64,000 nucleotides of DNA from Xenorhabdus mauleonii (lineage in GTDB: Bacteria > Pseudomonadota > Gammaproteobacteria > Enterobacterales > Enterobacteriaceae). Under the pieces are notes generated by a model. That model made no database searches, had not been told where the DNA came from, and saw only the letters and a list, made by a program, of their open reading frames with translations. A program made the translations under genes and the position numbers. Of this stretch, positions 1 through 64,000 are shown in pieces. Every line of letters begins with the position of its first letter. Position 1 is the first letter of the stretch. Location: assembly GCF_900113945.1 (NCBI RefSeq), contig NZ_FORG01000012.1, positions 1 through 64,000 of the forward strand, written 5' to 3'.

Positions 1-12
1 ACTCTTCAAGAC
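1..12 (-). rRNA. First bases of 16S rRNA (partial)
   Basis: On the minus strand the window ends with CTTGAAGAGT, which matches the conserved 5' end of mature 16S rRNA (about the first 12 bases). The rest lies beyond the left edge. The complete rrn leader immediately upstream supports the call. The exact mature 5' end is an estimate. Confidence 0.6.
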
Positions 13-82
13 TTTTTTAATCTTTTCGCCTTTCGGCGTTGGATAGTGTCTTGCGAGTGCCCACACAGATTGTCTGATTCAG

Positions 83-94
83 TTGTTAAAGAGC
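83..94 (-). promoter_or_regulatory. rRNA antitermination boxA in rrn leader
   Basis: The minus strand reads GCTCTTTAACAA, the canonical boxA of rRNA leaders. It is followed by the conserved leader text CAGACAATCTGTGTGGGCAC. In E. coli boxA loads the NusB/NusE antitermination complex onto RNA polymerase. Confidence 0.85.
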
Positions 95-134
95 GGGGCA
101 ACCGGGAAGTTTGTTCCGGGTTGCGAGGCTGCGT

Positions 135-162
135 ATCTTACGCTTTTCGCCTCCGGAGTCAA
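135..162 (-). promoter_or_regulatory. rRNA operon promoter P2
   Basis: The minus strand carries TTGACT (-35, 157-162), a 16-bp spacer and TAAGAT (-10, 135-140), about 95 bp downstream of P1. This is the normal P2 position in enterobacterial rrn operons. Confidence 0.75.
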
Positions 163-233
163 GCGTTTATTTTCGCTTTTCTCCGACTGCCCTCGGCGGC
201 TTGCTTCAGCTCAGCGTCGGTCAGTGGTGGCGC

Positions 234-285
234 ATTATAGGGAGTTTTACGGATGTGACAATAGTTTTTTTTGAAAAAAATGCCA
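234..285 (-). promoter_or_regulatory. rRNA operon promoter P1 with UP element
   Basis: The minus strand carries TTGTCA (-35, 256-261), a 16-bp spacer and TATAAT (-10, 234-239), followed by GCGCCACCACTGAC. This is essentially the E. coli rrn P1 core and start region. A-tract DNA directly upstream (about 262-285) looks like the UP element contacted by the RNA polymerase alpha subunits. Confidence 0.88.
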
Positions 286-342
286 ACCGTTCAAATATCC
301 CGCAAAAACACCTAATTTGATGTATTTTCGACCCACAATAAA

Positions 343-372
343 GAAAAAAGAGGTGCTTTTTGCACCCCTTTT
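343..372 (-). terminator. Rho-independent terminator of clpB
   Basis: On the minus strand a GGGGTGC / GCACCTC stem with an AAAAA loop is followed by a T run, about 50 bp after the clpB stop codon. It separates clpB from the rRNA promoters. Confidence 0.8.
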
Positions 373-418
373 CATCTAAAGACATCTTTTTATACTGCGG
401 ACAATTTAAGAAACTCTT

Positions 419-2992
419 TTATTGTCTTGCAACAATACGATCGTTTTCTAGGTCCAGCGTTACTAATTTGCCAGGAATCAATGTGCCAGAAAGAATTTGT
501 TGAGCCAGAGGATTTTCAATCTCTTGTTGGATTGCTCGTTTTAACGGGCGAGCACCATAAACAGGATCAAAACCCGCTTCGCTCAATTTTTCCAATGCAC
601 TGGAAGTCATAACGACTTGATAGCCACGTTCTTCTAAACGACGATACAAACGTTGCAACTGGATATCCGCAATGGATACCAAATGTTCTTTTCCTAATGG
701 GTGGAACACGACAACTTCATCAACACGGTTAATGAACTCAGGCCTGAAGTGGTGACCAACAACTTCCATCGCCATATTTTTCATTCCCGTATAATCCAGT
801 GCCCCAAAACGTTCTTGGATCATATCCGAACCTAAGTTAGAAGTCATAATCACAACTGTATTACGAAAATCAACCGTTCTTCCCTGGCCATCAGTCAAAC
901 GGCCATCATCCAATACCTGCAACAATATATTGAAAACATCTGGATGCGCTTTCTCTACTTCATCCAGCAAAATGACTGAATAAGGGCGGCGACGCACGGC
1001 CTCTGTCAAATATCCCCCTTCTTCATATCCTACATATCCTGGAGGCGCACCCACCAGCCTTGAAACGGAGTGTTTTTCCATAAATTCCGACATGTCGATA
1101 CGCACCATGGCGTCATCGCTGTCGAACAGGAAATTAGCCAGCGCCTTGCACAGTTCTGTTTTACCTACCCCTGTTGGCCCCAAGAACATGAAAGAACCAA
1201 TCGGACGATTAGGATCAGACAACCCAGCTCGGCTACGACGAATTGCATTTGATACGGCATCCACAGCCTCATTCTGGCCAATCACGCGTTTGTGCAGCTC
1301 TTGTTCCATACGCAGCAATTTATCTTTTTCGCTTTCCAACATTCTGGATACAGGGATTCCAGTCCAGCGAGCAAGTATTTCAGCGATTTCTGCATCCGTC
1401 ACTTTATTGCGCAGCAGTTTCATATGGCGACTTTCTGTTGCTGTTGCCATTCCCAACCGCTTTTCCAGTTCCGGAATTTTTCCGTATTGAATTTCAGACA
1501 TTTTCGCCAAGTCGCCACTACGACGGGCTTTTTCTAATTCAATGCGCGCATTTTCTAACTCAGCTTTAATATTCTGAGTGCCACTGAGTTCTGCTTTTTC
1601 TGCTTTCCACTCTTCTTCCAGTTCAGAGTATTCACGTTCTTTTTCTGTTAATTCGTCATTTAGCATTTCCAGACGCTTTTTGCTGGCATCATCAGATTCT
1701 TTTTTCAATGCTTGTTGTTCAAGTTTTAATTGAATAACACGACGTTCCAGACGATCCAATGATTCAGGTTTAGAATCCATCTGCATACGCAGACTTGCCC
1801 CGGCCTCATCAATCAGGTCGATGGCTTTGTCCGGTAACATGCGGTCTGAGATATAGCGATGAGACAATGTTGCAGCGGCAACGATTGCCGGATCAGTGAT
1901 TTGTACATGATGATGCAGCTCATAACGTTCTTTAAGACCACGTAAAATAGCAATCGTGTCCTCAACGGTAGGCTCTGCCACATAAACTTTCTGGAAACGA
2001 CGCTCTAAAGCCGCATCTTTTTCAATGTATTGACGATATTCATCCAGTGTTGTTGCACCAACACAATGCAGTTCACCACGAGCCAAAGCAGGTTTCAGCA
2101 TATTACCGGCATCCATTGCACCTTCTGCTTTACCTGCGCCGACCATGGTATGTAATTCATCAATAAACAGGATGACAGAGCCTTCCTGTTTCGCGAGATC
2201 ATTCAAAACACCTTTCAAGCGTTCTTCAAATTCACCACGATATTTTGCACCAGCCAATAGCGCCCCCATATCAAGGGACAGAACTCTTTTGTTTTTGAGC
2301 CCTTCAGGAACTTCACCATTAACTATACGCTGTGCCAAACCTTCAACTATGGCTGTTTTCCCAACCCCGGGTTCACCAATAAGAACAGGGTTGTTTTTAG
2401 TCCGACGCTGCAATACCTGAATCGTGCGGCGGATTTCCTCGTCACGACCAATAACTGGGTCTAATTTGCCTTGTTCTGCACGTTCCGTCAGATCAATTGT
2501 ATATTTCTTTAATGCCTGACGCTGATCTTCTGCGCCTTGGTCATTCACTTTTTCACCACCGCGCATTTGTTCTATTGCCTTAGTGATTTTATCTTTTGTT
2601 GCACCAGCCGATTTCAGTATGTCACTTAATGTTCCACGCTCATCTATCGCTGCGAGAATGAAAAGCTCTGAGGAGATAAAGTTATCCCCTGATTTTTGCG
2701 CAAGCTTGTCACACAGATTTAAATAACGGCCCAGTTCATTGGATACCTGAACATCACCACCATTGCCCTCTACTTGCGGCAATCGGTCCAGGGCCTGATT
2801 AATTTGATTATTGATACTGCCCGTATCCACTCCTGCCGATGTCAACAGAGGACGAATGGAGCCCCCCTCTTGATTGAGCAACGCACTCATTAAATGGATG
2901 GGTTCTATGAATTGATTATCACGCCCTAATGCAAGGGATTGGGCGTCAGCGAGAGCAAGCTGGAATTTATTGGTAAGACGATCCAGACGCAT
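419..2992 (-). CDS. clpB: ClpB protein disaggregase (AAA+ ATPase)
   Basis: ClpB is a hexameric cytoplasmic Hsp100 chaperone that threads aggregated proteins through its pore together with DnaK/DnaJ/GrpE. The 857-residue product has the E. coli length. An N-terminal Clp repeat domain (about 1-145) is followed by NBD1 with Walker A GEPGVGKT (about 206-213), the long middle coiled coil (about 410-520) and NBD2 with Walker A GPTGVGKT (about 605) and Walker B VILLDE. The start has a strong GGAGG ribosome site. A heat-shock-type promoter lies upstream and a terminator follows. Gene order clpB-pgeF-rluD matches E. coli. Confidence 0.98.
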
Positions 2993-3031
2993 AACACCTC
3001 CAATACTGGTCAGAATTTGCTACTGGAGACT

Positions 3032-3059
3032 AGATAAGGTCATTCCTTAAATATTCAAG
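3032..3059 (-). promoter_or_regulatory. Probable sigma-32 heat-shock promoter of clpB
   Basis: On the minus strand CTTGAA (3054-3059) is separated by 14 bp from CCTTATCT (3032-3039). This resembles the sigma-32 consensus CTTGAAA-N(11-16)-CCCCATNT; the -10 is imperfect. E. coli clpB is transcribed by sigma-32, which supports the reading. Confidence 0.55.
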
Positions 3060-3121
3060 GCCTTCTGAAAAGTTAATTGGAAACTTACCGCTACACGCCA
3101 GAGATCGTCCTGGTCACTAGA

Positions 3122-3865
3122 TTATCGCAACCAAATTAAAGTTGCCATTCGTCCAGTATCACCATCACGACGATAGGAAAAAAACGTATTTTCCTCTGCA
3201 ACAGTGCATGCGGTGCCACCAAAAATGTCTGTTATTCCAAGAGACTGCAATTTTAATCTAGCCAGTAAATAAATATTTGCCAGATATTTATCACCATTTT
3301 TATCACCGCAAGGGGTGAAAGCTTGTTCCAAATCAGAGTTGGTTGCGATAAAGGCAGCCCTGACTTCACTGCCTACCTCAAAATTCTCTGGACCAATGGC
3401 TGGCCCCAACCAAGCTCGTATCATTTGAGGCTTTGCATTAAATTGGGAGACGGTATTCTCCAGTACTCCGGCACATAACCCACGCCACCCCGCATGGGCT
3501 GCCGCGACTTCATCTCCGGAAATACTGCAAAATAGAACAGGCAAGCAATCTGCTGTCATAACGGCACAAACTTGCCCTGGGGTATTTGTATAAACGGCAT
3601 CTGCCTGATTATTTTCCAGAGGTTGACCATTGAGGGTAACAACGCGTGTTCCGTGTACTTGCTCCAGCCAAATTGGCTGTTGTGGTAGTTGAGCGTATTC
3701 AACCAAAAGTTTTCGATTTCGCTCTACACATTCCGGCTCGTCTCCAACATGGCTTCCCAGATTAAGACTATCATAGGGTGGGAGGCTTGCACCTCCCATA
3801 CGAGTTGAACTACAAGCACCAACATTCTCAGGTTGTGGCCAATCAGGAAAAATCAGTGATGTCAT
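3122..3865 (-). CDS. pgeF: PgeF (YfiH/DUF152), peptidoglycan editing factor
   Basis: This is a member of the YfiH/LACC1 family of copper- or zinc-binding multifunctional purine nucleosidase/laccase-like proteins. In E. coli PgeF keeps wrongly incorporated amino acids out of peptidoglycan stems. The 247-residue product carries the family motifs TADCLPVLF and AAHAGWRGLCAG, which hold the metal-binding Cys and His, and SYRRDGDTGRMA near the C terminus. It starts 4 bp after the rluD stop, so the two genes are probably cotranscribed, as in E. coli. Confidence 0.93.
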   Translation of the reverse strand: MTSLIFPDWPQPENVGACSSTRMGGASLPPYDSLNLGSHVGDEPECVERNRKLLVEYAQLPQQPIWLEQVHGTRVVTLNGQPLENNQADAVYTNTPGQVCAVMTADCLPVLFCSISGDEVAAAHAGWRGLCAGVLENTVSQFNAKPQMIRAWLGPAIGPENFEVGSEVRAAFIATNSDLEQAFTPCGDKNGDKYLANIYLLARLKLQSLGITDIFGGTACTVAEENTFFSYRRDGDTGRMATLIWLR

Positions 3866-3869
3866 TTAT

Positions 3870-4847
3870 CTACCAATCCATTTCATCTTTGAAAGTTTCA
3901 GCGTCTGCTTTCATTACTTCAATCAATCGAACCATGTCATCCGGTAATGGAGCATGCCATTCCATTTCAATGCCAGAGATCGGATGGTAAAGGCGTAACA
4001 TGGTGGCATGCAATGCCTGACGGTCAAAGTTGCGCATTACTTCGCGAAATTCATCTGAAGCGCCTTTTAAGGGACGAGGACGCCCGCCGTACAGGGGATC
4101 ACCAACCAAAGGATGTTTGATATGTGCCATATGTACACGAATCTGATGTGTCCTGCCCGTTTCCAGACGCAAGCGCAAACGAGTGTGCGCGCGAAAATGC
4201 TCCATAACCCGATAATGGGTAACGGCGGGTTTCCCCATAGGATGTACAGACATGTGCGTTCGTTTGGTCGGATGACGAGAAATAGGCTCTTCAACCATTC
4301 CCCCCGCAGTCATGCATCCCAAAGCAATAGCCTCATATTCACGGGTGATTTCACGCAATTGCAGAGATTCCACCAAGCGAGTTTGCGCTGGTACAGTTTT
4401 AGCTACAACCATTAATCCCGTCGTATCTTTATCAAGGCGATGGACGATACCTGCACGCGGTACATCCGCAATTTCAGGATAACGGTATAATAGGGCATTC
4501 AATATTGTGCCATCAGGATTGCCTGCTCCCGGATGAACCACCAAATCACGTGGTTTATTGATTACCAAAATGTCATCATCTTCGTAGACGATATTCAGTT
4601 CTATATTCTGAGGTTCCCAACGCGAGTCTTCTTCAATGATAGCATCAATGGCAATTTCTTCACCGCCCAGGACTTTTTCTTTGGGTTTGCTAATTAATTT
4701 GCCATTAACTTGAACTTTATTATCCAAGATCCACTCTTTTATACGTGATCTTGAATAGTCGGGAAACAATTCAGCTAATGCTTGATCTAAACGTTGACCA
4801 AGCTGAGATTCAGCGACTGTTGCGTTAAGTCGGATTTGTTGTGCCAT
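3870..4847 (-). CDS. rluD: RluD, 23S rRNA pseudouridine synthase (1911/1915/1917)
   Basis: RluD converts three uridines in helix 69 of 23S rRNA to pseudouridine and is needed for normal ribosome assembly and termination. The 325-residue protein is within one residue of the E. coli enzyme. An N-terminal S4 RNA-binding domain (about 18-80) precedes the catalytic domain with HRLDKDTTGL, whose Asp is the nucleophile, and the RTHQIRVH motif. It is divergent from bamD and is followed closely by pgeF. Confidence 0.97.
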   Translation of the reverse strand: MAQQIRLNATVAESQLGQRLDQALAELFPDYSRSRIKEWILDNKVQVNGKLISKPKEKVLGGEEIAIDAIIEEDSRWEPQNIELNIVYEDDDILVINKPRDLVVHPGAGNPDGTILNALLYRYPEIADVPRAGIVHRLDKDTTGLMVVAKTVPAQTRLVESLQLREITREYEAIALGCMTAGGMVEEPISRHPTKRTHMSVHPMGKPAVTHYRVMEHFRAHTRLRLRLETGRTHQIRVHMAHIKHPLVGDPLYGGRPRPLKGASDEFREVMRNFDRQALHATMLRLYHPISGIEMEWHAPLPDDMVRLIEVMKADAETFKDEMDW

Positions 4848-4875
4848 ATATAACTTCTATATTTTACGTTGAGTT

Positions 4876-4903
4876 TTGACGGCGAAGCCGTTTCATTTAA
4901 AAT
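4876..4903 (+). promoter_or_regulatory. Candidate sigma-70 promoter of bamD
   Basis: TTGACG (4876-4881), a 16-bp spacer and TAAAAT (4898-4903) lie about 80 bp upstream of the bamD start in the divergent rluD/bamD intergenic region. Confidence 0.5.
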
Positions 4904-4985
4904 AGTGTGCTATTGTAACCCTATATTTTGCCGGGAGCTTCATGGACAGTCTCCCAGAAAACACTCAGAGGATAATCAACACGTG

Positions 4986-5717
4986 ATGATTCGCATGAAA
5001 TATCTGGTGGCAGCGACCACATTGAGCCTGGTTTTATCTGGATGCTCCAGCAATAAGGATGCTGTTCCTGACATCCCGCCATCTCAAATTTATTCAACCG
5101 CGCAGGAAAAACTGCAAGAAGGTAACTATAAAGTGGCTATCAAGCAATTAGAATCTCTTGATACCCGTTATCCTTTTGGTCCTTACTCTCAGCAAGTTCA
5201 GCTTGATTTGATATATGCCTACTACAAATCTGCTGAATTTCCACTGGCACTTGCATCCATTGATCGTTTCATGCGTTTGAATCCAACCCATCCAAACATT
5301 GATTATGTGTTATATATGCGTGGATTGGTATCACAAGCTTTGGATGATAGTGCCCTACAGGGCTTTTTCGGCATTGACCGTTCAGATCGCGATCCTGAAC
5401 ATGCCCGTGCCGCATTCCGTGATTTCAATCAGCTCGTCAGCTATTATCCAAATAGCAAATATTCTGCCGATTCCGTTCAACGTTTAGTATTCCTCAAAGA
5501 ACGTTTAGCCAAATATGAGCTTGCTGTCGTGAAGTATTACACTAAGCGCAGCGCTTATGTGGCTGTTGTCAACCGAGTAGAGCAGATGCTGCGAGATTAT
5601 CCTGACGCTCCAGCAACACGGGAAGCACTGCCTTATATGGAATCAGCCTACAAAAAGCTTGGTCTTTCAGCTGAAGCAGATAAGGTAGCACAACTTATTA
5701 CAGCGAATCCTCTTTAA
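4986..5717 (+). CDS. bamD: BamD, outer-membrane assembly lipoprotein
   Basis: BamD is the essential lipoprotein of the BAM complex that inserts beta-barrel proteins into the outer membrane with BamA. I chose the ATG at 4986 because it gives the MIRMKYL N terminus matching E. coli BamD, a 17-residue signal peptide and the lipobox LSGC. An adjacent in-frame GTG at 4983 is possible. The longer upstream frame would bury the signal peptide. The mature part (243 residues in total) consists of TPR repeats, for example [17 protein letters not shown] and [18 protein letters not shown] strong terminator follows. Confidence 0.96.
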
Positions 5718-5755
5718 AATCCGGCTACCTAGCTATATAAGCTTTGGATATGATC

Positions 5756-5787
5756 AAAAACAGCAGCCATTTGGCTGCTGTTTTTTT
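5756..5787 (+). terminator. Rho-independent terminator of bamD
   Basis: The hairpin CAGCAGCCA-TTT-GGCTGCTG is followed by seven T residues, about 40 bp after the bamD stop. Confidence 0.9.
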
Positions 5788-6050
5788 GTGCTGAATTTAA
5801 TTGTTATCAGACTTGGGCCCTTGCCTTTTTGTTGTTTTTTTATCCCATTCAGACAAGAAACCAAGGACATGTACGTTATGCTTTTTTAAAATTCTCGCAC
5901 CAAAAATAACTAACAATGAGCAATTATCACTGATTTTTATAATACCATAACTGACCGATAATGACGCATAATTCCCCACTTAGCAACAAATATTCTCCAT
6001 AACTTTTTTGAGCATCACAGTTCTGTCACTAACTTCCAAAATCACCCGAT

Positions 6051-6095
6051 AAAAGTGATTTAGATCATTCTTTTTACGCCAAAGAGCGGTATGCT
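6051..6095 (+). promoter_or_regulatory. CRP-like site and promoter of raiA
   Basis: The stretch 5788-6135 holds no credible gene. At 6055-6068 GTGA-N6-TCAT sits in a palindrome close to the CRP consensus TGTGA-N6-TCACA. A TATGCT -10 lies at 6090-6095, so transcription should begin near 6102. That places the CRP site centre (6061.5) about 41 bp upstream, the class II activator position. This suggests raiA is induced under carbon limitation; it is an inference from spacing. Confidence 0.55.
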
Positions 6096-6135
6096 GAATT
6101 CATCGAAGACGGAGCAACATTCAAGAGGTAACTAT

Positions 6136-6468
6136 ATGTTAGTAAACATTACCAGCAAACAAATGGAAATTACCCCCGCAATTCGTAGCCATGTGGAAGA
6201 CCGTCTAAATAAGTTGGGCAAATGGCAAGTCAATCTAATTAATCCACATATCGTACTCTCAAAAGAACCGCAAGGATTTCTGGTTGATGCCACTATTGGT
6301 ACGCCAAACGGAACATTGGTTGCCAGTGCCAAACATGAAGATATGTATGCGGCTATTAACGAGCTATTAGCGAAATTAGAGCGTCAGCTCAATAAAGTGC
6401 AACACAAGTCTGAGGCTCGCCGCGCAGATAATAGTGTGAAAGATTCCAATCTCAATCTGGAAGTATAA
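6136..6468 (+). CDS. raiA: RaiA (YfiA), ribosome-associated inhibitor / hibernation factor
   Basis: RaiA binds the 30S decoding channel of idle 70S ribosomes in stationary phase or cold and keeps them as inactive monomers. The 110-residue product begins [20 protein letters not shown] and matches the E. coli HPF/RaiA family along its whole length, including [14 protein letters not shown] and [20 protein letters not shown]. The ATG at 6136 has an AGAGG site 7 bp upstream. An in-frame start at 6091 would add 15 unrelated residues. A terminator follows at 6489. Confidence 0.96.
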
Positions 6469-6488
6469 TCATACGTTATTCCATTCCT

Positions 6489-6513
6489 AACGCGCTCAAT
6501 GAGCGCGTTTTTA
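6489..6513 (+). terminator. Rho-independent terminator of raiA
   Basis: AACGCGCTC-AAT-GAGCGCGTT followed by a T run, 20 bp after the raiA stop. Confidence 0.9.
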
Positions 6514-6585
6514 TATTTTGTCTATAAACAAAATATCCAGCAAAGCTGCGATGATGTGAAAAATGAAAGAAGCAAAAGCCTTCTG

Positions 6586-6614
6586 TTGACACTCATCTCT
6601 AAATAGGTTAATTA
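6586..6614 (+). promoter_or_regulatory. Promoter of the pheL-pheA attenuator unit
   Basis: A perfect -35 hexamer TTGACA (6586-6591), a 17-bp spacer and TAATTA (6609-6614) lie about 45 bp upstream of the leader peptide start. The -10 is weak, so the position is moderately certain. Confidence 0.55.
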
Positions 6615-6657
6615 AAGTACATTATTGAAATCATAAATTAATGTGCAAACAAACCAA

Positions 6658-6723
6658 ATGACTAACACTTTGTCTTTCTTATTTTTCTTTTTTACCTTCC
6701 CACGAGGAGGCTTTTTTGTTTGA
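6658..6723 (+). CDS. pheL: PheL, pheA operon leader peptide
   Basis: This short frame encodes 21 residues, MTNTLSFLFFFFTFPRGGFFV, too long to be chance because 8 of them are Phe. It sits where pheL sits in E. coli. Ribosome stalling on the Phe codons when Phe-tRNA is scarce should favour the antiterminator and allow pheA transcription. The E. coli peptide as I recall it ends at ...TFP after 15 residues. Here it runs six codons further, through the GGAGG segment that forms the antiterminator. No strong ribosome site is visible, as is common for leader peptides. Confidence 0.85.
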   Translation: MTNTLSFLFFFFTFPRGGFFV

Positions 6724-6742
6724 GAAGAAAGATAGACAGACG

Positions 6743-6778
6743 AACAAAAAAACCTCCCTAGCAACGGGAGGTTTTTTT
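6743..6778 (+). terminator. pheA attenuator (terminator/antiterminator)
   Basis: AACCTCCC (6751-6758) and GGGAGGTT (6766-6773) form a stem followed by a T run: the terminator. The alternative antiterminator pairs GGAGGCTTTTTTGTT inside pheL (about 6706-6720) with AACAAAAAAACCTCC (6743-6757). The two structures are mutually exclusive, the hallmark of transcription attenuation. Confidence 0.88.
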
Positions 6779-6862
6779 GTTTTACAGGCCATATTCATAT
6801 CCACAATACGCAAGCTATCCCACAACAAGCTATGCCCATAATAAGAATGTCAGGAACATACT

Positions 6863-8017
6863 ATGGAACAAGATTTAGTTAATTTACGAGAACAAATTAG
6901 TAGTATTGATGCAGAGCTACTGGATTTGCTTGCCAAACGCCGCCAATTGGCGAGCAGTATCGCCCAGACCAAACTGCTTGACCATCGCCCTATCCGAGAT
7001 AAAAATCGTGAACGAGAGCTATTGAATGTACTAATCGCTAAAGGTAAAAACCGTGGATTAGACGGATTCTATATTACACGGCTATTCCAGATGATCATTG
7101 AGGACTCAGTTCTCACTCAACAAGCACTGTTACAGCAGCATCTGAATCAAACCCCTTACGATTCCGCCCGTATTACGTTTCTGGGCCCAAAAGGTTCCTA
7201 TTCCCATATCGCCGCCCGCCAATTTGCCGCCCGCCACTTTAATCAGTTAATTGAATGCAGCTGCCACAAATTCGCGGATATTTTTTCATTGGTTGAAATT
7301 GGCCAAGCCGATTACGGCATTTTGCCGCTGGAAAATACCAGTTCTGGGGCAATAAATGAAGTTTATGACCTATTGCAACATACGCCTTTATCCCTCGTCG
7401 GGGAAATGACCCTGCCGATAAATCACTGTTTATTAGTCACTGAACAGACTGATATCTCCAGAATAAAAACGGTTTATAGCCATTCTCAACCTTTCCAGCA
7501 ATGTAACCAATATCTCAATAAATACCCTCACTGGAATATTATTTATTGTGAAAGTACGGCTGCTGCCATGCAGAAAGTAGATGAACTCAACTCGCCGGAA
7601 GTGGCTGCACTCGGTAGTGAAGCTGGTGGTGCCCTTTATGGGTTACACGTTCTAGAAAATAATCTGGCAAACCAGCAAGACAACAGCACTCGCTTTATTG
7701 TTGTGGCTCGTAAATCTATTGATGTATCGGAGCAAGTTCCGGCCAAAACCACGTTTATTATGTCAACAGGGCAGCAAGCTGGGGCTTTGGTTGATGCGCT
7801 CATGATTCTGAAAAAACATGATATTGTCATGAGAAAACTGGAATCCCGCCCGATAAATGGCAAGCCGTGGGAAGAAATGTTTTATATTGATGTACAAGAC
7901 AATCTTCGCTCCATGAATTTGCAACAAGCCCTTAAAGAATTGACAGAAATTACCCACTTTTTGAAAGTTCTGGGGTGCTATCCATCAGAAAATGTCGTTC
8001 CTATCGATCCCATTTAA
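6863..8017 (+). CDS. pheA: PheA, chorismate mutase / prephenate dehydratase
   Basis: This bifunctional enzyme turns chorismate into prephenate and then phenylpyruvate, the branch to phenylalanine. The 384-residue product has the AroQ-type chorismate mutase helices (about 1-90), the prephenate dehydratase domain starting [12 protein letters not shown] (about 103), and a C-terminal ACT-type regulatory domain with the [17 protein letters not shown] motif (about 325-345) that binds Phe for feedback inhibition. It is preceded by pheL and its attenuator. In E. coli it lies next to tyrA; here pepT and an AbgT-family gene separate them. Confidence 0.97.
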
Positions 8018-8035
8018 CTCTCTGATCGCATCGGA

Positions 8036-8053
8036 GGCGGGAGCACTCCCGCC
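8036..8053. other. Intergenic hairpin between pheA and pepT
   Basis: GGCGGGAG and the following CCCGCC form a short GC-rich stem 18 bp after pheA. No T run follows, so it may be a weak or Rho-assisted terminator for the convergent pheA and pepT. Confidence 0.4.
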
Positions 8054-8125
8054 ATCCTCTTACAGCACCGTACGCAGGCGCCATATACTGCGCTTCTGCT
8101 AACGCGGACCATTACAGATAATTGG

Positions 8126-9358
8126 TTATTTTTGCCCAACTAAACGGCAAATCGTCTCTGAAACCAAATAACTTTTCTCGAAAGAACGGATTGGTAAGAA
8201 TTCAAAACGTGAATGGAAGTTCAGGGCCCCCGTAAAATAGTTGGGTGTCAGAACACCGCGAGCGGATAACGCAGAACCATCCGTACCACCGCGCATTGGA
8301 ATAACATTAGGCTCAACATCTTGTACTTTCAGTGCATCGAAAATTAAATCAATGGCAGTACGGTCATCACCGAGCGAATCACTGATGTTGCTGTACACAT
8401 CTTCAATTTTGAAATCGATTTTCGCACGTGGGTGGCGTGCTCTGATAAGTTCAATTGCTTCACCGATATAACGTTTACGCGCATCGAAGCTTGTACGATC
8501 AAAGTCACGAATTGCCATTTTGATTTTTGCGTTATCTGGGTTAGCAACCAAGTCAGTGACATAGAAATAACCTTCGCGGTGCTCTGTGTGCTCTGGCGTA
8601 TCAAAGCGGTCAAAGCAGCCAATAAAGTCATGTGCCACCCGAATTGGGTTTAACATTACATTCTTTGCTGACATTGGATGTGCGGTCACGCCTTTAATAG
8701 TGACTTCAATGGAAGCCGCATTAAAGGTTTCATAAACCACTTCACCTAGCGCACAACAGTCAATGGTGTAAGCAAAATCGACTTTAAAACGTGACAGATC
8801 CATGATTTTAGAGCCACGCAGGCCAATTTCCTCATCAGGAACAAATGCAACGTAGATATCGCCACAATCAAAATCGGCATTTTGCAGTTTATCCATTAAT
8901 TCCATTACGACAGTGACTGCTGCTTTGTTATCTGCCCCCAGCACGCTGGTGCCGTCACTGAAAATGATCTCTTCACCAATATATGGAGCTGCTTCTGGAT
9001 GCTCATCCGCTTTAAACCACACGTCTTCTTGTATGTTCAAGCACAAATCTTTGCCTTCATACTTTAAAGTTTGCGGCTTGATAACGGGTGAAAGCCCCAC
9101 ATCAACGGTATCTAAGTGAGTGACAAAACCAATTTTTGGAGCTGATGGTTTATTCCCCGGACGAACTGCATACAAAATAGCGTGCTCATCGATATAAATG
9201 TCTGTTAAACCATAGGTTTCAAGTTCTTTGGCCAAAAGTTTTGCAAGGTCACGCTGCCCTTCCGTACTTGGGACGACCGTGCTCGCGGAATTGCTTTGGC
9301 TTTCAATCGCAAGGTAACGAAAAAAACGCTGTTCAAGTTGTTTGCCTAATTCATTCAT
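8126..9358 (-). CDS. pepT: PepT, tripeptide aminopeptidase (peptidase T)
   Basis: Peptidase T is a cytoplasmic M20 zinc enzyme that removes the N-terminal residue of tripeptides. The 410-residue product has the family features: THLDTVD (zinc ligand His), GADNKAA, PDEEIG (catalytic Glu) and the C-terminal GGTDGSALSARG segment. The ATG is preceded by AGGAGG. The upstream neighbour on the same strand, 30 bp away, is an AbgT-family transporter, so the pair probably takes up and hydrolyses small peptides or acyl-amino acids. Confidence 0.96.
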   Translation of the reverse strand: MNELGKQLEQRFFRYLAIESQSNSASTVVPSTEGQRDLAKLLAKELETYGLTDIYIDEHAILYAVRPGNKPSAPKIGFVTHLDTVDVGLSPVIKPQTLKYEGKDLCLNIQEDVWFKADEHPEAAPYIGEEIIFSDGTSVLGADNKAAVTVVMELMDKLQNADFDCGDIYVAFVPDEEIGLRGSKIMDLSRFKVDFAYTIDCCALGEVVYETFNAASIEVTIKGVTAHPMSAKNVMLNPIRVAHDFIGCFDRFDTPEHTEHREGYFYVTDLVANPDNAKIKMAIRDFDRTSFDARKRYIGEAIELIRARHPRAKIDFKIEDVYSNISDSLGDDRTAIDLIFDALKVQDVEPNVIPMRGGTDGSALSARGVLTPNYFTGALNFHSRFEFLPIRSFEKSYLVSETICRLVGQK

Positions 9359-9388
9359 TTTTTTATTCCTCCTTACTATACAGCCCGA

Positions 9389-10942
9389 TTACGACCCAGG
9401 CTGCCATGTGTAACCGCTGTCAAAACCAATTGGAATTTCAAATGCCCAGAACACATATAGCGTTGCAGTCAAAATCACTAACAGACCTACAGTAAACGGT
9501 ATCATCATGGAGCACAGTGTCCCGATACCCGCATTTTTATAGTATTTTTGGCAATACATCAGGATCAGTGGGTAGAACGGGAACATTGGCGTGCTAACGT
9601 TCATCGCAGAGTCACTCACGCGGAATGCTGCCTGAGTTAATTCAGGTGAAATACCCACCGCCATTAACATTGGAACCAATACTGGCGCCATAATTGCCCA
9701 TTTAGAGGTTGCTGATGTGATCATAATATTCAATATTGCAGTTAACAAAATGACACCAAATACTGTCAACCCAGCCGGCATATCCAATGTACGTAATAAC
9801 TCAGCCCCTGACAGTGCCAATAATGTACCAAGATTTGAATGTTGGAATGAATAAAGGAACTGCGCTGCAAAGAAAGCAAAAACAATAAATGGGATTAATG
9901 ACTTCGTGATATTTTCCATCGCTTTCACTACATCTTTTGTCGAAGTGAAAGATTTGGTCATATAGCCATAAACAATCCCAGGAATAGCAAAGAACAGAAA
10001 TAATAAGGGTACAACAATTTGCATAATTGGTGCTTTCGGGCTTGTCAAACTACCATCCGGCCCCCGCAGCGGCGAGTTTTCAGGCCATAACAGAGCAAAT
10101 AACCCTACGGCTAATGCTAAAAGAAGTAACCCAGAAACACGGAATGCGCGGTGCTCAATAGGTGAAATCTTACTTAAATTTTTTTCCGCGTCAGTATCAA
10201 CATCATTTTCTGTAATTGGGCAGTTTTTATTTAACCAAGGCTCAACAATTTTTTCAGTAATAAACCAGCAAATAAAAATAACACCAAATGTGCCGCCCAA
10301 ACTGAAAAAGTAATTACACAGTACGTTAACGCTATAACCGGGTGCCATCATCTGTGCCGCATCTTGCGTAAAACTCTGCATGATTGGGTCAATGATTGAC
10401 GGCGTATAGCTTGCAGTGAAGCCTCCCGCCAGCCCCGCAAATGCTGCGGCTATACCTGCTAATGGATGGCGGCCGCTAGCGTAGAACATCATGGCAGAAA
10501 CGGGCATAAGGATCACATAGGCTGAATCTGATGCGAGATGTGACACTATTCCCACAAAAACAATAGTTGGTGCCAGCATTTTCGGAGAGATGAACGAAAG
10601 CATTTTTTTCAATGCGGTATTAATAAAGCCGCTACTTTCAGCAATCCCAATCCCCAATGTTGCAACGATAGTTATTCCGAGTGGAGGAAAATTAATAAAA
10701 CTTTTCACTGCCGAAGTAATGAATAATATGATTTCTTCATAGTGAAACATATTTACAACAGAGATTTTTTCTTTCGACACTGGGTGATAATAATCATAAT
10801 CCACGAATGAAAGTAGGTAAGATAAAAACCAACAGATGATCAGAGCATAAATAAATAGCATTGTGACATCGGGCATAACGTTACCAATGCGCTCAACACG
10901 ATTTAAGAAGCCCTTTTTTTTAGGGAGTGTATTTGTTGTCAT
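9389..10942 (-). CDS. AbgT-family transporter (p-aminobenzoyl-glutamate/MtrF type)
   Basis: The 517-residue polytopic membrane protein belongs to the AbgT/MtrF family. E. coli AbgT imports p-aminobenzoyl-glutamate and MtrF-type members export sulfonamides. It has many hydrophobic segments and signature-like stretches such as SHLASDSAYVILMP, AGLAGGFTASYTPSI and SDSAMNVSTPMFPFYPLIL. The abgA/abgB amidohydrolase partners of E. coli are absent; instead pepT follows by 30 bp. This may indicate a peptide or acyl-amino-acid substrate (inference). No clear ribosome site is visible before the ATG. Confidence 0.85.
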   Translation of the reverse strand: MTTNTLPKKKGFLNRVERIGNVMPDVTMLFIYALIICWFLSYLLSFVDYDYYHPVSKEKISVVNMFHYEEIILFITSAVKSFINFPPLGITIVATLGIGIAESSGFINTALKKMLSFISPKMLAPTIVFVGIVSHLASDSAYVILMPVSAMMFYASGRHPLAGIAAAFAGLAGGFTASYTPSIIDPIMQSFTQDAAQMMAPGYSVNVLCNYFFSLGGTFGVIFICWFITEKIVEPWLNKNCPITENDVDTDAEKNLSKISPIEHRAFRVSGLLLLALAVGLFALLWPENSPLRGPDGSLTSPKAPIMQIVVPLLFLFFAIPGIVYGYMTKSFTSTKDVVKAMENITKSLIPFIVFAFFAAQFLYSFQHSNLGTLLALSGAELLRTLDMPAGLTVFGVILLTAILNIMITSATSKWAIMAPVLVPMLMAVGISPELTQAAFRVSDSAMNVSTPMFPFYPLILMYCQKYYKNAGIGTLCSMMIPFTVGLLVILTATLYVFWAFEIPIGFDSGYTWQPGS

Positions 10943-11517
10943 ATTTGCAAGTTACTTATGTTATTAGAATAGAAGCAGCCTTACAGTAAATAACCCTTTA
11001 TCAAAAGTAAAATACTTTTAAAATGAAACATTACAGAATAAATTCACTACTATACATTGCATTAAATAAATTTACTCTATAAATAAAAAATAGCAAATAT
11101 AATTAAATATTATCTAATGTAATTTATTTACAATGGATAGTCAGTAATGAACATTACTTAATAATAGACTCTATTCCAAAAATAATTAAGATAAATAAAA
11201 TTTAGATAGTTGAATAAAAATCACCATTCAAACTCTTTGTGATCAATTTGGAATTAGCGGGCATTAAAAATGCCGGTCTATCGTATTTTTACTCAATGCC
11301 AATTGGTTAATGTCAGCGTTTTTTCATAGAGATTCTACATGACAAGAATCTTGCATCTGCATCTTTTAAGGAAAGTTCAATTTGAATACTTTCATGGAAG
11401 CGAACGGTCTCCGTGGTTTGGGCAAACATTGATGCTGCTGAAGGCTTTTACCCTCGAATCGTCTGTTAACCACCACCGGTAACAAACAGCGCTACACACC
11501 ATGCTCGGCGTACCCAT
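10943..11517. other. AT-rich non-coding stretch between abgT-like gene and tyrA
   Basis: I see no gene in these 575 bases. The first 280 are very AT-rich and probably hold the promoter of the AbgT-family gene. At about 11258-11276 CGGGCATT-AAA-AATGCCGG forms a small hairpin. The part 11390-11515 is more GC-rich and has short protein-like minus-strand frames interrupted by stops. It may be a decayed gene or repeat, but I recognise no family. Confidence 0.5.
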
Positions 11518-11546
11518 AAAAAAACCGGATGAAAACATCCGGTTTC
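11518..11546 (-). terminator. Rho-independent terminator of aroF-tyrA
   Basis: On the minus strand AAACCGGATG-TTTT-CATCCGGTTT is followed by a T run, just after the tyrA stop. Confidence 0.9.
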
Positions 11547-11567
11547 AATATCCAATTTATCAATGGA

Positions 11568-12689
11568 TTATATTCTGCTGTCATTGGCCTGTTGTAAAAG
11601 AACCTGGCTTTCTTTCATGAATCGAGTTGCTTCTTCACCAAACCATTCACTTACTTGGTTAAAACTGGCAATGAAAGCGGCTTTATCTTGATTTTCCAAT
11701 ATTTCCAAAGCCTGGCCAAAACTTTGGTGATAGCTGCGTATCAATTCAATATTCTCAGGGCTGGACATAATGATATCAGCATACAACTGAGGGTCTTGTG
11801 CAAACAATCTTCCCACCATCGCTAATTCCAATCGATAGATAGGCGAAGACAATGAAAGCAATTGCTGTAAATCAACACCTTCTTTTGCCAGATGCTTTCC
11901 ATAAGAAAATGTTGTGAAATGGCGCAGAGCTTGAATGAAGCCCATATTTTTATCATGTTTTTCTGCGTTTATTTGATGCAAACGCGCGCCCCATACCGCG
12001 ATTTGTTCCAAAAACCATTGATACGCTTCTGGTTGGCGCCCATCACAATACACAACAACCTGTTTGGCAAAGCTACCGACATCTGGCCCAAACATAGGAT
12101 GCAGCCCTAAAACAGGCCCTTGGTGCACTTCAAGCATTGCGTTTAAAGGCCTGTGCTTAATAGAAGCCAAATCGACCAAAATGCATTGCTTCGGTAATGG
12201 AGGTAAACGACGAATCACTTCCTCTGTCAAATGAATAGGAACACTGATAATCACCATACCTGCATCAGCCAATATAGATTCAGCTTTATCCCAGTCATTA
12301 GCCTCAAGCACCCTGACCTCATAACCAGACAGGGTCAATACACGGTTGAACAGTTTTCCCATTTTGCCTGAACCACCGACGATAACGACAGGCCCCAAAT
12401 GTGGGAATAGTTTTTTGTAGCCTTTATTGTTTTCGCTGACATAAGACTCTCGCATGATGCGACGCAAGATATCTTCAATGAGATCAGGTGGAATTCCCAT
12501 TTTTTCTGCATCCTGCCGACGAGAAGCCAGCATGGAGGCTTCTCTGTCTGGCGCATAGATAGGCAAACCAAACTGACTTTTTACTTCTCCAACTTGTGCG
12601 ACCAAATTCATGCGCTTTGCGAGCAAAGTCAGCAACTCTTTGTCTACTTCGTCAATTTTTTCCCTCAGTTCAGACAATTCTGTAGCCAT
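11568..12689 (-). CDS. tyrA: TyrA, chorismate mutase / prephenate dehydrogenase
   Basis: TyrA makes 4-hydroxyphenylpyruvate from chorismate through prephenate, committing carbon to tyrosine. Its 373 residues equal the E. coli length. An N-terminal AroQ chorismate mutase domain (about 1-90) is followed by a NAD-binding prephenate dehydrogenase domain with the Rossmann motif [10 protein letters not shown] (about 105) and [13 protein letters not shown] (about 195). It starts 5 bp after the aroF stop, so aroF-tyrA form one operon under the TyrR boxes upstream of aroF. Confidence 0.97.
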
Positions 12690-12694
12690 CTTGA

Positions 12695-13783
12695 TTACCC
12701 TGCTTTTTCCATTACGACGTTCTTATTTGCCAAATGCGGAGCAATTTGTTGATGTAGTTTTCTTAAAACCTGCTCCGTTGTTTGCCAATCAATGCAAGCA
12801 TCAGTCACTGAAACACCATATTTCATTTCAGAGCGGGGTTGCTCAGAGGATTGGTTACCTTCATTAATATGGCTTTCTAGCATAATACCAATAATAGACT
12901 GGTTTCCGGCCATAATTTGCTCGGCAACAGAATCAACAACAATGCTCTGCCGGCGAAAATCTTTGTTGGAATTACCGTGACTGCAATCAATCATCAGTGA
13001 TGGCGCCAATCCAGCTTTAAGCATTTGACGCTCACAGTCAGCAACATGTTCAGCACTGTAATTGGGTTCCGCACCACCACGCAGGATAACATGCCCATTC
13101 GGATTACCTTGAGTTTGCAGTAAGCAAACTTGGCCTGACTGATTAATGCCCATAAAACGATGAGGCATTGCAGCCGCTTTCATGGCGTTGATTGCGGTAT
13201 TCAAATTTCCGTCTGTCCCATTTTTAAACCCAACCGATACAGATAAACCTGATGCCATTTCGCGGTGCGTTTGAGATTCCGTTGTTCTAGCGCCAATTGC
13301 TGACCAACTGAATAAATCACCTAAATATTGCGGATTATTGGGATCGAGTGCTTCATTCGCCAGTGGTAACCCCATTTTGACTAAATTCAATAACAAGTCG
13401 CGAGCGATATGTAACCCAGCATCCATATCAAACGAGCCATCCATGTAAGGATCACTGATTAAACCTTTCCAACCAACCGTTGTACGAGGTTTTTCAAAGT
13501 AGACACGCATAACTATATACAGACAATCACTCAACTCAGCAGAAAGAGCCTTCAAACGACGAGCATAATCAAGAGCGGCATCCACATCATGAATTGAACA
13601 TGGACCGCATACCACTAATAAACGAGGATCACGATGCTGAATGATATCAGCAATAGTATTTCGTGCGTTTGTGATGGCATGCAGATCGTTGCGACTCAGT
13701 GGGTACTTTTGTTTCAGTTCTTCCGGTGTGATAAGAACTTGTTCATCAAGGATATGAACGTTATTAAGTGCATCTTTTTGCAT
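12695..13783 (-). CDS. aroF: AroF, DAHP synthase (tyrosine-sensitive type)
   Basis: AroF condenses phosphoenolpyruvate and erythrose-4-phosphate, the first shikimate-pathway step. The sequence follows E. coli AroF closely: [51 protein letters not shown] and [23 protein letters not shown]. Pairing with tyrA and TyrR boxes upstream supports the tyrosine-sensitive isozyme. I place the start at 13783 because [11 protein letters not shown] is the E. coli N terminus. An in-frame ATG two codons upstream (13789) is equally near a weak ribosome site. Confidence 0.95.
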
Positions 13784-13841
13784 GATCATTTCTCTACCTG
13801 CCTAATTATGTCTGTTTATGTTGTCATGTGTCTGAATGGAT

Positions 13842-13869
13842 AACATACCACGCATCGTAAAGAATTCAA
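13842..13869 (-). promoter_or_regulatory. Candidate promoter of aroF-tyrA
   Basis: On the minus strand TTGAAT (13864-13869), a 16-bp spacer and TATGTT (13842-13847) lie about 60 bp upstream of aroF. TyrR boxes directly adjoin the -35. Confidence 0.55.
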
Positions 13870-13877
13870 TCCATAAG

Positions 13878-13915
13878 TGTAAAATAAATGAATCAATCGT
13901 AAATAAATGTTTACA
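13878..13915 (-). promoter_or_regulatory. TyrR boxes upstream of aroF
   Basis: CGTAAA-TAAATG-TTTACA (13898-13915) matches the TyrR consensus TGTAAA-N6-TTTACA at all but one position. A weaker half-conserved box beginning TGTAAA at 13878 is placed 20 bp away, as in tandem strong/weak TyrR boxes. With tyrosine bound, TyrR should repress aroF-tyrA. This is motif-based. Confidence 0.7.
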
Positions 13916-14222
13916 TGCCAATTAATTCATCAATCACACTATATAAATTTCAATAGGTTGCTTTATATCTAGTTCAATCAAATAACATATAAGTAAAATT
14001 TAAAATAATATTTTAATTATGCAATGTTAACAATTACATTCACAAAGGAAATATTCCATTAACCATAAGACAAAGTCCGCTACATATATGTATTTATTTT
14101 AAAAATCATATAGTAAAAAACAAGATCTAACTCTCATTTTTAAAACCAGATTCTAATAATATTAATGTGTGGTTTTAATATTTTTATGAAACTATAAAAA
14201 AATACTTATAGAGAATACTAAG

Positions 14223-14270
14223 CCCAACGGATTTCGAATCGCGGATTGTTAACTGCAATTTGAAGGATAC
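14223..14270. repeat. Diverged copy of a TACCCAATAGATTTC-type palindromic repeat
   Basis: CCCAACGGATTTCGAA at 14223 and TGCAATTTGAAGGATAC at 14254 resemble the two ends of the longer intergenic repeat that I recall from Photorhabdus and Xenorhabdus. It lies about 70 bp upstream of the dcuB-like gene. The rest of 13784-14342 (besides the aroF control sites) is AT-rich and holds no gene I can support. Confidence 0.4.
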
Positions 14271-14342
14271 AAAGCGAAAGTGATGCAGGCTAAATCTGTA
14301 TTGCCGCTTTTATTTATTTTTAATCATTCATTAAGGACAGAT

Positions 14343-15686
14343 ATGATAACGCTGCAATTTGCCATAATAATTATATGCTTATTGATCGGTACGCGTTATG
14401 CGGGGATGGGATTAGGGCTGATCAGCGGTATAGGGCTTTTTATACTGACATTTATTTTTGGTTTAGAACCCGGTAAGCCTCCTGTTGATGTCATGCTTAC
14501 TATTCTTGCTGTGATTGGCTGTGCATCTGTTTTACAGGCAGCAGGCGGGCTCAATATTATGATGCAATTTGCAGAACGTCTTTTGCGTCGTCATCCACAA
14601 CATATAACCATTCTAGCTCCCTTGACAACGTGGACGCTCACTTTCCTTTGTGGCACGGGGCATGTCGTTTATACCATGTTCCCCATCATCGGTGATATCG
14701 CCTTGAAAAAAGGTATTCGTCCTGAACGCCCGATGGCAGTTGCCTCTGTCGCATCACAAATGGCAATCACCGCCTCCCCTGTTTCCGTTGCCGTTGTTTC
14801 TTTAGTATCAATTATTGCAGCCAATCATGGTATCGGCCAAGCTTATGGGATCTTGGAAATTTTGGCAGTTTCAATACCAGCGTCACTGACTGGGATATTA
14901 CTTGCTGCACTATGGAGTTTGCATCGCGGAAAAGATCTTGATAAGGATGAAGAATTTCAGGAAAAAATCAAAGATCCCAAACAGCGTGAATTTATTTACG
15001 GTGGTTCAGAAACGTTGTTGGATCAAGTATTTCCTAAACAAGCTTATTGGGCTACTTGGATTTTCTTTGCAGCAATTGCAGTTGTGGTTTTATTCGGTGC
15101 ATGTACAGACCTCCGCCCCGCTTTCGAATCAAAAGGGACTTTAAAACCTCTTTCCATGAATCTAGTGATCCAGATGATGATGCTCATTGCTGGTTCCATT
15201 ATGTTAATGGTATGCAAAGTCAAAGCCAACGAAATTGCCAATGGTGCCGTATTCAAAGCAGGCATGGTTGCAATTTTTTCTGTTTTTGGCGTGGCATGGA
15301 TGAGCGATACGTTCTTCCACGCGCATTTAGGTGACTTAAAACTGGTCTTGGAAGACGTAGTTCAAGCACAGCCATGGACTTATGCTTTGGTGCTTTTTTT
15401 AGTATCAAAATTGGTTAATAGCCAAGCTGCGGCTTTAACAGCTATCGCGCCAATGGGATTGCAACTGGGTGTTGACCCCAAACTGCTGATTGCTTTCTTC
15501 CCTGCAGCTTATGGGTATTTTGTTTTGCCTACATATCCAAGCGATCTTGCTTGCATCGGTTTTGACCGTTCAGGCACAACAAAAATCGGGAAATTCATTA
15601 TCAACCATAGCTTTATCATACCGGGGCTGATTGGTGTCAGCGGAGCTTGCGCAGTAGGATATATTTTAGTTAACACATTGATGTAA
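14343..15686 (+). CDS. DcuB-family anaerobic C4-dicarboxylate transporter
   Basis: This inner-membrane carrier belongs to the Dcu (DcuA/DcuB) family, which exchanges fumarate, malate or aspartate for succinate during fumarate respiration. Family segments such as EPGKPPVDVML, CGTGHVVYTMFPII, ITASPVSVAVVSLVS and LPTYPSDLACIGFDRSGTT are present. I chose the ATG at 14343, preceded by AAGGA, which gives 447 residues; E. coli DcuB is about that size. The frame's earlier start at 14280 adds 21 residues that do not fit. The similarity looks nearest to DcuB, but DcuA cannot be excluded by eye. Confidence 0.9.
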   Translation: MITLQFAIIIICLLIGTRYAGMGLGLISGIGLFILTFIFGLEPGKPPVDVMLTILAVIGCASVLQAAGGLNIMMQFAERLLRRHPQHITILAPLTTWTLTFLCGTGHVVYTMFPIIGDIALKKGIRPERPMAVASVASQMAITASPVSVAVVSLVSIIAANHGIGQAYGILEILAVSIPASLTGILLAALWSLHRGKDLDKDEEFQEKIKDPKQREFIYGGSETLLDQVFPKQAYWATWIFFAAIAVVVLFGACTDLRPAFESKGTLKPLSMNLVIQMMMLIAGSIMLMVCKVKANEIANGAVFKAGMVAIFSVFGVAWMSDTFFHAHLGDLKLVLEDVVQAQPWTYALVLFLVSKLVNSQAAALTAIAPMGLQLGVDPKLLIAFFPAAYGYFVLPTYPSDLACIGFDRSGTTKIGKFIINHSFIIPGLIGVSGACAVGYILVNTLM

Positions 15687-15715
15687 TAAGAAATTAGATT
15701 AAAAAGCAGAAACCT

Positions 15716-15773
15716 AATAGCCCGCTTGTTGAAATACTTCCCATACTGGATTTCATAAGGCGGGTTATTTATT
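15716..15773 (+). terminator. Long imperfect hairpin after dcuB-like gene
   Basis: AATAGCCCGC (15716) pairs with GCGGGTTATT (ending 15770) apart from one weak position. TTGAAAT and ATTTCA pair inside, giving a two-part stem. It stands 30 bp after the stop and probably ends transcription, though the T run is short. Confidence 0.5.
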
Positions 15774-15795
15774 GTAGTTACGTTGGTAAAAACGT

Positions 15796-15824
15796 AAAAA
15801 GGCCAGCAAATTTGCTGGCCTTTA
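15796..15824 (-). terminator. Rho-independent terminator of the rpsP-rplS operon
   Basis: A perfect palindrome AAAGGCCAGCAAA/TTTGCTGGCCTTT has a T run on the minus strand, 30 bp after the rplS stop. It may act on both strands. Confidence 0.88.
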
Positions 15825-15854
15825 ACGATAACTTTCGGATGTAGCGAAAGCGTA

Positions 15855-16223
<369 letters not shown>

Positions 16224-16272
16224 CTAGGTAAACTGATATATCAAAGACATTCCTTTACAGGACATATCTGGA

Positions 16273-17025
16273 TTAATTTGTTGCTTCATCTTGATATTCA
16301 CTTTGGAATTCAGATAGCAACATCCTTTGCTCGTCAGTCAGAGCTAGGCTTTCTAGAAGTTCGGGCCTTCGTAACCAAGTTCGGCCAAGCGATTGTTTCA
16401 TTCGCCAGCGATTAATTTCGGCGTGGTTTCCCGACAATAAAACAGGGGGAACTTCCATTCCATCCAGTACTTCAGGGCGAGTATAGTGAGGACAATCCAA
16501 CAATCCATCAGCAAAAGAGTCCTCTTCCGCTGACGCCTGACGCCCTAGAACCCCTGGAATAAACCGGGAGATAGAGTCTATCATTGTCATTGCGGGAAGT
16601 TCCCCTCCGCTCAGAACGTAATCACCGATAGACCATTCTTCGTCAATTTCGGTTTGGATTACACGCTCATCAATACCTTCATAACGGCCACAAACCAGAA
16701 TTAGCTTCTCATTTGTTGCCAGTTCACAAACTCCCTGTTGATCGAGTTTGCGCCCTTGAGGTGAAAGATAAATCACTTTTACGCCATCACCTGCCGAAGC
16801 TTTGGCTGCGTGGATGGCTTCCCGTAACGGTTGCACCATCATCAGCATGCCTGGACCACCGCCATAAGGACGGTCATCAACAGTACGATGCCTGTCGTAG
16901 GTAAAATCCCTAGGACTCCAGCAATCGATACTGAGCAGGCCATTCTTAACTGCCCGACCAGTTACCCCGTAATCGGTTATTGCGCGGAACATTTCAGGAA
17001 ACAGGCTAATAACCCCAATCCACAT
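16273..17025 (-). CDS. trmD: TrmD, tRNA (guanine-37-N1)-methyltransferase
   Basis: TrmD methylates G37 next to the anticodon, preventing +1 frameshifts. It is a SPOUT-family dimer with a deep trefoil knot. The sequence shows [47 protein letters not shown] and [11 protein letters not shown], the knot that binds S-adenosylmethionine. I start at the ATG at 17025 ([12 protein letters not shown]) as in E. coli, giving 250 residues. A GTG four codons upstream (17037) is in frame. Confidence 0.97.
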
Positions 17026-17062
17026 ACTGCGTCCCACTCATTTAAACCGTTTTTACCGGAGA

Positions 17063-17611
17063 TTAAAAACCAGGATCCCAATCTACCTCAATAGTTTTGG
17101 TAGCGAGATCGACTTTCTTGATAACCTGCCCATCAAGAAACGGAACCAACCGTTCCTTGATACCGAATGCATCTTTCAGGTTTGCTTTGATTACCATCAC
17201 ATCGTTAGAACCCGTTTCCATCATGTCATCAACGATGCCAAGGTTATAACCCGCAGTACTCATTACCTGGCAACCAATCAGGTCTTTCCAGTAATAATCA
17301 CCGCCTTCCAGTTCTGGCAATTTATTCGAATCCACCACTATTTCACAATTAGTGAATAAATTCGCAGCATCCCGATCATCAATACCTTTGATTTTGACGA
17401 TAATATCTTGGTTATGGTGTTTCCAAGTTTCCAGCTCAATGTGTTGCCACTGTCCAGAACGCTGAATAAACCACGGCTGATATTCAAAAATGTCTTCGGC
17501 ATTTTCGGTGGAAGAAAAAACTCTGAGCCAACCACGAATGCCATACGCTGACCCTAATTTTCCCAATACGATTGGCTCAACAGGGTGCTTCAGGCCAGAT
17601 TGTTTGCTCAT
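17063..17611 (-). CDS. rimM: RimM, 16S rRNA processing / 30S maturation factor
   Basis: RimM binds S19 and helps mature the 30S head. The product follows E. coli RimM closely: [20 protein letters not shown] at the N terminus, then the PRC-barrel part with [13 protein letters not shown] and the end [20 protein letters not shown]. The start at 17611 (MSKQSG) matches E. coli and gives 182 residues. An upstream in-frame ATG at 17620 would add three residues. Confidence 0.97.
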
Positions 17612-17629
17612 TGTTACCACCGTGACAGA

Positions 17630-17878
17630 TTAAGCTGCTTTTTTAGCGTCTTTGATCAGTGCAGCAACACGATCAGACACAGATGCACCCAGACCAACCC
17701 AGTGTTCGATACGGTCTAGATCTAAACGCAGAGCTTCTGCATTTCCTGAAGCGATTGGGTTGAAGAAACCAACACGCTCAATGAAGCGACCATCACGCGC
17801 ATTGCGGCTATCGGTCACTACTACTTGATAGAACGGACGCTTTTTTGCGCCGCCACGAGCTAAACGAATTGTTACCAT
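17630..17878 (-). CDS. rpsP: Ribosomal protein S16
   Basis: S16 binds 16S rRNA early in 30S assembly. The 82-residue product starting [20 protein letters not shown] has the E. coli length. The longer open frame (to 17965) has no homologous N terminus and overlaps a leader hairpin, so the ATG at 17878 with a GAGG site is preferred. It is the first gene of the rpsP-rimM-trmD-rplS operon. Confidence 0.97.
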
Positions 17879-17896
17879 AACATCCTCATTAGTTAG

Positions 17897-17932
17897 CAAA
17901 ACAACCAGACTCCATCGAGGAACGGAGTCCGG
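17897..17932 (-). terminator. Hairpin between ffh and rpsP (terminator-like leader)
   Basis: On the minus strand CCGGACTCC (17924-17932) pairs with GGAGTCTGG (17905-17913), followed by TTGTTTT. It ends 18 bp before the rpsP start codon. It could terminate ffh transcripts or act as an attenuator in the rpsP leader. Confidence 0.6.
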
Positions 17933-17954
17933 CTGTCCATTTAAAAGCCCGAAA

Positions 17955-17982
17955 ATTTTACTCACTTTGGCGCAAAAAGCAA
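17955..17982 (-). promoter_or_regulatory. Candidate promoter of the rpsP operon
   Basis: On the minus strand TTGCTT (17977-17982), a 16-bp spacer and TAAAAT (17955-17960) lie upstream of the leader hairpin and downstream of ffh. Confidence 0.45.
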
Positions 17983-18015
17983 TCCAAAGAACATTTTCTT
18001 TCGAAATTTTGTCAA

Positions 18016-19377
18016 TTACCGCCCCATAAATCCTGGTGGAAGCATGCCTTTCATGCCACGCATCATTTTGGACAAACCGCCTTTTTTCATTTTCTTCATC
18101 ATGCGTTGCATTTCATCGAACTGCTTCAGCAAGCGGTTGACATCCTGAACTTGCGTGCCCGATCCCGTAGCAATGCGGCGTTTACGGGAACCTTTGATAA
18201 TTTCTGGTTTTTCCCGCTCCTTGCGGGTCATGGAATTAATGATCGCTTCCATTTTAACCAAAACTTTATCGTCCATTTGAGATTTGACCGCATCAGGGAT
18301 CTGTGACATTCCTGGCATTTTGCTTAACATGCTGGTCATTCCCCCCATGTTACGCATCTGTTTTAGCTGATCAAGGAAATCACTTAAATCAAATCCATCA
18401 CCCTTTTTCAGTTTTGATGCCAATTTTTCCGCTTGAGTACGGTCAACCTTGCTTTCAATTTCTTCGATTAATGAAAGCATATCTCCCATGCCCAGAATAC
18501 GGGATGCAATACGGTCTGGGTAGAAAGGTTCCAGCGCATCAGTTTTTTCACCAACACCGAGGAATTTAATTGGTTTTCCAGTAATGTGGCGAATGGAAAG
18601 TGCGGCACCACCACGGGCATCACCATCCACTTTTGTCAGAACAATACCTGTTAATGGTAAAGCTTCATTAAAGGCTTTTGCGGTATTTGCCGCATCTTGG
18701 CCTGTCATCGCATCAACAACAAACAGCGTTTCAACAGGCTTGATGGCAGCGTGAACTGCTTTGATTTCATCCATCATGGCTTCATCGACATGCAGACGGC
18801 CTGCGGTATCGACTAATAGCACATCATAGAATTTCAGTTTAGCGTGTTGGATAGCTTTGTTGACGATATCAACAGGTTTTTCCTGTGGGTCGGAAGGGAA
18901 GAAATCAATTCCAACCGTTTCAGCCAAAGTTTCAAGTTGCTTAATGGCCGCCGGACGATAAACGTCAGCAGAAACAACCAAAACTTTTTTCTTATTTTTT
19001 TCTTTTAGCAGTTTGCCTAGTTTGGCAACACTGGTTGTTTTACCAGCACCTTGCAAACCTGCCATCAGAACAACGGCTGGAGGCTGGGCAGAGAGATTCA
19101 GTTCACTGTTGACCTCTCCCATCTCCTTAACCAATTCATTCTGAACGATTTTGACAAATTCCTGTCCTGGGGTCAGGCTTTTGTTAACCTCATGCCCCAC
19201 TGCACTCTCTTTGATTCGTGAAATAAAATCACGCACAACAGGCAAGGCAACATCTGCTTCGAGCAAAGCCATACGAACTTCGCGCAGCGTATCTTTAATA
19301 TTATCTTCAGTCAGCCGTCCTCGACCGCTGATATTGCGCAGTGTGCGCGATAGTCTGTCAGTTAAATTATCAAACAT
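18016..19377 (-). CDS. ffh: Ffh, signal recognition particle protein (SRP54)
   Basis: Ffh with 4.5S RNA recognises signal sequences on nascent membrane proteins and delivers ribosomes to FtsY. The 453 residues match the E. coli size. An N domain is followed by the GTPase domain with GLQGAGKTT (about 107), DTAGR and [10 protein letters not shown], and then the methionine-rich M domain with [13 protein letters not shown] and [15 protein letters not shown] near the end. It is divergent from ypjD and lies upstream of rpsP. Confidence 0.98.
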
Positions 19378-19539
19378 TGTCTCAGCTCAGATATCTACAA
19401 GTGGGTCTACCTGTATGGCAAATTTTACGAATTATAACACGATGATCGTATGATCTCTGCAAAGAGATTCCCAAGTATGATTAACAACGGTTGGAGGCTA
19501 CCCCAGCTAACGGTATACTTAAATTTTAAGTTCAATCCA

Positions 19540-19584
19540 TACCCAATAGATTTCAAAACGCTACGGCTTGAAAAATAAAGGGTA
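19540..19584. repeat. 45-bp palindromic intergenic repeat (Photorhabdus/Xenorhabdus type)
   Basis: The element opens TACCCAATAGATTTCAA and closes TTGAAAAATAAAGGGTA. The two 17-bp arms are inverted repeats with 13 matches. The opening sequence recalls an abundant intergenic repeat of Photorhabdus and Xenorhabdus (memory, not searched). It lies in the ffh/ypjD divergent region, just upstream of ypjD. Confidence 0.55.
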
Positions 19585-19611
19585 CACACTATTGCGAAAA
19601 CGATAAACGTT

Positions 19612-20403
19612 ATGCTGGTATTCTCAATCATTGCCTTACTTGCTTATCTCATTAGCCTGACGCTCATCGTGCCGGGTCTATCTCGCCAACAAAACAATTA
19701 TCAAAAGCTGGCGCTTTTTTTCGCAGCATTAGCGTTAATTGCCCATGCAATTGCACTGAAATACCAAGTATTTCATGTCAGCAGCGGGCAAAATCTAACT
19801 CTATTGAATTTAGGTTCAATTGTCAGCTTGCTGATGTCCATCATTATGACAATCGTCGCTTTCCGTGGCAGGGCATGGTTTTTGCTGCCCATCGTTTACA
19901 GCTTTGCCATGATAAATTTGATATTGGCCAGTATGATGCCGGGTGAATTTATTACCCATCTTGAAGCCAGTATTGAACTATTCATTCATATTGGGCTGGC
20001 ATTACTTGGATATGCGACTTTGCTTATCGCTGCCCTTTATGCATTACAGCTGGGCTGGTTGGATTATCGGCTTAAAAAGAAAAAGCTCACCTTTACTTCC
20101 GGGATACCCCCCTTGATGGTAATTGAACGAAAAATGTTCCACATTACCCAAGTTGGTGTAATTTTACTAACATTGACCTTATGTACAGGCATCATGTATA
20201 TGGATGATATTTTCAGTAAAGAAAATATTCACAAATCTGTATTATCTATCATCGCCTGGTTTGTCTACGTCATTTTGCTTTGGGGGCATTACCATGAAGG
20301 CTGGCGCGGCAAACGCGTTATTTGGTTTAATCTGATTGGCGCGTTTATTCTGACTCTCGCGTTTTTCGGTAGCAGGCTATTGCAGGAAATAATGATTTAT
20401 TAA
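19612..20403 (+). CDS. ypjD: YpjD, CcsA-like inner-membrane protein
   Basis: YpjD is a polytopic inner-membrane protein of the cytochrome c assembly (CcsA/ResC-like) superfamily; its substrate is not settled. The 263 residues equal the E. coli length and include eight or so hydrophobic segments. Conserved features are MPGEFITHLEASIELFIHIG, ERKMFHITQVGVILLTLTLC and the tryptophan-rich LLWGHYHEGWRGKRVIWFN near the C terminus. It keeps the E. coli order ffh-ypjD-corB. Start chosen at the first ATG. Confidence 0.93.
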   Translation: MLVFSIIALLAYLISLTLIVPGLSRQQNNYQKLALFFAALALIAHAIALKYQVFHVSSGQNLTLLNLGSIVSLLMSIIMTIVAFRGRAWFLLPIVYSFAMINLILASMMPGEFITHLEASIELFIHIGLALLGYATLLIAALYALQLGWLDYRLKKKKLTFTSGIPPLMVIERKMFHITQVGVILLTLTLCTGIMYMDDIFSKENIHKSVLSIIAWFVYVILLWGHYHEGWRGKRVIWFNLIGAFILTLAFFGSRLLQEIMIY

Positions 20404-20459
20404 TGAAGTTAACAAATCACTGTAGCCAGTTCGTATAAATATTAGGAAGGAATTCTGTT

Positions 20460-21755
20460 TTGGAGCACGTCTCAACAGGCACACTCATTATAATTCTTGT
20501 TGTCATGGTCATCGTTTCGGCCTATTTTTCAGCCTCAGAAACCAGCATGATGACAATTAATCGCTACCGCTTACGCCATTTAGCCAAACAAGGGAGCACG
20601 CCTGCGCGAAGGGTTGAATCTCTGCTGCGTCACCCGGACAGGCTTATCAGCCTTATCCTTATTGGTAACAACCTCATCAATATTCTGGCATCTTCGCTCG
20701 CGACTATCGTAGGTATGCGTCTTTATGGCGATATGGGTGTTGCTATTGCGACAGGCATATTAACTTTCGTGATCCTTATTTTCTCCGAAGTAATGCCAAA
20801 GACGATTGCTGCGCTTTATCCTGAAAAAGTGGCTTTCCCAAGCAGCTTTCTGCTGAAGCCACTAGAAAAAATCATGCTGCCCCTTGTTTGGGCATTTAAC
20901 AGGATTAGTTTGCTGTTCATGCGTTGCCTGGGCATTCAGACCTCAAATATCCGCAATGATTCGGTCAGTAAAGACGAGTTACGTACGATCGTAAATGAAT
21001 CAAACACGCATTTATCGCGCCGCAACCAAGACATGCTGATTTCAATCCTCGATCTTGAGAAGGTCACTGTTGGCGACATTATGGTGCCCCGTAATGAGAT
21101 TGTTGGCATTGACATTAATGCTGACTGGAAATTCGTTATCAGGCAGCTGACACATTCTCCACATGGAAGAATTGTGCTTTATCGTGACTCTCTTGATGAC
21201 GCGATCGGAATGCTGCGGGTGCGCGAAGCCTATCGGTTAATGATGGAGAAAAAAGAGTTTACGAAAAGAAACCTTATCAAAGCTGCGGATAAAATTTATT
21301 TTATTCCTGTCAGTACCCCATTAAATACCCAACTCGTGAATTTCCAACGCAACAAGGAAAAAGTGGGATTGATCGTTGACGAATATGGCGATATCCAAGG
21401 GCTTGTGACAGTTGAAGATATTTTAGAAGAAATTGTCGGCGATTTTACTACATCTATGTCCCCGAGCCTGGCGGAAGAAGTACTTCCTCAAAGTGATGGC
21501 ACTGTGTTGGTTGATGGTACAGCTAATATCCGTGAACTGAATAAAGCATTTGATTGGGCATTGCCCGAAGATGGTCCAAGAACAATGAATGGAATGGTTC
21601 TGGAAGAGTTAGGCGAGATCCCTGAGTTACACGCTCAAGTTCAGATTAATGGATATAATTTTGAAGTTCTTGCAGTACACGACAATGTCATTAAGCAAGT
21701 CCGGGTCACACAAATAAGCCCAAATGCAGGAAAAAGTGAAAAAGATAATGATTAA
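20460..21755 (+). CDS. corB: CorB (YfjD), CNNM/CorC-family membrane protein
   Basis: CorB-type proteins pair a DUF21/CNNM transmembrane domain with cytoplasmic CBS domains and are linked to Mg2+/Co2+ efflux or CorA function. The 431 residues show the membrane domain (about 1-190, SAYFSASETSMMTINRYRLR), a CBS pair (about 205-330, DIMVPRNEI and GLVTVEDILEEIVGDF) and the C-terminal transporter-associated domain. The start codon is TTG at 20460 with AGGAAGG nine bases upstream. It gives MEHVSTGTLIIIL, which matches the E. coli N terminus, so the rare start is real. Confidence 0.93.
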   Translation: MEHVSTGTLIIILVVMVIVSAYFSASETSMMTINRYRLRHLAKQGSTPARRVESLLRHPDRLISLILIGNNLINILASSLATIVGMRLYGDMGVAIATGILTFVILIFSEVMPKTIAALYPEKVAFPSSFLLKPLEKIMLPLVWAFNRISLLFMRCLGIQTSNIRNDSVSKDELRTIVNESNTHLSRRNQDMLISILDLEKVTVGDIMVPRNEIVGIDINADWKFVIRQLTHSPHGRIVLYRDSLDDAIGMLRVREAYRLMMEKKEFTKRNLIKAADKIYFIPVSTPLNTQLVNFQRNKEKVGLIVDEYGDIQGLVTVEDILEEIVGDFTTSMSPSLAEEVLPQSDGTVLVDGTANIRELNKAFDWALPEDGPRTMNGMVLEELGEIPELHAQVQINGYNFEVLAVHDNVIKQVRVTQISPNAGKSEKDND

Positions 21756-21804
21756 TCAAAAGACTAATCAGTAAAGATAAAAATAATTCGGATAGTTTTT
21801 TTAC

Positions 21805-21834
21805 AAAAAATGGCCTTACGCAAGGCCATTTTTT
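21805..21834 (+). terminator. Bidirectional terminator between corB and luxS
   Basis: AAAAAATGGCCTT-ACGC-AAGGCCATTTTTT forms a long stem with T runs in both directions, serving convergent corB and luxS. Confidence 0.9.
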
Positions 21835-21843
21835 GTCTTATAT

Positions 21844-21862
21844 CCTCCCTGCCTTAGGGAGG
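21844..21862 (-). other. Short hairpin after luxS
   Basis: CCTCCC and GGGAGG flank a 7-base loop 30 bp after the luxS stop. It lacks a T run and lies just before the stronger shared terminator. Confidence 0.4.
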
Positions 21863-21891
21863 AACGTACGACGGTTATCACGCTTGATGAA

Positions 21892-22407
21892 CTACACCTG
21901 AAGCTCAACCAATTTTTCTTCAGGCAGTGCCAACTCATCGTTATAGTTGACACGAACACCAGCATCCAGAATACCCTGGGCAATACCTTGAGCTTCTTTC
22001 AATGAGTGCATTTCATAAGTGCCACACTGATAAATATTCAACTCGGGGATTTGGTTCTGGTTTTCAACTTTCAGTACGTCTGCCATTGCGGCTTTCCACG
22101 CTTCAGCCACTCTGGTTTCCGCTGGAGCACCAATCAGGCTCATATAAAAGCCGGTGCGGCAACCCATTGGTGAGATGTCGATAATTTCAACACCATCACC
22201 ATTCAAATGGTTACGCATAAAACCTGCAAAAAGATGTTCAAGCGTGTGAATGCCCCTCTCAGGCATTACTGCTTTATTAGGGACGCAGAAACGTAAATCA
22301 AATACCGTGATGGTATCACCATGAGGCGTATCCATCGTCTTAGCAACTCTAACAGCTGGCGCAGCCATACGTGTATGGTCAACTGTAAAACTGTCCAATA
22401 AAGGCAT
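21892..22407 (-). CDS. luxS: LuxS, S-ribosylhomocysteine lyase (AI-2 synthase)
   Basis: LuxS cleaves S-ribosylhomocysteine to homocysteine and DPD, the precursor of autoinducer-2, within the activated methyl cycle. The 171-residue product has the E. coli length. Metal ligands lie in [10 protein letters not shown] (His54 and His58) and [10 protein letters not shown] (Cys126), and RFCVPN contains the catalytic Cys near residue 84 or its neighbour. The ATG is preceded by a strong AGGAGG. MicA is divergently encoded just upstream, as in E. coli. Confidence 0.97.
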
Positions 22408-22458
22408 AATATTACCTCCTAAGGCATCAGATTTTTTTACGAGTATTTTTCAGATAAA

Positions 22459-22487
22459 TGAAACCTTTTTATTTGCGGCTGGTCATA
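22459..22487 (+). promoter_or_regulatory. Sigma-E-type promoter of micA
   Basis: TGAAACCTT (22459-22467) resembles the sigma-E -35 GGAACTT and GGTCATAA (from 22481) the -10 TCTGA/TCAAA type. It is placed seven bases before the inferred MicA 5' end. E. coli micA is sigma-E dependent. Confidence 0.65.
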
Positions 22488-22493
22488 AGATAT

Positions 22494-22570
22494 GAAGACG
22501 CGCAAAATTGTTATCATCCCTATTCTCTAAGATATTTTATTCGGCCACCACTGGTGGCCATTTTCTTTTT
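22494..22570 (+). ncRNA. micA: MicA small regulatory RNA
   Basis: The segment starts GAAGACGCGCAAAATTGTTATCATCC, nearly identical to the 5' seed of E. coli MicA. It ends with GGCCACC-ACT-GGTGGCC and a T-rich tail, the MicA terminator. It lies between luxS and gshA on the opposite strand, the conserved micA location. In E. coli this Hfq-dependent RNA is made under envelope stress and blocks translation of ompA and other porin mRNAs. Its tail abuts the gshA stop codon, so its transcription converges on gshA. Confidence 0.88.
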
Positions 22571-24130
22571 TTAACGCCCTGCATGAAGTTTCAGATAGTC
22601 TTCGAAGCTCATGCTGTCTTGCTGCTCAAGATTGTGTTGCAAAGATACAGAGGCATCGCGTTCCGTAGAGAAACTTTCGTCATCTAAAATCGAATAAGGT
22701 TCTTCAATCAATTCACTATGATATTTGTTTGACAGTTCCAACCCAAAACCAACTATCCCCTGCGCTTTCATCTTATCCAATACGCGTCCGGAAAACGTTA
22801 AGGATGGATCTTCAAGCATAGATGCCAATTCGTTACAGACTGACTGATATTGTGTTCCTGAGCAAGTATCCAAGACTTCTGCAACTCGCTCTAGATCTGC
22901 AAATAGCTGCTGCCCAACGACTTTAAGCGGCTTATGCTCATCACCACGGCCAATAGCGATTTGTAGATCAGGTTTACGCCCTTCCAAAATCACCTTACTC
23001 CAATTTTGACGGCAACAATCAAGTTCTTTATTTCCCATTTCTGGGGCATCTGCCAAAGCACACCATATCAAGAATAGGTCAAGAAAACGAATCTGAGTTT
23101 CATCAACACCAATGGCACTGAAAGGGTTAATATCCAAAGAGCGCACTTCAATGTATTCAATGCCGCCTCTTAACAAGGCATCAGAAGGTGATTCTCCTTC
23201 TTTTGTCACGCGTTTAGGACGTATCGGAGCGTACAACTCATTTTCTATCTGGAGGACATTAGTATTCAGCTGCAGATACTTACCATCTTTTTTCACGCCA
23301 ATAGATGCAAAATCGACAGACGGTTTATGGATGGCCTTCTTCAGACCTTCGACATACGTGTGGAGGTTATTGAAGGTAATATTGAGGTCGCTTTGCGATT
23401 TGTTGGTATATCCCAGATCACTCATTCTTAATGAAGTCGCATAAGGCAGATAACACGTCCCTTTTTCTGTTTCTTCAAAAGATAATGTAGTATTTCGTCC
23501 ATTTAAGAATGAGGAGCAAATCGCTGGTGATGCGCCGAATAAATAAGGGATAATCCATCCAAAGCGGTAATAATTTCGAATCAGGCGAAAATAGCCATCA
23601 GAAATTTGTTCTTTCCCGGTTTCTGCATCTTTCACACCTAACCGAGCTTGCCAAAAACTTATCGGCAACGAAAAGTTATAATGTACTCCGGAAATCGTCT
23701 GCATTAATGCGCCATAACGATTTTTTAGCCCTTCACGGTACAAAGTCTTAAAACGCCCCACATTGGATGTGCCATATTGGGCCAGCGTAATATTTTCTTC
23801 TTTATCAATAAAACATGGCATGCTTAAAGGCCACATTTTTTCATTATCCAGATTTCGCGCAGTATAACGGTGTAAATCTTTAAGAAAATCAACCGTTCTA
23901 CTTATATTGTTATCAACAGGGGTAATAAACTCCAATAGAGATTCAGCAAAATCAGTTGTAATCCATTTATGCGTTAAAGAAGCACCAAGTGATTTTGGAT
24001 GCTTAGTTTTAGCTAAATGACCGTCTGGAGTAACACGCAAAGTTTCACGTTCAATACCTCGGCAAATACCTTTTAATACCGTAGGGTTTGCCTCTAACCA
24101 TGACAATGCTTTTGATACATCCGGGATCAA
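22571..24130 (-). CDS. gshA: GshA, glutamate-cysteine ligase
   Basis: GshA joins glutamate and cysteine through the gamma-carboxylate with ATP, the first and rate-limiting step to glutathione. The 519-residue product is within one residue of the E. coli enzyme. Typical features are [13 protein letters not shown] near the N terminus, [17 protein letters not shown] (about 325) and [10 protein letters not shown]. The divergent partner upstream is the tRNA cluster; yqaA and yqaB, which follow in E. coli, are missing here. Confidence 0.97.
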
Positions 24131-24285
24131 TTTGACCTCCCTTGGAGTTTTAAAAGATTATTACTAAGAGTTTACTTTATATTAAACAGGTCAGGTTGTC
24201 GCTGATTACATAAAGATGTCTATGCATCATCGATTAAATTATAACCTAATAACAATAAAAGAAATGTTATGTTTGAGAAGGGATA

Positions 24286-24325
24286 AAAAAACAAAAAACC
24301 CCTGTCTCATGGAGGCAAGGGTTTA
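24286..24325 (-). terminator. Terminator of the tRNA-Ser/Arg operon
   Basis: On the minus strand AACCCTTG pairs with CAGGGGTT (one G-U), with CTC/GAG inside, followed by TTTTTTGTTTTTTT. It stands directly after the last tRNA. Confidence 0.85.
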
Positions 24326-24328
24326 ATA

Positions 24329-24405
24329 TGGTGCATCCGGGAGGATTCGAACCTCCGACCGCTCGGTTCGTAGCCGAGTACTCTATCCAGCTGAGCTACG
24401 GATGC
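24329..24405 (-). tRNA. tRNA-Arg (ACG)
   Basis: A 77-base cloverleaf on the minus strand starts GCATCCGTAGCTCAGCTGG, has anticodon loop CTACGAA (anticodon ACG, A34 expected to become inosine), T loop GGTTCGAATCC and encoded CCA. It is the last of four near-identical copies in the operon. Confidence 0.97.
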
Positions 24406-24493
24406 ATTTTTTAGTTTTCTGTTTCTGGTCAGACACTCTTCTTTGTCTTATTCCAGAATTCGGACATCACGATTAAAATCATAACGTCTAATA

Positions 24494-24570
24494 TGGTGCA
24501 TCCGGGAGGATTCGAACCTCCGACCGCTCGGTTCGTAGCCGAGTACTCTATCCAGCTGAGCTACGGATGC
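24494..24570 (-). tRNA. tRNA-Arg (ACG)
   Basis: Second copy by position from the left, identical in the visible tRNA part, with encoded CCA. Spacer to its neighbour resembles the other spacers. Confidence 0.97.
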
Positions 24571-24655
24571 ATTGTCGATTTTCTATTTCTGCTCAGGCGC
24601 TTTTGATTGCCTGAATTTTCAAAACTGGCGCACCTAAAATTCACGGTGACTAAAA

Positions 24656-24732
24656 TGGTGCATCCGGGAGGATTCGAACCTCCGACCGCTCGGTTCGTAG
24701 CCGAGTACTCTATCCAGCTGAGCTACGGATGC
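24656..24732 (-). tRNA. tRNA-Arg (ACG)
   Basis: Third copy, same 77-base sequence and anticodon ACG, 162 bp from the next copies on both sides. Confidence 0.97.
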
Positions 24733-24817
24733 ATTGTCGGTTTACTATTTCTGTTCAGGCGCTCTTGATTGCCTGACTCGACAGAATTGAGATACCTAAA
24801 AATCGCGGAGTTTAAAG

Positions 24818-24894
24818 TGGTGCATCCGGGAGGATTCGAACCTCCGACCGCTCGGTTCGTAGCCGAGTACTCTATCCAGCTGAGCTACGGATGC
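24818..24894 (-). tRNA. tRNA-Arg (ACG)
   Basis: Fourth copy, first of the Arg genes in transcription order, 10 bp after the tRNA-Ser gene. The arrangement serV-argV-argY-argZ-argQ of E. coli is retained. Confidence 0.97.
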
Positions 24895-24904
24895 ATTTCT
24901 TAAA

Positions 24905-24997
24905 TGGCGGTGAGGGAGGGATTCGAACCCTCGATGCAGCTCTTAACCACATACTCCCTTAGCAGGGGAGCGCCTTCAGCCTCTCGGCCACCTCACC
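24905..24997 (-). tRNA. serV: tRNA-Ser (GCT)
   Basis: A 93-base class II tRNA with long variable arm on the minus strand starts GGTGAGGTGGCCGAGAGGC, has anticodon loop CTGCTAA (GCT, reads AGU/AGC) and encoded CCA. It corresponds to E. coli serV by sequence and position after csrA. Confidence 0.97.
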
Positions 24998-25412
24998 ATT
25001 TTTTAAAACACTTCGCTTTAAAACTTGCAACTCAGAATCTTTTATTCAAGCTCTTCGTCGCTGCGATGGCGCACATATTACTTTCCCTGCCTGATAAGTC
25101 AAACAATTTTTCGCAACTTTTTTCCGTTTGCACACTTCGCACACAAAATGATTGGATTAACGTCTAAAGGGCTGTTTTATCGACAGCAAAACCACCTAAT
25201 TACTATTAGGATTTATAAAAATAATTATTCATCGCTATGGCCTCATGAACGAGGTCTTTTCAACTGATAGAAAATAAAAAGACGTGAGAGAATGGAATTA
25301 GCTTGAAAAGAGAGAAATAAAACCGCCAGGTTCAAAAAAGAGAGGTAGGGGGAGCACAAGTAGGAGTAGAGTAGCGCCCAAGTCTTAAAAAAGCATGGAC
25401 GCCATTCTTGAA
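24998..25412. other. Non-coding stretch between csrA and tRNA-Ser
   Basis: No gene is evident in these 415 bases. The promoter of the tRNA operon is expected near 25000-25150 on the minus strand. On the plus strand GGCCTC-ATGAAC-GAGGTC followed by TTTT (about 25240-25263) is a small terminator-like hairpin with no obvious upstream gene. Short plus-strand frames look like chance. Confidence 0.5.
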
Positions 25413-25598
25413 TTAAAAAGTTGTAGGCTGAGATTTCTCTGCCTGGATCCGTTGATAAATTTCTTCACGGTGAACAGAAACTTCCTTGGGCGCATTTACA
25501 CCAATGCGAACTTGGTTGCCTTTAACTCCCAGTACTGTGACTGTTACCTCATCGCCTATCATGAGTGTTTCACCAACTCGACGAGTCAGAATAAGCAT
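25413..25598 (-). CDS. csrA: CsrA, global post-transcriptional regulator
   Basis: CsrA is a small homodimeric RNA-binding protein that blocks ribosome access at GGA motifs in hairpin loops and controls carbon storage, motility, biofilm and, in insect-associated bacteria, secondary metabolism. The 61 residues have the E. coli length. [18 protein letters not shown] and [12 protein letters not shown] contain the RNA-contacting Leu4 and Arg44. It lies between alaS and serV as in E. coli. Confidence 0.98.
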
Positions 25599-25845
25599 TC
25601 TTTGCTCCTTGAAAATTTAAAAGAGTCGGGTCTCTAGGTTTCCCCGCTATTATCCATCAAACACCGTGAAAACGTAAAGCAATGATATCTACTTAAACTA
25701 TAAGCAGTTTTGAACACATTCCCCACATCTATAGGATAGCTAAAATATAAGTATGTGCCCAACATTTCAACAATTTCACAACAAAAAACATTCGGCACCA
25801 TAAAAAAACACTTTCATGATGCCGTTGCAGTCACGGCAGTACCGA

Positions 25846-28473
25846 CTATAACCGCAATGTTACCCACTCTTCTACACTAGCCAATGCTGAAGGAAGAGCC
25901 GCTACATCCGTACCACCAGCTTGAGCTAGATCAGGACGTCCTCCTCCTTTACCTCCAACTTGTTGGGCAACAAAAGAGATTAAATCGCCTGCTTTTATTC
26001 TAGCAGTCAAATCCTTCGTTATACCAACAATTAGGCTGACTTTATCACCAGTTGCCGTAGAAAGCACAATAATTGCTGATCCCAATTGGTTTTTCAGGTC
26101 ATCAACCATTGTTCTGAGCATTTTTGGTTCAACATCACCCAACTGTGTTACCAGAAGACGGACACCCTGAATTTCTTTAGCCTGACTAGACAAAGAAGAA
26201 CTTTCTTGAGCTGCCTGCTGAGACTTCAGCAATTGCAACTCTTTTTCCAATTGCTTGGTTCTATCTAGTGTCGTTTTCACTTTCTCATTTAAGCTACCGA
26301 TATCACCCTTAACCAAATGAGCAATGTCTTGTAGTAAATCAGCTTGCTGATAAAGAGAATTCAACGCAGTTTGGCCCGTAATAGCTTCAATACGGCGAAT
26401 TCCGGCAGCCGTGCCTGATTCACTGGATATACGGAATAAACCAATATCACCTGTGCGACTTGCATGAGTACCACCACAGAGTTCGGTAGAGAAACCCCCC
26501 ATGCTCAATACACGCACTTTTTCATCGTATTTCTCACCAAACAGCGCCATGGCACCTTTAGATTTTGCCTCTTCCAGTTCCATCAATTCGGTAACGATTG
26601 GGGAATTCTTACGAACCTCTTCATTCACCAAATTCTCTACCTGACGGATCTGTTCTGGTTTCATCGCCTCGTAGTGGGAGAAGTCAAAACGTAGATATTT
26701 ATCATTAACCAAAGAACCTTTCTGGGTAACATGTTCTCCCAGAATTTGACGCAATGCTGAATGCAATAAGTGAGTTGCTGAGTGATTCAAGCGAATAGCA
26801 TCTCTACGTGCTACATCGATTTCAGCATTGACTGTATGGTTAACGCTCAAACTACCACTTGTCAATTTGCCAATGTGGCCAATCGCCTGTGCATATTTTT
26901 GTGTATCAGCTACTTCAAATACGCCGTGATTGTTCGACAATTTACCTGTGTCACCAACCTGCCCGCCAGATTCAGCATAGAAGGCGGTTTTATCCAGTAT
27001 AACAACAGCTTCTTCGCCTGCATGAATTTGTTCAACAGATTCACCATTACGGAAAATTGCAGTCACAGCAGCTTGTTGTGCATTGTGTTCATAACCACAG
27101 AAATCACTGCGACCATCAACTTTGATCAGCTCATTGTAATCGGTATCAAAACCGCTGGATTCACGAGCACGGCGGCGTTGATTTTCCATTGCGGTATCAA
27201 AGCCAGCTTCATCAACTTTAATATTGCGCTCACGGCAAACATCCGCAGTCAAATCAACCGGGAAACCATAAGTGTCATACAAACGGAAAGCCGCTTCTCC
27301 CGGAAGGGTATCACCGGATAACTGAGCCAATTCTTCATCCAGCAATTGCAAGCCACGTTCCAGAGTGCGGGCAAATTGCTCTTCTTCGGTTTTCAATACT
27401 TGCTCAACCAAAGATTGCTGCTGTCTCAATTCTTCACCTGCAGCGCCCATGACTTTAATTAATGGAGCTACTAGTTTATAGAAGAAAGCCTCTTTCGCGC
27501 CTAACATATTTCCATGGCGAACCGCGCGACGAATGATACGGCGCAGTACATATCCCCTATTTTCATTGGACGGAGTAACGCCATCACAAATCAAGAATGC
27601 GCATGCACGAATATGATCAGCCACAACCCGCAAAGATTTGTTGGTGAGATCTGACGCACCTGTAACCTGAGCGACCGAAGCAATTAAATTCTGGAATAAA
27701 TCGATCTCGTAGTTGGAATTAACATGCTGCAATACTGCAGAAATACGCTCTAATCCCATGCCTGTGTCGACGGAAGGTTTTGGCAGTGGCTCCATGGTGC
27801 CATCTGCATGACGATTGAATTGCATGAAAACAATGTTCCAAATTTCAATATATCTATCGCCATCTTCTTCTGGGCTGCCTGGAGGTCCACCCCAAATGTG
27901 GTCGCCATGATCGTAGAAAATTTCTGTACAAGGGCCACAAGGACCGGTTTCACCCATTTGCCAGAAATTATCAGAATTAAAAGGCTTATCACCTTTATCG
28001 CCTATGCGAATAATTCTTTCTGCTGGAACACCAACTTCTTTGAGCCAAATATCATAGGCTTCATCATCTGTCTTATAGACAGTCACCCACAATTTTTCTT
28101 CTGGCAGATTAAACCATTCTTTGCTGGTCAATAACTCCCATGCATATTTGATCGCATCTTGCTTGAAGTAATCGCCAAAACTAAAATTACCCAACATCTC
28201 GAAGAAAGTGTGGTGACGTGCGGTGTAGCCCACATTTTCTAAATCGTTATGCTTACCGCCCGCACGAACACAGCGCTGAGCCGTTGTTGCTCTAGAATAA
28301 GGCCTTTTATCCAAACCCAAAAAGACATCTTTGAATTGGTTCATTCCCGCATTGGTGAACAACAATGTTGGATCATTGGTTGGCACCAATGAACTGCTTG
28401 GTACTATTTGGTGCCCTTTAGTATGAAAAAAGTCAAGAAACGCTTGACGGATCTCAGCGGTGCTTTTGCTCAT
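25846..28473 (-). CDS. alaS: AlaS, alanyl-tRNA synthetase
   Basis: AlaS charges tRNA-Ala and edits mischarged Ser and Gly. The 875 residues are one short of E. coli. A class II catalytic core opens [16 protein letters not shown], the editing domain carries [12 protein letters not shown] and [13 protein letters not shown] (zinc ligands of the HxxxH...CxxxH type), and a C-terminal C-Ala region with [15 protein letters not shown] ends the protein. csrA follows. recX, which lies between alaS and recA in E. coli, is not present upstream. Confidence 0.98.
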
Positions 28474-28773
28474 AATTGTCCCGAAATCAAGCTGAAAAAC
28501 AGATTTGTGAATAATTGAAATGGTATATCACATTGCCATTTCAACTCACGAATAAATTAAAGTAGGGTTAAGATAGAGTGTCTTCCGTAAGAAGTAAAAT
28601 CCCATATAAATCCATTCGCTTTTCAGCATTGTAATTCGTCTGGGAATTTTCTTAAAGCCCGTTTGTTAAGCCAGTTTCGATACGCCCATTTCAATAATGT
28701 TTATCCCTTTCGTCTTCCAAGTGGCAATTTTGTTAGCCCATTCTGAAATTCATTGGCTGTATTTATCCATAAA
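28474..28773. other. recX-less spacer between recA and alaS
   Basis: I see no recX in this spacer although E. coli has it here. Minus-strand frames such as SEWANKIATWKTKGINIIEM (about 28680-28740) and NYNAEKRMDLYGILLLTEDT (about 28580-28640) look protein-like but are short, in different frames and broken by stops. They may be remnants of a decayed gene that I cannot name. The alaS promoter must lie near 28500-28600. Confidence 0.5.
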
Positions 28774-28805
28774 AACAAAAAACCACACCCATTTTGGATG
28801 TGGTT
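28774..28805 (-). terminator. Rho-independent terminator of recA
   Basis: On the minus strand AACCACATCC-AAAAT-GGGTGTGGTT is followed by TTTTTGTTTTT, about 70 bp after the recA stop. Confidence 0.88.
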
Positions 28806-28873
28806 CTTAAAAAATTGCCTCTGCAAATTACAGAGAGAATTACAACACAAGCAACAGTGAGTATGAAAAGTAA

Positions 28874-30049
<1,176 letters not shown>

Positions 30050-30050
30050 G

Positions 30051-30554
30051 TTAATTTTTTATGATTTTGTCCAACAATGTTTTTAAAGAAAAAATGACCG
30101 CCTGCAAACGTACGGCATTACGATCTCCCATAAAATGCTGGCGGTATGTTACGGTCTGTATACTGCCCTCAATATAAAAGGCAAATCCAACCCATACAGT
30201 ACCCGTTGGTTTTTCTTCGCTCCCACCATCCGGACCGGCGATACCACTGACAGAAACAGAAAAATCCGCTTTGGCGATTTTTAGTGCCCCTTCTGCCATT
30301 TCTTTGACTATTTGTTCACTTACCGCGCCGAACTGTTGCAGTGATTCCAGTGATACTCCCAGCATTTCATGTTTGGCATCATTACTGTATGTCACAAAAC
30401 CGCGATTAAAATAAGCTGAACTTCCCGCAACATCTGTAATTACTTTAGCAATCCAGCCTCCCGTGCAAGATTCAGCACAGGTCACGGAGAGTTTCTTCTG
30501 CTTTAATCTTTTTCCCAGTTCAATACTAAGCTGATTCAGGATTTTTTCATCCAT
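30051..30554 (-). CDS. pncC: PncC, nicotinamide-nucleotide amidase (CinA C-terminal family)
   Basis: PncC deamidates nicotinamide mononucleotide, recycling NMN released by DNA ligase back to NAD. The 167-residue single-domain protein has SVTCAESCTGGWIAKVITD (about 23-41, catalytic Ser region), AYFNRGFVTYSNDAKHEMLGV and VSGIAGPDGGSEEKPTGTVW. It precedes recA by a short gap as in E. coli, where it is called ygaD. Confidence 0.95.
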   Translation of the reverse strand: MDEKILNQLSIELGKRLKQKKLSVTCAESCTGGWIAKVITDVAGSSAYFNRGFVTYSNDAKHEMLGVSLESLQQFGAVSEQIVKEMAEGALKIAKADFSVSVSGIAGPDGGSEEKPTGTVWVGFAFYIEGSIQTVTYRQHFMGDRNAVRLQAVIFSLKTLLDKIIKN

Positions 30555-30579
30555 AACAAGCCTTCAATTCGATATTAAA

Positions 30580-31776
30580 TTAATTTTTCCGAAGCATATC
30601 CCAAATCCACAATCCCCCGATGGCCAGTGAAAGTGAGATACCAAAACCAATGCCAACCGCAACAACTGATATTTTCAACATTATGGCGATCAAATACAGT
30701 CCCAGCATAATCAACATGGCGCTATTTTCACCGAAATTTTGCACAGCAACAGCTTTACCTGCCCCCATGCTATTCTTGCCATGTTCCTGCAATAACGCAT
30801 TGAGTGGAACAATGAAAAGCCCGCCAAATGCGCCAAGGAAAATTAATATCAAGTAAGAAAGCCAGATTGATTGTTGAGTAACCAGCAGAACGACCATTAT
30901 GCCAATCAAAACACCAGCGGGCATACAACGCCGGACTGTCGTCAATGTGATAAAGCGTGCAGCCAGCCCAGCTCCGGCAATGATACCAATAGAAACGACA
31001 GCAGACATCAATGTAGGCGTTGTATTCCCCTCAATTCCCAGCACCAGCGGAACCCATGAAATCAGCAACAAACGCAGTGTCACTCCCGCTCCCCAAAACA
31101 GGCTGGTGCCAACCAGTGAGAATCGCGTCTCTTGATTGCGCCAGAGTGAGGTGCAAACCGCTATAAAATCCACCAGCATTTTTTTGAGAACCCAACCTTT
31201 ATCCTGACGCGCTGCTGGCAAACGAGGGATATAAAAGTTGGCTACAACTGCCCCGCCATATAGCAAAGCACAAAGCCCCAATGCCAGTATCAGGCTAAAG
31301 TCAGAAATAAAACCACCGGCGACTGAACCCACTAAAATGGCGGCAATGGTTGATGCTTCCATGATGCCATTAGCTTTTACCAAACTCCGCTCGTCTGTCA
31401 GTTCTCCCAAGATACCGTATTTGGCAGGAGAATAAACGGCGGCGCCAATTCCGACCAAGGTATAACCGACAAACGGGTTTACATCAATGCAAATACTCAT
31501 GGCGCCAATCAGCTTGATACTATTGGAAAAGAGCATGACACGCCCTTTGGAAAACCGATCAGCAATTTGCCCCACAAAGGGAGCAAATACAATGTAGGCC
31601 AGTACAAAGACCATTTGCAAGGCCGGCAAACTCCATTCAGGGTAAGCCTCCGCCTTCAATTGAGCCAAGATGGTAAATAAGAGTGCATTGTCAGCAAATG
31701 CAGAAAGAAATTGCGATAATAATACGGCCTTCATTCCCTTATTGAGCAGGGAATTATTCTCCACAGAACCTTCCAT
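30580..31776 (-). CDS. lplT: LplT, lysophospholipid transporter
   Basis: LplT is an MFS flippase that moves lysophosphatidylethanolamine and lysocardiolipin from the outer to the inner leaflet of the inner membrane for re-acylation by Aas. The 398 residues with about 12 hydrophobic helices match the E. coli size. [19 protein letters not shown] at the N terminus and [14 protein letters not shown] (MFS loop 2-3 motif) are visible. The aas stop is 4 bp upstream, so aas-lplT are one transcript. Confidence 0.95.
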
Positions 31777-31780
31777 TTCC

Positions 31781-33934
31781 TTACCCCTGTTCAGCCATTC
31801 TTCTTAAAGTGACAAAATCCGGTTTCCCGCTGCCCAGCAAAGGCAGTTGTTTTATATAACGGATATCACGCGGAACCGCCAGCTCCGGCATGCCCAATTC
31901 ACGCGCGATCCCCAGCATTGAATTTCGCTGTAAATTGGCATCGGTTGTGAACAGTACCAGTGCTTCCCCTTTTTTATGATCACTCTTGGCTGTTGCGGCA
32001 TGTTGTGCATCAGTAGATACATGTGCAGCCATGTGCTCTACCGCTTCAAGGGAAACCATTTCTCCCGCAAGTTTAGCAAAACGCTTTACACGCCCTTTGA
32101 TCGTACAAAAACCTTCTTCATCAATGTAAACAATATCTCCGGTGTCATACCAACCTATCTGGTTATTCCCTTCCGCATCCTCTGCTGATGGCGGTTCCAG
32201 GCGTTCAGGGGCTTCAACACGCAGATAACCTTTCATGATATTAGGCCCACGCAATTGTAGACGTCCGCCTTTTTCAATACCTTGCACTGGCAATAAACGC
32301 GCTTCCATTCCGGGTAATATCCGCCCAACAGTTCCCACTTTTGCTGCCATAGGGACGTTAATTGCTACAACAGGCGCACATTCCGTTACACCATAGCCTT
32401 CCAGAATGCGGATACCGAATTTATCCTGCCAAATATTCTTGGTGCTCTCTGATAATTTTTCTGCACCAGCTACAACATAACGCAAACGGGCAAAATCATA
32501 CGGATGCGCAAAACGGGCATAATTTCCCAAGAAAGTCGAAGTACCGAATAACACCGTACAATTGCAGTCATAAACCAGCTCAGGTACAACACGATAATGC
32601 AGTGGACTTGGGTAGAGAAATACACGGCTGCCGGTCATTATTGGAGTCAATAAACCGACTGTCAGCCCAAAGGCATGGAACAGCGGCAAGGAAGACATAA
32701 AGCGATCTTGTGGAGTAAAATCAGCAATCGTTTTTATCTGCTCGACATTTGCAATTAAACTGGCATGGCTGTGCACTACGCCCTTGGGCGCGCCTTCGGA
32801 GCCTGACGTAAATAGGATCAATGCGTCATCATCAGGTTTTTGCGACGACATAATAGCTTTGGAAGGAAAAATCAGGTGCCACAAAACCCAACATTTATCT
32901 TCCCAAGTAATCGTATCTTTTAAATCTTCGAGATATATCCAATTGGCTTCTGCTACCTGTTCTGGCAAATCCGTTAACTGCCCTTTTTCCAGAAATTGAC
33001 GCGATGTCACAATAGTTTTGATGGTTGCTGCTTGCATGGCATTTTTAATTCCGCTGCTTCCGGCCGTATAGTTCAGCAGAGCTGGCACCCGCCCTTTCAC
33101 AGAAGCACCATATATGGCGACAGCCATTACCGTTGCATTCGGCAACAATAAACCTACCCGCTCACCTTCTGTTGTAAAGCGTTCGAATATCCGGCTAATA
33201 CCCAATATTTTTTTCAGCAATGTGTGATAACTATCTTCCTGAAAGTTCACATCTTCGATACAAGGTTTGAAGCGACCAAAACGTTTTTGAGAGGTTAAGT
33301 AAGCACTGAACAGTGTTTCTTTTGGTCGCGTTTGCATTCTCACATTCATCATGATGGCATGGAGATGCTCTCCCGCTAAACGACGGCGTTCCGTTGAATC
33401 GGCTGCCTCCGGCATCGGCAGATCAACGGCAGGTAAAATCTTAATGGTGATTTTCGGGAACCAATGTAATTTCATAATCCCTTTTAATCGACCAAAAATG
33501 GATTGTTCCGCGCCATCAATACGGATTGGGACAACCTTCGCCCCTGATTTAGCAGCGATAAAGGCTGCGCCATCATAAATTTTCATCAGAGAGCCAGTTA
33601 CGGTGATTCTCCCTTCCGGGAAAATAACAATCGGACGCCCTTTATCCACCTCTTTAACCAATGTCCTTACCGCCATTGGGTTGGTGGGATCCAGAGGCAC
33701 GACATCCGCATACGCCTTAACAAATTTCATGAAATTGCGGGTAGCAATATTAGAATAGATAGCGAAGACTGGCTTGACTGGCAGAAACAGCCCGATTAAA
33801 AGGCCGTCCAAAAAAGAAATATGATTGGGTGTAATAATGCATTTGGGATGTTCGAACTGCTTAACATCACCTTCAACTGTAACCCTAAAAAGTATACGAA
33901 TCAGTAACCGAATCAAATTCAAGAGCATATCCAT
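31781..33934 (-). CDS. aas: Aas, bifunctional lysophospholipid acyltransferase / acyl-ACP synthetase
   Basis: Aas re-acylates lysophosphatidylethanolamine at the inner membrane, using acyl-ACP that it makes itself. The 717 residues combine an N-terminal PlsC-type acyltransferase ([10 protein letters not shown]4D motif, about 37; FPEGRIT, about 104) with a C-terminal AMP-forming ligase ([20 protein letters not shown], about 365; [20 protein letters not shown]; final GKPDFVTLR lysine). E. coli Aas has nearly the same length. It is cotranscribed with lplT. Confidence 0.96.
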
Positions 33935-34057
33935 ATCTCAAATATAATTAAAAAAAATTAAAGTAAGTAAATAGGGTTATACTATAAATTGTATAGGCTG
34001 ACTGATATATAAGATTTCCCCTCCATATAAAAAATAAACTAAAAATACATTAATATA

Positions 34058-34588
34058 TCAAATTATCTTATTTTTCTGGTTTAAAATATAGGATTTAATG
34101 TCATTGACAATATCTTCTGTCGCTAAACTGGCATCAACAATGAAATCTGCACACTCGCAGTACAGAGGTTCCCTTTCAGCCAATACTTCTTCAATCTCTT
34201 CGAGGATGGATTTCCCTGTCAGGCTAGGGCGCTGTGAGTTTTCCGGTGTGAGGGATAATCTATTGATGAGAATGTTGGCTGGCGCTTGCAAGTAAATCAC
34301 GACCCCATGCTGTCGCATATAATCGCGGTTTTCTGACGACAAGACCATTCCCCCACCGGTTGAAACGATATGCTTGCTTTGGCTCACCATTTTCAATATT
34401 TGACTTTCTAACTTCCTGAAATATTTCCAACCATGTTGTTCAACAAGATCGGCAATAGTCATTTTGCTAGTAGCTTGAACACTTTCATCAGTGTCAATAA
34501 ACTTGTACGACAATGCTTCAGCCAACAACTTACCTATTGTCGTCTTCCCTGCACCGCGCGCGCCTACGATGAATAGAGTCTGTTTCAT
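34058..34588 (-). CDS. aroL: AroL, shikimate kinase II
   Basis: Shikimate kinase phosphorylates shikimate at O3 with ATP. The 176-residue product begins MKQTLFIVGARGAGKTTIGK with the Walker A GARGAGKTT, followed by DTDESVQ, FRKLESQIL (shikimate-binding Arg), STGGGMVLS and the RPSLTGKSILEEI lid. Sequence and TyrR box upstream suggest AroL rather than AroK. The start at 34588 is favoured over an in-frame ATG 15 codons upstream because it matches the family and has an AGGA site. Confidence 0.9.
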   Translation of the reverse strand: MKQTLFIVGARGAGKTTIGKLLAEALSYKFIDTDESVQATSKMTIADLVEQHGWKYFRKLESQILKMVSQSKHIVSTGGGMVLSSENRDYMRQHGVVIYLQAPANILINRLSLTPENSQRPSLTGKSILEEIEEVLAEREPLYCECADFIVDASLATEDIVNDIKSYILNQKNKII

Positions 34589-34638
34589 TTCGTTGTTTTC
34601 CTGAAGAGTAATTAAGTTAAACCTAAAACACAAAGTAT

Positions 34639-34656
34639 AGTAACTAAATATTTACA
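34639..34656 (-). promoter_or_regulatory. Probable TyrR box upstream of aroL
   Basis: On the minus strand TGTAAA-TATTTA-GTTACT keeps the critical G and C 14 bases apart and 10 of the 12 consensus positions of TGTAAA-N6-TTTACA. It overlaps a 16-bp palindrome TTTACACTGGTGTAAA (34651-34666). E. coli aroL is TyrR regulated. Confidence 0.55.
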
Positions 34657-34685
34657 CTGGTGTAAAAAAGTATTTTTCATTGAAC

Positions 34686-34719
34686 AAAAAGTCACACTTA
34701 AAACTAAGTGTGACTTTTT
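34686..34719 (-). terminator. Rho-independent terminator of proBA
   Basis: AAAAAGTCACACTTA-AAAC-TAAGTGTGACTTTTTG is a 15-bp stem with a T run, 36 bp after the proA stop on the minus strand. Confidence 0.88.
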
Positions 34720-34754
34720 GTCGTTAAATAAATTCTAATTAAAACAGAATATCA

Positions 34755-36008
34755 TTATCGGCGGGGTAAATAATCACCATAACCAATCCATTTATACGTC
34801 GTCAGCGCATCCAGCCCCATCGGTCCTCTGGAATGCAATTTCTGGGTGCTGACAGCAACCTCTGCCCCCAAACCGAACTGACCTCCATCAGTAAAGCGCG
34901 TACTTGCATTCACATAGACTGCGGCTGAATCTACATGACGAACAAAATGGTCAGCCTGTTGCAAAGATTCCGTCAAAATAGCGTCAGAGTGAGCCGTACC
35001 ATAGGTACGTATGTGGGAAATGGCCTGATCGATATCGCTGACAATCTCGACATTCATATCCAGCGATAACCACTCATCAGAGTAATCTTCTTCTGTCACT
35101 TCAACAACCGCTGCCGGGCCATCTTTTAGCAGCGGCATTGCTGATGCGCTTGCGTGCAGTGTCACTCCCTGCTCGTTCATTTTGGTACTTAACAGCGGCA
35201 AAAAATCACCCGCGATTTTTTCATGTACCAATAAGGTTTCCAGAGAGTTACAGGCACTTGGTCGCTGAACTTTAGCGTTGGTGATAATTTCCAATGCTTT
35301 TTCTATATTGATGCTTTCATCTACAAATGTATGACAAACACCAATACCGCCAGTAATTACGGGAATAGTCGACTGTTCACGGCATAGTTTATGCAATCCG
35401 GCACCACCCCGAGGAATTAACATATCGACATAACGATCCATTTTCAGCAATTCAGCTACCAGCTCGCGATCGGGTTTATTGATTGCCTGAACCGCCGCAG
35501 CAGGCAATCCGCTTTGTTCCAGTGCTTGCTGAATAACTTTAACCATTGCCTGATTGGTATGATGGGTTTCTTTACCACCGCGTAGTATCACAGCATTGCC
35601 AGTTTTCAGACACAGTGACGCCACATCGATAGTGACATTGGGGCGGGCTTCATAAATCACGCCAATCACCCCCAGAGGAACCCGACGGCGGCTCAATTGC
35701 AACCCATTATCCAACGTTTGCCCGTCCATAACCTGCCCAACAGGATCTGCTAAACGGCATACCTGGCGCACATCATTGGCGATGGCATTCAAGCGTTCCG
35801 GTGTCAGTAACAAGCGGTCGAGCAGCGCTTCGCTCATGCCCTGCCCGCGAGCCTGTTCCATATCTTGCTGGTTGGCAGCAAGGATCATTTCAGTTTCTGC
35901 TTCCAGCAAATCAGCAATGTGATTCAACGCCTGATTTTTTTGACTGGTGCTCAATTGTGCCAACTGCCATGAAGCTGCTTTGGCGGCTTTTCCAATCTGC
36001 TCTAGCAT
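34755..36008 (-). CDS. proA: ProA, glutamate-5-semialdehyde dehydrogenase
   Basis: ProA reduces gamma-glutamyl phosphate to glutamate-5-semialdehyde with NADPH, the second step to proline. The 417 residues equal the E. coli protein. Landmarks are [20 protein letters not shown] (about 108-127), [16 protein letters not shown] with the catalytic Cys (about 255) and [20 protein letters not shown] near the end. proB lies 39 bp upstream in the same direction. Confidence 0.97.
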
Positions 36009-36047
36009 GGTGGAATCCTTAACTCATGATCAATTACGATCAACTAA

Positions 36048-37154
36048 TTAACTTACGATCAAATCGTCACGGTGAACCGCAACTGCGCCATATTCATAAC
36101 CTAATATCAGGCTGATTTGCTGTGAATGGTGGCCAGCTATCATACGTAAAGCATCGCTATTATAACGGCAAACACCATGAGCTAAATCCTTGCCAGATAA
36201 GCTACGGATACAAATAACTTCACCGCGGGAGAAGTTGCCTTTAACGTTTTTAATCCCTTTTGGCAGCAGAGAGCTGCCTTTTTCCAGAATGGCTGTTTCT
36301 GCTCCATGATCGACGATGATTTCCCCGGCAGGAGGCGCACCAAAAATCCAGCGCTTGCGATTTTCCATTGGACTCGTCAGGCCGTGGAAACGTGTTCCGA
36401 CTGGTTTTCCTTCAATGACATCGGCTATCACGTCCGCTTTGTTACCTGCGGCAATAACGACATCAATTCCGGCACGCCCTGCCACTCCGGCAGCCTGAAG
36501 TTTTGTGGCCATTCCTCCTGTGCCTAAACCAGAAACACTGTCCCCGGCCATCATTTTCAGATCATCGCTGATGTCATGAACTTCAGAGATCAATTCGGCG
36601 TCAGGGTTATTGCGGGGATCGGCAGTATAAAGCCCTTCGATATCTGTCAGGAGCAAGAGCTTATCTGCACTACCTAAAATAGCGGCCAATGCTGAAAGAT
36701 TATCATTGTCACCCACTTTTATCTCTGCTGTCGCGACAGCATCATTTTCATTAATGATGGGAACGATGTGATTATCCAGCAACGCCTGAAGCGTATCCCT
36801 CGCATTAAGGAAACGTTCGCGATCTTCCAGATCTGCGCGAGTGAGCAACATCTGACCGACATGGATACCGTAAATAGAAAAAAGCTGCTCCCACAGCTGA
36901 ATCAACCGGCTTTGCCCTACCGCAGCCAGTAACTGTTTTGACGCGATTGTTGCGGGAAGATCCGGGTAGCCTAAATGCTCGCGTCCGGCGGCAATTGCCC
37001 CGGAGGTCACAATAATAATGCGGTGGCCTTTTTCATGTTGTTTAGCGCACTGGCGAACCAATTCCACAATATGGGCCCGATTCAAACGACGAGAGCCACC
37101 TGTCAATACGCTCGTCCCCAATTTCACAACCAATGTTTGGCTGCCATTCATCAT
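36048..37154 (-). CDS. proB: ProB, glutamate 5-kinase
   Basis: ProB phosphorylates glutamate and is the proline-inhibited first enzyme of proline synthesis, also important for osmotic adaptation. The 368-residue product has the amino-acid kinase domain ([17 protein letters not shown], about 9-25; [45 protein letters not shown]) and a C-terminal PUA domain (about 275-368). It is transcribed together with proA. Confidence 0.97.
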
Positions 37155-37300
37155 ATTTCTGCCATTACAGTTAATTGAAAAAACAATAAGTAAAAAACAA
37201 CTTGAAGAAACAATACGTTTAAGGAAATTGCATATTCAAACAAATATCAATTCAGGAAAAACGCTGGCTAAAAACCAACGTTAGTTTTAACAGGAGAGAA

Positions 37301-37324
37301 GCGTTATGCCAACTGACATAACGC
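37301..37324. other. Inverted repeat upstream of proB
   Basis: GCGTTATG (37301-37308) and CATAACGC (37317-37324) are perfect 8-bp arms around eight bases, 150 bp upstream of proB. It could be an operator or hairpin; no protein is known to me for it. Confidence 0.4.
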
Positions 37325-37339
37325 AAAATTTAAAAAAAG

Positions 37340-37375
37340 CGTGTTTAAACCCAGCTTATACTACAAGTTGGGTTT
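37340..37375 (-). terminator. Terminator overlapping the crl stop codon
   Basis: On the minus strand AAACCCAACTT (37365-37375) pairs with AAGCTGGGTTT (37347-37357) across the crl stop. A T run follows about 10 bases later (about 37331-37338), so it is an imperfect intrinsic terminator. Confidence 0.6.
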
Positions 37376-37757
37376 GAAGAGGGGTGGTATTTTGCGATGG
37401 AACCAACTGTAATTTAAGCGTATCAAAAGAATCGGCCAGACGTTTGTGAAATGCCTGCAAGATTGATTCAAGATGTGCAAGATCAGTTTTCTTTTTGATA
37501 CTCATGGCGTGCCAATCACCATTTTTATCAAATAAACCTATCTGATATTTATAGACAAAGCCTTGCTCTTGCGCCTCTAACTCTAACCACCATCCCCAAA
37601 ATTCTCGTTTTTCTGGTGCCACTTTTGCACTGACACAAACAGCCAAGCAATCAAAGAAAAAATAATCGCTTTGGCATTTTAATTCACGTACATACGGCCC
37701 TAATGCAGAAAAACGCTTTAACAACTTATTTTTAGAATAACTTGCGGGTAAAGTCAT
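37356..37757 (-). CDS. crl: Crl, sigma-S assembly factor
   Basis: Crl binds the stationary-phase sigma factor RpoS and helps it join core RNA polymerase, acting most strongly at low growth temperature. The 133 residues equal the E. coli protein and include LGPYVRELKCQSDYFFFDCL and REFWGWWLELEAQEQGF. In E. coli phoE separates crl from proB; here phoE is missing. The start codon sits in a strong hairpin described separately. frsA lies upstream. Confidence 0.94.
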   Translation of the reverse strand: MTLPASYSKNKLLKRFSALGPYVRELKCQSDYFFFDCLAVCVSAKVAPEKREFWGWWLELEAQEQGFVYKYQIGLFDKNGDWHAMSIKKKTDLAHLESILQAFHKRLADSFDTLKLQLVPSQNTTPLQTQLVV

Positions 37758-37792
37758 ACAAAGGTCTCCTTATATACAGAACACCTTTGTAT
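37756..37792 (-). promoter_or_regulatory. Hairpin enclosing the crl ribosome site and start codon
   Basis: On the minus strand ATACAAAGGT (37783-37792) and ACCTTTGTAT (37756-37765) form a perfect 10-bp stem around a 17-base loop. The loop holds the AGGAG ribosome site. The second arm runs into the first two bases of the ATG. This could mask crl translation and melt on warming or on binding of a factor. Confidence 0.6.
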
Positions 37793-37828
37793 CAAATGAT
37801 TAAAAAATATCAAGTAATAAATTTTGTT

Positions 37829-39076
37829 TTATAGAACTTTATCTTCTAACCATACACTTATTTCGTGTAAAGACTGCTTGAATCCACTATAAACCGATTT
37901 AGCCGGGATAGCTCGCAATGAGCCATCCATTGATGACATTGCAATTAATCTTGAGTCTTTTCTCGGGCTAAAAATATCATCTTCCCAATACACCGAAAGC
38001 ATAGGCACAGTGCAGCGGCGCCCTAACAAACCTTGGTTTTTCAAAGAATAACAGCTCAGTTCGGAATGCAGCCTTTCTTTATCCACAAAACCGATACCCA
38101 ATCGGCTAGCCAATACATCAAAATACATTGGCGGGATTTTCTGCTGTAATTTCTTATCATGCAGTAATTCATGAACAACCGGCCCAAGCACCGCTACCCC
38201 TTTAATAAGTTTTGGTTCTAGATAGGCAAGGCGAACCGCTATATTTGCCCCAAAACGAAAACCAAATACACCTATACGAGTATGGTCAATCCACGGCACA
38301 TTATCCAATTGCTGCAAAACTTGTTGATGAAGTGCGCAAGTATCTTGCGTCAAAGTGAATTTGCCAGAATAGCCAACAGAAGGTATATCCAGCGTTAGCA
38401 TGGCGAAACCAAGAGGCGAAAAATGCTCACGAAACAACTGCAAGCAATCGCTCTGTACGTTATCAAGGTTGGTACACACCAATATCGTCGGGCAAGGTCC
38501 TTGTGAATCAGCAGGAAGATGCAATAAACCGGTAACAGGCTTGCCTCCTTCCAGCTGAAAATCCAGCTTTTTCAATTCATAGTCAGAAAAGCGGGCAGCA
38601 TTCTCATAAGCCTTATTCGCCAACGCGATTGCCTGATCGGCCAACTCATCACCACGCAAATGCGGATAAGCGGCAATGCTATACAATGCAGAAGCCTTTA
38701 CCCAATGAGCTCCGGCCTCTGCACTTTCTTGTGCACGCAATGCTTCCTGCTGCCAGTGCATTGCGCGCTGTGACCATTCAAATGTCCAGTTTCCTCTACG
38801 ATAGCCGACCACGGTATCCAACAAATGATCGATACTTCGTTCAGCATCTGTCACGGCAATCCGGCTGAGAACATCTTGGATTTCCAGCGGATCGACTCCC
38901 CTCCAGATCCAAGCGAGCCAATTGATCTTTCGATACCAATTCTCGCGGTGCTTCTCTCCAAGCTCACTATCACTGACAGTGATAGAGTCTGAGCAAGTGT
39001 ATTTTACCAACGTAGAGGTTTCCCGATGTTTAAACTTCGGCTTAAACAACGATTCTGAAAGGTTTTGTTTAGTCAT
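37829..39076 (-). CDS. frsA: FrsA, fermentation/respiration switch protein
   Basis: FrsA is an alpha/beta-hydrolase-fold cytoplasmic protein that binds unphosphorylated EIIA-Glc in E. coli and shifts metabolism toward fermentation. The 415-residue product matches the family length. The hydrolase core starts near PCPTILVCTNLD (about 205). At the nucleophile elbow GVFGFRFGANIAVRLAYLE has Arg-Phe where active esterases have Ser, so hydrolase activity is doubtful. It stands between gpt and crl as in E. coli. Confidence 0.94.
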   Translation of the reverse strand: MTKQNLSESLFKPKFKHRETSTLVKYTCSDSITVSDSELGEKHRENWYRKINWLAWIWRGVDPLEIQDVLSRIAVTDAERSIDHLLDTVVGYRRGNWTFEWSQRAMHWQQEALRAQESAEAGAHWVKASALYSIAAYPHLRGDELADQAIALANKAYENAARFSDYELKKLDFQLEGGKPVTGLLHLPADSQGPCPTILVCTNLDNVQSDCLQLFREHFSPLGFAMLTLDIPSVGYSGKFTLTQDTCALHQQVLQQLDNVPWIDHTRIGVFGFRFGANIAVRLAYLEPKLIKGVAVLGPVVHELLHDKKLQQKIPPMYFDVLASRLGIGFVDKERLHSELSCYSLKNQGLLGRRCTVPMLSVYWEDDIFSPRKDSRLIAMSSMDGSLRAIPAKSVYSGFKQSLHEISVWLEDKVL

Positions 39077-39091
39077 GACAAAAGAAAAATC

Positions 39092-39553
39092 TTACGGCTT
39101 CTCACAAATAGGTGGAACAAACATTACGCCCATATCCCATGGTTGCTCAATCCATGTATTTTGCGGAATATCAACAACATAATCATCAACAAGTGAACGA
39201 CCTGCTGGTTTTGCGAAAATCGTTACAAAATGAGCTTTGGGATACATATCCCGGATCGCTTTCGCGGTACCACCGGTATCAACCAGATCATCGACGACAA
39301 TAAAGCCTTCACCGTCACCTTCCGCTTTTTTCAATACCGTCAATTCACGCTGGTTATCGTGATCATAGCTGGAAATACATACGGTATCGACATGGCGGAT
39401 ACCTAATTCACGAGCAAGCAATGCTCCCGGCACAAGACCACCGCGGCTGACAGCAATAATGCCTTTCCACTGATCTGCGGGAAGTAAACGTTGGGCTAAT
39501 TTACGGGCATGTATTTGCAACATATCCCACGTTACAACATATTTTTCACTCAT
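39092..39553 (-). CDS. gpt: Gpt, xanthine-guanine phosphoribosyltransferase
   Basis: Gpt salvages guanine, xanthine and hypoxanthine with PRPP to give nucleotides at the inner face of the membrane. The 153 residues follow E. coli Gpt. The PRPP-binding signature [14 protein letters not shown] lies at about 84-97, and the purine-binding end [21 protein letters not shown] at the C terminus. Divergent from pepD, followed by frsA 15 bp downstream. Confidence 0.97.
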
Positions 39554-39810
39554 AAAATTTGATCCTGGAAATTAAGAATATTTCAGAAAAGCGTATTTTG
39601 CGGAAAAAAGTTGCGCGAGATTATAGTGATTTGAGCAAGCAAAAACCAGTAAAAACAAGGTAAGTACTCATTCTGGCTGCGCATTAAGGCAATAAAATGA
39701 TATTCTCAGACCTAATGTGAACATTGGGATAACGGTAAATGACAAAAAATTCCCAATGTGTCAAAAAATACCCTTTTTATCTCAACAGATGTCGTTATAG
39801 GAGATTCGCT

Positions 39811-41271
39811 GTGTCTGAATTATCAACATTATCCCCTCAACCTCTATGGGATATTTTTGCCAAGATTTGTTCCATTCCCCATCCGTCCTATCACGAAGAA
39901 GAATTAGCATCTCACATTATTGAATGGGCCAAACACAAAGAGTTTCATGTAGAACGAGATGAAGTCGGCAATATCTTGATCAGAAAACCCGCCTCAAAGG
40001 GAATGGAAAACCGCAAGGCAGTCGTGCTTCAGGCGCATCTTGATATGGTTCCGCAAAAAAACAATGATACCCAGCATGATTTCACCAAAGATCCAATCCG
40101 ACCTTACATTGATGGTGATTGGGTCACAGCTGATGGCACAACTTTGGGTTCTGACAATGGTGTCGGCATGGCTTCCGCTTTGGCTGTTCTGGAAGATGAG
40201 TCAGTCAAGCATGGTCCATTGGAAGTCTTATTGACCATGACCGAAGAAGCAGGCATGGATGGTGCATTTGGTTTGAAATCCGGTTGGTTGCAGGCCGATA
40301 TTTTGATCAATACCGATTCAGAAGAAGAAGGTGAAATTTACATGGGTTGCGCTGGTGGCATTGATTTTGTCACAACATTGCCGCTTTCCCGTGAAGCTTT
40401 GCCTGTTGGCTACAAGACCCTGAAACTGACCATGAAGGGATTGAAAGGAGGCCATTCCGGTGGTGACATCCATTTGGGATTGGGCAATGCGAACAAATTA
40501 CTGGCTCGCTTCTTGGCAGCACATGCTGATGAACTGAATCTGAAATTGATCCATCTGCAAGGCGGAACCCTGCGCAATGCAATTCCTCGCGAAGGTTACA
40601 GCATCATTGCTGTTCCTGCTGATCAACTGGAAAAATTGCACCAGTTGAAAGAGGATTATCTGGAGACCTTGAAGAATGAATTTGCTGTCGTTGAAGCTAA
40701 TCTGACTCTTCTATTGGATGAAATCGAAACTTCATCACCCGCTTTAACACAAGAATGTCAGGCTCGTTTCTTGTCCATGCTCAATGCCATGCCCAACGGT
40801 GTTATTCGCATGAGTGATGTTGCCAAAGGTGTTGTGGAAACTTCACTGAACGTTGGCGTTGTGACAATGGATGAAGAAAAAGTTGACGTTATTTGCTTGA
40901 TTCGTTCATTGATCGAAAGCGGCAAGATTTATGTAGTCGACATGTTGCACTCACTGGCAAAACTGTCTGGTGCCGAAGCCGTTGCGAGTGGCAGTTACCC
41001 GGGCTGGCAACCTGATGCTAACTCTCCAGTTATGCATTTAGTCAGAGAAACGTATCACCAACTTTTCGATAAAACCCCAAATATCATGGTCATCCACGCA
41101 GGTCTGGAATGTGGATTGTTCAAAAAGCCTTACCCTGATATGGACATGGTTTCCATTGGCCCAACCATTCGTGGAGCGCACTCACCGGATGAAAGGGTTC
41201 ACATCAAGAGTGTCGGTCAATACTGGCAACTGCTCACCGCTATTTTGAAAGCTATCCCGGTTAAAGAATAA
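39811..41271 (+). CDS. pepD: PepD, aminoacyl-histidine dipeptidase (carnosinase)
   Basis: PepD is a cytosolic M20 zinc dipeptidase of broad specificity. The sequence follows E. coli PepD: LSPQPLWDIFAKICSIPHPS, VVLQAHLDMVPQKN (zinc His and Asp), GSDNGVGMASALAVL, MTEEAGMDGAFG (catalytic Glu) and IGPTIRGAHSPDERVHI. I start at the GTG at 39811 with AGGAG eight bases upstream, giving 486 residues as in E. coli. The frame extends 24 codons further but without homologous sequence. Confidence 0.96.
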   Translation: MSELSTLSPQPLWDIFAKICSIPHPSYHEEELASHIIEWAKHKEFHVERDEVGNILIRKPASKGMENRKAVVLQAHLDMVPQKNNDTQHDFTKDPIRPYIDGDWVTADGTTLGSDNGVGMASALAVLEDESVKHGPLEVLLTMTEEAGMDGAFGLKSGWLQADILINTDSEEEGEIYMGCAGGIDFVTTLPLSREALPVGYKTLKLTMKGLKGGHSGGDIHLGLGNANKLLARFLAAHADELNLKLIHLQGGTLRNAIPREGYSIIAVPADQLEKLHQLKEDYLETLKNEFAVVEANLTLLLDEIETSSPALTQECQARFLSMLNAMPNGVIRMSDVAKGVVETSLNVGVVTMDEEKVDVICLIRSLIESGKIYVVDMLHSLAKLSGAEAVASGSYPGWQPDANSPVMHLVRETYHQLFDKTPNIMVIHAGLECGLFKKPYPDMDMVSIGPTIRGAHSPDERVHIKSVGQYWQLLTAILKAIPVKE

Positions 41272-41287
41272 CATCCGGCAACAGCGC

Positions 41288-41316
41288 CTCTCCCCTGCCA
41301 TTCCGCGTGGGGGAGA
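41288..41316 (+). other. Hairpin after pepD
   Basis: CTCTCCCC (41288-41295) and GGGGGAGA (41309-41316) form a GC-rich stem. The following 80 bases to the dinB stop are CT-rich with no gene. A weak terminator for convergent pepD and dinB is likely. Confidence 0.45.
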
Positions 41317-41396
41317 ACCCATGCCCTCTCCTTCAATTTACTGCTCCTTGTTTACTACTCCTTATTTACTATGTCTTCTTGACTATTCCCTTGAAT

Positions 41397-42452
41397 TTAC
41401 CACTCCAATACAAGCTGGCGTTCCAATTGTGGGCTTTGTAAAGTGACATGCAAACCGACCAATCTAACCCCTCGCCCTTCCCTGCGAGTTTCCCAAGCTT
41501 GTTTTGCAACCTGAAGCAGATCAGATTTATCCAGCAAGGGATGAACATGTTCCTGTGTTGTTAATTGAAAATCGTCAAACTTGAGTTTGATGCCCTGACG
41601 GGCAATACGGAGATCAGGTTTTACTTTTGCTAGCCTGTTTTCCAGCTCAGGGTAAAGTTTTTCAATCAGCTCTACGCAATCGCACCATTCATAAATATCC
41701 TGCACCAATGTTTTTTCCACCCCGACTGATTTGCGCAATCGCTCTGGTATGATTTGCCGTTCATCAATGCCGTGGCAACGTTCCCAAAGCGAAAGACCAA
41801 ATTTGCCCAAACTCTTTATCAATGTCAGTTTATCGTAATGTTGAACATCAGAGCAGGTTTCCAGCCCCATATCTGACAGGCGCTTGGCCGTGACTTTCCC
41901 AACACCGGGAATTTTACGCAACGGAAGGGTTTTCACAAAAGCATCCACACTTTCTGGAGCAATCACACATTGACCATTCGGTTTATTGATGTCAGACGCT
42001 ATTTTGGCCAGAAACCTGACAGGGGCAACACCCGCAGAGGCAGTCAGTTGCAATTCATCAAAAATAATCTGACGAATTTCCTGAGCAATTAATGTGGCAG
42101 AGCCGTGGCAATGCCGGCAATCCGTTACATCCAAATAAGCTTCATCTAATGAAAGAGGCTCGATCAAATCGGTGTAACGGGAAAAAATACGGCGGATATG
42201 TTGGGACACTTCTTTATAAAGTGACATTCGACCTTGGACTACTTTCAATTGCGGACAAAGTTTCAATGCCATGGCTGTGGACATTGCACTATGTACTCCA
42301 AAACGGCGGGCGAGATAATTTGCCGTACTTATCACCCCTCGCCGATCTGCGCTTCCTCCCACAGCAATAGGGATATTGCGCAGTGATGGATTATCCCGCA
42401 TTTCAATGGCAGCAAAAAAACAATCCATATCGATATGAATAATTTTGCGCAT
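41397..42452 (-). CDS. dinB: DinB, DNA polymerase IV
   Basis: DinB is an error-prone Y-family polymerase for translesion synthesis. The 351 residues equal the E. coli enzyme. [20 protein letters not shown] holds the first metal-binding Asp pair and [14 protein letters not shown] the catalytic DE. Helix-hairpin-helix and little-finger regions follow. An SOS box lies just upstream. The yafN-yafO toxin-antitoxin genes that accompany dinB in E. coli are absent. Confidence 0.96.
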
Positions 42453-42475
42453 TTCATCTCCCCCGGATCAGAATA

Positions 42476-42491
42476 CTGTATAAATATACAG
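42476..42491 (-). promoter_or_regulatory. LexA (SOS) box of dinB
   Basis: CTGTATAAATATACAG is a perfect CTGT-N8-ACAG operator with AT-rich centre, 24 bp upstream of dinB. Confidence 0.88.
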
Positions 42492-42532
42492 AAGGAGATT
42501 ATGAAACTCTAGATAATTTTTTCAGAAAATTT

Positions 42533-43723
42533 TCAATTTACTGGTTTCTTTGAATGCAAACGTGCATCCACCCAAACTGGCACTAACGCAAGCATACCAA
42601 GCAAAGCACCAACCCAGCCGATGGAAGGTAAGCCGTACCCAGCCCCTATCGCAAACCCGCCCAATAGAGGTGCCAGTGTAATCCCCAGTTGAAATGCGGA
42701 AACATTGGTTGCCCCCGCCAGAGTCGGCGCATTTGCTGCGATGGTATAAACCCGGTTCATAACCGCTGGGTTCACAACAAAGCCAAACACCCCAAGCAAA
42801 AACACCAGACAAATTGTTGCGATCGTATGTTCAGCCCAAAAAGCCAAAGCAATAGAAATAATAATCATGCCGATAATGCCAATGGATAGCGTTTTGAACG
42901 GGTATTTATCTGCGGTACGCCCGCCTATGCTCAAGCCGATAAAAGCCCCGATCCCGAAAAGAGCCAAAACGGCCGGAACCCAATTTACAGCCAATTTGCT
43001 GACATCAATCAACAATGCGCCCAAATAACCAAATGTCGCCATATAAGCGGCTGTTGTTAGTAGTGTCGTCATATAAGCAACCCACAGTTTCGGTTGCTTC
43101 ATCACCTTCAATTCAGCGTCCAGTACAGACACATTTTCATGATTCTGCTGCATTTCAGGCAGCATAAACCATAATGCCACTGCAGCTACCGTTGTGGCTG
43201 CCGCCACGGCCCAGAAACCTGCCCGCCACCCTGCCATATCACTGATGACCGTTCCTAGCGGCCCACCAACCACCATTGCCAGACTCAGCCCACTGACAAC
43301 AACGGCCAAAGCTCTTGCGGTGCGATCCTGTGCCACTAAACTGACTGCCGTAGTCGCCGCCACGGCCCAGAATCCGGCATAAGCCACACCACTCACCACA
43401 CGCGCAATTACCAACGGCCAATAGCCGGGAGAAAGCATGCCGATCGCAGTGGCTATAACGAACAGCGCTTGGCTTATCAGCAGAGTTGATCGCCGCGGCC
43501 AACGCAATGTTGCAATAGCCAATGGCGGAGCACCGAACAACACTCCCACCGCAAATGCAGAAATCAACATGCCCGCAGAAGGCAAAGACACCTGCAAATC
43601 AACAGCAATCTTTGGCAACACCCCTGCAATCAAAAATTCCGAACTCCCCATGGCGAAAAGGCTTAAGCCCAGCAAATATACCGAAATAGGTATTTTTGAT
43701 TGCACTGCATTTGAAACAGACAT
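42533..43723 (-). CDS. MFS drug-efflux-type transporter (Cmx/CmrA, AraJ-like)
   Basis: This is a 12-helix major facilitator of the DHA1 type. FAMGSSEFLIAGVLPKIAVDL opens helix 1-loop and LAVVVSGLSLAMVVGGPLG fits motif C of antiporters, so it probably exports a small hydrophobic compound. Similarity by eye is to chloramphenicol-type Cmx/CmrA and AraJ-like carriers. I start at 43723 (MSVSNAVQSKIP) with TAGGAG upstream, giving 396 residues; the frame has 18 more upstream codons. No regulator gene is adjacent. Its substrate is unknown. Confidence 0.8.
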   Translation of the reverse strand: MSVSNAVQSKIPISVYLLGLSLFAMGSSEFLIAGVLPKIAVDLQVSLPSAGMLISAFAVGVLFGAPPLAIATLRWPRRSTLLISQALFVIATAIGMLSPGYWPLVIARVVSGVAYAGFWAVAATTAVSLVAQDRTARALAVVVSGLSLAMVVGGPLGTVISDMAGWRAGFWAVAAATTVAAVALWFMLPEMQQNHENVSVLDAELKVMKQPKLWVAYMTTLLTTAAYMATFGYLGALLIDVSKLAVNWVPAVLALFGIGAFIGLSIGGRTADKYPFKTLSIGIIGMIIISIALAFWAEHTIATICLVFLLGVFGFVVNPAVMNRVYTIAANAPTLAGATNVSAFQLGITLAPLLGGFAIGAGYGLPSIGWVGALLGMLALVPVWVDARLHSKKPVN

Positions 43724-43957
43724 AGGTGAACTCCTAAGTGTTTTGTTGAAATTATGTAATAAATAGCCATAGACCAATTGACTAAAGATAAATTACAACA
43801 TTATTATTCAAATAATCAATTGAATGTTTCACGGGGAATGCATTTACATTAATTAACATTAAAATTATGGCAAGGAAGCACATTCAACTTAAAAACTAAT
43901 TATTACACTGTTTTTAAAGAATAATATTTTATAAATATTAATTTTTTGGGGGAGTCA

Positions 43958-45484
43958 ATGATGAAAATAATTGAATACTTCAAACAACTACTCAATGGAA
44001 CACCTGACAATTATGATGCTATTGAATATGAAGGAGACTGGTGGACATGGGCTAAAGTACGTTCCTGTACAAATATGCTGGAAAACGCATTGATAGAAGC
44101 CGGGATTAAATCTTCAGAACGAATTGGCTTAATTTTAGAAAATCGTCCAGAGCATATTGCAACCACCTTGAAATTGTTAACAAAAAATATGCCAATTGTT
44201 GTTCTCAATCCATTACAACCAACATCCCGCCTTATAGAAAATATTACACGCCTAGATATAAAAATTATCATCGCAGGCACTGCACTACTGGCAGATAAAA
44301 AATTACTTGAAGAGATAATTAAAAATAGAATGATATTTAAATTAAGCCAGAGTGGAGAAACATTTTTAATCAGTAATAATAATAGTAATAGAACAAATAA
44401 AATTAATGATCAAAATATAGCTATCGAAATGCCAACTTCCGGAACCACAGGCACACCAAAACAGGTAAAACTCACCTATCAACAATTAGATAATGCTGTA
44501 ACTGCCAGTGTACAAGTTCCTAAAGATAAAACATTATTAATGGAGTCAGTGTCATTGGTCTCTATGCCAATGGTTCATATTTCTGGCTTGTGGGGCGTCC
44601 TGAGTGCATTATATACAGGCCGGAAAATAGTACTTATGTCGAAATTCGCCTTAATGCCTTGGATTGAGGCTGTTGAGCGTTATAAAATACGGGCGACATT
44701 TCTTGTCCCGACCGCTTTATATGACCTGCTTAATTCTAATGTCCCTCCAGAAAAACTTCATTCACTGAAAATTATTACAACTGGATCAACCTCTTGTTCG
44801 CCCAAGCTAATTGAACAGTTTTTTCTCCGGTACGGAATAAGAATATTAGCAACCTATGGAGCCACGGAATTCGCCGGAGCCATTGCCGGCTGGGATTCTG
44901 CTCTACATGAAAAATGGTGGAATAAAAAAGCAGGCAGTGCGGGAAAAACATATTCAGGCATTAAAATTAGAATTACAGGTGAATCAGGAGCTGAATTATC
45001 TGCGGGTCAAAAAGGATATCTCGAAGTTCTTACCAAACCCAATTGGCTTGTTAATCAATATGAATGGGTGCGTACTAACGATCTCGCTAATATTGATTCT
45101 GATGGTTTCCTATGGATTTTAGGAAGAAAGGATAACATCATCACACGTGGGGGTTTTAAAATCCAAACTGAAAAAATAAAAAATCTGTTAGAAACCCATC
45201 CTTCTGTAAAAGAAGCTGCTGTAATCGCCATTCCAGATACTCGACTCGGTTCTATCCCCATCGCTGTTATTGAAATATTGCCCAAATATCCGGTGCCCAG
45301 TATTGATGAATTGGTCAACCTATGCCGCAGAGAGCTGTTACCGTATGAAAGACCTTCACATCTTTTAATTGTAGATAAATTACCTAGAACACCATCATCC
45401 AAAATAGATCAAGTCGAACTTCTAAATATGACTGTTACTTCCTTAAAGAAAAGGCCTATCGCTAATAATAGCTATCAAGGATAG
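43958..45484 (+). CDS. AMP-forming acyl/aryl-CoA ligase-like enzyme
   Basis: The 508-residue protein belongs to the ANL (adenylate-forming) superfamily that activates carboxylic acids with ATP and usually passes them to CoA. The phosphate-binding loop is good (PTSGTTGTPKQV, about 160-171; Gln replaces the usual Gly). YGATEF (A5) and GRKDNIITRGGFKI (A8) are normal. The A7 motif is altered to WVRTNDLA where YxTGD is usual, and A10 reads PRTPSSKID with the catalytic Lys kept. No carrier domain is attached. GGGGGAG precedes the ATG at 43958. DNA here is strikingly AT-rich, one 60-base line having only 14 G or C. First gene of a possible three-gene operon. Confidence 0.85.
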   Translation: MMKIIEYFKQLLNGTPDNYDAIEYEGDWWTWAKVRSCTNMLENALIEAGIKSSERIGLILENRPEHIATTLKLLTKNMPIVVLNPLQPTSRLIENITRLDIKIIIAGTALLADKKLLEEIIKNRMIFKLSQSGETFLISNNNSNRTNKINDQNIAIEMPTSGTTGTPKQVKLTYQQLDNAVTASVQVPKDKTLLMESVSLVSMPMVHISGLWGVLSALYTGRKIVLMSKFALMPWIEAVERYKIRATFLVPTALYDLLNSNVPPEKLHSLKIITTGSTSCSPKLIEQFFLRYGIRILATYGATEFAGAIAGWDSALHEKWWNKKAGSAGKTYSGIKIRITGESGAELSAGQKGYLEVLTKPNWLVNQYEWVRTNDLANIDSDGFLWILGRKDNIITRGGFKIQTEKIKNLLETHPSVKEAAVIAIPDTRLGSIPIAVIEILPKYPVPSIDELVNLCRRELLPYERPSHLLIVDKLPRTPSSKIDQVELLNMTVTSLKKRPIANNSYQG

Positions 45485-45518
45485 TCATGAATAATTAACT
45501 CATAAAAAACTCATTATT

Positions 45519-46388
45519 ATGAATAAGATGAAATATTTTACCGTCACTAATGCCACTCTCCAAGATTGGAGAAAAATAATAGAATGGGGAAATAGGGAGG
45601 GATGGAATGCCGGTTATCAAGATGCTGCTTGTGCCTATCAGATTGATCCAAAAGGATTATTCATAGGCTGGCTGGATAATAAGATTATTGCCGCAGTTTC
45701 ATTGATCAATCATTCTGAAAAGTACTCCATATGGGGAAGTTATCTAGTTCACCCGGAGTATCGAGGGAAAGGATATGGAAAAGCGATTTGCAAAATAGCT
45801 CGGGTTCATGCAGGCAACCGCGAAATTGGTTCTAATGCCATGCCTGAAATGACATCCAATTATATGAAATCTGGGTTGGTTTCCGTCCATAAAATTATTC
45901 ACTATGCCGGGAGAGTTAAAAGAAAAAAAATCAACCCACTGAATAAAACGAATAAAATATTCCCCATTGAACCACATCATTTAGATATCATTACTGACTA
46001 CGATGCAATATTTTTCCCAACATCACGAAAACGTTTCCTGCAAAATTGGTTATTTTCTGCCGGACATAAATCGCATGTCAAATTTGATAATGGAGAAATC
46101 ACTGGTTACGGTGTGATTCGCCCTGCGCCACAAGGCTATAAAATTGGTCCATTGGCAGCCACGACACCAGATGATGCACAAGACCTCTTTGATTCATTAA
46201 CTGCTGATTTAAATCCAACCGACAACATTTCTATTTTTGTTCCTGACTATGCGAGTGAAAAATTCACTTCCTCTCTACGTTATAAAGGGCTTTCCAGTCA
46301 ATTTCATGTGGTATATATGCACAAAGGCAGCATATATAAAAACATGAATGAAATCATATACTCCCCTGCAAACTTAGAGATGGGTTAA
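45519..46388 (+). CDS. Double-domain GNAT N-acetyltransferase (YitH/Acetyltransf_18 type)
   Basis: The 289-residue protein has an N-terminal GNAT domain (about 5-130) with the acetyl-CoA loop VHPEYRGKGYGKAI. A second domain (about 150-285) contains GYGVIRPAPQGYKIGPLAATT, the pattern I know from YitH-like two-domain GNAT proteins. It should acetylate or acylate an amine, but the substrate is unknown. It lies 34 bp after one ligase-like gene and 46 bp before another, on the same strand, so it may use a product or CoA thioester of that pathway (inference). Confidence 0.82.
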   Translation: MNKMKYFTVTNATLQDWRKIIEWGNREGWNAGYQDAACAYQIDPKGLFIGWLDNKIIAAVSLINHSEKYSIWGSYLVHPEYRGKGYGKAICKIARVHAGNREIGSNAMPEMTSNYMKSGLVSVHKIIHYAGRVKRKKINPLNKTNKIFPIEPHHLDIITDYDAIFFPTSRKRFLQNWLFSAGHKSHVKFDNGEITGYGVIRPAPQGYKIGPLAATTPDDAQDLFDSLTADLNPTDNISIFVPDYASEKFTSSLRYKGLSSQFHVVYMHKGSIYKNMNEIIYSPANLEMG

Positions 46389-46434
46389 ATATGAACATTC
46401 AATATAATACTTAATTCTAGATAAGGTGAAAGCT

Positions 46435-47958
46435 ATGTCCCAAGAAAAACCAATATCTTATAATAATGAAAGAGTAGTATTTCCCTACAGTACCGGAGCC
46501 ATTCTAGAACGATGTAGTTTGACTTATGATCAAAACATAGCGGTTATATTTAATGATCATGAGATAACCTACCGAGAACAAATAATTCGTATTCGTCAAA
46601 GTGGGCAGGCATTGTTGCAGCTAGGGATGGTTAAAGGAGATAGAATCGCGCTATTGCTCCCCAATAGCCCAGAATTATTGAATATTTATTTTGGTGCCCT
46701 ATGGGCAGGTTTAGTTGTTGTTCCCTTATTTCCCAAAGGAAGCTTTATTGACCACTCCTTTATTATCCAAGATTCTGCTGCTCGGGCAGTGATATACGAT
46801 GGATACCTACATAATTTTGATGCTGAATTTGCTTTAAACGTAAATGATTTTATTCAATTAGCAAATAAACAACCTTCAGAAGCGAGAATACCTGACGTCA
46901 GTCCAATGGATCTATATGGCATTTTTTACGTCGGGGGAGATGACGGGCGTTTAAAAGGCGTATTGCATACACATGGGAGTTATCTGTCTTCCATTGCAGG
47001 ACAAATGATTGACATTGGACTTGGAGAGCAGGAAAGATTCGCTCATGTTGCACCAATTACCCATGCAGGTGGAATGTTCATCCTCCCTGTATGGATGAAA
47101 GGCGGAACCAATGTATTATTAAGTGGGTTTGATCCTGACAAACTGTTATACACCATTAATAAAAATAAAATTACATCTACAATGATGGTTCCAACCATGT
47201 TATATACGCTATTAGATAAATTGGAAAATAGCAGTAATGAATCACTTTCATTAACCAATATTATCTATGGAGTATCACCATTTCAACAAGATAGATTATT
47301 ACAAGCATTAGATATTTTCGGGCCTATATTCACTCAGGTTTATGGGATTACCGAAGCACCAAATCAATTAACAATATTAGATAAACATGAGCATTTTCAT
47401 GCATTGAAAACCAATAATTTTAAAAGACTCACCTCGTTAGGTCGAGCAGCGTCATTAACAGATATTAAATTAATCAATAATGAAAGCGTCAGCGATTTTC
47501 ATGGTGAAATGGTAATACGCGGCCCGCATATTACACTCGGTTATTGGAAAAGACCCAAAGAGACTCAAGAAGTTTTACGTGATGGTTGGTTATACACTGG
47601 AGATATCGTTACAAAAGATGAGCAAGGTTTTTTGTACCTAGTTGAAAGAAAAAAAGACATTATCATTTCTGGTGGATTTAACATTTATGCTAAGCATATC
47701 GAAGCAACATTACTACAACACCCTAAGATACAGATGGCAGCAGTGATTGGCGTACCTGACAATAAATGGGGTGAATTAGTAAAAGCAATTATCTCCCCTG
47801 TTCCAAATGTTAACATTACTGAAGCAGAGATTATTGCTTGGGCTAAAGAGCGATTAGGTTCAATATATACTCCAAAAGCTATCAGCTTTGTTGATCAGAT
47901 TCCTGTCACCGAAGAGGGAAAAATAGAAAAATCAGAATTGAAGAAGCATTTAATATAA
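46435..47958 (+). CDS. AMP-ligase-family protein with degenerate phosphate loop
   Basis: This 507-residue protein is a second ANL-superfamily member. Motifs A5 (YGITEAPN), A7 (WLYTGDIV), A8 (ERKKDIIISGGFNIY) and A10 (VTEEGKIEK) are normal. The A3 phosphate loop, usually TSGTTGxPKG, reads VGGDDGRLKG (about 166-175): the hydroxyl residues and proline are gone and two aspartates appear, while the Lys remains. It may be inactive, regulatory or altered in catalysis. The start at 46435 (MSQEKPIS) has AAGGTG upstream; a GTG three codons earlier is in frame. It closes the AT-rich ligase-GNAT-ligase set. Confidence 0.83.
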   Translation: MSQEKPISYNNERVVFPYSTGAILERCSLTYDQNIAVIFNDHEITYREQIIRIRQSGQALLQLGMVKGDRIALLLPNSPELLNIYFGALWAGLVVVPLFPKGSFIDHSFIIQDSAARAVIYDGYLHNFDAEFALNVNDFIQLANKQPSEARIPDVSPMDLYGIFYVGGDDGRLKGVLHTHGSYLSSIAGQMIDIGLGEQERFAHVAPITHAGGMFILPVWMKGGTNVLLSGFDPDKLLYTINKNKITSTMMVPTMLYTLLDKLENSSNESLSLTNIIYGVSPFQQDRLLQALDIFGPIFTQVYGITEAPNQLTILDKHEHFHALKTNNFKRLTSLGRAASLTDIKLINNESVSDFHGEMVIRGPHITLGYWKRPKETQEVLRDGWLYTGDIVTKDEQGFLYLVERKKDIIISGGFNIYAKHIEATLLQHPKIQMAAVIGVPDNKWGELVKAIISPVPNVNITEAEIIAWAKERLGSIYTPKAISFVDQIPVTEEGKIEKSELKKHLI

Positions 47959-48053
47959 GAATAAGAATAAGAATTAAAACAATAATAGAGTCACAAACTA
48001 TTTTTAAAATTACATCATTGCCAAAAAAAATAATTTTTTATTGTTATGCTAAA

Positions 48054-48089
48054 ATATCAAATACTCGGTATGCGCTGAGTATTTGATAT
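48054..48089. repeat. 13-bp perfect inverted repeat after the ligase set
   Basis: ATATCAAATACTC (48054-48066) and GAGTATTTGATAT (48077-48089) flank ten bases, 96 bp after the second ligase gene. No T run follows, so it may be a terminator stabilised otherwise, or a protein-binding site. Confidence 0.5.
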
Positions 48090-48128
48090 ATAATCCAAAG
48101 AAGTCATTATCTTAAACAAAGACCATAA

Positions 48129-48240
48129 TTACCCTCTCTGCCCAGCTCGTCCTCTTTGAACGTTGATCGTTTTCTGGCTAGATTTGTTTACTCCCAATTC
48201 ATTGGCTTCTCTGCCCGCTAGAAACAATTTAAAAAATAAT
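48129..48240 (-). pseudogene. Orphan coding-like fragment of unknown family
   Basis: On the minus strand a frame reads FFKLFLAGREANELGVNKSS followed by QKTINVQRGRAGQRG and a TAA stop at 48129. It has no visible start or ribosome site and its base composition is higher in G and C than the flanks. It looks like the C-terminal end of a lost gene. I do not recognise the family. The rest of 47959-48492 is AT-rich and probably carries the promoter of the following MFS gene. Confidence 0.3.
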
Positions 48241-48492
48241 ATTGCAAAAAAATGATAACAATAATGTTAATAAATTTTTTTACCAACACCAAATTTATTC
48301 ACATTCTTTGTAGCAATCACTCAACGATTAATATCGGTTAAACAACTTGCAGGAAAGATATGCTATATCAAAAAATAACACACAAATAATAAATAAGTAT
48401 GACTTTATACATAAAAGTGACATACATGCATTTCGCATGTACTATTACCGCTATTTATCAAAAATACATTTTTAATAAAAATAAGGATAGTA

Positions 48493-49731
48493 ATGAAAAA
48501 TAATATTTCATTTTTTTTATATCAACTCTCTGATATTTTGTTCACTTCTTCCACGCGAGCATTTGGAATGTTGTTCTCATGGTGGATGATTGAAGTACTA
48601 AATCTGGAATTTCAACTTGGATGGTTTATTTTTTCATCATGGTTCCTGCAAGTCTTATTCCTTGTTTTCATGAGCGACCTTGGGGATAGGTTCAATAAAA
48701 AGAACATTGTTCTAATTTGTATAATCCCTATCGCATTGCTTTTCATCCTGTCTAATTTCATAGATAAAAATCTATATATGCCATTAGGCATAATCTATAT
48801 TTTCGCGTCTATTTCAGCCATACTCATTCAGCCAATAGGAACAAGTATCCTGCCGGAAATAAGCAATAAAAACAAGCTAGAATCTTCTTTTAAATATAGA
48901 GGAATGGTTAACTCAGTTAATATCATCCTTGGCCCCGCAATATCTGGCATAGTGATCCATTACTTAAACATTAATGGAGCTTTGATTTTTATTTCTTCAA
49001 TGTCTATCTTATCCATAATCGGCTTTTATTGTGTGCAAAACAAACAAAAAGAAAAATCATCACAACAGCATAAAAGCAGTGTAGGAAATATCAGGATAAT
49101 TACGAAAAACCCAACAGAAGCCAGTCTGGTGATTGTTTCTTCTTTTTTCAATTTTACTGTCGTTCCACTTGTGACTTATATCACGCCACTTATCATCATC
49201 AATGAATTTAAGCTAAGTGCTTTACAAGTTGGGATTGCTGAAGCAACTTTTGGTATCGGCATGATGATTGGCAGCACGATTGTTATTAAACCCATGAACA
49301 AGATTTTCTGTAAAGCACACAGTGCTTTTATTTCCGCTTTCACGATTGCAGCATGCATAACAGGAATATCCACAGCGGGTTCATTGGTTGAGTTATGTGG
49401 TTATATGCTGCTCAGTGGCGTAGGGTTGGTTATTTATAATATTAATACTACTTCAATTCGATGCCTTGCAACGCCGGAACCTTATCGCAATACAATGGAA
49501 TCTAAATTCCTTGCCATTTGCATAGTATCAATACCATTGGGAATGTTATCTGCAACCTACCTGATAGAAAGTTATGATATTAGAGTCCTGTTAATTATCT
49601 TTTCAGCGTTGATGGGCTTAATGTCATTTTTCGTTCTATTCTCCCCTAAATATGTTGAGATCTCAAAAATGCCGGAAGCCCAATTAGAGGGCTATTACGA
49701 AAAGATATATCCCGATGCTTACCGTTCATAA
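48493..49731 (+). CDS. MFS exporter of the ligase/GNAT cluster
   Basis: This 412-residue, roughly 12-helix protein belongs to the major facilitator superfamily, with the loop 2-3 motif DLGDRFNKKNIVLI (about 60-73). Overall it resembles MFS_3 exporters such as EntS and MefA-type carriers. It follows the ligase set on the same strand after 534 bp and shares its AT-rich composition, so it could export the product; it may have its own promoter. Start ATG at 48493 with AAGGATAG just upstream. Substrate unknown. Confidence 0.8.
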   Translation: MKNNISFFLYQLSDILFTSSTRAFGMLFSWWMIEVLNLEFQLGWFIFSSWFLQVLFLVFMSDLGDRFNKKNIVLICIIPIALLFILSNFIDKNLYMPLGIIYIFASISAILIQPIGTSILPEISNKNKLESSFKYRGMVNSVNIILGPAISGIVIHYLNINGALIFISSMSILSIIGFYCVQNKQKEKSSQQHKSSVGNIRIITKNPTEASLVIVSSFFNFTVVPLVTYITPLIIINEFKLSALQVGIAEATFGIGMMIGSTIVIKPMNKIFCKAHSAFISAFTIAACITGISTAGSLVELCGYMLLSGVGLVIYNINTTSIRCLATPEPYRNTMESKFLAICIVSIPLGMLSATYLIESYDIRVLLIIFSALMGLMSFFVLFSPKYVEISKMPEAQLEGYYEKIYPDAYRS

Positions 49732-49771
49732 TATAAATCAATACGTAACATAATTGATTTCCTGCTTTGAT

Positions 49772-49804
49772 AAAAGGTCATCCGCATAATGCAGATGACC
49801 TTTT
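49772..49804 (+). terminator. Bidirectional terminator between MFS gene and betT
   Basis: AAAAGGTCATC (49772-49782) and GATGACCTTTT (49794-49804) form an 11-bp stem with T runs in both directions, between the convergent genes. Confidence 0.88.
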
Positions 49805-49816
49805 ATCGCTTGAGTT

Positions 49817-51859
49817 TTATCCTCCACTTGGGAAAATCAATGTCTGCCCCGGAGCTTCCCTGTTCAAGTGAATAAAATTAAGGTGCTTTTCGTAGTGATC
49901 AAGAATGTCACTGATAATCTGCTCTTTCGTATAGTCCATTAAATCATTGCCTTGTGTTCCTTCCATCAGAAAAGTTTCTAATCGGAAATAATAGGATTTA
50001 CCCAATCTGGCTCGATAGGTAAATCCGGGCGCTGAATAACGCTGGGGCCAGATTTGATAGACAAAATTCTGTTCATCGCCCAAATCAACAATCAATTCCA
50101 GTGGATTCAACCGAATTTCTTTCTCTGCCGGTAAAACATTAAATTGGACTTTCGCTCCCTTTGCTACCAGCTCCTTAGCAACTTCCAGCATGGCTGGACG
50201 GCAAATAGAATCCAGCATTCGCTGTGTATTTTTCGTTCCGGGGAAATGCATCATGCGGCTTAAGCGCTGTTTCCAATTTAATGAACCATTATCATGCACC
50301 AACGTTGGGGAGGTATTTTGCAACGAACTGGCTTTGCGGAAATCTTCAACCCGCAAGGATTTATACAAGCCTGCCATGACAAAGAAGATCACAAAACTAA
50401 AAGGTAATCCCATTATTACAGTCGTATTTTGCAAGGCAGAAATACCGTTGGTCATCAATATGCCCAGCGTCAAAACACCTATCGCGATAGACCAAAATAC
50501 CCGCAACCAGTTAGGCGCATCATTGTTGATGTCACTGAGATTGGAGGTAAAGTTTCCCAGAACCAATGATCCTGAGTCGGCGGATGTCACATAGAACAAT
50601 AGCCCTGTGATCGTGGCGACAGAAGCACTGAACGTAAAGGCCGGGTAAAGTGCCAATAAACCATAAAAACCTTGTTCCGGATGTTGCAGCACGGTTTCAG
50701 CCAGTTGGCGGTTACCATGAATAACTTCATACAGCACACTGTTACCGAAAATCGATAACCATATCAGAGTGAAAACGAATGGAATAACTAAGGTTCCCAT
50801 CACAAACTGGCGAATAGTTCTGCCACGGGAGATACGCGCGAGGAATAAACCGACAAAAGGCGACCAGGCTACCCACCACGCCCAGAAAAATAACGTCCAG
50901 TTATTCATCCATTCCGTCGGACGCTCGAATGCATAGCTATTTAGTGTCATTCCCATGAAGCGACTAATATAGTCCCCAACGTTCTGTACCAAGCCATTGA
51001 GCAAAAACTCTGTATCGCCGACAAACAACATAAATAAGACTAAGCCCAAAGCCAGAAACACATTCAATTCTGATAAAAAGCGAATGCCTTTATTCACTCC
51101 GGAAGTCACGGAAACAATTGCCATCACTACAGACAACAGGATCAAACCACCCTGCACACTCAAGCCTTGCGGCAAGCCAAACAATACTTTTAGGCCGTAA
51201 TTCAATTGCACCACGCCGATGCCCAGCGTAGTGGCAATGCCAAAAATCGTACCGATTACGGCCGCTATATCGACGGTATGGCCAATTGGGCCGTTTATCC
51301 GATTACCAAAAATAGGATAAAGGGCAGAACGAATAGTCAAGGGCAAGTTATAACGATAACTAAAGTACCCCAAAGCAATCCCCATCAGGGCATACATTGA
51401 CCAGCCCGTCAGGCCATAGTGAAACAACGTCCACACCATCGCCTGACGGGCTGCTTCAATTGTTTCCCCTTGGCCCGTAGGGGGTTGCATATACTGTGTA
51501 ACAGGTTCAGCTACCGAGAAAAACATCAAATCTATGCCGATTCCGGCCGCAAACAACATGGATGCCCAACTGAGTAAGCTGAATTCCGGCTTGGATTGTT
51601 CAGGCCCCAATTTGATGGAACCAAAACGGGAAACGGCAACAAAAATCACGAAGACAATGTAAAGCGTGGCTGCCAACAAATAATACCAACCAAAGGTTTT
51701 AGATACCCAATTCAGCGTGTTTTTTATCCAGACACTCGTTGCATCAGTAAAGAGGATCGTGAAGAAAGAAAACAAGATAATCAGTCCGGCTGAGATGAAA
51801 AAAACGACAGAGTTCAATGTATCCTTCTGAGTGTTTTTTGGACTGTCATGTGTGTTCAT
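49817..51859 (-). CDS. betT: BetT, high-affinity choline transporter (BCCT family)
   Basis: BetT imports choline using the proton gradient, feeding glycine betaine synthesis under osmotic stress. The 680-residue protein has the 12-helix BCCT core with FFWAWWVAWSPFVGLFLARI (about 318-337) and GIDLMFFSVAEPVTQY. A cytoplasmic C-terminal extension (about 510-680) fits BetT rather than BetP-like short carriers. It is divergent from betIBA across a 209-bp control region, as in E. coli. Confidence 0.95.
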   Translation of the reverse strand: MNTHDSPKNTQKDTLNSVVFFISAGLIILFSFFTILFTDATSVWIKNTLNWVSKTFGWYYLLAATLYIVFVIFVAVSRFGSIKLGPEQSKPEFSLLSWASMLFAAGIGIDLMFFSVAEPVTQYMQPPTGQGETIEAARQAMVWTLFHYGLTGWSMYALMGIALGYFSYRYNLPLTIRSALYPIFGNRINGPIGHTVDIAAVIGTIFGIATTLGIGVVQLNYGLKVLFGLPQGLSVQGGLILLSVVMAIVSVTSGVNKGIRFLSELNVFLALGLVLFMLFVGDTEFLLNGLVQNVGDYISRFMGMTLNSYAFERPTEWMNNWTLFFWAWWVAWSPFVGLFLARISRGRTIRQFVMGTLVIPFVFTLIWLSIFGNSVLYEVIHGNRQLAETVLQHPEQGFYGLLALYPAFTFSASVATITGLLFYVTSADSGSLVLGNFTSNLSDINNDAPNWLRVFWSIAIGVLTLGILMTNGISALQNTTVIMGLPFSFVIFFVMAGLYKSLRVEDFRKASSLQNTSPTLVHDNGSLNWKQRLSRMMHFPGTKNTQRMLDSICRPAMLEVAKELVAKGAKVQFNVLPAEKEIRLNPLELIVDLGDEQNFVYQIWPQRYSAPGFTYRARLGKSYYFRLETFLMEGTQGNDLMDYTKEQIISDILDHYEKHLNFIHLNREAPGQTLIFPSGG

Positions 51860-52000
51860 AAGCAGTTCCTGAAATTTTAAATGTAGTAAGAACGAAAGAG
51901 AGAAATAATATAATTATTTGAATTTAAACAAAAATATAAAAATACACTGCCTGTTCCAGATTGCAATTTGTGAATATATTGTAATAAAACATATTTAATT

Positions 52001-52020
52001 TTGATTGAACATTCAATTAA
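52001..52020. promoter_or_regulatory. Probable BetI operator
   Basis: TTGATTGAACATTCAATTAA is a 20-bp palindrome with 8 of 9 paired positions, in the betT/betI divergent region, the size expected for a TetR-family dimer. BetI should repress both sides until choline is present. Motif and position only; not compared with a database. Confidence 0.65.
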
Positions 52021-52068
52021 AAAAAAGTTTAATACCTACCGGATGATTGATTTTTTGAGTGTAAAATA

Positions 52069-52665
52069 ATGCCAAAAGTTGGAATGCAGTCGATAAGGAA
52101 ACAACAACTCATTGATGCGACGTTAGCTGTCATCAATGAGGTTGGGATGCAAGAGGCGAGCATTGCACAAATCGCCCGCAAGGCTGGTGTTTCCACTGGC
52201 ATTATTAGCCACTACTTCAAAGATAAAAACGGGCTGTTGGAAGCCACCATGCGCTTTCTGTTACATCAGTTGGGAGTGGCCGTCGCATATCGTTTGCGAT
52301 TGCTTGATGACGATAGCCCCACAGCGAGGCTAAAAGCCATTGTTGAAGGGAATTTTGATCCCAGCCAAATCAGCAGTGCAGCCATGAAAACCTGGTTGGC
52401 GTTCTGGGCAAGCAGTATCCACCAGCCCAATCTATATCGCTTACAGCAAGTCAACGAACGCCGTCTGTATTCCAATATTTGTGTTGAATTCAGGCGTGCA
52501 CTTCCCAAAACAGAAGCCCGATTGGCGGCCCAAGGTCTTGCCGCATTGATTGACGGCATTTGGCTGAGAAGTGCATTAAGCAGCAATCCCTTTGATATCG
52601 AAGGGGCATTTAAAATTACCATTGATTACATTGAGCAGAAACTCGGGGCATCGGCTATGACCTGA
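52069..52665 (+). CDS. betI: BetI, choline-responsive TetR-family repressor
   Basis: BetI represses the bet genes and is released by choline. The 198 residues start [20 protein letters not shown] and contain the helix-turn-helix [20 protein letters not shown] (about 28-47), nearly identical to E. coli. The C-terminal ligand domain carries [17 protein letters not shown]-like sequence (WLAFWASS). The promoter-proximal gene of betIBA; betB follows after 42 bp. Confidence 0.96.
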
Positions 52666-52707
52666 GTTCTGGCTTATATCCATTGGATAGACTCTTAAGG
52701 AGAATCT

Positions 52708-54186
52708 ATGACCCATTTTGGATTGCAGAAACTTTATATTCATGGGGCTTATGTTGATAGCTCCCAACCTGATAATCCGATATTTGATGCAATCAACCCC
52801 GCTAATAGCGAAATTATTGCTCAATTTCAGTCCGCGACGGAGCAAGATGTTGAGCTGGCCGTCGAAAGTGCCATTAAGGGGCAAAAAATCTGGGCGGCCA
52901 TGACAGCAGTTGAACGCTCGCGGATTTTGCACAAGGCCGTGAATATTTTGCGTGAGCGCAATGATGAACTGGCAGAACTGGAAACACTGGATACCGGCAA
53001 AGCCTTTTCTGAAACTCAGGCGCTTGATATTGCCTCTGGTGCCGATGTATTGGAATATTATGCAGGCTTGATCCCTGCACTTGAAGGGCAGCAAATTCCA
53101 CTGCGCGAATCATCTTTCGTATATACACGCCGTGAGCCGCTGGGTGTTGTGGCTGGGATTGGTGCATGGAACTACCCTATCCAAATCGCCCTGTGGAAAT
53201 CCGCCCCTGCACTTGCAGCCGGCAATGCCATGATTTTCAAGCCCAGTGAAGTCACATCCCTCACTACCCTCAAATTAGCCGAAATTTATACCGAAGCCGG
53301 TTTGCCTGATGGCGTGTTCAACGTCCTGACTGGTGCGGGCCATGAGGTTGGTCATTATCTGGCAACTCATCCCAAAATCGCCAAAATGTCTTTCACCGGC
53401 GGCACAGTCACTGGCAAAAAAGTCATGGCAAATGCATCTGGCTCCAATTTAAAAGAAGTCACAATGGAGCTGGGTGGAAAATCCCCTCTGATCATCTTTG
53501 ATGATGCCGATCTGGATCGTGCAGCAGATATTGCCATGATGGCAAATTTTTTCAGCTCCGGTCAGGTTTGTACCAACGGAACACGTGTTTTTGTTCCCAA
53601 GGCACTGCTTTCACAGTTTGAGGACAAAATTCTTGAACGAGTGAAACGCATTCGAATTGGTTCACCTCTCGATCCCAATACCAATTTTGGCCCGGTTGTG
53701 AGTTTCCCTCACATGGAATCTGTTTTGCGCTATATCGAGAGTGGCAAAAACAGCGGCGCCCGTTTGCTCTGTGGTGGTGAACGTCTGCTGGAAGGCGAAT
53801 TGGCAAAAGGCGCGTTTGTTGCCCCCACAGTGTTCAGTGATTGTACTGATGACATGTTGATTGTACGGGAAGAAATTTTTGGCCCAGTGATGAGTATTCT
53901 GACTTATGAAACAGAAGAAGAAGTCATTGCCCGGGCCAATAACACGCATTACGGCCTAGGCGCCGGATTGGTGACAAAAGATCTTTCCCGTGCACACCGT
54001 GTTATCCACCAACTGGAAGCAGGAATTTGTTGGATCAATACATGGGGAGAATCTCCGGCCGCAGTGCCTGTCGGCGGTTATAAACACTCCGGCGTCGGTC
54101 GTGAAAATGGCCTGATCACACTACAAAATTACACACAAATTAAATCAATACAGGTGGAATTGGGAGAGTTTGAATCCCTATTTTAA
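52708..54186 (+). CDS. betB: BetB, betaine aldehyde dehydrogenase
   Basis: BetB oxidises betaine aldehyde to glycine betaine with NAD(P). The 492-residue product shows the aldehyde dehydrogenase signatures [16 protein letters not shown] (Glu, about 252) and [16 protein letters not shown] (catalytic Cys, about 286), and the end [20 protein letters not shown] typical of BetB. AAGGAG precedes the ATG. betA starts 28 bp later. Confidence 0.97.
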
Positions 54187-54214
54187 TCCACGCCTGAAAC
54201 AGAGGAGATAATTA

Positions 54215-55894
54215 ATGGTATTTGACTACATTATTATCGGTGCTGGTTCAGCGGGTAACGTACTTGCAACTCGTCTGACGGAAGATCCCGATATCACTGT
54301 TCTGCTTTTGGAAGCTGGCGGGCCAGATTACCGATTCGACTTCCGTACTCAAATGCCAGCAGCGCTGGCATATCCCTTGCAGGGAACCCGTTATAACTGG
54401 GCATATGAAACCGATCCTGAACCCCACATGAACAACCGACGCATGGAATGCGGGCGCGGCAAGGGGCTTGGAGGATCTTCACTCATCAATGGCATGTGCT
54501 ATATCCGCGGCAATGCATTGGATTTTGATAATTGGGCATCAAAGCCAGGGTTGGAAGATTGGACGTACCTAGATTGCCTGCCTTATTTTCGCAAAGCTGA
54601 ATCACGGGATATTGGCGAAAATGACTATCATGGCAGCGCTGGGCCGGTCAGTGTCACAACGCCAAAAATGGGAAATAATGAACTGTTTCACGCTATGGTC
54701 GAAGCAGGTATTCAGGCGGGTTATCCACGAACTGACGATCTGAATGGTTATCAGCAAGAAGGTTTTGGCCCAATGGATCGCACTGTCACTCCCAGTGGGC
54801 GACGGGCCAGTACAGCCCGTGGGTATCTTGATCAAGCCCGGGCACGCAATAATATCACGATTATCACCCACGCCTTGACAGACACTCTTGAATTTGAGGG
54901 TAAGAGAGCTATCGGCGTCAATTTTTACCGGGGTAAAAGCTCTACTTTAACGCACGCCAAAGCACGTAAAGAAGTTTTGCTTTGTGCCGGAGCCATAGCC
55001 TCACCGCAAATTTTGCAACGCTCTGGCATTGGCCCTGAAGAGGTTATGAGCGAATTTGGCATTCCTGCGGTACAAATATTGCCGGGAGTCGGGCAAAATT
55101 TACAAGACCATCTTGAAATGTATTTGCAATATGAGTGCCTCCAACCCATTTCTCTCTATCCTGCTTTGAAATGGTATAACCAGCCTCAAATTGGCGCAGA
55201 GTGGTTATTCAAAGGAACTGGCATTGGGGCCAGCAATCAGTTTGAGGCTGGCGGTTTTATTCGTACCAGTGAGAAATTTGCCTGGCCGAATATTCAGTTT
55301 CACTTTTTGCCCGTTGCCATTAATTACAACGGCAGTAATGCCATCAATCAACACAGTTTTCAGGCTCATGTTGGTTCCATGCGCTCCCCAAGCCGTGGCC
55401 GTGTGAACATTAAATCGCGGGATCCACGCCAGCATCCCAGTATTCTGTTCAACTATATGTCAACAGAACAAGATTGGCAGGAGTTCCGCGATGCTATTCG
55501 CATTACACGGGATATTATGGCGCAGCCTGCACTGGCTCCGTATTGTGGCCGTGAAATCAGCCCGGGTATTGAAATTCAGACCGACGAGCAACTGGATACC
55601 TTTATTCGTGAGCATGCGGAAACCGCATTCCACCCATCGTGTAGTTGTAAAATGGGGATGGATGAAATGGCTGTCGTTGATGGTCAGGGGCGTGTACACG
55701 GTGTTGAGAATTTGCGAGTGATTGATGCATCCATAATGCCTGAAATTATTACCGGAAATTTGAATGCGACGACAATTATGATTGCAGAGAAGATTGCAGA
55801 TAAGATCCGCAAACAACCTCCCTTGCCACGCAGCCAGGCAAAATATTACGTTGCCAATGGTGCGCCGGTTCGTCAATTAACACAAAATCGTTGA
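54215..55894 (+). CDS. betA: BetA, choline dehydrogenase
   Basis: BetA is a membrane-associated FAD enzyme of the GMC family that oxidises choline to betaine aldehyde. The 559 residues begin with [20 protein letters not shown] (FAD motif), followed by [17 protein letters not shown] (GMC signature 1), [18 protein letters not shown] (signature 2) and [11 protein letters not shown] with the active His (about 470). GAGGAG precedes the start. Last gene of betIBA. Confidence 0.97.
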
Positions 55895-55928
55895 GCAAGA
55901 AATTTGTTCTTAGTGAAATAACATAAAT

Positions 55929-56001
55929 TATCAATACGGGAAAATGAGGGAATTAGGTCTACTGTTTGCATAGTTTTCACTATTGTTTTCCCGCATTGAT
56001 A
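55929..56001. repeat. 73-bp unit with 16-bp inverted ends
   Basis: TATCAATACGGGAAAA (55929-55944) and TTTTCCCGCATTGATA (55986-56001) pair with one mismatch around a 41-base centre. It lies after betA and before a convergent GNAT gene. It may be a large terminator or a small palindromic mobile repeat. Confidence 0.55.
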
Positions 56002-56064
56002 TTTACAGAAAAATAATAAATATTTTTCGATATTAAAACCCATTTTAATTATCAGAAAAATCGA

Positions 56065-56502
56065 TTACGTTAAATTTAACACCATATAGATATGCTCAGC
56101 CCCATCTTCTAAATAAATTTCCCCATGCGCTTGATAACCGAGTCCTTCATAAAATGGCTGGGCATGACATTGTGAAGATAATTCGATGGTTGAAATATTA
56201 TTTTTGCGCCCATAATCTTCAATAAATTCCATGAGAATACGGCCAATTCCACGACCACGGTAATCTTTTAGCACCGCAATTCGCCCAGCTTTCAGTACGT
56301 TGCCATTTTTTGTGAACGCACGTAACACACCGATTGGTTTTTCGTTATCAAATATTACGGCATGCAGAGCAACATCATCATACTCATCAATATCAATGTC
56401 AGCCTCAAAGCCTTGTTCATCAGTAAATACTTTTTCACGAATGAAAAATGCCTGCTGGATTAATTCTGGATCTTGTCTTCCGACACTGTATTTTATTTCC
56501 AT
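56065..56502 (-). CDS. GNAT-family N-acetyltransferase (ElaA/YjcF-like)
   Basis: A single-domain GNAT of 145 residues. FFIREKVFTDEQGFEADIDI near the N terminus and AGRIAVLKDYRGRGIGRILM (about 92-111, acetyl-CoA loop RGRGIG) are characteristic of the ElaA/YjcF branch, as is the ending QPFYEGLGYQAHGEIYLEDG. The acceptor substrate is unknown. It stands alone between betA (convergent) and a lipoprotein gene on the same strand. Confidence 0.85.
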   Translation of the reverse strand: MEIKYSVGRQDPELIQQAFFIREKVFTDEQGFEADIDIDEYDDVALHAVIFDNEKPIGVLRAFTKNGNVLKAGRIAVLKDYRGRGIGRILMEFIEDYGRKNNISTIELSSQCHAQPFYEGLGYQAHGEIYLEDGAEHIYMVLNLT

Positions 56503-56601
56503 TATTATGTCCTGAGTGTGATGTGCAAAATAGCCTTTAACCTACTGCCAAATGGATAAATAAGTCAAGTTAGTGCGCACTAAAACGCCATTGAAATAAT
56601 G

Positions 56602-56638
56602 TCAAAAAGAAGGGTAATCATCGTTAGATTACCCTTCT
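56602..56638 (-). terminator. Rho-independent terminator of lipoprotein gene
   Basis: AGAAGGGTAATC (56608-56619) and GATTACCCTTCT (56627-56638) form a perfect 12-bp stem. On the minus strand it ends in TTTTTGAC, about 50 bp after the stop. Confidence 0.88.
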
Positions 56639-56684
56639 GATATTTGTTGTACAGTTGGCTCTTACAGGATATCAAACAGATAAA

Positions 56685-57206
56685 TTAACCTTCCTCTTTT
56701 TTATCGCTGTCACCTTTCAGGCTATTAATCAAATCATCCGTTTTTTTATCAGTCTCAGACTTTATTTCTTCTGTCTTCGACTTCACGCCATCTGAAAGCT
56801 GGTTGAGACTATCAGCCGCCTGATTTTTGATATCGCCTGTTCCCTCTTTGATATTCCCCATCAAATCATTAGCTGCCTTAGTGGCATTATCCTGTATATC
56901 TGCCATCTTGGACTTGACTTGATTTGCGACGTCATTGACGGAATTACTGATTTGGCTTTGGGCTTCTTTGGATTTATCGACCATACCTTGGCCTTCTTTC
57001 AGAGCGTTGTCCTTCATTTCCTGTGATTTTTCTTTTGCATCATCCATCATGTCCGTGGTTTTTTGCTCAGTATCCGTTTTCATTTGCGTTGCACTTTCTT
57101 CTGTTTGCTGTGTAACTTCGTCTGCTTTTTTAGCAGCATCATCACAACCTGCAACCAGTGCCACAATACCAGCCAAGATCAGAGAACCAAGGATCTTTTT
57201 CTTCAT
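56685..57206 (-). CDS. Repetitive amphipathic helical lipoprotein
   Basis: The 173-residue protein starts with a signal peptide MKKKILGSLILAGIVALVAG and a lipobox LVAGC (Cys21). The mature part is nearly all charged and polar, with degenerate repeats of about 11 residues (for example KEGQGMVDKSKEAQSQISNS and KSKTEEIKSETDKKTDDLIN). This is like apolipoprotein/LEA-type amphipathic helices and coiled coils. Asp at +2 (CDD) suggests inner-membrane retention by the E. coli Lol rule. I know no named homologue. Function unknown; a stress or envelope-spacer role is a guess. Confidence 0.8.
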   Translation of the reverse strand: MKKKILGSLILAGIVALVAGCDDAAKKADEVTQQTEESATQMKTDTEQKTTDMMDDAKEKSQEMKDNALKEGQGMVDKSKEAQSQISNSVNDVANQVKSKMADIQDNATKAANDLMGNIKEGTGDIKNQAADSLNQLSDGVKSKTEEIKSETDKKTDDLINSLKGDSDKKEEG

Positions 57207-57358
57207 TGACTAACCCCTTTGCACTTAAGGAAATTGCATTTACAGAAATGACCTCGCCAGCAAGCGCCATGGCTATTCAATACCACGGCAACCACAGGCC
57301 CTATGCTCTCATTACCAACATTGTCAGCAATTGAGAGGGTATAACGAACAGACAAAAT

Positions 57359-57377
57359 AAAAATAATTCTCATTTTT
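57359..57377 (+). promoter_or_regulatory. Candidate Fur box upstream of TonB receptor
   Basis: The 19 bases contain AATAATTCTCATTTTTA and match 12 of 19 positions of the Fur consensus GATAATGATAATCATTATC. It lies about 90 bp upstream of the receptor gene, so iron-repressed expression is likely but unproven. Confidence 0.5.
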
Positions 57378-57420
57378 ATTTGCCCATTTTGTTTTCTAAG
57401 GTAACTTATCGCGTGGTAAA

Positions 57421-57457
57421 TATTTCACGTAACAATATTTCACGTAACAATATTTCA
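57421..57457 (+). repeat. 15-bp tandem repeat in receptor leader
   Basis: TATTTCACGTAACAA occurs twice in perfect tandem (57421-57435, 57436-57450) with seven bases of a third copy (TATTTCA). It ends eight bases before the ATG and merges with the CAGGA ribosome site. Confidence 0.85.
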
Positions 57458-57465
57458 GGATATTT

Positions 57466-59775
57466 ATGGCAAAGAATAGTCAAAAATTAGAAAAACGCCC
57501 AATTGCAGCAATAACCCAAAAAATTTTACGGGGTACATTATCAGGATCTTTAGCGTTAGGTACTGTATTCTCAGGCTCTATCTATGCTACTGAAAATTCA
57601 AATGAGCAAAAAACAGAAAAGAAAAGTGAGGTGATGAAGTTACCGACACTTTCGGTGGTGGAAAGTATACACAACAGCACCCGTGCAGGCAGTTCTGTAC
57701 TTAAAAAGTCGGATATTGACCGGACTCAAGCTGACAACGTTGCTCAATTACTTGATCAACTCCCCGGTGTATCAATGTCAGGCTCTCCGCGCCCCGGCGG
57801 GCAAACTTTGAATATCTGGGGAATGGGTTCAAATGAAGATGTAAAAGTCACTCTGGATGGTGTTCCGAAAGGTTTTCAAAAATATCGTCAAGGTTCCATC
57901 TTTCTTGAACCAGAGTTAATTAAGCGTATAGATGTTGATAAAGGGCCTCACAACATACTGAATGGCAACGGGGGATTTGGTGGTTCTGTTAAAATTGTCA
58001 CCAAAGACGCCAGTGATTTTCTTCGCCCCGATGAAAACTGGGGAGGATTGATCAAACAAAGCTACCACACCAATGACAGGCAATGGATCAATTCTGGAAC
58101 AATATACGGCAGAGATCCCAACGGCTTTGCTGACGGATTACTCTATGTAAATAAGCGCAATGGACATAATATCAAACGCCCTGATGGCACACGTTTTGAA
58201 TTCTCACAGAACAATCAAACATCCTATTTATTAAAAACCAATTTCTACCCGAATGACACCCATACTATAAGCCTGTCCGCCATGCGTTCTGAATCAGCTG
58301 GTTGGCAACCATGGGCTGCTAAACGAGATGCAATGGTCGTTCCATCTGCTGCAGAAGTAAAAAAGTATGGTTGGGATAATGCATGGAAAAGAAAATTAAT
58401 TTTTCGTGATCAGATTGATCAAAATTACACGGCTAAATGGAATATCGCACCAGAGGATAATCCATGGCTAAATATGACGATAACATATGGATATTCCAAA
58501 ACAAAACAAGATGATAGCCGCCCAGAAAATGCATCCAATTCTTTCAGTGGATTAATGGGTAATAAAAGCTGGGTTGACTACATTGATAATATCGCAAAAA
58601 TCCAGAATGAGAGTGTATTCTCAACAGGCATAATTGAACATGAGTTATTGGTGGGAGCACGTTGGCATAAAAAAGATAACGATGTTTTAATGTTCGATAA
58701 GAACAAAAAAAATAAAGCTGATTATAATTATGGTTATTACCAACCTAATTATATGCCGTCTGGCAGTCAGCAAACTTACAGTTTTTATGTTCAGGATTCT
58801 TTGAAACTGGGCAATGTTACTATCACTCCTGGTGTCCGTTACGACCATATCAAGAATACTGGTGAAGAAAATAAGGCACCGAGATTTAACAATAAATCAC
58901 CTAACGTAAACCATGACTACCGTAGTGTAACATATACTGGTTGGTCACCTCATTTAGGCGCAATGTGGCAAGCCAATAAAAACCTTTCCCTATTTGCAGA
59001 TATCAGCCGTACATGGCGAGCACCATTGGTTGATGAGCAATATGAAGTTCAGTCAGCAATTACCAGCTTGCCGGGTTCAAGCCGCAATCTTGATGTTGAG
59101 AAAATGACAGGGATACGCCTTGGTGCCATTCTCGATTTCGACAATTTGATGCTTGAGGGTGACAACCTGCAAATTCGTACCACGCTATTCCGCAATCGTG
59201 GTAAAGATGAAATTTTTAAAAGACGTGGTATCTACTGTGAAGCTCAGATCGAAAGTGGCTCAACAAAATCATGTGGAAAACCGCTGTCAAACTATCGTAA
59301 CCTGCCGGGATATACCATCGAAGGTCTGGAAATAGAAACCTTCTATAACAGCAATACCTTATTCGGGAAATTCTCTTTTTCCACCCTGCGCGGCCAGCGT
59401 GATGCTTCAATGCGTGATCCGTGGATAGGGCATAAAACCTGGACTGATGAAATTCCACCGACTTCTGCTCATGCTATGTTGGGTTTCAAGATCCCACAAT
59501 TACAAATGGAGATGGGATGGAAAGGCGATTTTATTCGCAAACAAGATCGCTCACCGGCAGATGGTGATCCAATGGCCGGTTATTGGTCATTACCTAAAAG
59601 TAAAGGTTATGCCTTGCACGGCCTGTTTGCGAACTGGCGTCCGACTTACATAAAAGGATTTGAAGCGCGCATCACCGTCGATAACCTGTTCAACCGTGAT
59701 TACTATCCTTACTTAGGAGAAAAAGTTTCAGGCATTGGCCGTAACTTCAAATTCAGTATTTCGCAACAGTTTTAA
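57466..59775 (+). CDS. TonB-dependent outer-membrane receptor (haem/haemoprotein type)
   Basis: This 769-residue receptor should import iron-bearing ligands through a 22-strand barrel using TonB energy. After a long N-terminal signal region comes a TonB-box-like LPTLSVVE (about 59-66), a plug domain (about 80-180, DNVAQLLDQLPGVSMSG, GPHNILNGNGGFGGSVKI) and a barrel ending in DNLFNRDYYPYLGEKVSGIGRNFKFSISQQF-type sequence with terminal Phe. The overall look is that of haemoglobin/haem/transferrin receptors, but I do not see the FRAP/NPNL haem motifs clearly (SRNLDVEKM instead). A Fur-like box is upstream. Ligand unassigned. Confidence 0.85.
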   Translation: MAKNSQKLEKRPIAAITQKILRGTLSGSLALGTVFSGSIYATENSNEQKTEKKSEVMKLPTLSVVESIHNSTRAGSSVLKKSDIDRTQADNVAQLLDQLPGVSMSGSPRPGGQTLNIWGMGSNEDVKVTLDGVPKGFQKYRQGSIFLEPELIKRIDVDKGPHNILNGNGGFGGSVKIVTKDASDFLRPDENWGGLIKQSYHTNDRQWINSGTIYGRDPNGFADGLLYVNKRNGHNIKRPDGTRFEFSQNNQTSYLLKTNFYPNDTHTISLSAMRSESAGWQPWAAKRDAMVVPSAAEVKKYGWDNAWKRKLIFRDQIDQNYTAKWNIAPEDNPWLNMTITYGYSKTKQDDSRPENASNSFSGLMGNKSWVDYIDNIAKIQNESVFSTGIIEHELLVGARWHKKDNDVLMFDKNKKNKADYNYGYYQPNYMPSGSQQTYSFYVQDSLKLGNVTITPGVRYDHIKNTGEENKAPRFNNKSPNVNHDYRSVTYTGWSPHLGAMWQANKNLSLFADISRTWRAPLVDEQYEVQSAITSLPGSSRNLDVEKMTGIRLGAILDFDNLMLEGDNLQIRTTLFRNRGKDEIFKRRGIYCEAQIESGSTKSCGKPLSNYRNLPGYTIEGLEIETFYNSNTLFGKFSFSTLRGQRDASMRDPWIGHKTWTDEIPPTSAHAMLGFKIPQLQMEMGWKGDFIRKQDRSPADGDPMAGYWSLPKSKGYALHGLFANWRPTYIKGFEARITVDNLFNRDYYPYLGEKVSGIGRNFKFSISQQF

Positions 59776-59808
59776 CCTACAACCTTACATATAATTCTTT
59801 CATCCCTT

Positions 59809-59831
59809 GCCCTCTTAATTTTGAAGAGGGC
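59809..59831 (+). terminator. Hairpin after TonB receptor
   Basis: GCCCTCTT-AATTTTG-AAGAGGGC is a perfect 8-bp stem 34 bp after the stop, with only a short T-rich tail. Confidence 0.6.
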
Positions 59832-60143
59832 TTGTAGTCATAATGAAATGGAAAATAAACTGTAGCACTTAATGTCTACATAAGAGATACCTAATTATAT
59901 ACACTGTATAAATAATTAATAACTGATTCTCTTTCTTATCATTTACAAAAATATTTTCTTGGCTCCCAATATAATTAATTATCAGTATTATTTAATTATG
60001 AGATCAAAAGAGAAAAATATCTAAATAGCATATCACTATGGCAGTTTACCGTCTCCCGCGCCACGTGGGACGATAATCTAATACTATTAAGGTAACTTAT
60101 TTCATTTAAATTATTTTCCTCAGAATTGAGTTAATAAATATAC

Positions 60144-60167
60144 ACGCATCGTTCTTCAACGATGCGT
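60144..60167 (+). other. Strong hairpin in the 575-bp gap before the FAD monooxygenase
   Basis: ACGCATCGTT-CTTC-AACGATGCGT is a perfect 10-bp stem with a tetraloop, followed by TGATTATTTCC. The rest of 59832-60350 is AT-rich with no gene I can support. The hairpin may end a short transcript or attenuate the downstream gene. Confidence 0.55.
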
Positions 60168-60350
60168 TGATTATTTCCTTATAAATCGGAAAAAAACCGG
60201 CTCAAGTTTATTCCAATCGTACCAAACTTAAATCAGCCAAGCCAAAACGGGAAATCTATAAAGGATGAATTAAAGATATCTGAATTATGTGAGACCCGGA
60301 AAAATTGACTGTTTAGCATTAACCATTTGATTAAAAAGAGGCTAGTTAGT

Positions 60351-61523
60351 ATGACAGCGATAATTGATTGTGAGGATAAAGTCATCATTGTAGGGGCGGG
60401 AATCGGAGGGGTAACACTTGCTGCCCAACTTTCTTTATCAGGAATAAAATGTGACGTTTATGAACAGCGAATGAATTTTTCTGAAGTTGGATTTGGCTTA
60501 AATATTCAACCTGATGCAGTATCAGTTTTATACCGTTTAGGGCTTGCTGAAAAGTTGGATTCTTGTGGTATACAAACCAGAGCACACCGCTATGTTGACC
60601 ATTTAGGGACTACTCTTTTCGAAGAAGAAAGGGGGATAAAAGCAGGTTTCGATGCTCCGCAGATATCTATATCTCGTTCCAAACTGCTTAACCTAATATT
60701 TTCTATAGCTAATACAAAAGCAGCCTTTAACTTTGGCACGACGTTTTCTACTAATGTTTTACAAAACCCAGAATGGGCAAAAAGCCTTATCGTAGGGGCT
60801 GATGGTATACATTCAGTAGTGCGGCAAAATTTATTTCCAGACTCTATGCAACTCAATGCTGGCAATATGATGTTATGGCGGGGAATTACCCCCATGCCAA
60901 AGCTTCTGGATGGTCGAACCATGATTCACGCAAACAATAATGAGAATAAGGTTCGTCTCATTGCATATCCTGTATCCAAAGCTCATGATCTGCGTGGGGA
61001 AAGCCTTATTAATTGGGTGCTCCTTGTTCCTATTTCACTTGATAAGCCATTTGATGTAATAGCCAATCGATCCCAAGCGACAGATTACCTACTTGACCTC
61101 ATTAAAGAGTGGCATTTTGATTGGCTTAATCTCCGAACATTAATCACCGAAAGCAAGGCATTGATGCGAACCGAGATGGTGGATAGAAACCCGCTGGATA
61201 AATGGAGTCATAATCAGTCTGTTCTAATAGGAGATGCTGCCCATCCTATGTTCCCAATCGGTGCAAATGGAGCAACTCAATCTATCATTGATGCCGAAGT
61301 CCTTGCTTCCGCTATCAAAGAAACCTCTGACTTCAGATCTGCAATAGAGAAATATGAGCAAAAACGTATACCTGCTGTATCCAAAATTGTAATGGTGAAT
61401 AGGGAAATGAACTTACGTGAACTTGCGAATCAAACTCTCAGTCAACAAGCGCGTATTCAAGCAATTGCCGACACAACAAGCCATTACAGAGTTGAAACAA
61501 CAGGGAGGTTTTCGAATTCATAA
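60351..61523 (+). CDS. FAD-dependent monooxygenase (PHBH/UbiH-type)
   Basis: The 390-residue protein is a class A flavin monooxygenase that hydroxylates a small, often aromatic, substrate with NAD(P)H and O2. It shows the FAD motif IIVGAGIGGVTLAAQLS (about 12-28), SLIVGADGIHSVVR (DG motif, about 150) and SVLIGDAAHPMFPIGANGAT (GD motif, about 290). The start at 60351 has GAGG upstream; a TTG eight codons earlier is in frame. It stands alone without polyketide, phenazine or quinone genes nearby. Its last codons run into a BVMO remnant. Substrate unknown. Confidence 0.85.
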   Translation: MTAIIDCEDKVIIVGAGIGGVTLAAQLSLSGIKCDVYEQRMNFSEVGFGLNIQPDAVSVLYRLGLAEKLDSCGIQTRAHRYVDHLGTTLFEEERGIKAGFDAPQISISRSKLLNLIFSIANTKAAFNFGTTFSTNVLQNPEWAKSLIVGADGIHSVVRQNLFPDSMQLNAGNMMLWRGITPMPKLLDGRTMIHANNNENKVRLIAYPVSKAHDLRGESLINWVLLVPISLDKPFDVIANRSQATDYLLDLIKEWHFDWLNLRTLITESKALMRTEMVDRNPLDKWSHNQSVLIGDAAHPMFPIGANGATQSIIDAEVLASAIKETSDFRSAIEKYEQKRIPAVSKIVMVNREMNLRELANQTLSQQARIQAIADTTSHYRVETTGRFSNS

Positions 61524-61524
61524 C

Positions 61525-61641
61525 GAATTAGGGTTAAAAGTACTTGATATCGAAAAAGGTAAGAATGTCGGCGGTACTTGGTATTGGAATCGTTATCCTG
61601 ATATTCGTACTGCGTTTGTAGTGCCGGTGGGGCAATAATTG
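61525..61641 (+). pseudogene. Remnant of a Baeyer-Villiger-type flavin monooxygenase
   Basis: A frame shifted from the preceding gene reads NELGLKVLDIEKGKNVGGTW then YWNRYPD. LxVxxxEKGxxVGGTWYWNRYPG is the N-terminal FAD-binding region of Baeyer-Villiger monooxygenases. The similarity then stops and a stop codon follows at 61638. The nucleotide motif GxGxxG part and all later domains are missing, so this is a gene fragment left by deletion. The FAD-monooxygenase stop codon lies just before it. Confidence 0.7.
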
Positions 61642-61711
61642 AAACACTCAGGAGCTTATGTTCAGAGTCAGTCACCGCCTGATTAATCTTTTAAAGCTCT
61701 CTGGGCTTTTT

Positions 61712-61752
61712 GCCTTATCTCCCTCGCCCGTACTGGGCGAAGGAGATAAGGC
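61712..61752. repeat. 18-bp inverted repeat between monooxygenase remnant and nqrM
   Basis: GCCTTATCTCCCTCGCCC (61712-61729) and GGGCGAAGGAGATAAGGC (61735-61752) pair at 17 of 18 positions around GTACT. With TTTTG on the plus side and AAAAGCCC before it, it could act as a terminator for convergent transcripts or be a dispersed palindromic repeat. Confidence 0.7.
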
Positions 61753-61797
61753 GCATTTTGCTAAATGACCTAACGTTTTGATGAGATTGTATTCTCA

Positions 61798-62022
61798 TCA
61801 AAGAATGCGGTTTTTCTCCAGTTGGGCAAGACGAGCGGCTTCCCTTGCTTCGCGTTTTTTGCGGGCATCGCAAGGTTCAGGGCAATCACATACTTTTTCT
61901 ACACCGATGCTGCCCAATCCACCACAACTTCCCTGAATACTCTTGCGCTTGACGATATAGCCCAGTGCCATTCCTGCAAAAGCCAGCAGGAAGAAGATAA
62001 AAGCGGCGATAAAGACTTCCAT
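61798..62022 (-). CDS. nqrM: NqrM, Na+-NQR maturation protein
   Basis: NqrM is a small membrane protein needed to insert iron into the Na+-translocating NADH:quinone oxidoreductase. The 74 residues have one N-terminal hydrophobic helix (about 4-25) followed by the cysteine motif SCGGLGSIGVEKVCDCPEPC, which is the family signature (DUF539), and a basic tail. It follows apbE by 15 bp, as in Vibrio-type nqr operons. Confidence 0.93.
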   Translation of the reverse strand: MEVFIAAFIFFLLAFAGMALGYIVKRKSIQGSCGGLGSIGVEKVCDCPEPCDARKKREAREAARLAQLEKNRIL

Positions 62023-62037
62023 AACTTTTCCCCCTTC

Positions 62038-63066
62038 TTATTTCTTCTGTAAGTATGCTTTAAAAGCCGCGCTATAGCGCTCTTCGAAGCCATCTTTGGT
62101 TTTGACAATCATAAAGACCGGGATATTCAGTTTCTCAGCCACTTTCATTCCCTCCTCAGGCCCCAATACATCCAAGCCGGTAGAAAAGCCATCTGCGCTC
62201 ATGCAGGTTGGCGCTATTACCGTAATTGAAACCAGATTATGCCTGATCGGCTTTCCGGTTTTAGGATTAATCGTGTGGGAATAACGTACGCCATTTTGTT
62301 CAAAATAATTACGATAGTCGCCGGATGTCGCTACGGCCATATTTCCCGGCGCAATTATTTCTTGAGCACTCTGGGCCATCCCTTTGTCTGATGGCTTTTC
62401 AATTGCAATCCGCCATGGATTTCCTTTGCCATTGTGACCCGATGTGCGAACTTCACCACCAATATCAACCATGTAATTTTTGATGTTCTGGGATTCCAGA
62501 TATTCGGCTACAACATCGACACCATAGCCTTTGGCGATAGAGGAGAGATCAACATAAAGTTCAGGGATAGATTTGATCAGGTTATTGCCCTCAACGGACA
62601 ATTTATCGATTCCCGTCCAAGCACGGCGAGTTTCTAACTCATTATTCGTCGGTGCCTTGGTTACCCTTCCTTCTGGCCCAAATCCCCACAAATTGACTAA
62701 TGGGCCAACAGTCACATCCAGCGCGCCTTCAGTGAGCTTATTAATTCTAATAGCTTCTTTGACAACTTTGGCTGTAGCGGCAGAGACCGGGAAAGGTTTA
62801 TTCACTTCACGACTTTGATTAAAACGACTCAATTCAGAATTTGGCCGATAAGTGGACATTTGATTGTTGACTTCTTCCAGCAACCGATCAATTTCTTTTT
62901 GCTGGTCTTCCGGAGCAGCTACCGACGAGTCAGAAACGTATTTAACGGAGTAATAAGTCCCCATCGTCTGCCCACTCAAGTCTTGCTGTTCAGGGCCGCC
63001 GCACGCCGACAACAGCACAACCGCAAAAAACAATGTACCCCAGTTGATAATTTTTTTACTCAACAT
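62038..63066 (-). CDS. apbE: ApbE, FAD:protein FMN transferase lipoprotein
   Basis: ApbE attaches FMN covalently to threonines of NqrB and NqrC. The 342-residue protein starts with a signal peptide and the lipobox LLSAC (Cys22), then GQTMGTYYSVKY, YVDLSSIAKGYGVDVVAEYL, ATSGDYRNYF and HTINPKTGKPI, the FAD- and Mg-binding family motifs. It acts at the periplasmic face of the inner membrane. Position after nqrF fits its role. Confidence 0.95.
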   Translation of the reverse strand: MLSKKIINWGTLFFAVVLLSACGGPEQQDLSGQTMGTYYSVKYVSDSSVAAPEDQQKEIDRLLEEVNNQMSTYRPNSELSRFNQSREVNKPFPVSAATAKVVKEAIRINKLTEGALDVTVGPLVNLWGFGPEGRVTKAPTNNELETRRAWTGIDKLSVEGNNLIKSIPELYVDLSSIAKGYGVDVVAEYLESQNIKNYMVDIGGEVRTSGHNGKGNPWRIAIEKPSDKGMAQSAQEIIAPGNMAVATSGDYRNYFEQNGVRYSHTINPKTGKPIRHNLVSITVIAPTCMSADGFSTGLDVLGPEEGMKVAEKLNIPVFMIVKTKDGFEERYSAAFKAYLQKK

Positions 63067-63108
63067 AACTTACTCTTTCTGACTTATGTTTGCCTTGTTC
63101 TGAATCGT

Positions 63109-63133
63109 CAGCGCCCACCTAGAGTGGGCGCTG
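63109..63133 (-). terminator. Hairpin between nqrF and apbE
   Basis: CAGCGCCCAC and GTGGGCGCTG are perfect 10-bp arms around CTAGA. Without a T run it may trim or partly terminate transcripts leaving nqrF. Confidence 0.45.
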
Positions 63134-63236
63134 CCGTTAAATCAATGCACTACCCTTTATATTCGCGGTCTTTCAAGCTATCGCACGGGTGGCTGAAACT
63201 TGAAATCGATTGACTTGAAATATATTGGGTACATCA

Positions 63237-64000
63237 TCAACCGCCGAAATCATCCAGCATGATGTTTTCATCTTCTACGCCGAGGTCTTTCAACATCTTG
63301 ATTACTGCGGCGTTCATGACCGGAGGCCCACACATGTAGAACTCACAATCTTCTGGTGCTGGATGATCTTTCAGGTAGTTTTCATACAGGACATTATGGA
63401 TAAAGCCTGTGTAACCATCCCAATTATCTTCCGGCAGGGCATCAGACAACGCTACATGCCAGCTAAAGTTCTCGTTTTCTGCGGCCAAACTGTCGAAATC
63501 TTCGGTATAAAACATTTCACGCTTAGAACGTGCGCCATACCAGAAGGTGATCTTACGCTTGGAATTCAAACGATTGAGCTGATCTAAGATGTGAGAACGC
63601 ATTGGCGCCATACCCGCACCACCACCGATGAAGATCATTTCTGCATCCGTGTCTTTTGCAAAGAACTCACCAAATGGGCCAGAAATCGTCACCTTATCAC
63701 CGGCTTTCAATGACCAGATGTAAGAAGACATGATACCCGGAGTAACATCTGGGTTTCTTGGCGGTGGAGTCGCAATACGCACGTTCAGCATGATAATGCC
63801 GTGCTCTTCCGGATAGTTCGCCATTGAGTATGCACGAACCGTTGGCTCTTTGACTTCAGAAACATAACGGAACAGATTGAATTTATCCCAATCTTCACGG
63901 TATTCCTCTGGTACGTCATAGTCAGCATAACGGGCTACGTGTGGCGGACATTCAATCTGAATGTAACCACCGGCACGGAATGGCACGACTTCTCCCTCAG
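63237..64000 (-). CDS. nqrF: NqrF, Na+-NQR subunit F (C-terminal part; 5' end outside window)
   Basis: NqrF is the NADH-oxidising subunit with a 2Fe-2S cluster and FAD that feeds electrons into the Na+-pumping complex. The window holds about 254 C-terminal residues, reading open to the right edge ([16 protein letters not shown]). The FAD-binding [11 protein letters not shown], the NADH-binding [14 protein letters not shown] and [20 protein letters not shown] and the C-terminal aromatic DDFGG end are visible. The ferredoxin domain lies outside. apbE and nqrM follow. Confidence 0.96.

Follow-up and report, generated by a model that had tools for sequence, protein, structure and literature searches.

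A ligase–acyltransferase–ligase operon in Xenorhabdus mauleonii and its possible link to dithiolopyrrolone acylation

Results

Gene content and composition of the locus

We analysed a 64,000-nucleotide stretch of Xenorhabdus mauleonii DNA (contig NZ_FORG01000012.1, positions 1 to 64,000; hereafter the window). It holds a genuine ligase–GNAT–ligase operon, in which two ANL ligase genes (PF00501 and PF13193) lie either side of a double-domain GNAT gene (PF00583 and PF18014), all on the plus strand, as an earlier note on this DNA had described. The gap from lig1 to the GNAT is 34 bp, and that from the GNAT to lig2 is 37 bp or 46 bp, depending on whether lig2 is read from GTG 46426, where its longest frame opens, or from ATG 46435. 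The features of the locus are as follows.

42533–43777, minus strand: mfsUp, a Cmx/CmrA-type MFS gene divergent from lig1, the proposed export partner (NCBIfam cmx_cmrA, 444 bits, cut-off 400)
43830–48401, no strand: stretch of lig1, GNAT and lig2 only, bounded by the ends of homology to other Xenorhabdus DNA
43958–45484, plus strand: lig1, predicted ANL acyl-CoA ligase with core motifs (PF00501, 2.1e-53; PF13193, 6.3e-14)
45519–46388, plus strand: tandem GNAT acyltransferase of HolE-like architecture (PF00583 and PF18014)
46435–47958, plus strand: lig2, FadD8-like ANL ligase with a degenerate P-loop (PF00501, 4e-55)
48493–49731, plus strand: resident MFS gene, judged to lie outside the set (adjoins betT in 12/12 other loci fetched)

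On the left, homology to the mfsUp-side DNA of genome G005 stops near 43829; on the right, homology to the MFS-side DNA of G026 and G011 starts near 48402–48404. No insertion sequence or integrase was seen inside the set, and the repeats found were all short. A promoter scan returned 24 sites against 24.9 in shuffled sequence, and a terminator scan predicted 6 against 3.5 in shuffles. The set is AT-rich: our recount of G or C per 60 nucleotides agrees with the earlier one (14 in the line at 44341, 29 in the line at 53221), and the gene averages are 0.375 (lig1), 0.385 (GNAT) and 0.367 (lig2), versus 0.425 for the window. We rejected low GC as a mark of foreign origin, because the GC content of the resident MFS gene (0.354) and that of its orthologue (0.341) are lower still. 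The absence of a nearby carrier protein was likewise confirmed: the genome has 81 PF00550 matches, none of them inside the window, and the nearest on the same contig lies at 103 kb.

One ligase with the core motifs and one with a degenerate P-loop

lig1 may start at ATG 43958 or 43961, with the longest frame opening at TTG 43946. It keeps the P-loop (TSGTTGTPK), the YGxTE motif, the A7 Asp, the A8 motif (GR-KD/DN) and the C-terminal Lys, with TND replacing TGD; motif names follow general usage for ANL enzymes. From these motifs, lig1 is predicted to be an active ligase that makes acyl-CoA. In the plasmid collection, its closest relative from outside Xenorhabdus is 45% identical and lies within a Streptomyces acyl-CoA gene cluster; its nearest relatives in that collection are accompanied by genes for acyl-CoA dehydrogenase, crotonase and thiolase. 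By contrast, the P-loop of lig2 reads YVGGDDGRLKG where FadD8 has YTGGTTGKPKG. Against the motifs of an active ANL enzyme, lig2 departs at this site (VGGDDGRLKG) and keeps the others, with ERKKD at A8.

A tandem GNAT outside the in-cluster clade

The GNAT shares the trait of the dithiolopyrrolone N-acyltransferases (HolE/HlmA/Hom3), a tandem with PF18014 in its C-terminal half, and its RGKGYG loop is unchanged in four aligned relatives. It is 27% identical to HolE, versus 28–37% to GNATs from other contexts. Two trees placed it beside, and outside, the clade of in-cluster dithiolopyrrolone acyltransferases. In the second, unrooted tree, the lig1-linked GNATs and these acyltransferases share one side of a split that has support of 100/98 and joins two long branches; the earlier tree gave the same split at 90/95 with a long-branch warning. 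For the AU test on the second tree, the group under test was defined once the tree was known, and two GNATs from other contexts, in G003 and G016, were grouped with the dithiolopyrrolone set according to their first-tree position. The first tree left out one duplicate row and L086, which yielded no reading frame; the second left out seven rows (four near-copies, two long branches and L106) and also L100 and L107, whose GNAT frames had not been picked.

The tandem-GNAT family is wide, with 64 plasmid records at E ≤ 1e-5. Eleven other genomes of the class have a GNAT match at E ≤ 1e-40; in ten of them no lig1 homologue showed up in the roughly 1.5 kb around the match, and in the remaining one the match adjoins an NRPS-like adenylation gene. 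A scan of genome contigs with the GNAT as query found no relative. Structure prediction from three sequences gave a mean pLDDT of 50.7, and a fold search with this low-pLDDT model, which listed both tandem and single GNATs, was set aside as evidence.

Two MFS genes flank the set

The earlier note had taken the downstream MFS gene for the exporter of the set. Synteny speaks against this assignment, and we rejected it. We fetched 12 of the 19 other genomes with a match, and the gene adjoins betT in all 12, with dinB on its far side in the 11 loci where the contig reaches. Upstream of it, no lig1, GNAT or lig2 was found in the 11 visible loci; the twelfth ends with its contig. The gene matches 20 of the 30 Xenorhabdus genomes at E ≤ 1e-30, at 64–100% identity in 16 (window included) and 38–41% in four, and shows no association with the dithiolopyrrolone core (Fisher p 0.96, over all 20 genomes, the four being paralogues).

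The divergent gene, mfsUp, had been overlooked in the first reading. An intact copy or a relic of it adjoins lig1 in three of the four known lig1–GNAT loci: intact in the window and in X. griffiniae (G002), and as a 5′ relic next to lig1 on the Xenorhabdus sp. TH1 plasmid. It is absent from the lig1–GNAT locus of G027, which otherwise matches. All eight genomes with mfsUp also carry the dithiolopyrrolone core (Fisher p 0.0022, a value that takes no account of shared ancestry). It abuts the dithiolopyrrolone NRPS in two of these eight, G008 and G018.

lig1 and the GNAT form the conserved core of the set

The lig1–GNAT pair occurs in three of the 30 Xenorhabdus genomes and on one plasmid. The two genes are adjacent in all four loci found (the window, X. 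griffiniae L021, X. thuongxuanensis L020 and the TH1 plasmid L051), the pairs of the other three being 56–58% identical to that of the window; the conserved core of the set is thus lig1–GNAT. In the synteny query proposed earlier for all three enzymes, adjacency holds for this pair, while the three-gene set is intact in the window only. Intact lig2 was found in one of the 30 genomes, the window's own (E ≤ 1e-60, the best 50 candidates or fewer scored). In searches of larger groups for lig1 and lig2, the best four to five candidates per genome were scored, and absence in any of these searches is accordingly weaker evidence. A scan of genome contigs with part of lig1 found two Xenorhabdus loci and two weak matches (31–36%), and a search of E. 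coli genomes for near DNA gave no match.

Relics extend this distribution. The order in G005 is dinB–mfsUp–relic–betT, the relic being a 5′ part of lig1 fused to a 3′ part of lig2 (54% over 61 residues); another species thus once had mfsUp, lig1 and lig2 together at this same site. A GNAT relic did not appear in the G005 stretch. A 117-nt lig1 relic adjoins mfsUp in G022, and G004 shows mfsUp alone. Because of their relics, G022 and G005 were dropped as untouched empty sites. These relics outside the window's species suggest that Xenorhabdus lineages have gained or lost the module. The accessory genes vary among the lig1–GNAT loci: the other three have thioester reductase, RND and methyltransferase genes, superfluous for simple acylation.

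Genes flanking the pair are associated with the dithiolopyrrolone core

The xenorhabdin-type core (GMC marker, E ≤ 1e-150) is present in 3/3 genomes with the pair versus 16/30 overall (p 0.14, not significant alone); the count covers the three genomes with the pair, the TH1 chromosome lying outside it. Genes flanking lig1–GNAT are tied to the core by co-occurrence or position: mfsUp in the window and X. griffiniae, thioredoxin in X. griffiniae and X. thuongxuanensis, and DUF2938 and ArsR in X. thuongxuanensis. The core is found in 16 of 19 DUF2938 genomes (p 6.7e-6; these co-occurrence p values ignore shared ancestry), and of the 16 genomes with the core, 11 have DUF2938 no more than 14 kb from the GMC marker. 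The sole DUF2938 match of X. thuongxuanensis is at the edge of its lig1–GNAT block. The DUF2938 protein of G018 is 58% identical to the one on pTML1 beside the putative TmlU synthetase.

In the window's genome the core is on contig C81 and lig1–GNAT–lig2 on C72, so the set is not encoded in the core cluster. This genome and X. griffiniae retain the in-cluster acyltransferase, and the core of X. thuongxuanensis has no GNAT of its own. G005 and G012 also lack the in-cluster acyltransferase, yet have no lig1–GNAT.

Discussion

Proposed function and its alternatives

The locus had been read as making and exporting an acylated small molecule. Carrier-free activation, transfer and export is still the best reading, with lig1 and the GNAT paired in every locus found; the exporter had been misassigned. 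We propose that lig1 would turn a free carboxylic acid into acyl-AMP and from there into acyl-CoA, whose acyl group the tandem GNAT would hand on to a primary amine. Functional coupling of the two is probable. The amine could be the pyrrothine (dithiolopyrrolone) core that a xenorhabdin-type cluster at another place in this genome produces; we name this core as the likeliest acceptor on a provisional footing. The product would then be an acyl variant alongside those of the in-cluster acyltransferase, and mfsUp may export it or protect the cell. lig2 might supply a second acid, or its damaged P-loop may mean that adenylation is lost and an accessory role is left. Acylation of the dithiolopyrrolone core by lig1–GNAT, with export by mfsUp, is as a whole the best explanation, held tentatively.

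The same ligase-to-GNAT chemistry could instead serve an unrelated amine (an amino acid, polyamine, amino sugar or peptide) and yield another N-acyl amide, the dithiolopyrrolone link reflecting a genomic hot spot common to both or shared ancestry. The breadth of the tandem-GNAT family, its class members mostly without lig1 and once beside an NRPS-like adenylation gene, the acyl-CoA clusters around the plasmid relatives of lig1, and the thioester reductase and methyltransferase genes at three other loci make this possible, if somewhat doubtful; by itself it leaves the core-associated flank genes (mfsUp, thioredoxin, DUF2938, ArsR) unexplained. Those plasmid neighbourhoods, with their dehydrogenase, crotonase and thiolase genes, would also suit acid scavenging or catabolism, the ligases feeding beta-oxidation and the GNAT being incidental. 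We consider this very improbable, since no such genes were recognised among the listed ORFs and features around the four loci (Pfam scan of part of the ORFs) and the GNAT accompanies lig1 at all four.

Self-protection, in which the GNAT would acylate and inactivate an antibiotic, as OatA does odilorhabdin, with the ligases providing or regenerating the acid, draws on the adjoining efflux-type gene and on OatA, a Xenorhabdus GNAT described as conferring self-resistance to odilorhabdin (PMC8749412). The acetyl-CoA of OatA needs no dedicated ligase, and the ligase pair argues for a special acyl donor, leaving self-protection unlikely. Chance neighbourhood without joint function would fit the restriction of intact lig2 to one of 30 genomes and the varying accessory genes; the pairing of lig1 and the GNAT in 4/4 loci at 56–58% identity, and the precedence of lig1 over lig2 in the G005 relic, make it highly improbable.

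Returning to dithiolopyrrolone acylation, a bolder version, which we think rather unlikely, is that the set is a transferable hybridisation cassette, separate in make from that of thiomarinol: equipped with its own exporter, it would join the dithiolopyrrolone core to acids that other pathways make, giving hybrid antibiotics, and the P-loop-dead lig2 would serve as a partner without adenylation activity, either receiving the acyl group or gating lig1. A second ligase–acyltransferase pair of separate make could provide enzymes with other acid preferences, and its presence in core-carrying bacteria would make the coupling rule testable. Gain and loss of the module bear on the origin of xenorhabdin acyl variety.

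Comparison with known systems

The xenorhabdin and holomycin clusters (HlmA/Hom3/HolE) share the PF18014 GNAT with the set, and their core genes occur in the same genomes. In contrast, the clusters read have no ligase gene beside the in-cluster acyltransferase, and the window's set lies outside the core cluster. ATRed is a minimal NRPS with a carrier domain, whereas the TH1 stretch has no annotated carrier protein. This pyrazine synthetase of Xenorhabdus indica is described as combining adenylation with a reductase, as do the reductase-bearing lig1–GNAT loci; as an identity for the block at those loci it was set aside (PMC7586950). OatA of odilorhabdin producers is likewise a GNAT from Xenorhabdus with a link to an antibiotic; the parts of the source consulted present it as an acetyl-CoA user and mention no ligase partner (PMC8749412), and the comparison is one of description.

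The closest parallel shows that the earlier statement of 'no described counterpart' was too strong: in the biosynthesis of thiomarinol, a marine antibiotic, the CoA ligase TmlU and the acyltransferase HolE are described as coupled in the same way, joining a free acid to an amine without a carrier protein, as proposed here, and as promiscuous and useful for joining two drug cores (PMC5577590). On pTML1 of Pseudoalteromonas sp. SANK 73390, where we picked TmlU and HolE by annotation and gene order and not by name, they are, like our set, an ANL CoA ligase and a tandem GNAT (PF00583 and PF18014). A DUF2938 gene lies beside the acyl-CoA synthetase there, and its 58% relative lies beside several Xenorhabdus dithiolopyrrolone clusters. 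The two systems differ in that lig1 belongs to another ANL subfamily (173 bits to NCBIfam PRK07529, below the cut-off of 632, against 677 for the pTML1 synthetase) and the GNAT is only distantly related to HolE, at the 27% given above. In the window, moreover, lig1 and the GNAT stand adjacent to each other, away from the core cluster, and are joined by a second ligase with a degenerate P-loop.

Composition and distribution of the ligase–acyltransferase set

Two ANL ligase genes, lig1 and lig2, enclose a tandem GNAT acyltransferase gene on one strand of the window, with gaps of 34 bp (lig1–GNAT) and 37–46 bp (GNAT–lig2); the families and gene order described in the earlier note hold.

Genes of the set and its two MFS neighbours
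42533–43777, minus strand: mfsUp, MFS gene adjoining lig1 on the opposite strand, cmx_cmrA score above cut-off
43958–45484, plus strand: lig1, ANL ligase
45519–46388, plus strand: tandem GNAT, PF00583 plus PF18014
46435–47958, plus strand: lig2, ANL ligase
48493–49731, downstream of lig2: resident MFS gene, a betT neighbour elsewhere

Because lig1 and lig2 are 25% identical, they do not represent a recent duplication. The ligase motif set is kept in lig1. The loop of lig2 reads YVGGDDGRLKG, its FadD8 counterpart YTGGTTGKPKG; judged from the sequence, this change should harm ATP binding, which leads us to infer an accessory role or a lost function for lig2.

Among 30 Xenorhabdus genomes, GNAT relatives 56–57% identical to that of the window occur in X. 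griffiniae BMMCB (G002) and X. thuongxuanensis 30TX1 (G027), each adjoined by a lig1 relative. Xenorhabdus sp. TH1 carries a fourth lig1–GNAT locus (57–58% identity) on a plasmid of 252 kb. The lig1–GNAT pair recurs, the complete set does not: intact lig2 was found in the window's genome alone (1/30 genus genomes at E ≤ 1e-60; 1/350 class genomes at E ≤ 1e-85) and not at the other three loci (L020, L021 and L051). Downstream of the GNAT, these three loci carry a thioester reductase (TIGR01746) in convergent orientation, along with an RND pump and a methyltransferase. These stretches span L020:2682–9569 (X. thuongxuanensis), L021:2985–9835 (X. griffiniae) and L051:14959–21803 (TH1 plasmid), and the reductase is stand-alone.

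At wider range, the searches below brought up no further lig1–GNAT pair. Among 295 family genomes, lig1 at E ≤ 1e-70 was confined to the window's own genome. Two others of 394 order genomes contained the GNAT at E ≤ 1e-40 (34–36% identical); the surrounding 20 kb contained nothing matching lig1 at E ≤ 1e-20, one of the two stretches being partly masked. Eleven others of 369 class genomes had the GNAT, and an adenylation gene lay within ~1.5 kb in one of them, as an NRPS-like fragment.

Several loci retain remnants. On the TH1 plasmid, the 5′ end of mfsUp survives as a relic beside lig1. In G005, mfsUp is followed by a fused remnant (lig1 start and lig2 end), beyond which lies betT; nothing recognisable of the GNAT was seen at this locus. 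In G022, the first 117 nt of lig1 remain beside mfsUp, at the position of the 10-kb block of X. griffiniae. The G005 and G022 relics indicate that the module, whole or in parts, once occupied both sites in a larger number of species than today. The lig1–GNAT pair is a real, recurrent acylation module that one strain carries on a plasmid and of which others keep decayed copies; its three-gene form is rare.

The two MFS genes

The downstream MFS gene, previously taken for the exporter of the set, is resident, since betT adjoins it in 12/12 other loci fetched and dinB lies on its opposite side in 11, the remaining locus ending at a contig end. In three of those 11, 2.2–2.7 kb of other DNA separates dinB and the MFS gene, which has matches in 20/30 genus genomes (E ≤ 1e-30). 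Between this gene and betT, a 19-nt inverted repeat (window 49769–49807, 95% complementary) could be a shared terminator. Relatives of the resident MFS (39–40%) are common to the Xenorhabdus sp. plasmids of TH1 and TCT-1 (L108:13901–16230, L109:13640–16230); the TH1 copy comes after a putative HEXXH peptide-modification protein and a carboxymuconolactone-decarboxylase-family protein, and unnamed genes of like size lie upstream in TCT-1.

The divergent gene mfsUp scores 444 against the NCBIfam chloramphenicol-efflux profile cmx_cmrA (cut-off 400). It may be wrongly labelled as a resistance gene; its context suggests an antibiotic-cluster exporter. In X. griffiniae, mfsUp is also divergent beside lig1 (72% identical), and the X. 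thuongxuanensis locus corresponds to that of X. griffiniae without mfsUp. The interval between the resident MFS and dinB holds mfsUp relics in G026 and G019.

Link to dithiolopyrrolone biosynthesis

GNATs of the same family, 26–30% identical to that of the window, sit in NRPS-containing clusters. In the seven genus genomes where they were read, these encode an NRPS (condensation–adenylation–carrier), a GMC oxidoreductase, a thioesterase, an acyl-CoA dehydrogenase and a globin. Such clusters match hol/hlm/hom genes tabled in PMC3826145, and genes of the thiomarinol plasmid pTML1 likewise match them; an excerpt of PMC9946207 assigns clusters of that type in 12 Xenorhabdus strains to xenorhabdins.

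Judged by its GMC gene, this core is present in 16/30 genus genomes, including 3/3 with lig1–GNAT (p = 0.14), 8/8 with mfsUp (p = 0.0022) and 16/19 with a DUF2938 gene (p = 6.7e-6), all uncorrected for ancestry. The DUF2938 protein (L042:10973–11470) occurs in 16/16 genomes with the core versus 3/14 without. The core is flanked by DUF2938 and an ArsR-type gene in G008, G018, G002 and G022, and mfsUp adjoins it in two of the eight mfsUp genomes (G008 and G018). In G027, the edge of the lig1–GNAT block carries DUF2938 together with an ArsR-type gene; an amidase gene is located just beyond them (L142:2554–4014). A thioredoxin gene lies near the core in G018, G002, G022, G027 and G012, and near the lig1–GNAT block in G002 and G027. 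On pTML1, viewed outside 12–45 kb, a DUF2938 gene (protein 58% identical to that of G018) adjoins the acyl-CoA synthetase taken for TmlU. DUF2938 is a candidate self-protection or transport gene. The in-cluster GNAT is missing from the dithiolopyrrolone clusters of G027 (L070), G005 (L071) and G012 (L072), yet G005 and G012 have no lig1–GNAT either.

In a 35-row tree, lig1-linked GNATs stood beside dithiolopyrrolone acyltransferases (90/95), with a warning of long-branch meeting; a 37-row tree joined them (100/98) without such a warning. Grouping lig1-linked GNATs with 12 other-context rows was rejected (p-AU 0.0004), the group having been named after the tree was seen. At most, the trees mildly favour kinship between the two.

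Comparison with TmlU and HolE

The earlier note knew of no described counterpart; the relevant chemistry is, however, described in sections of PMC5577590. TmlU, a CoA ligase earlier likened to amide synthetases (passages in PMC3069032 and PMC3826145), converts a free acid to an acyl-CoA, and HolE then joins the acyl group to holothin; both are broad in substrate range. By analogy, lig1 would convert a free acid to an acyl-CoA and the GNAT would transfer the acyl group to an amine. The function assigned to the module is a proposal that has support and, in TmlU/HolE, a described counterpart. The lig1–GNAT pair itself went undescribed in titles and abstract openings among the matches listed from open-licence literature on dithiolopyrrolones/xenorhabdins, Xenorhabdus reductase–ligase genes, X. 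griffiniae clusters and ATRed. The window GNAT shares the HolE architecture and lig1 is a ligase with its motifs kept, but the GNAT falls outside the in-cluster acyltransferase clade and lig1 belongs to a subfamily other than that of TmlU. We propose that lig1 and GNAT work in the manner of TmlU and HolE, and claim no membership in that pair.
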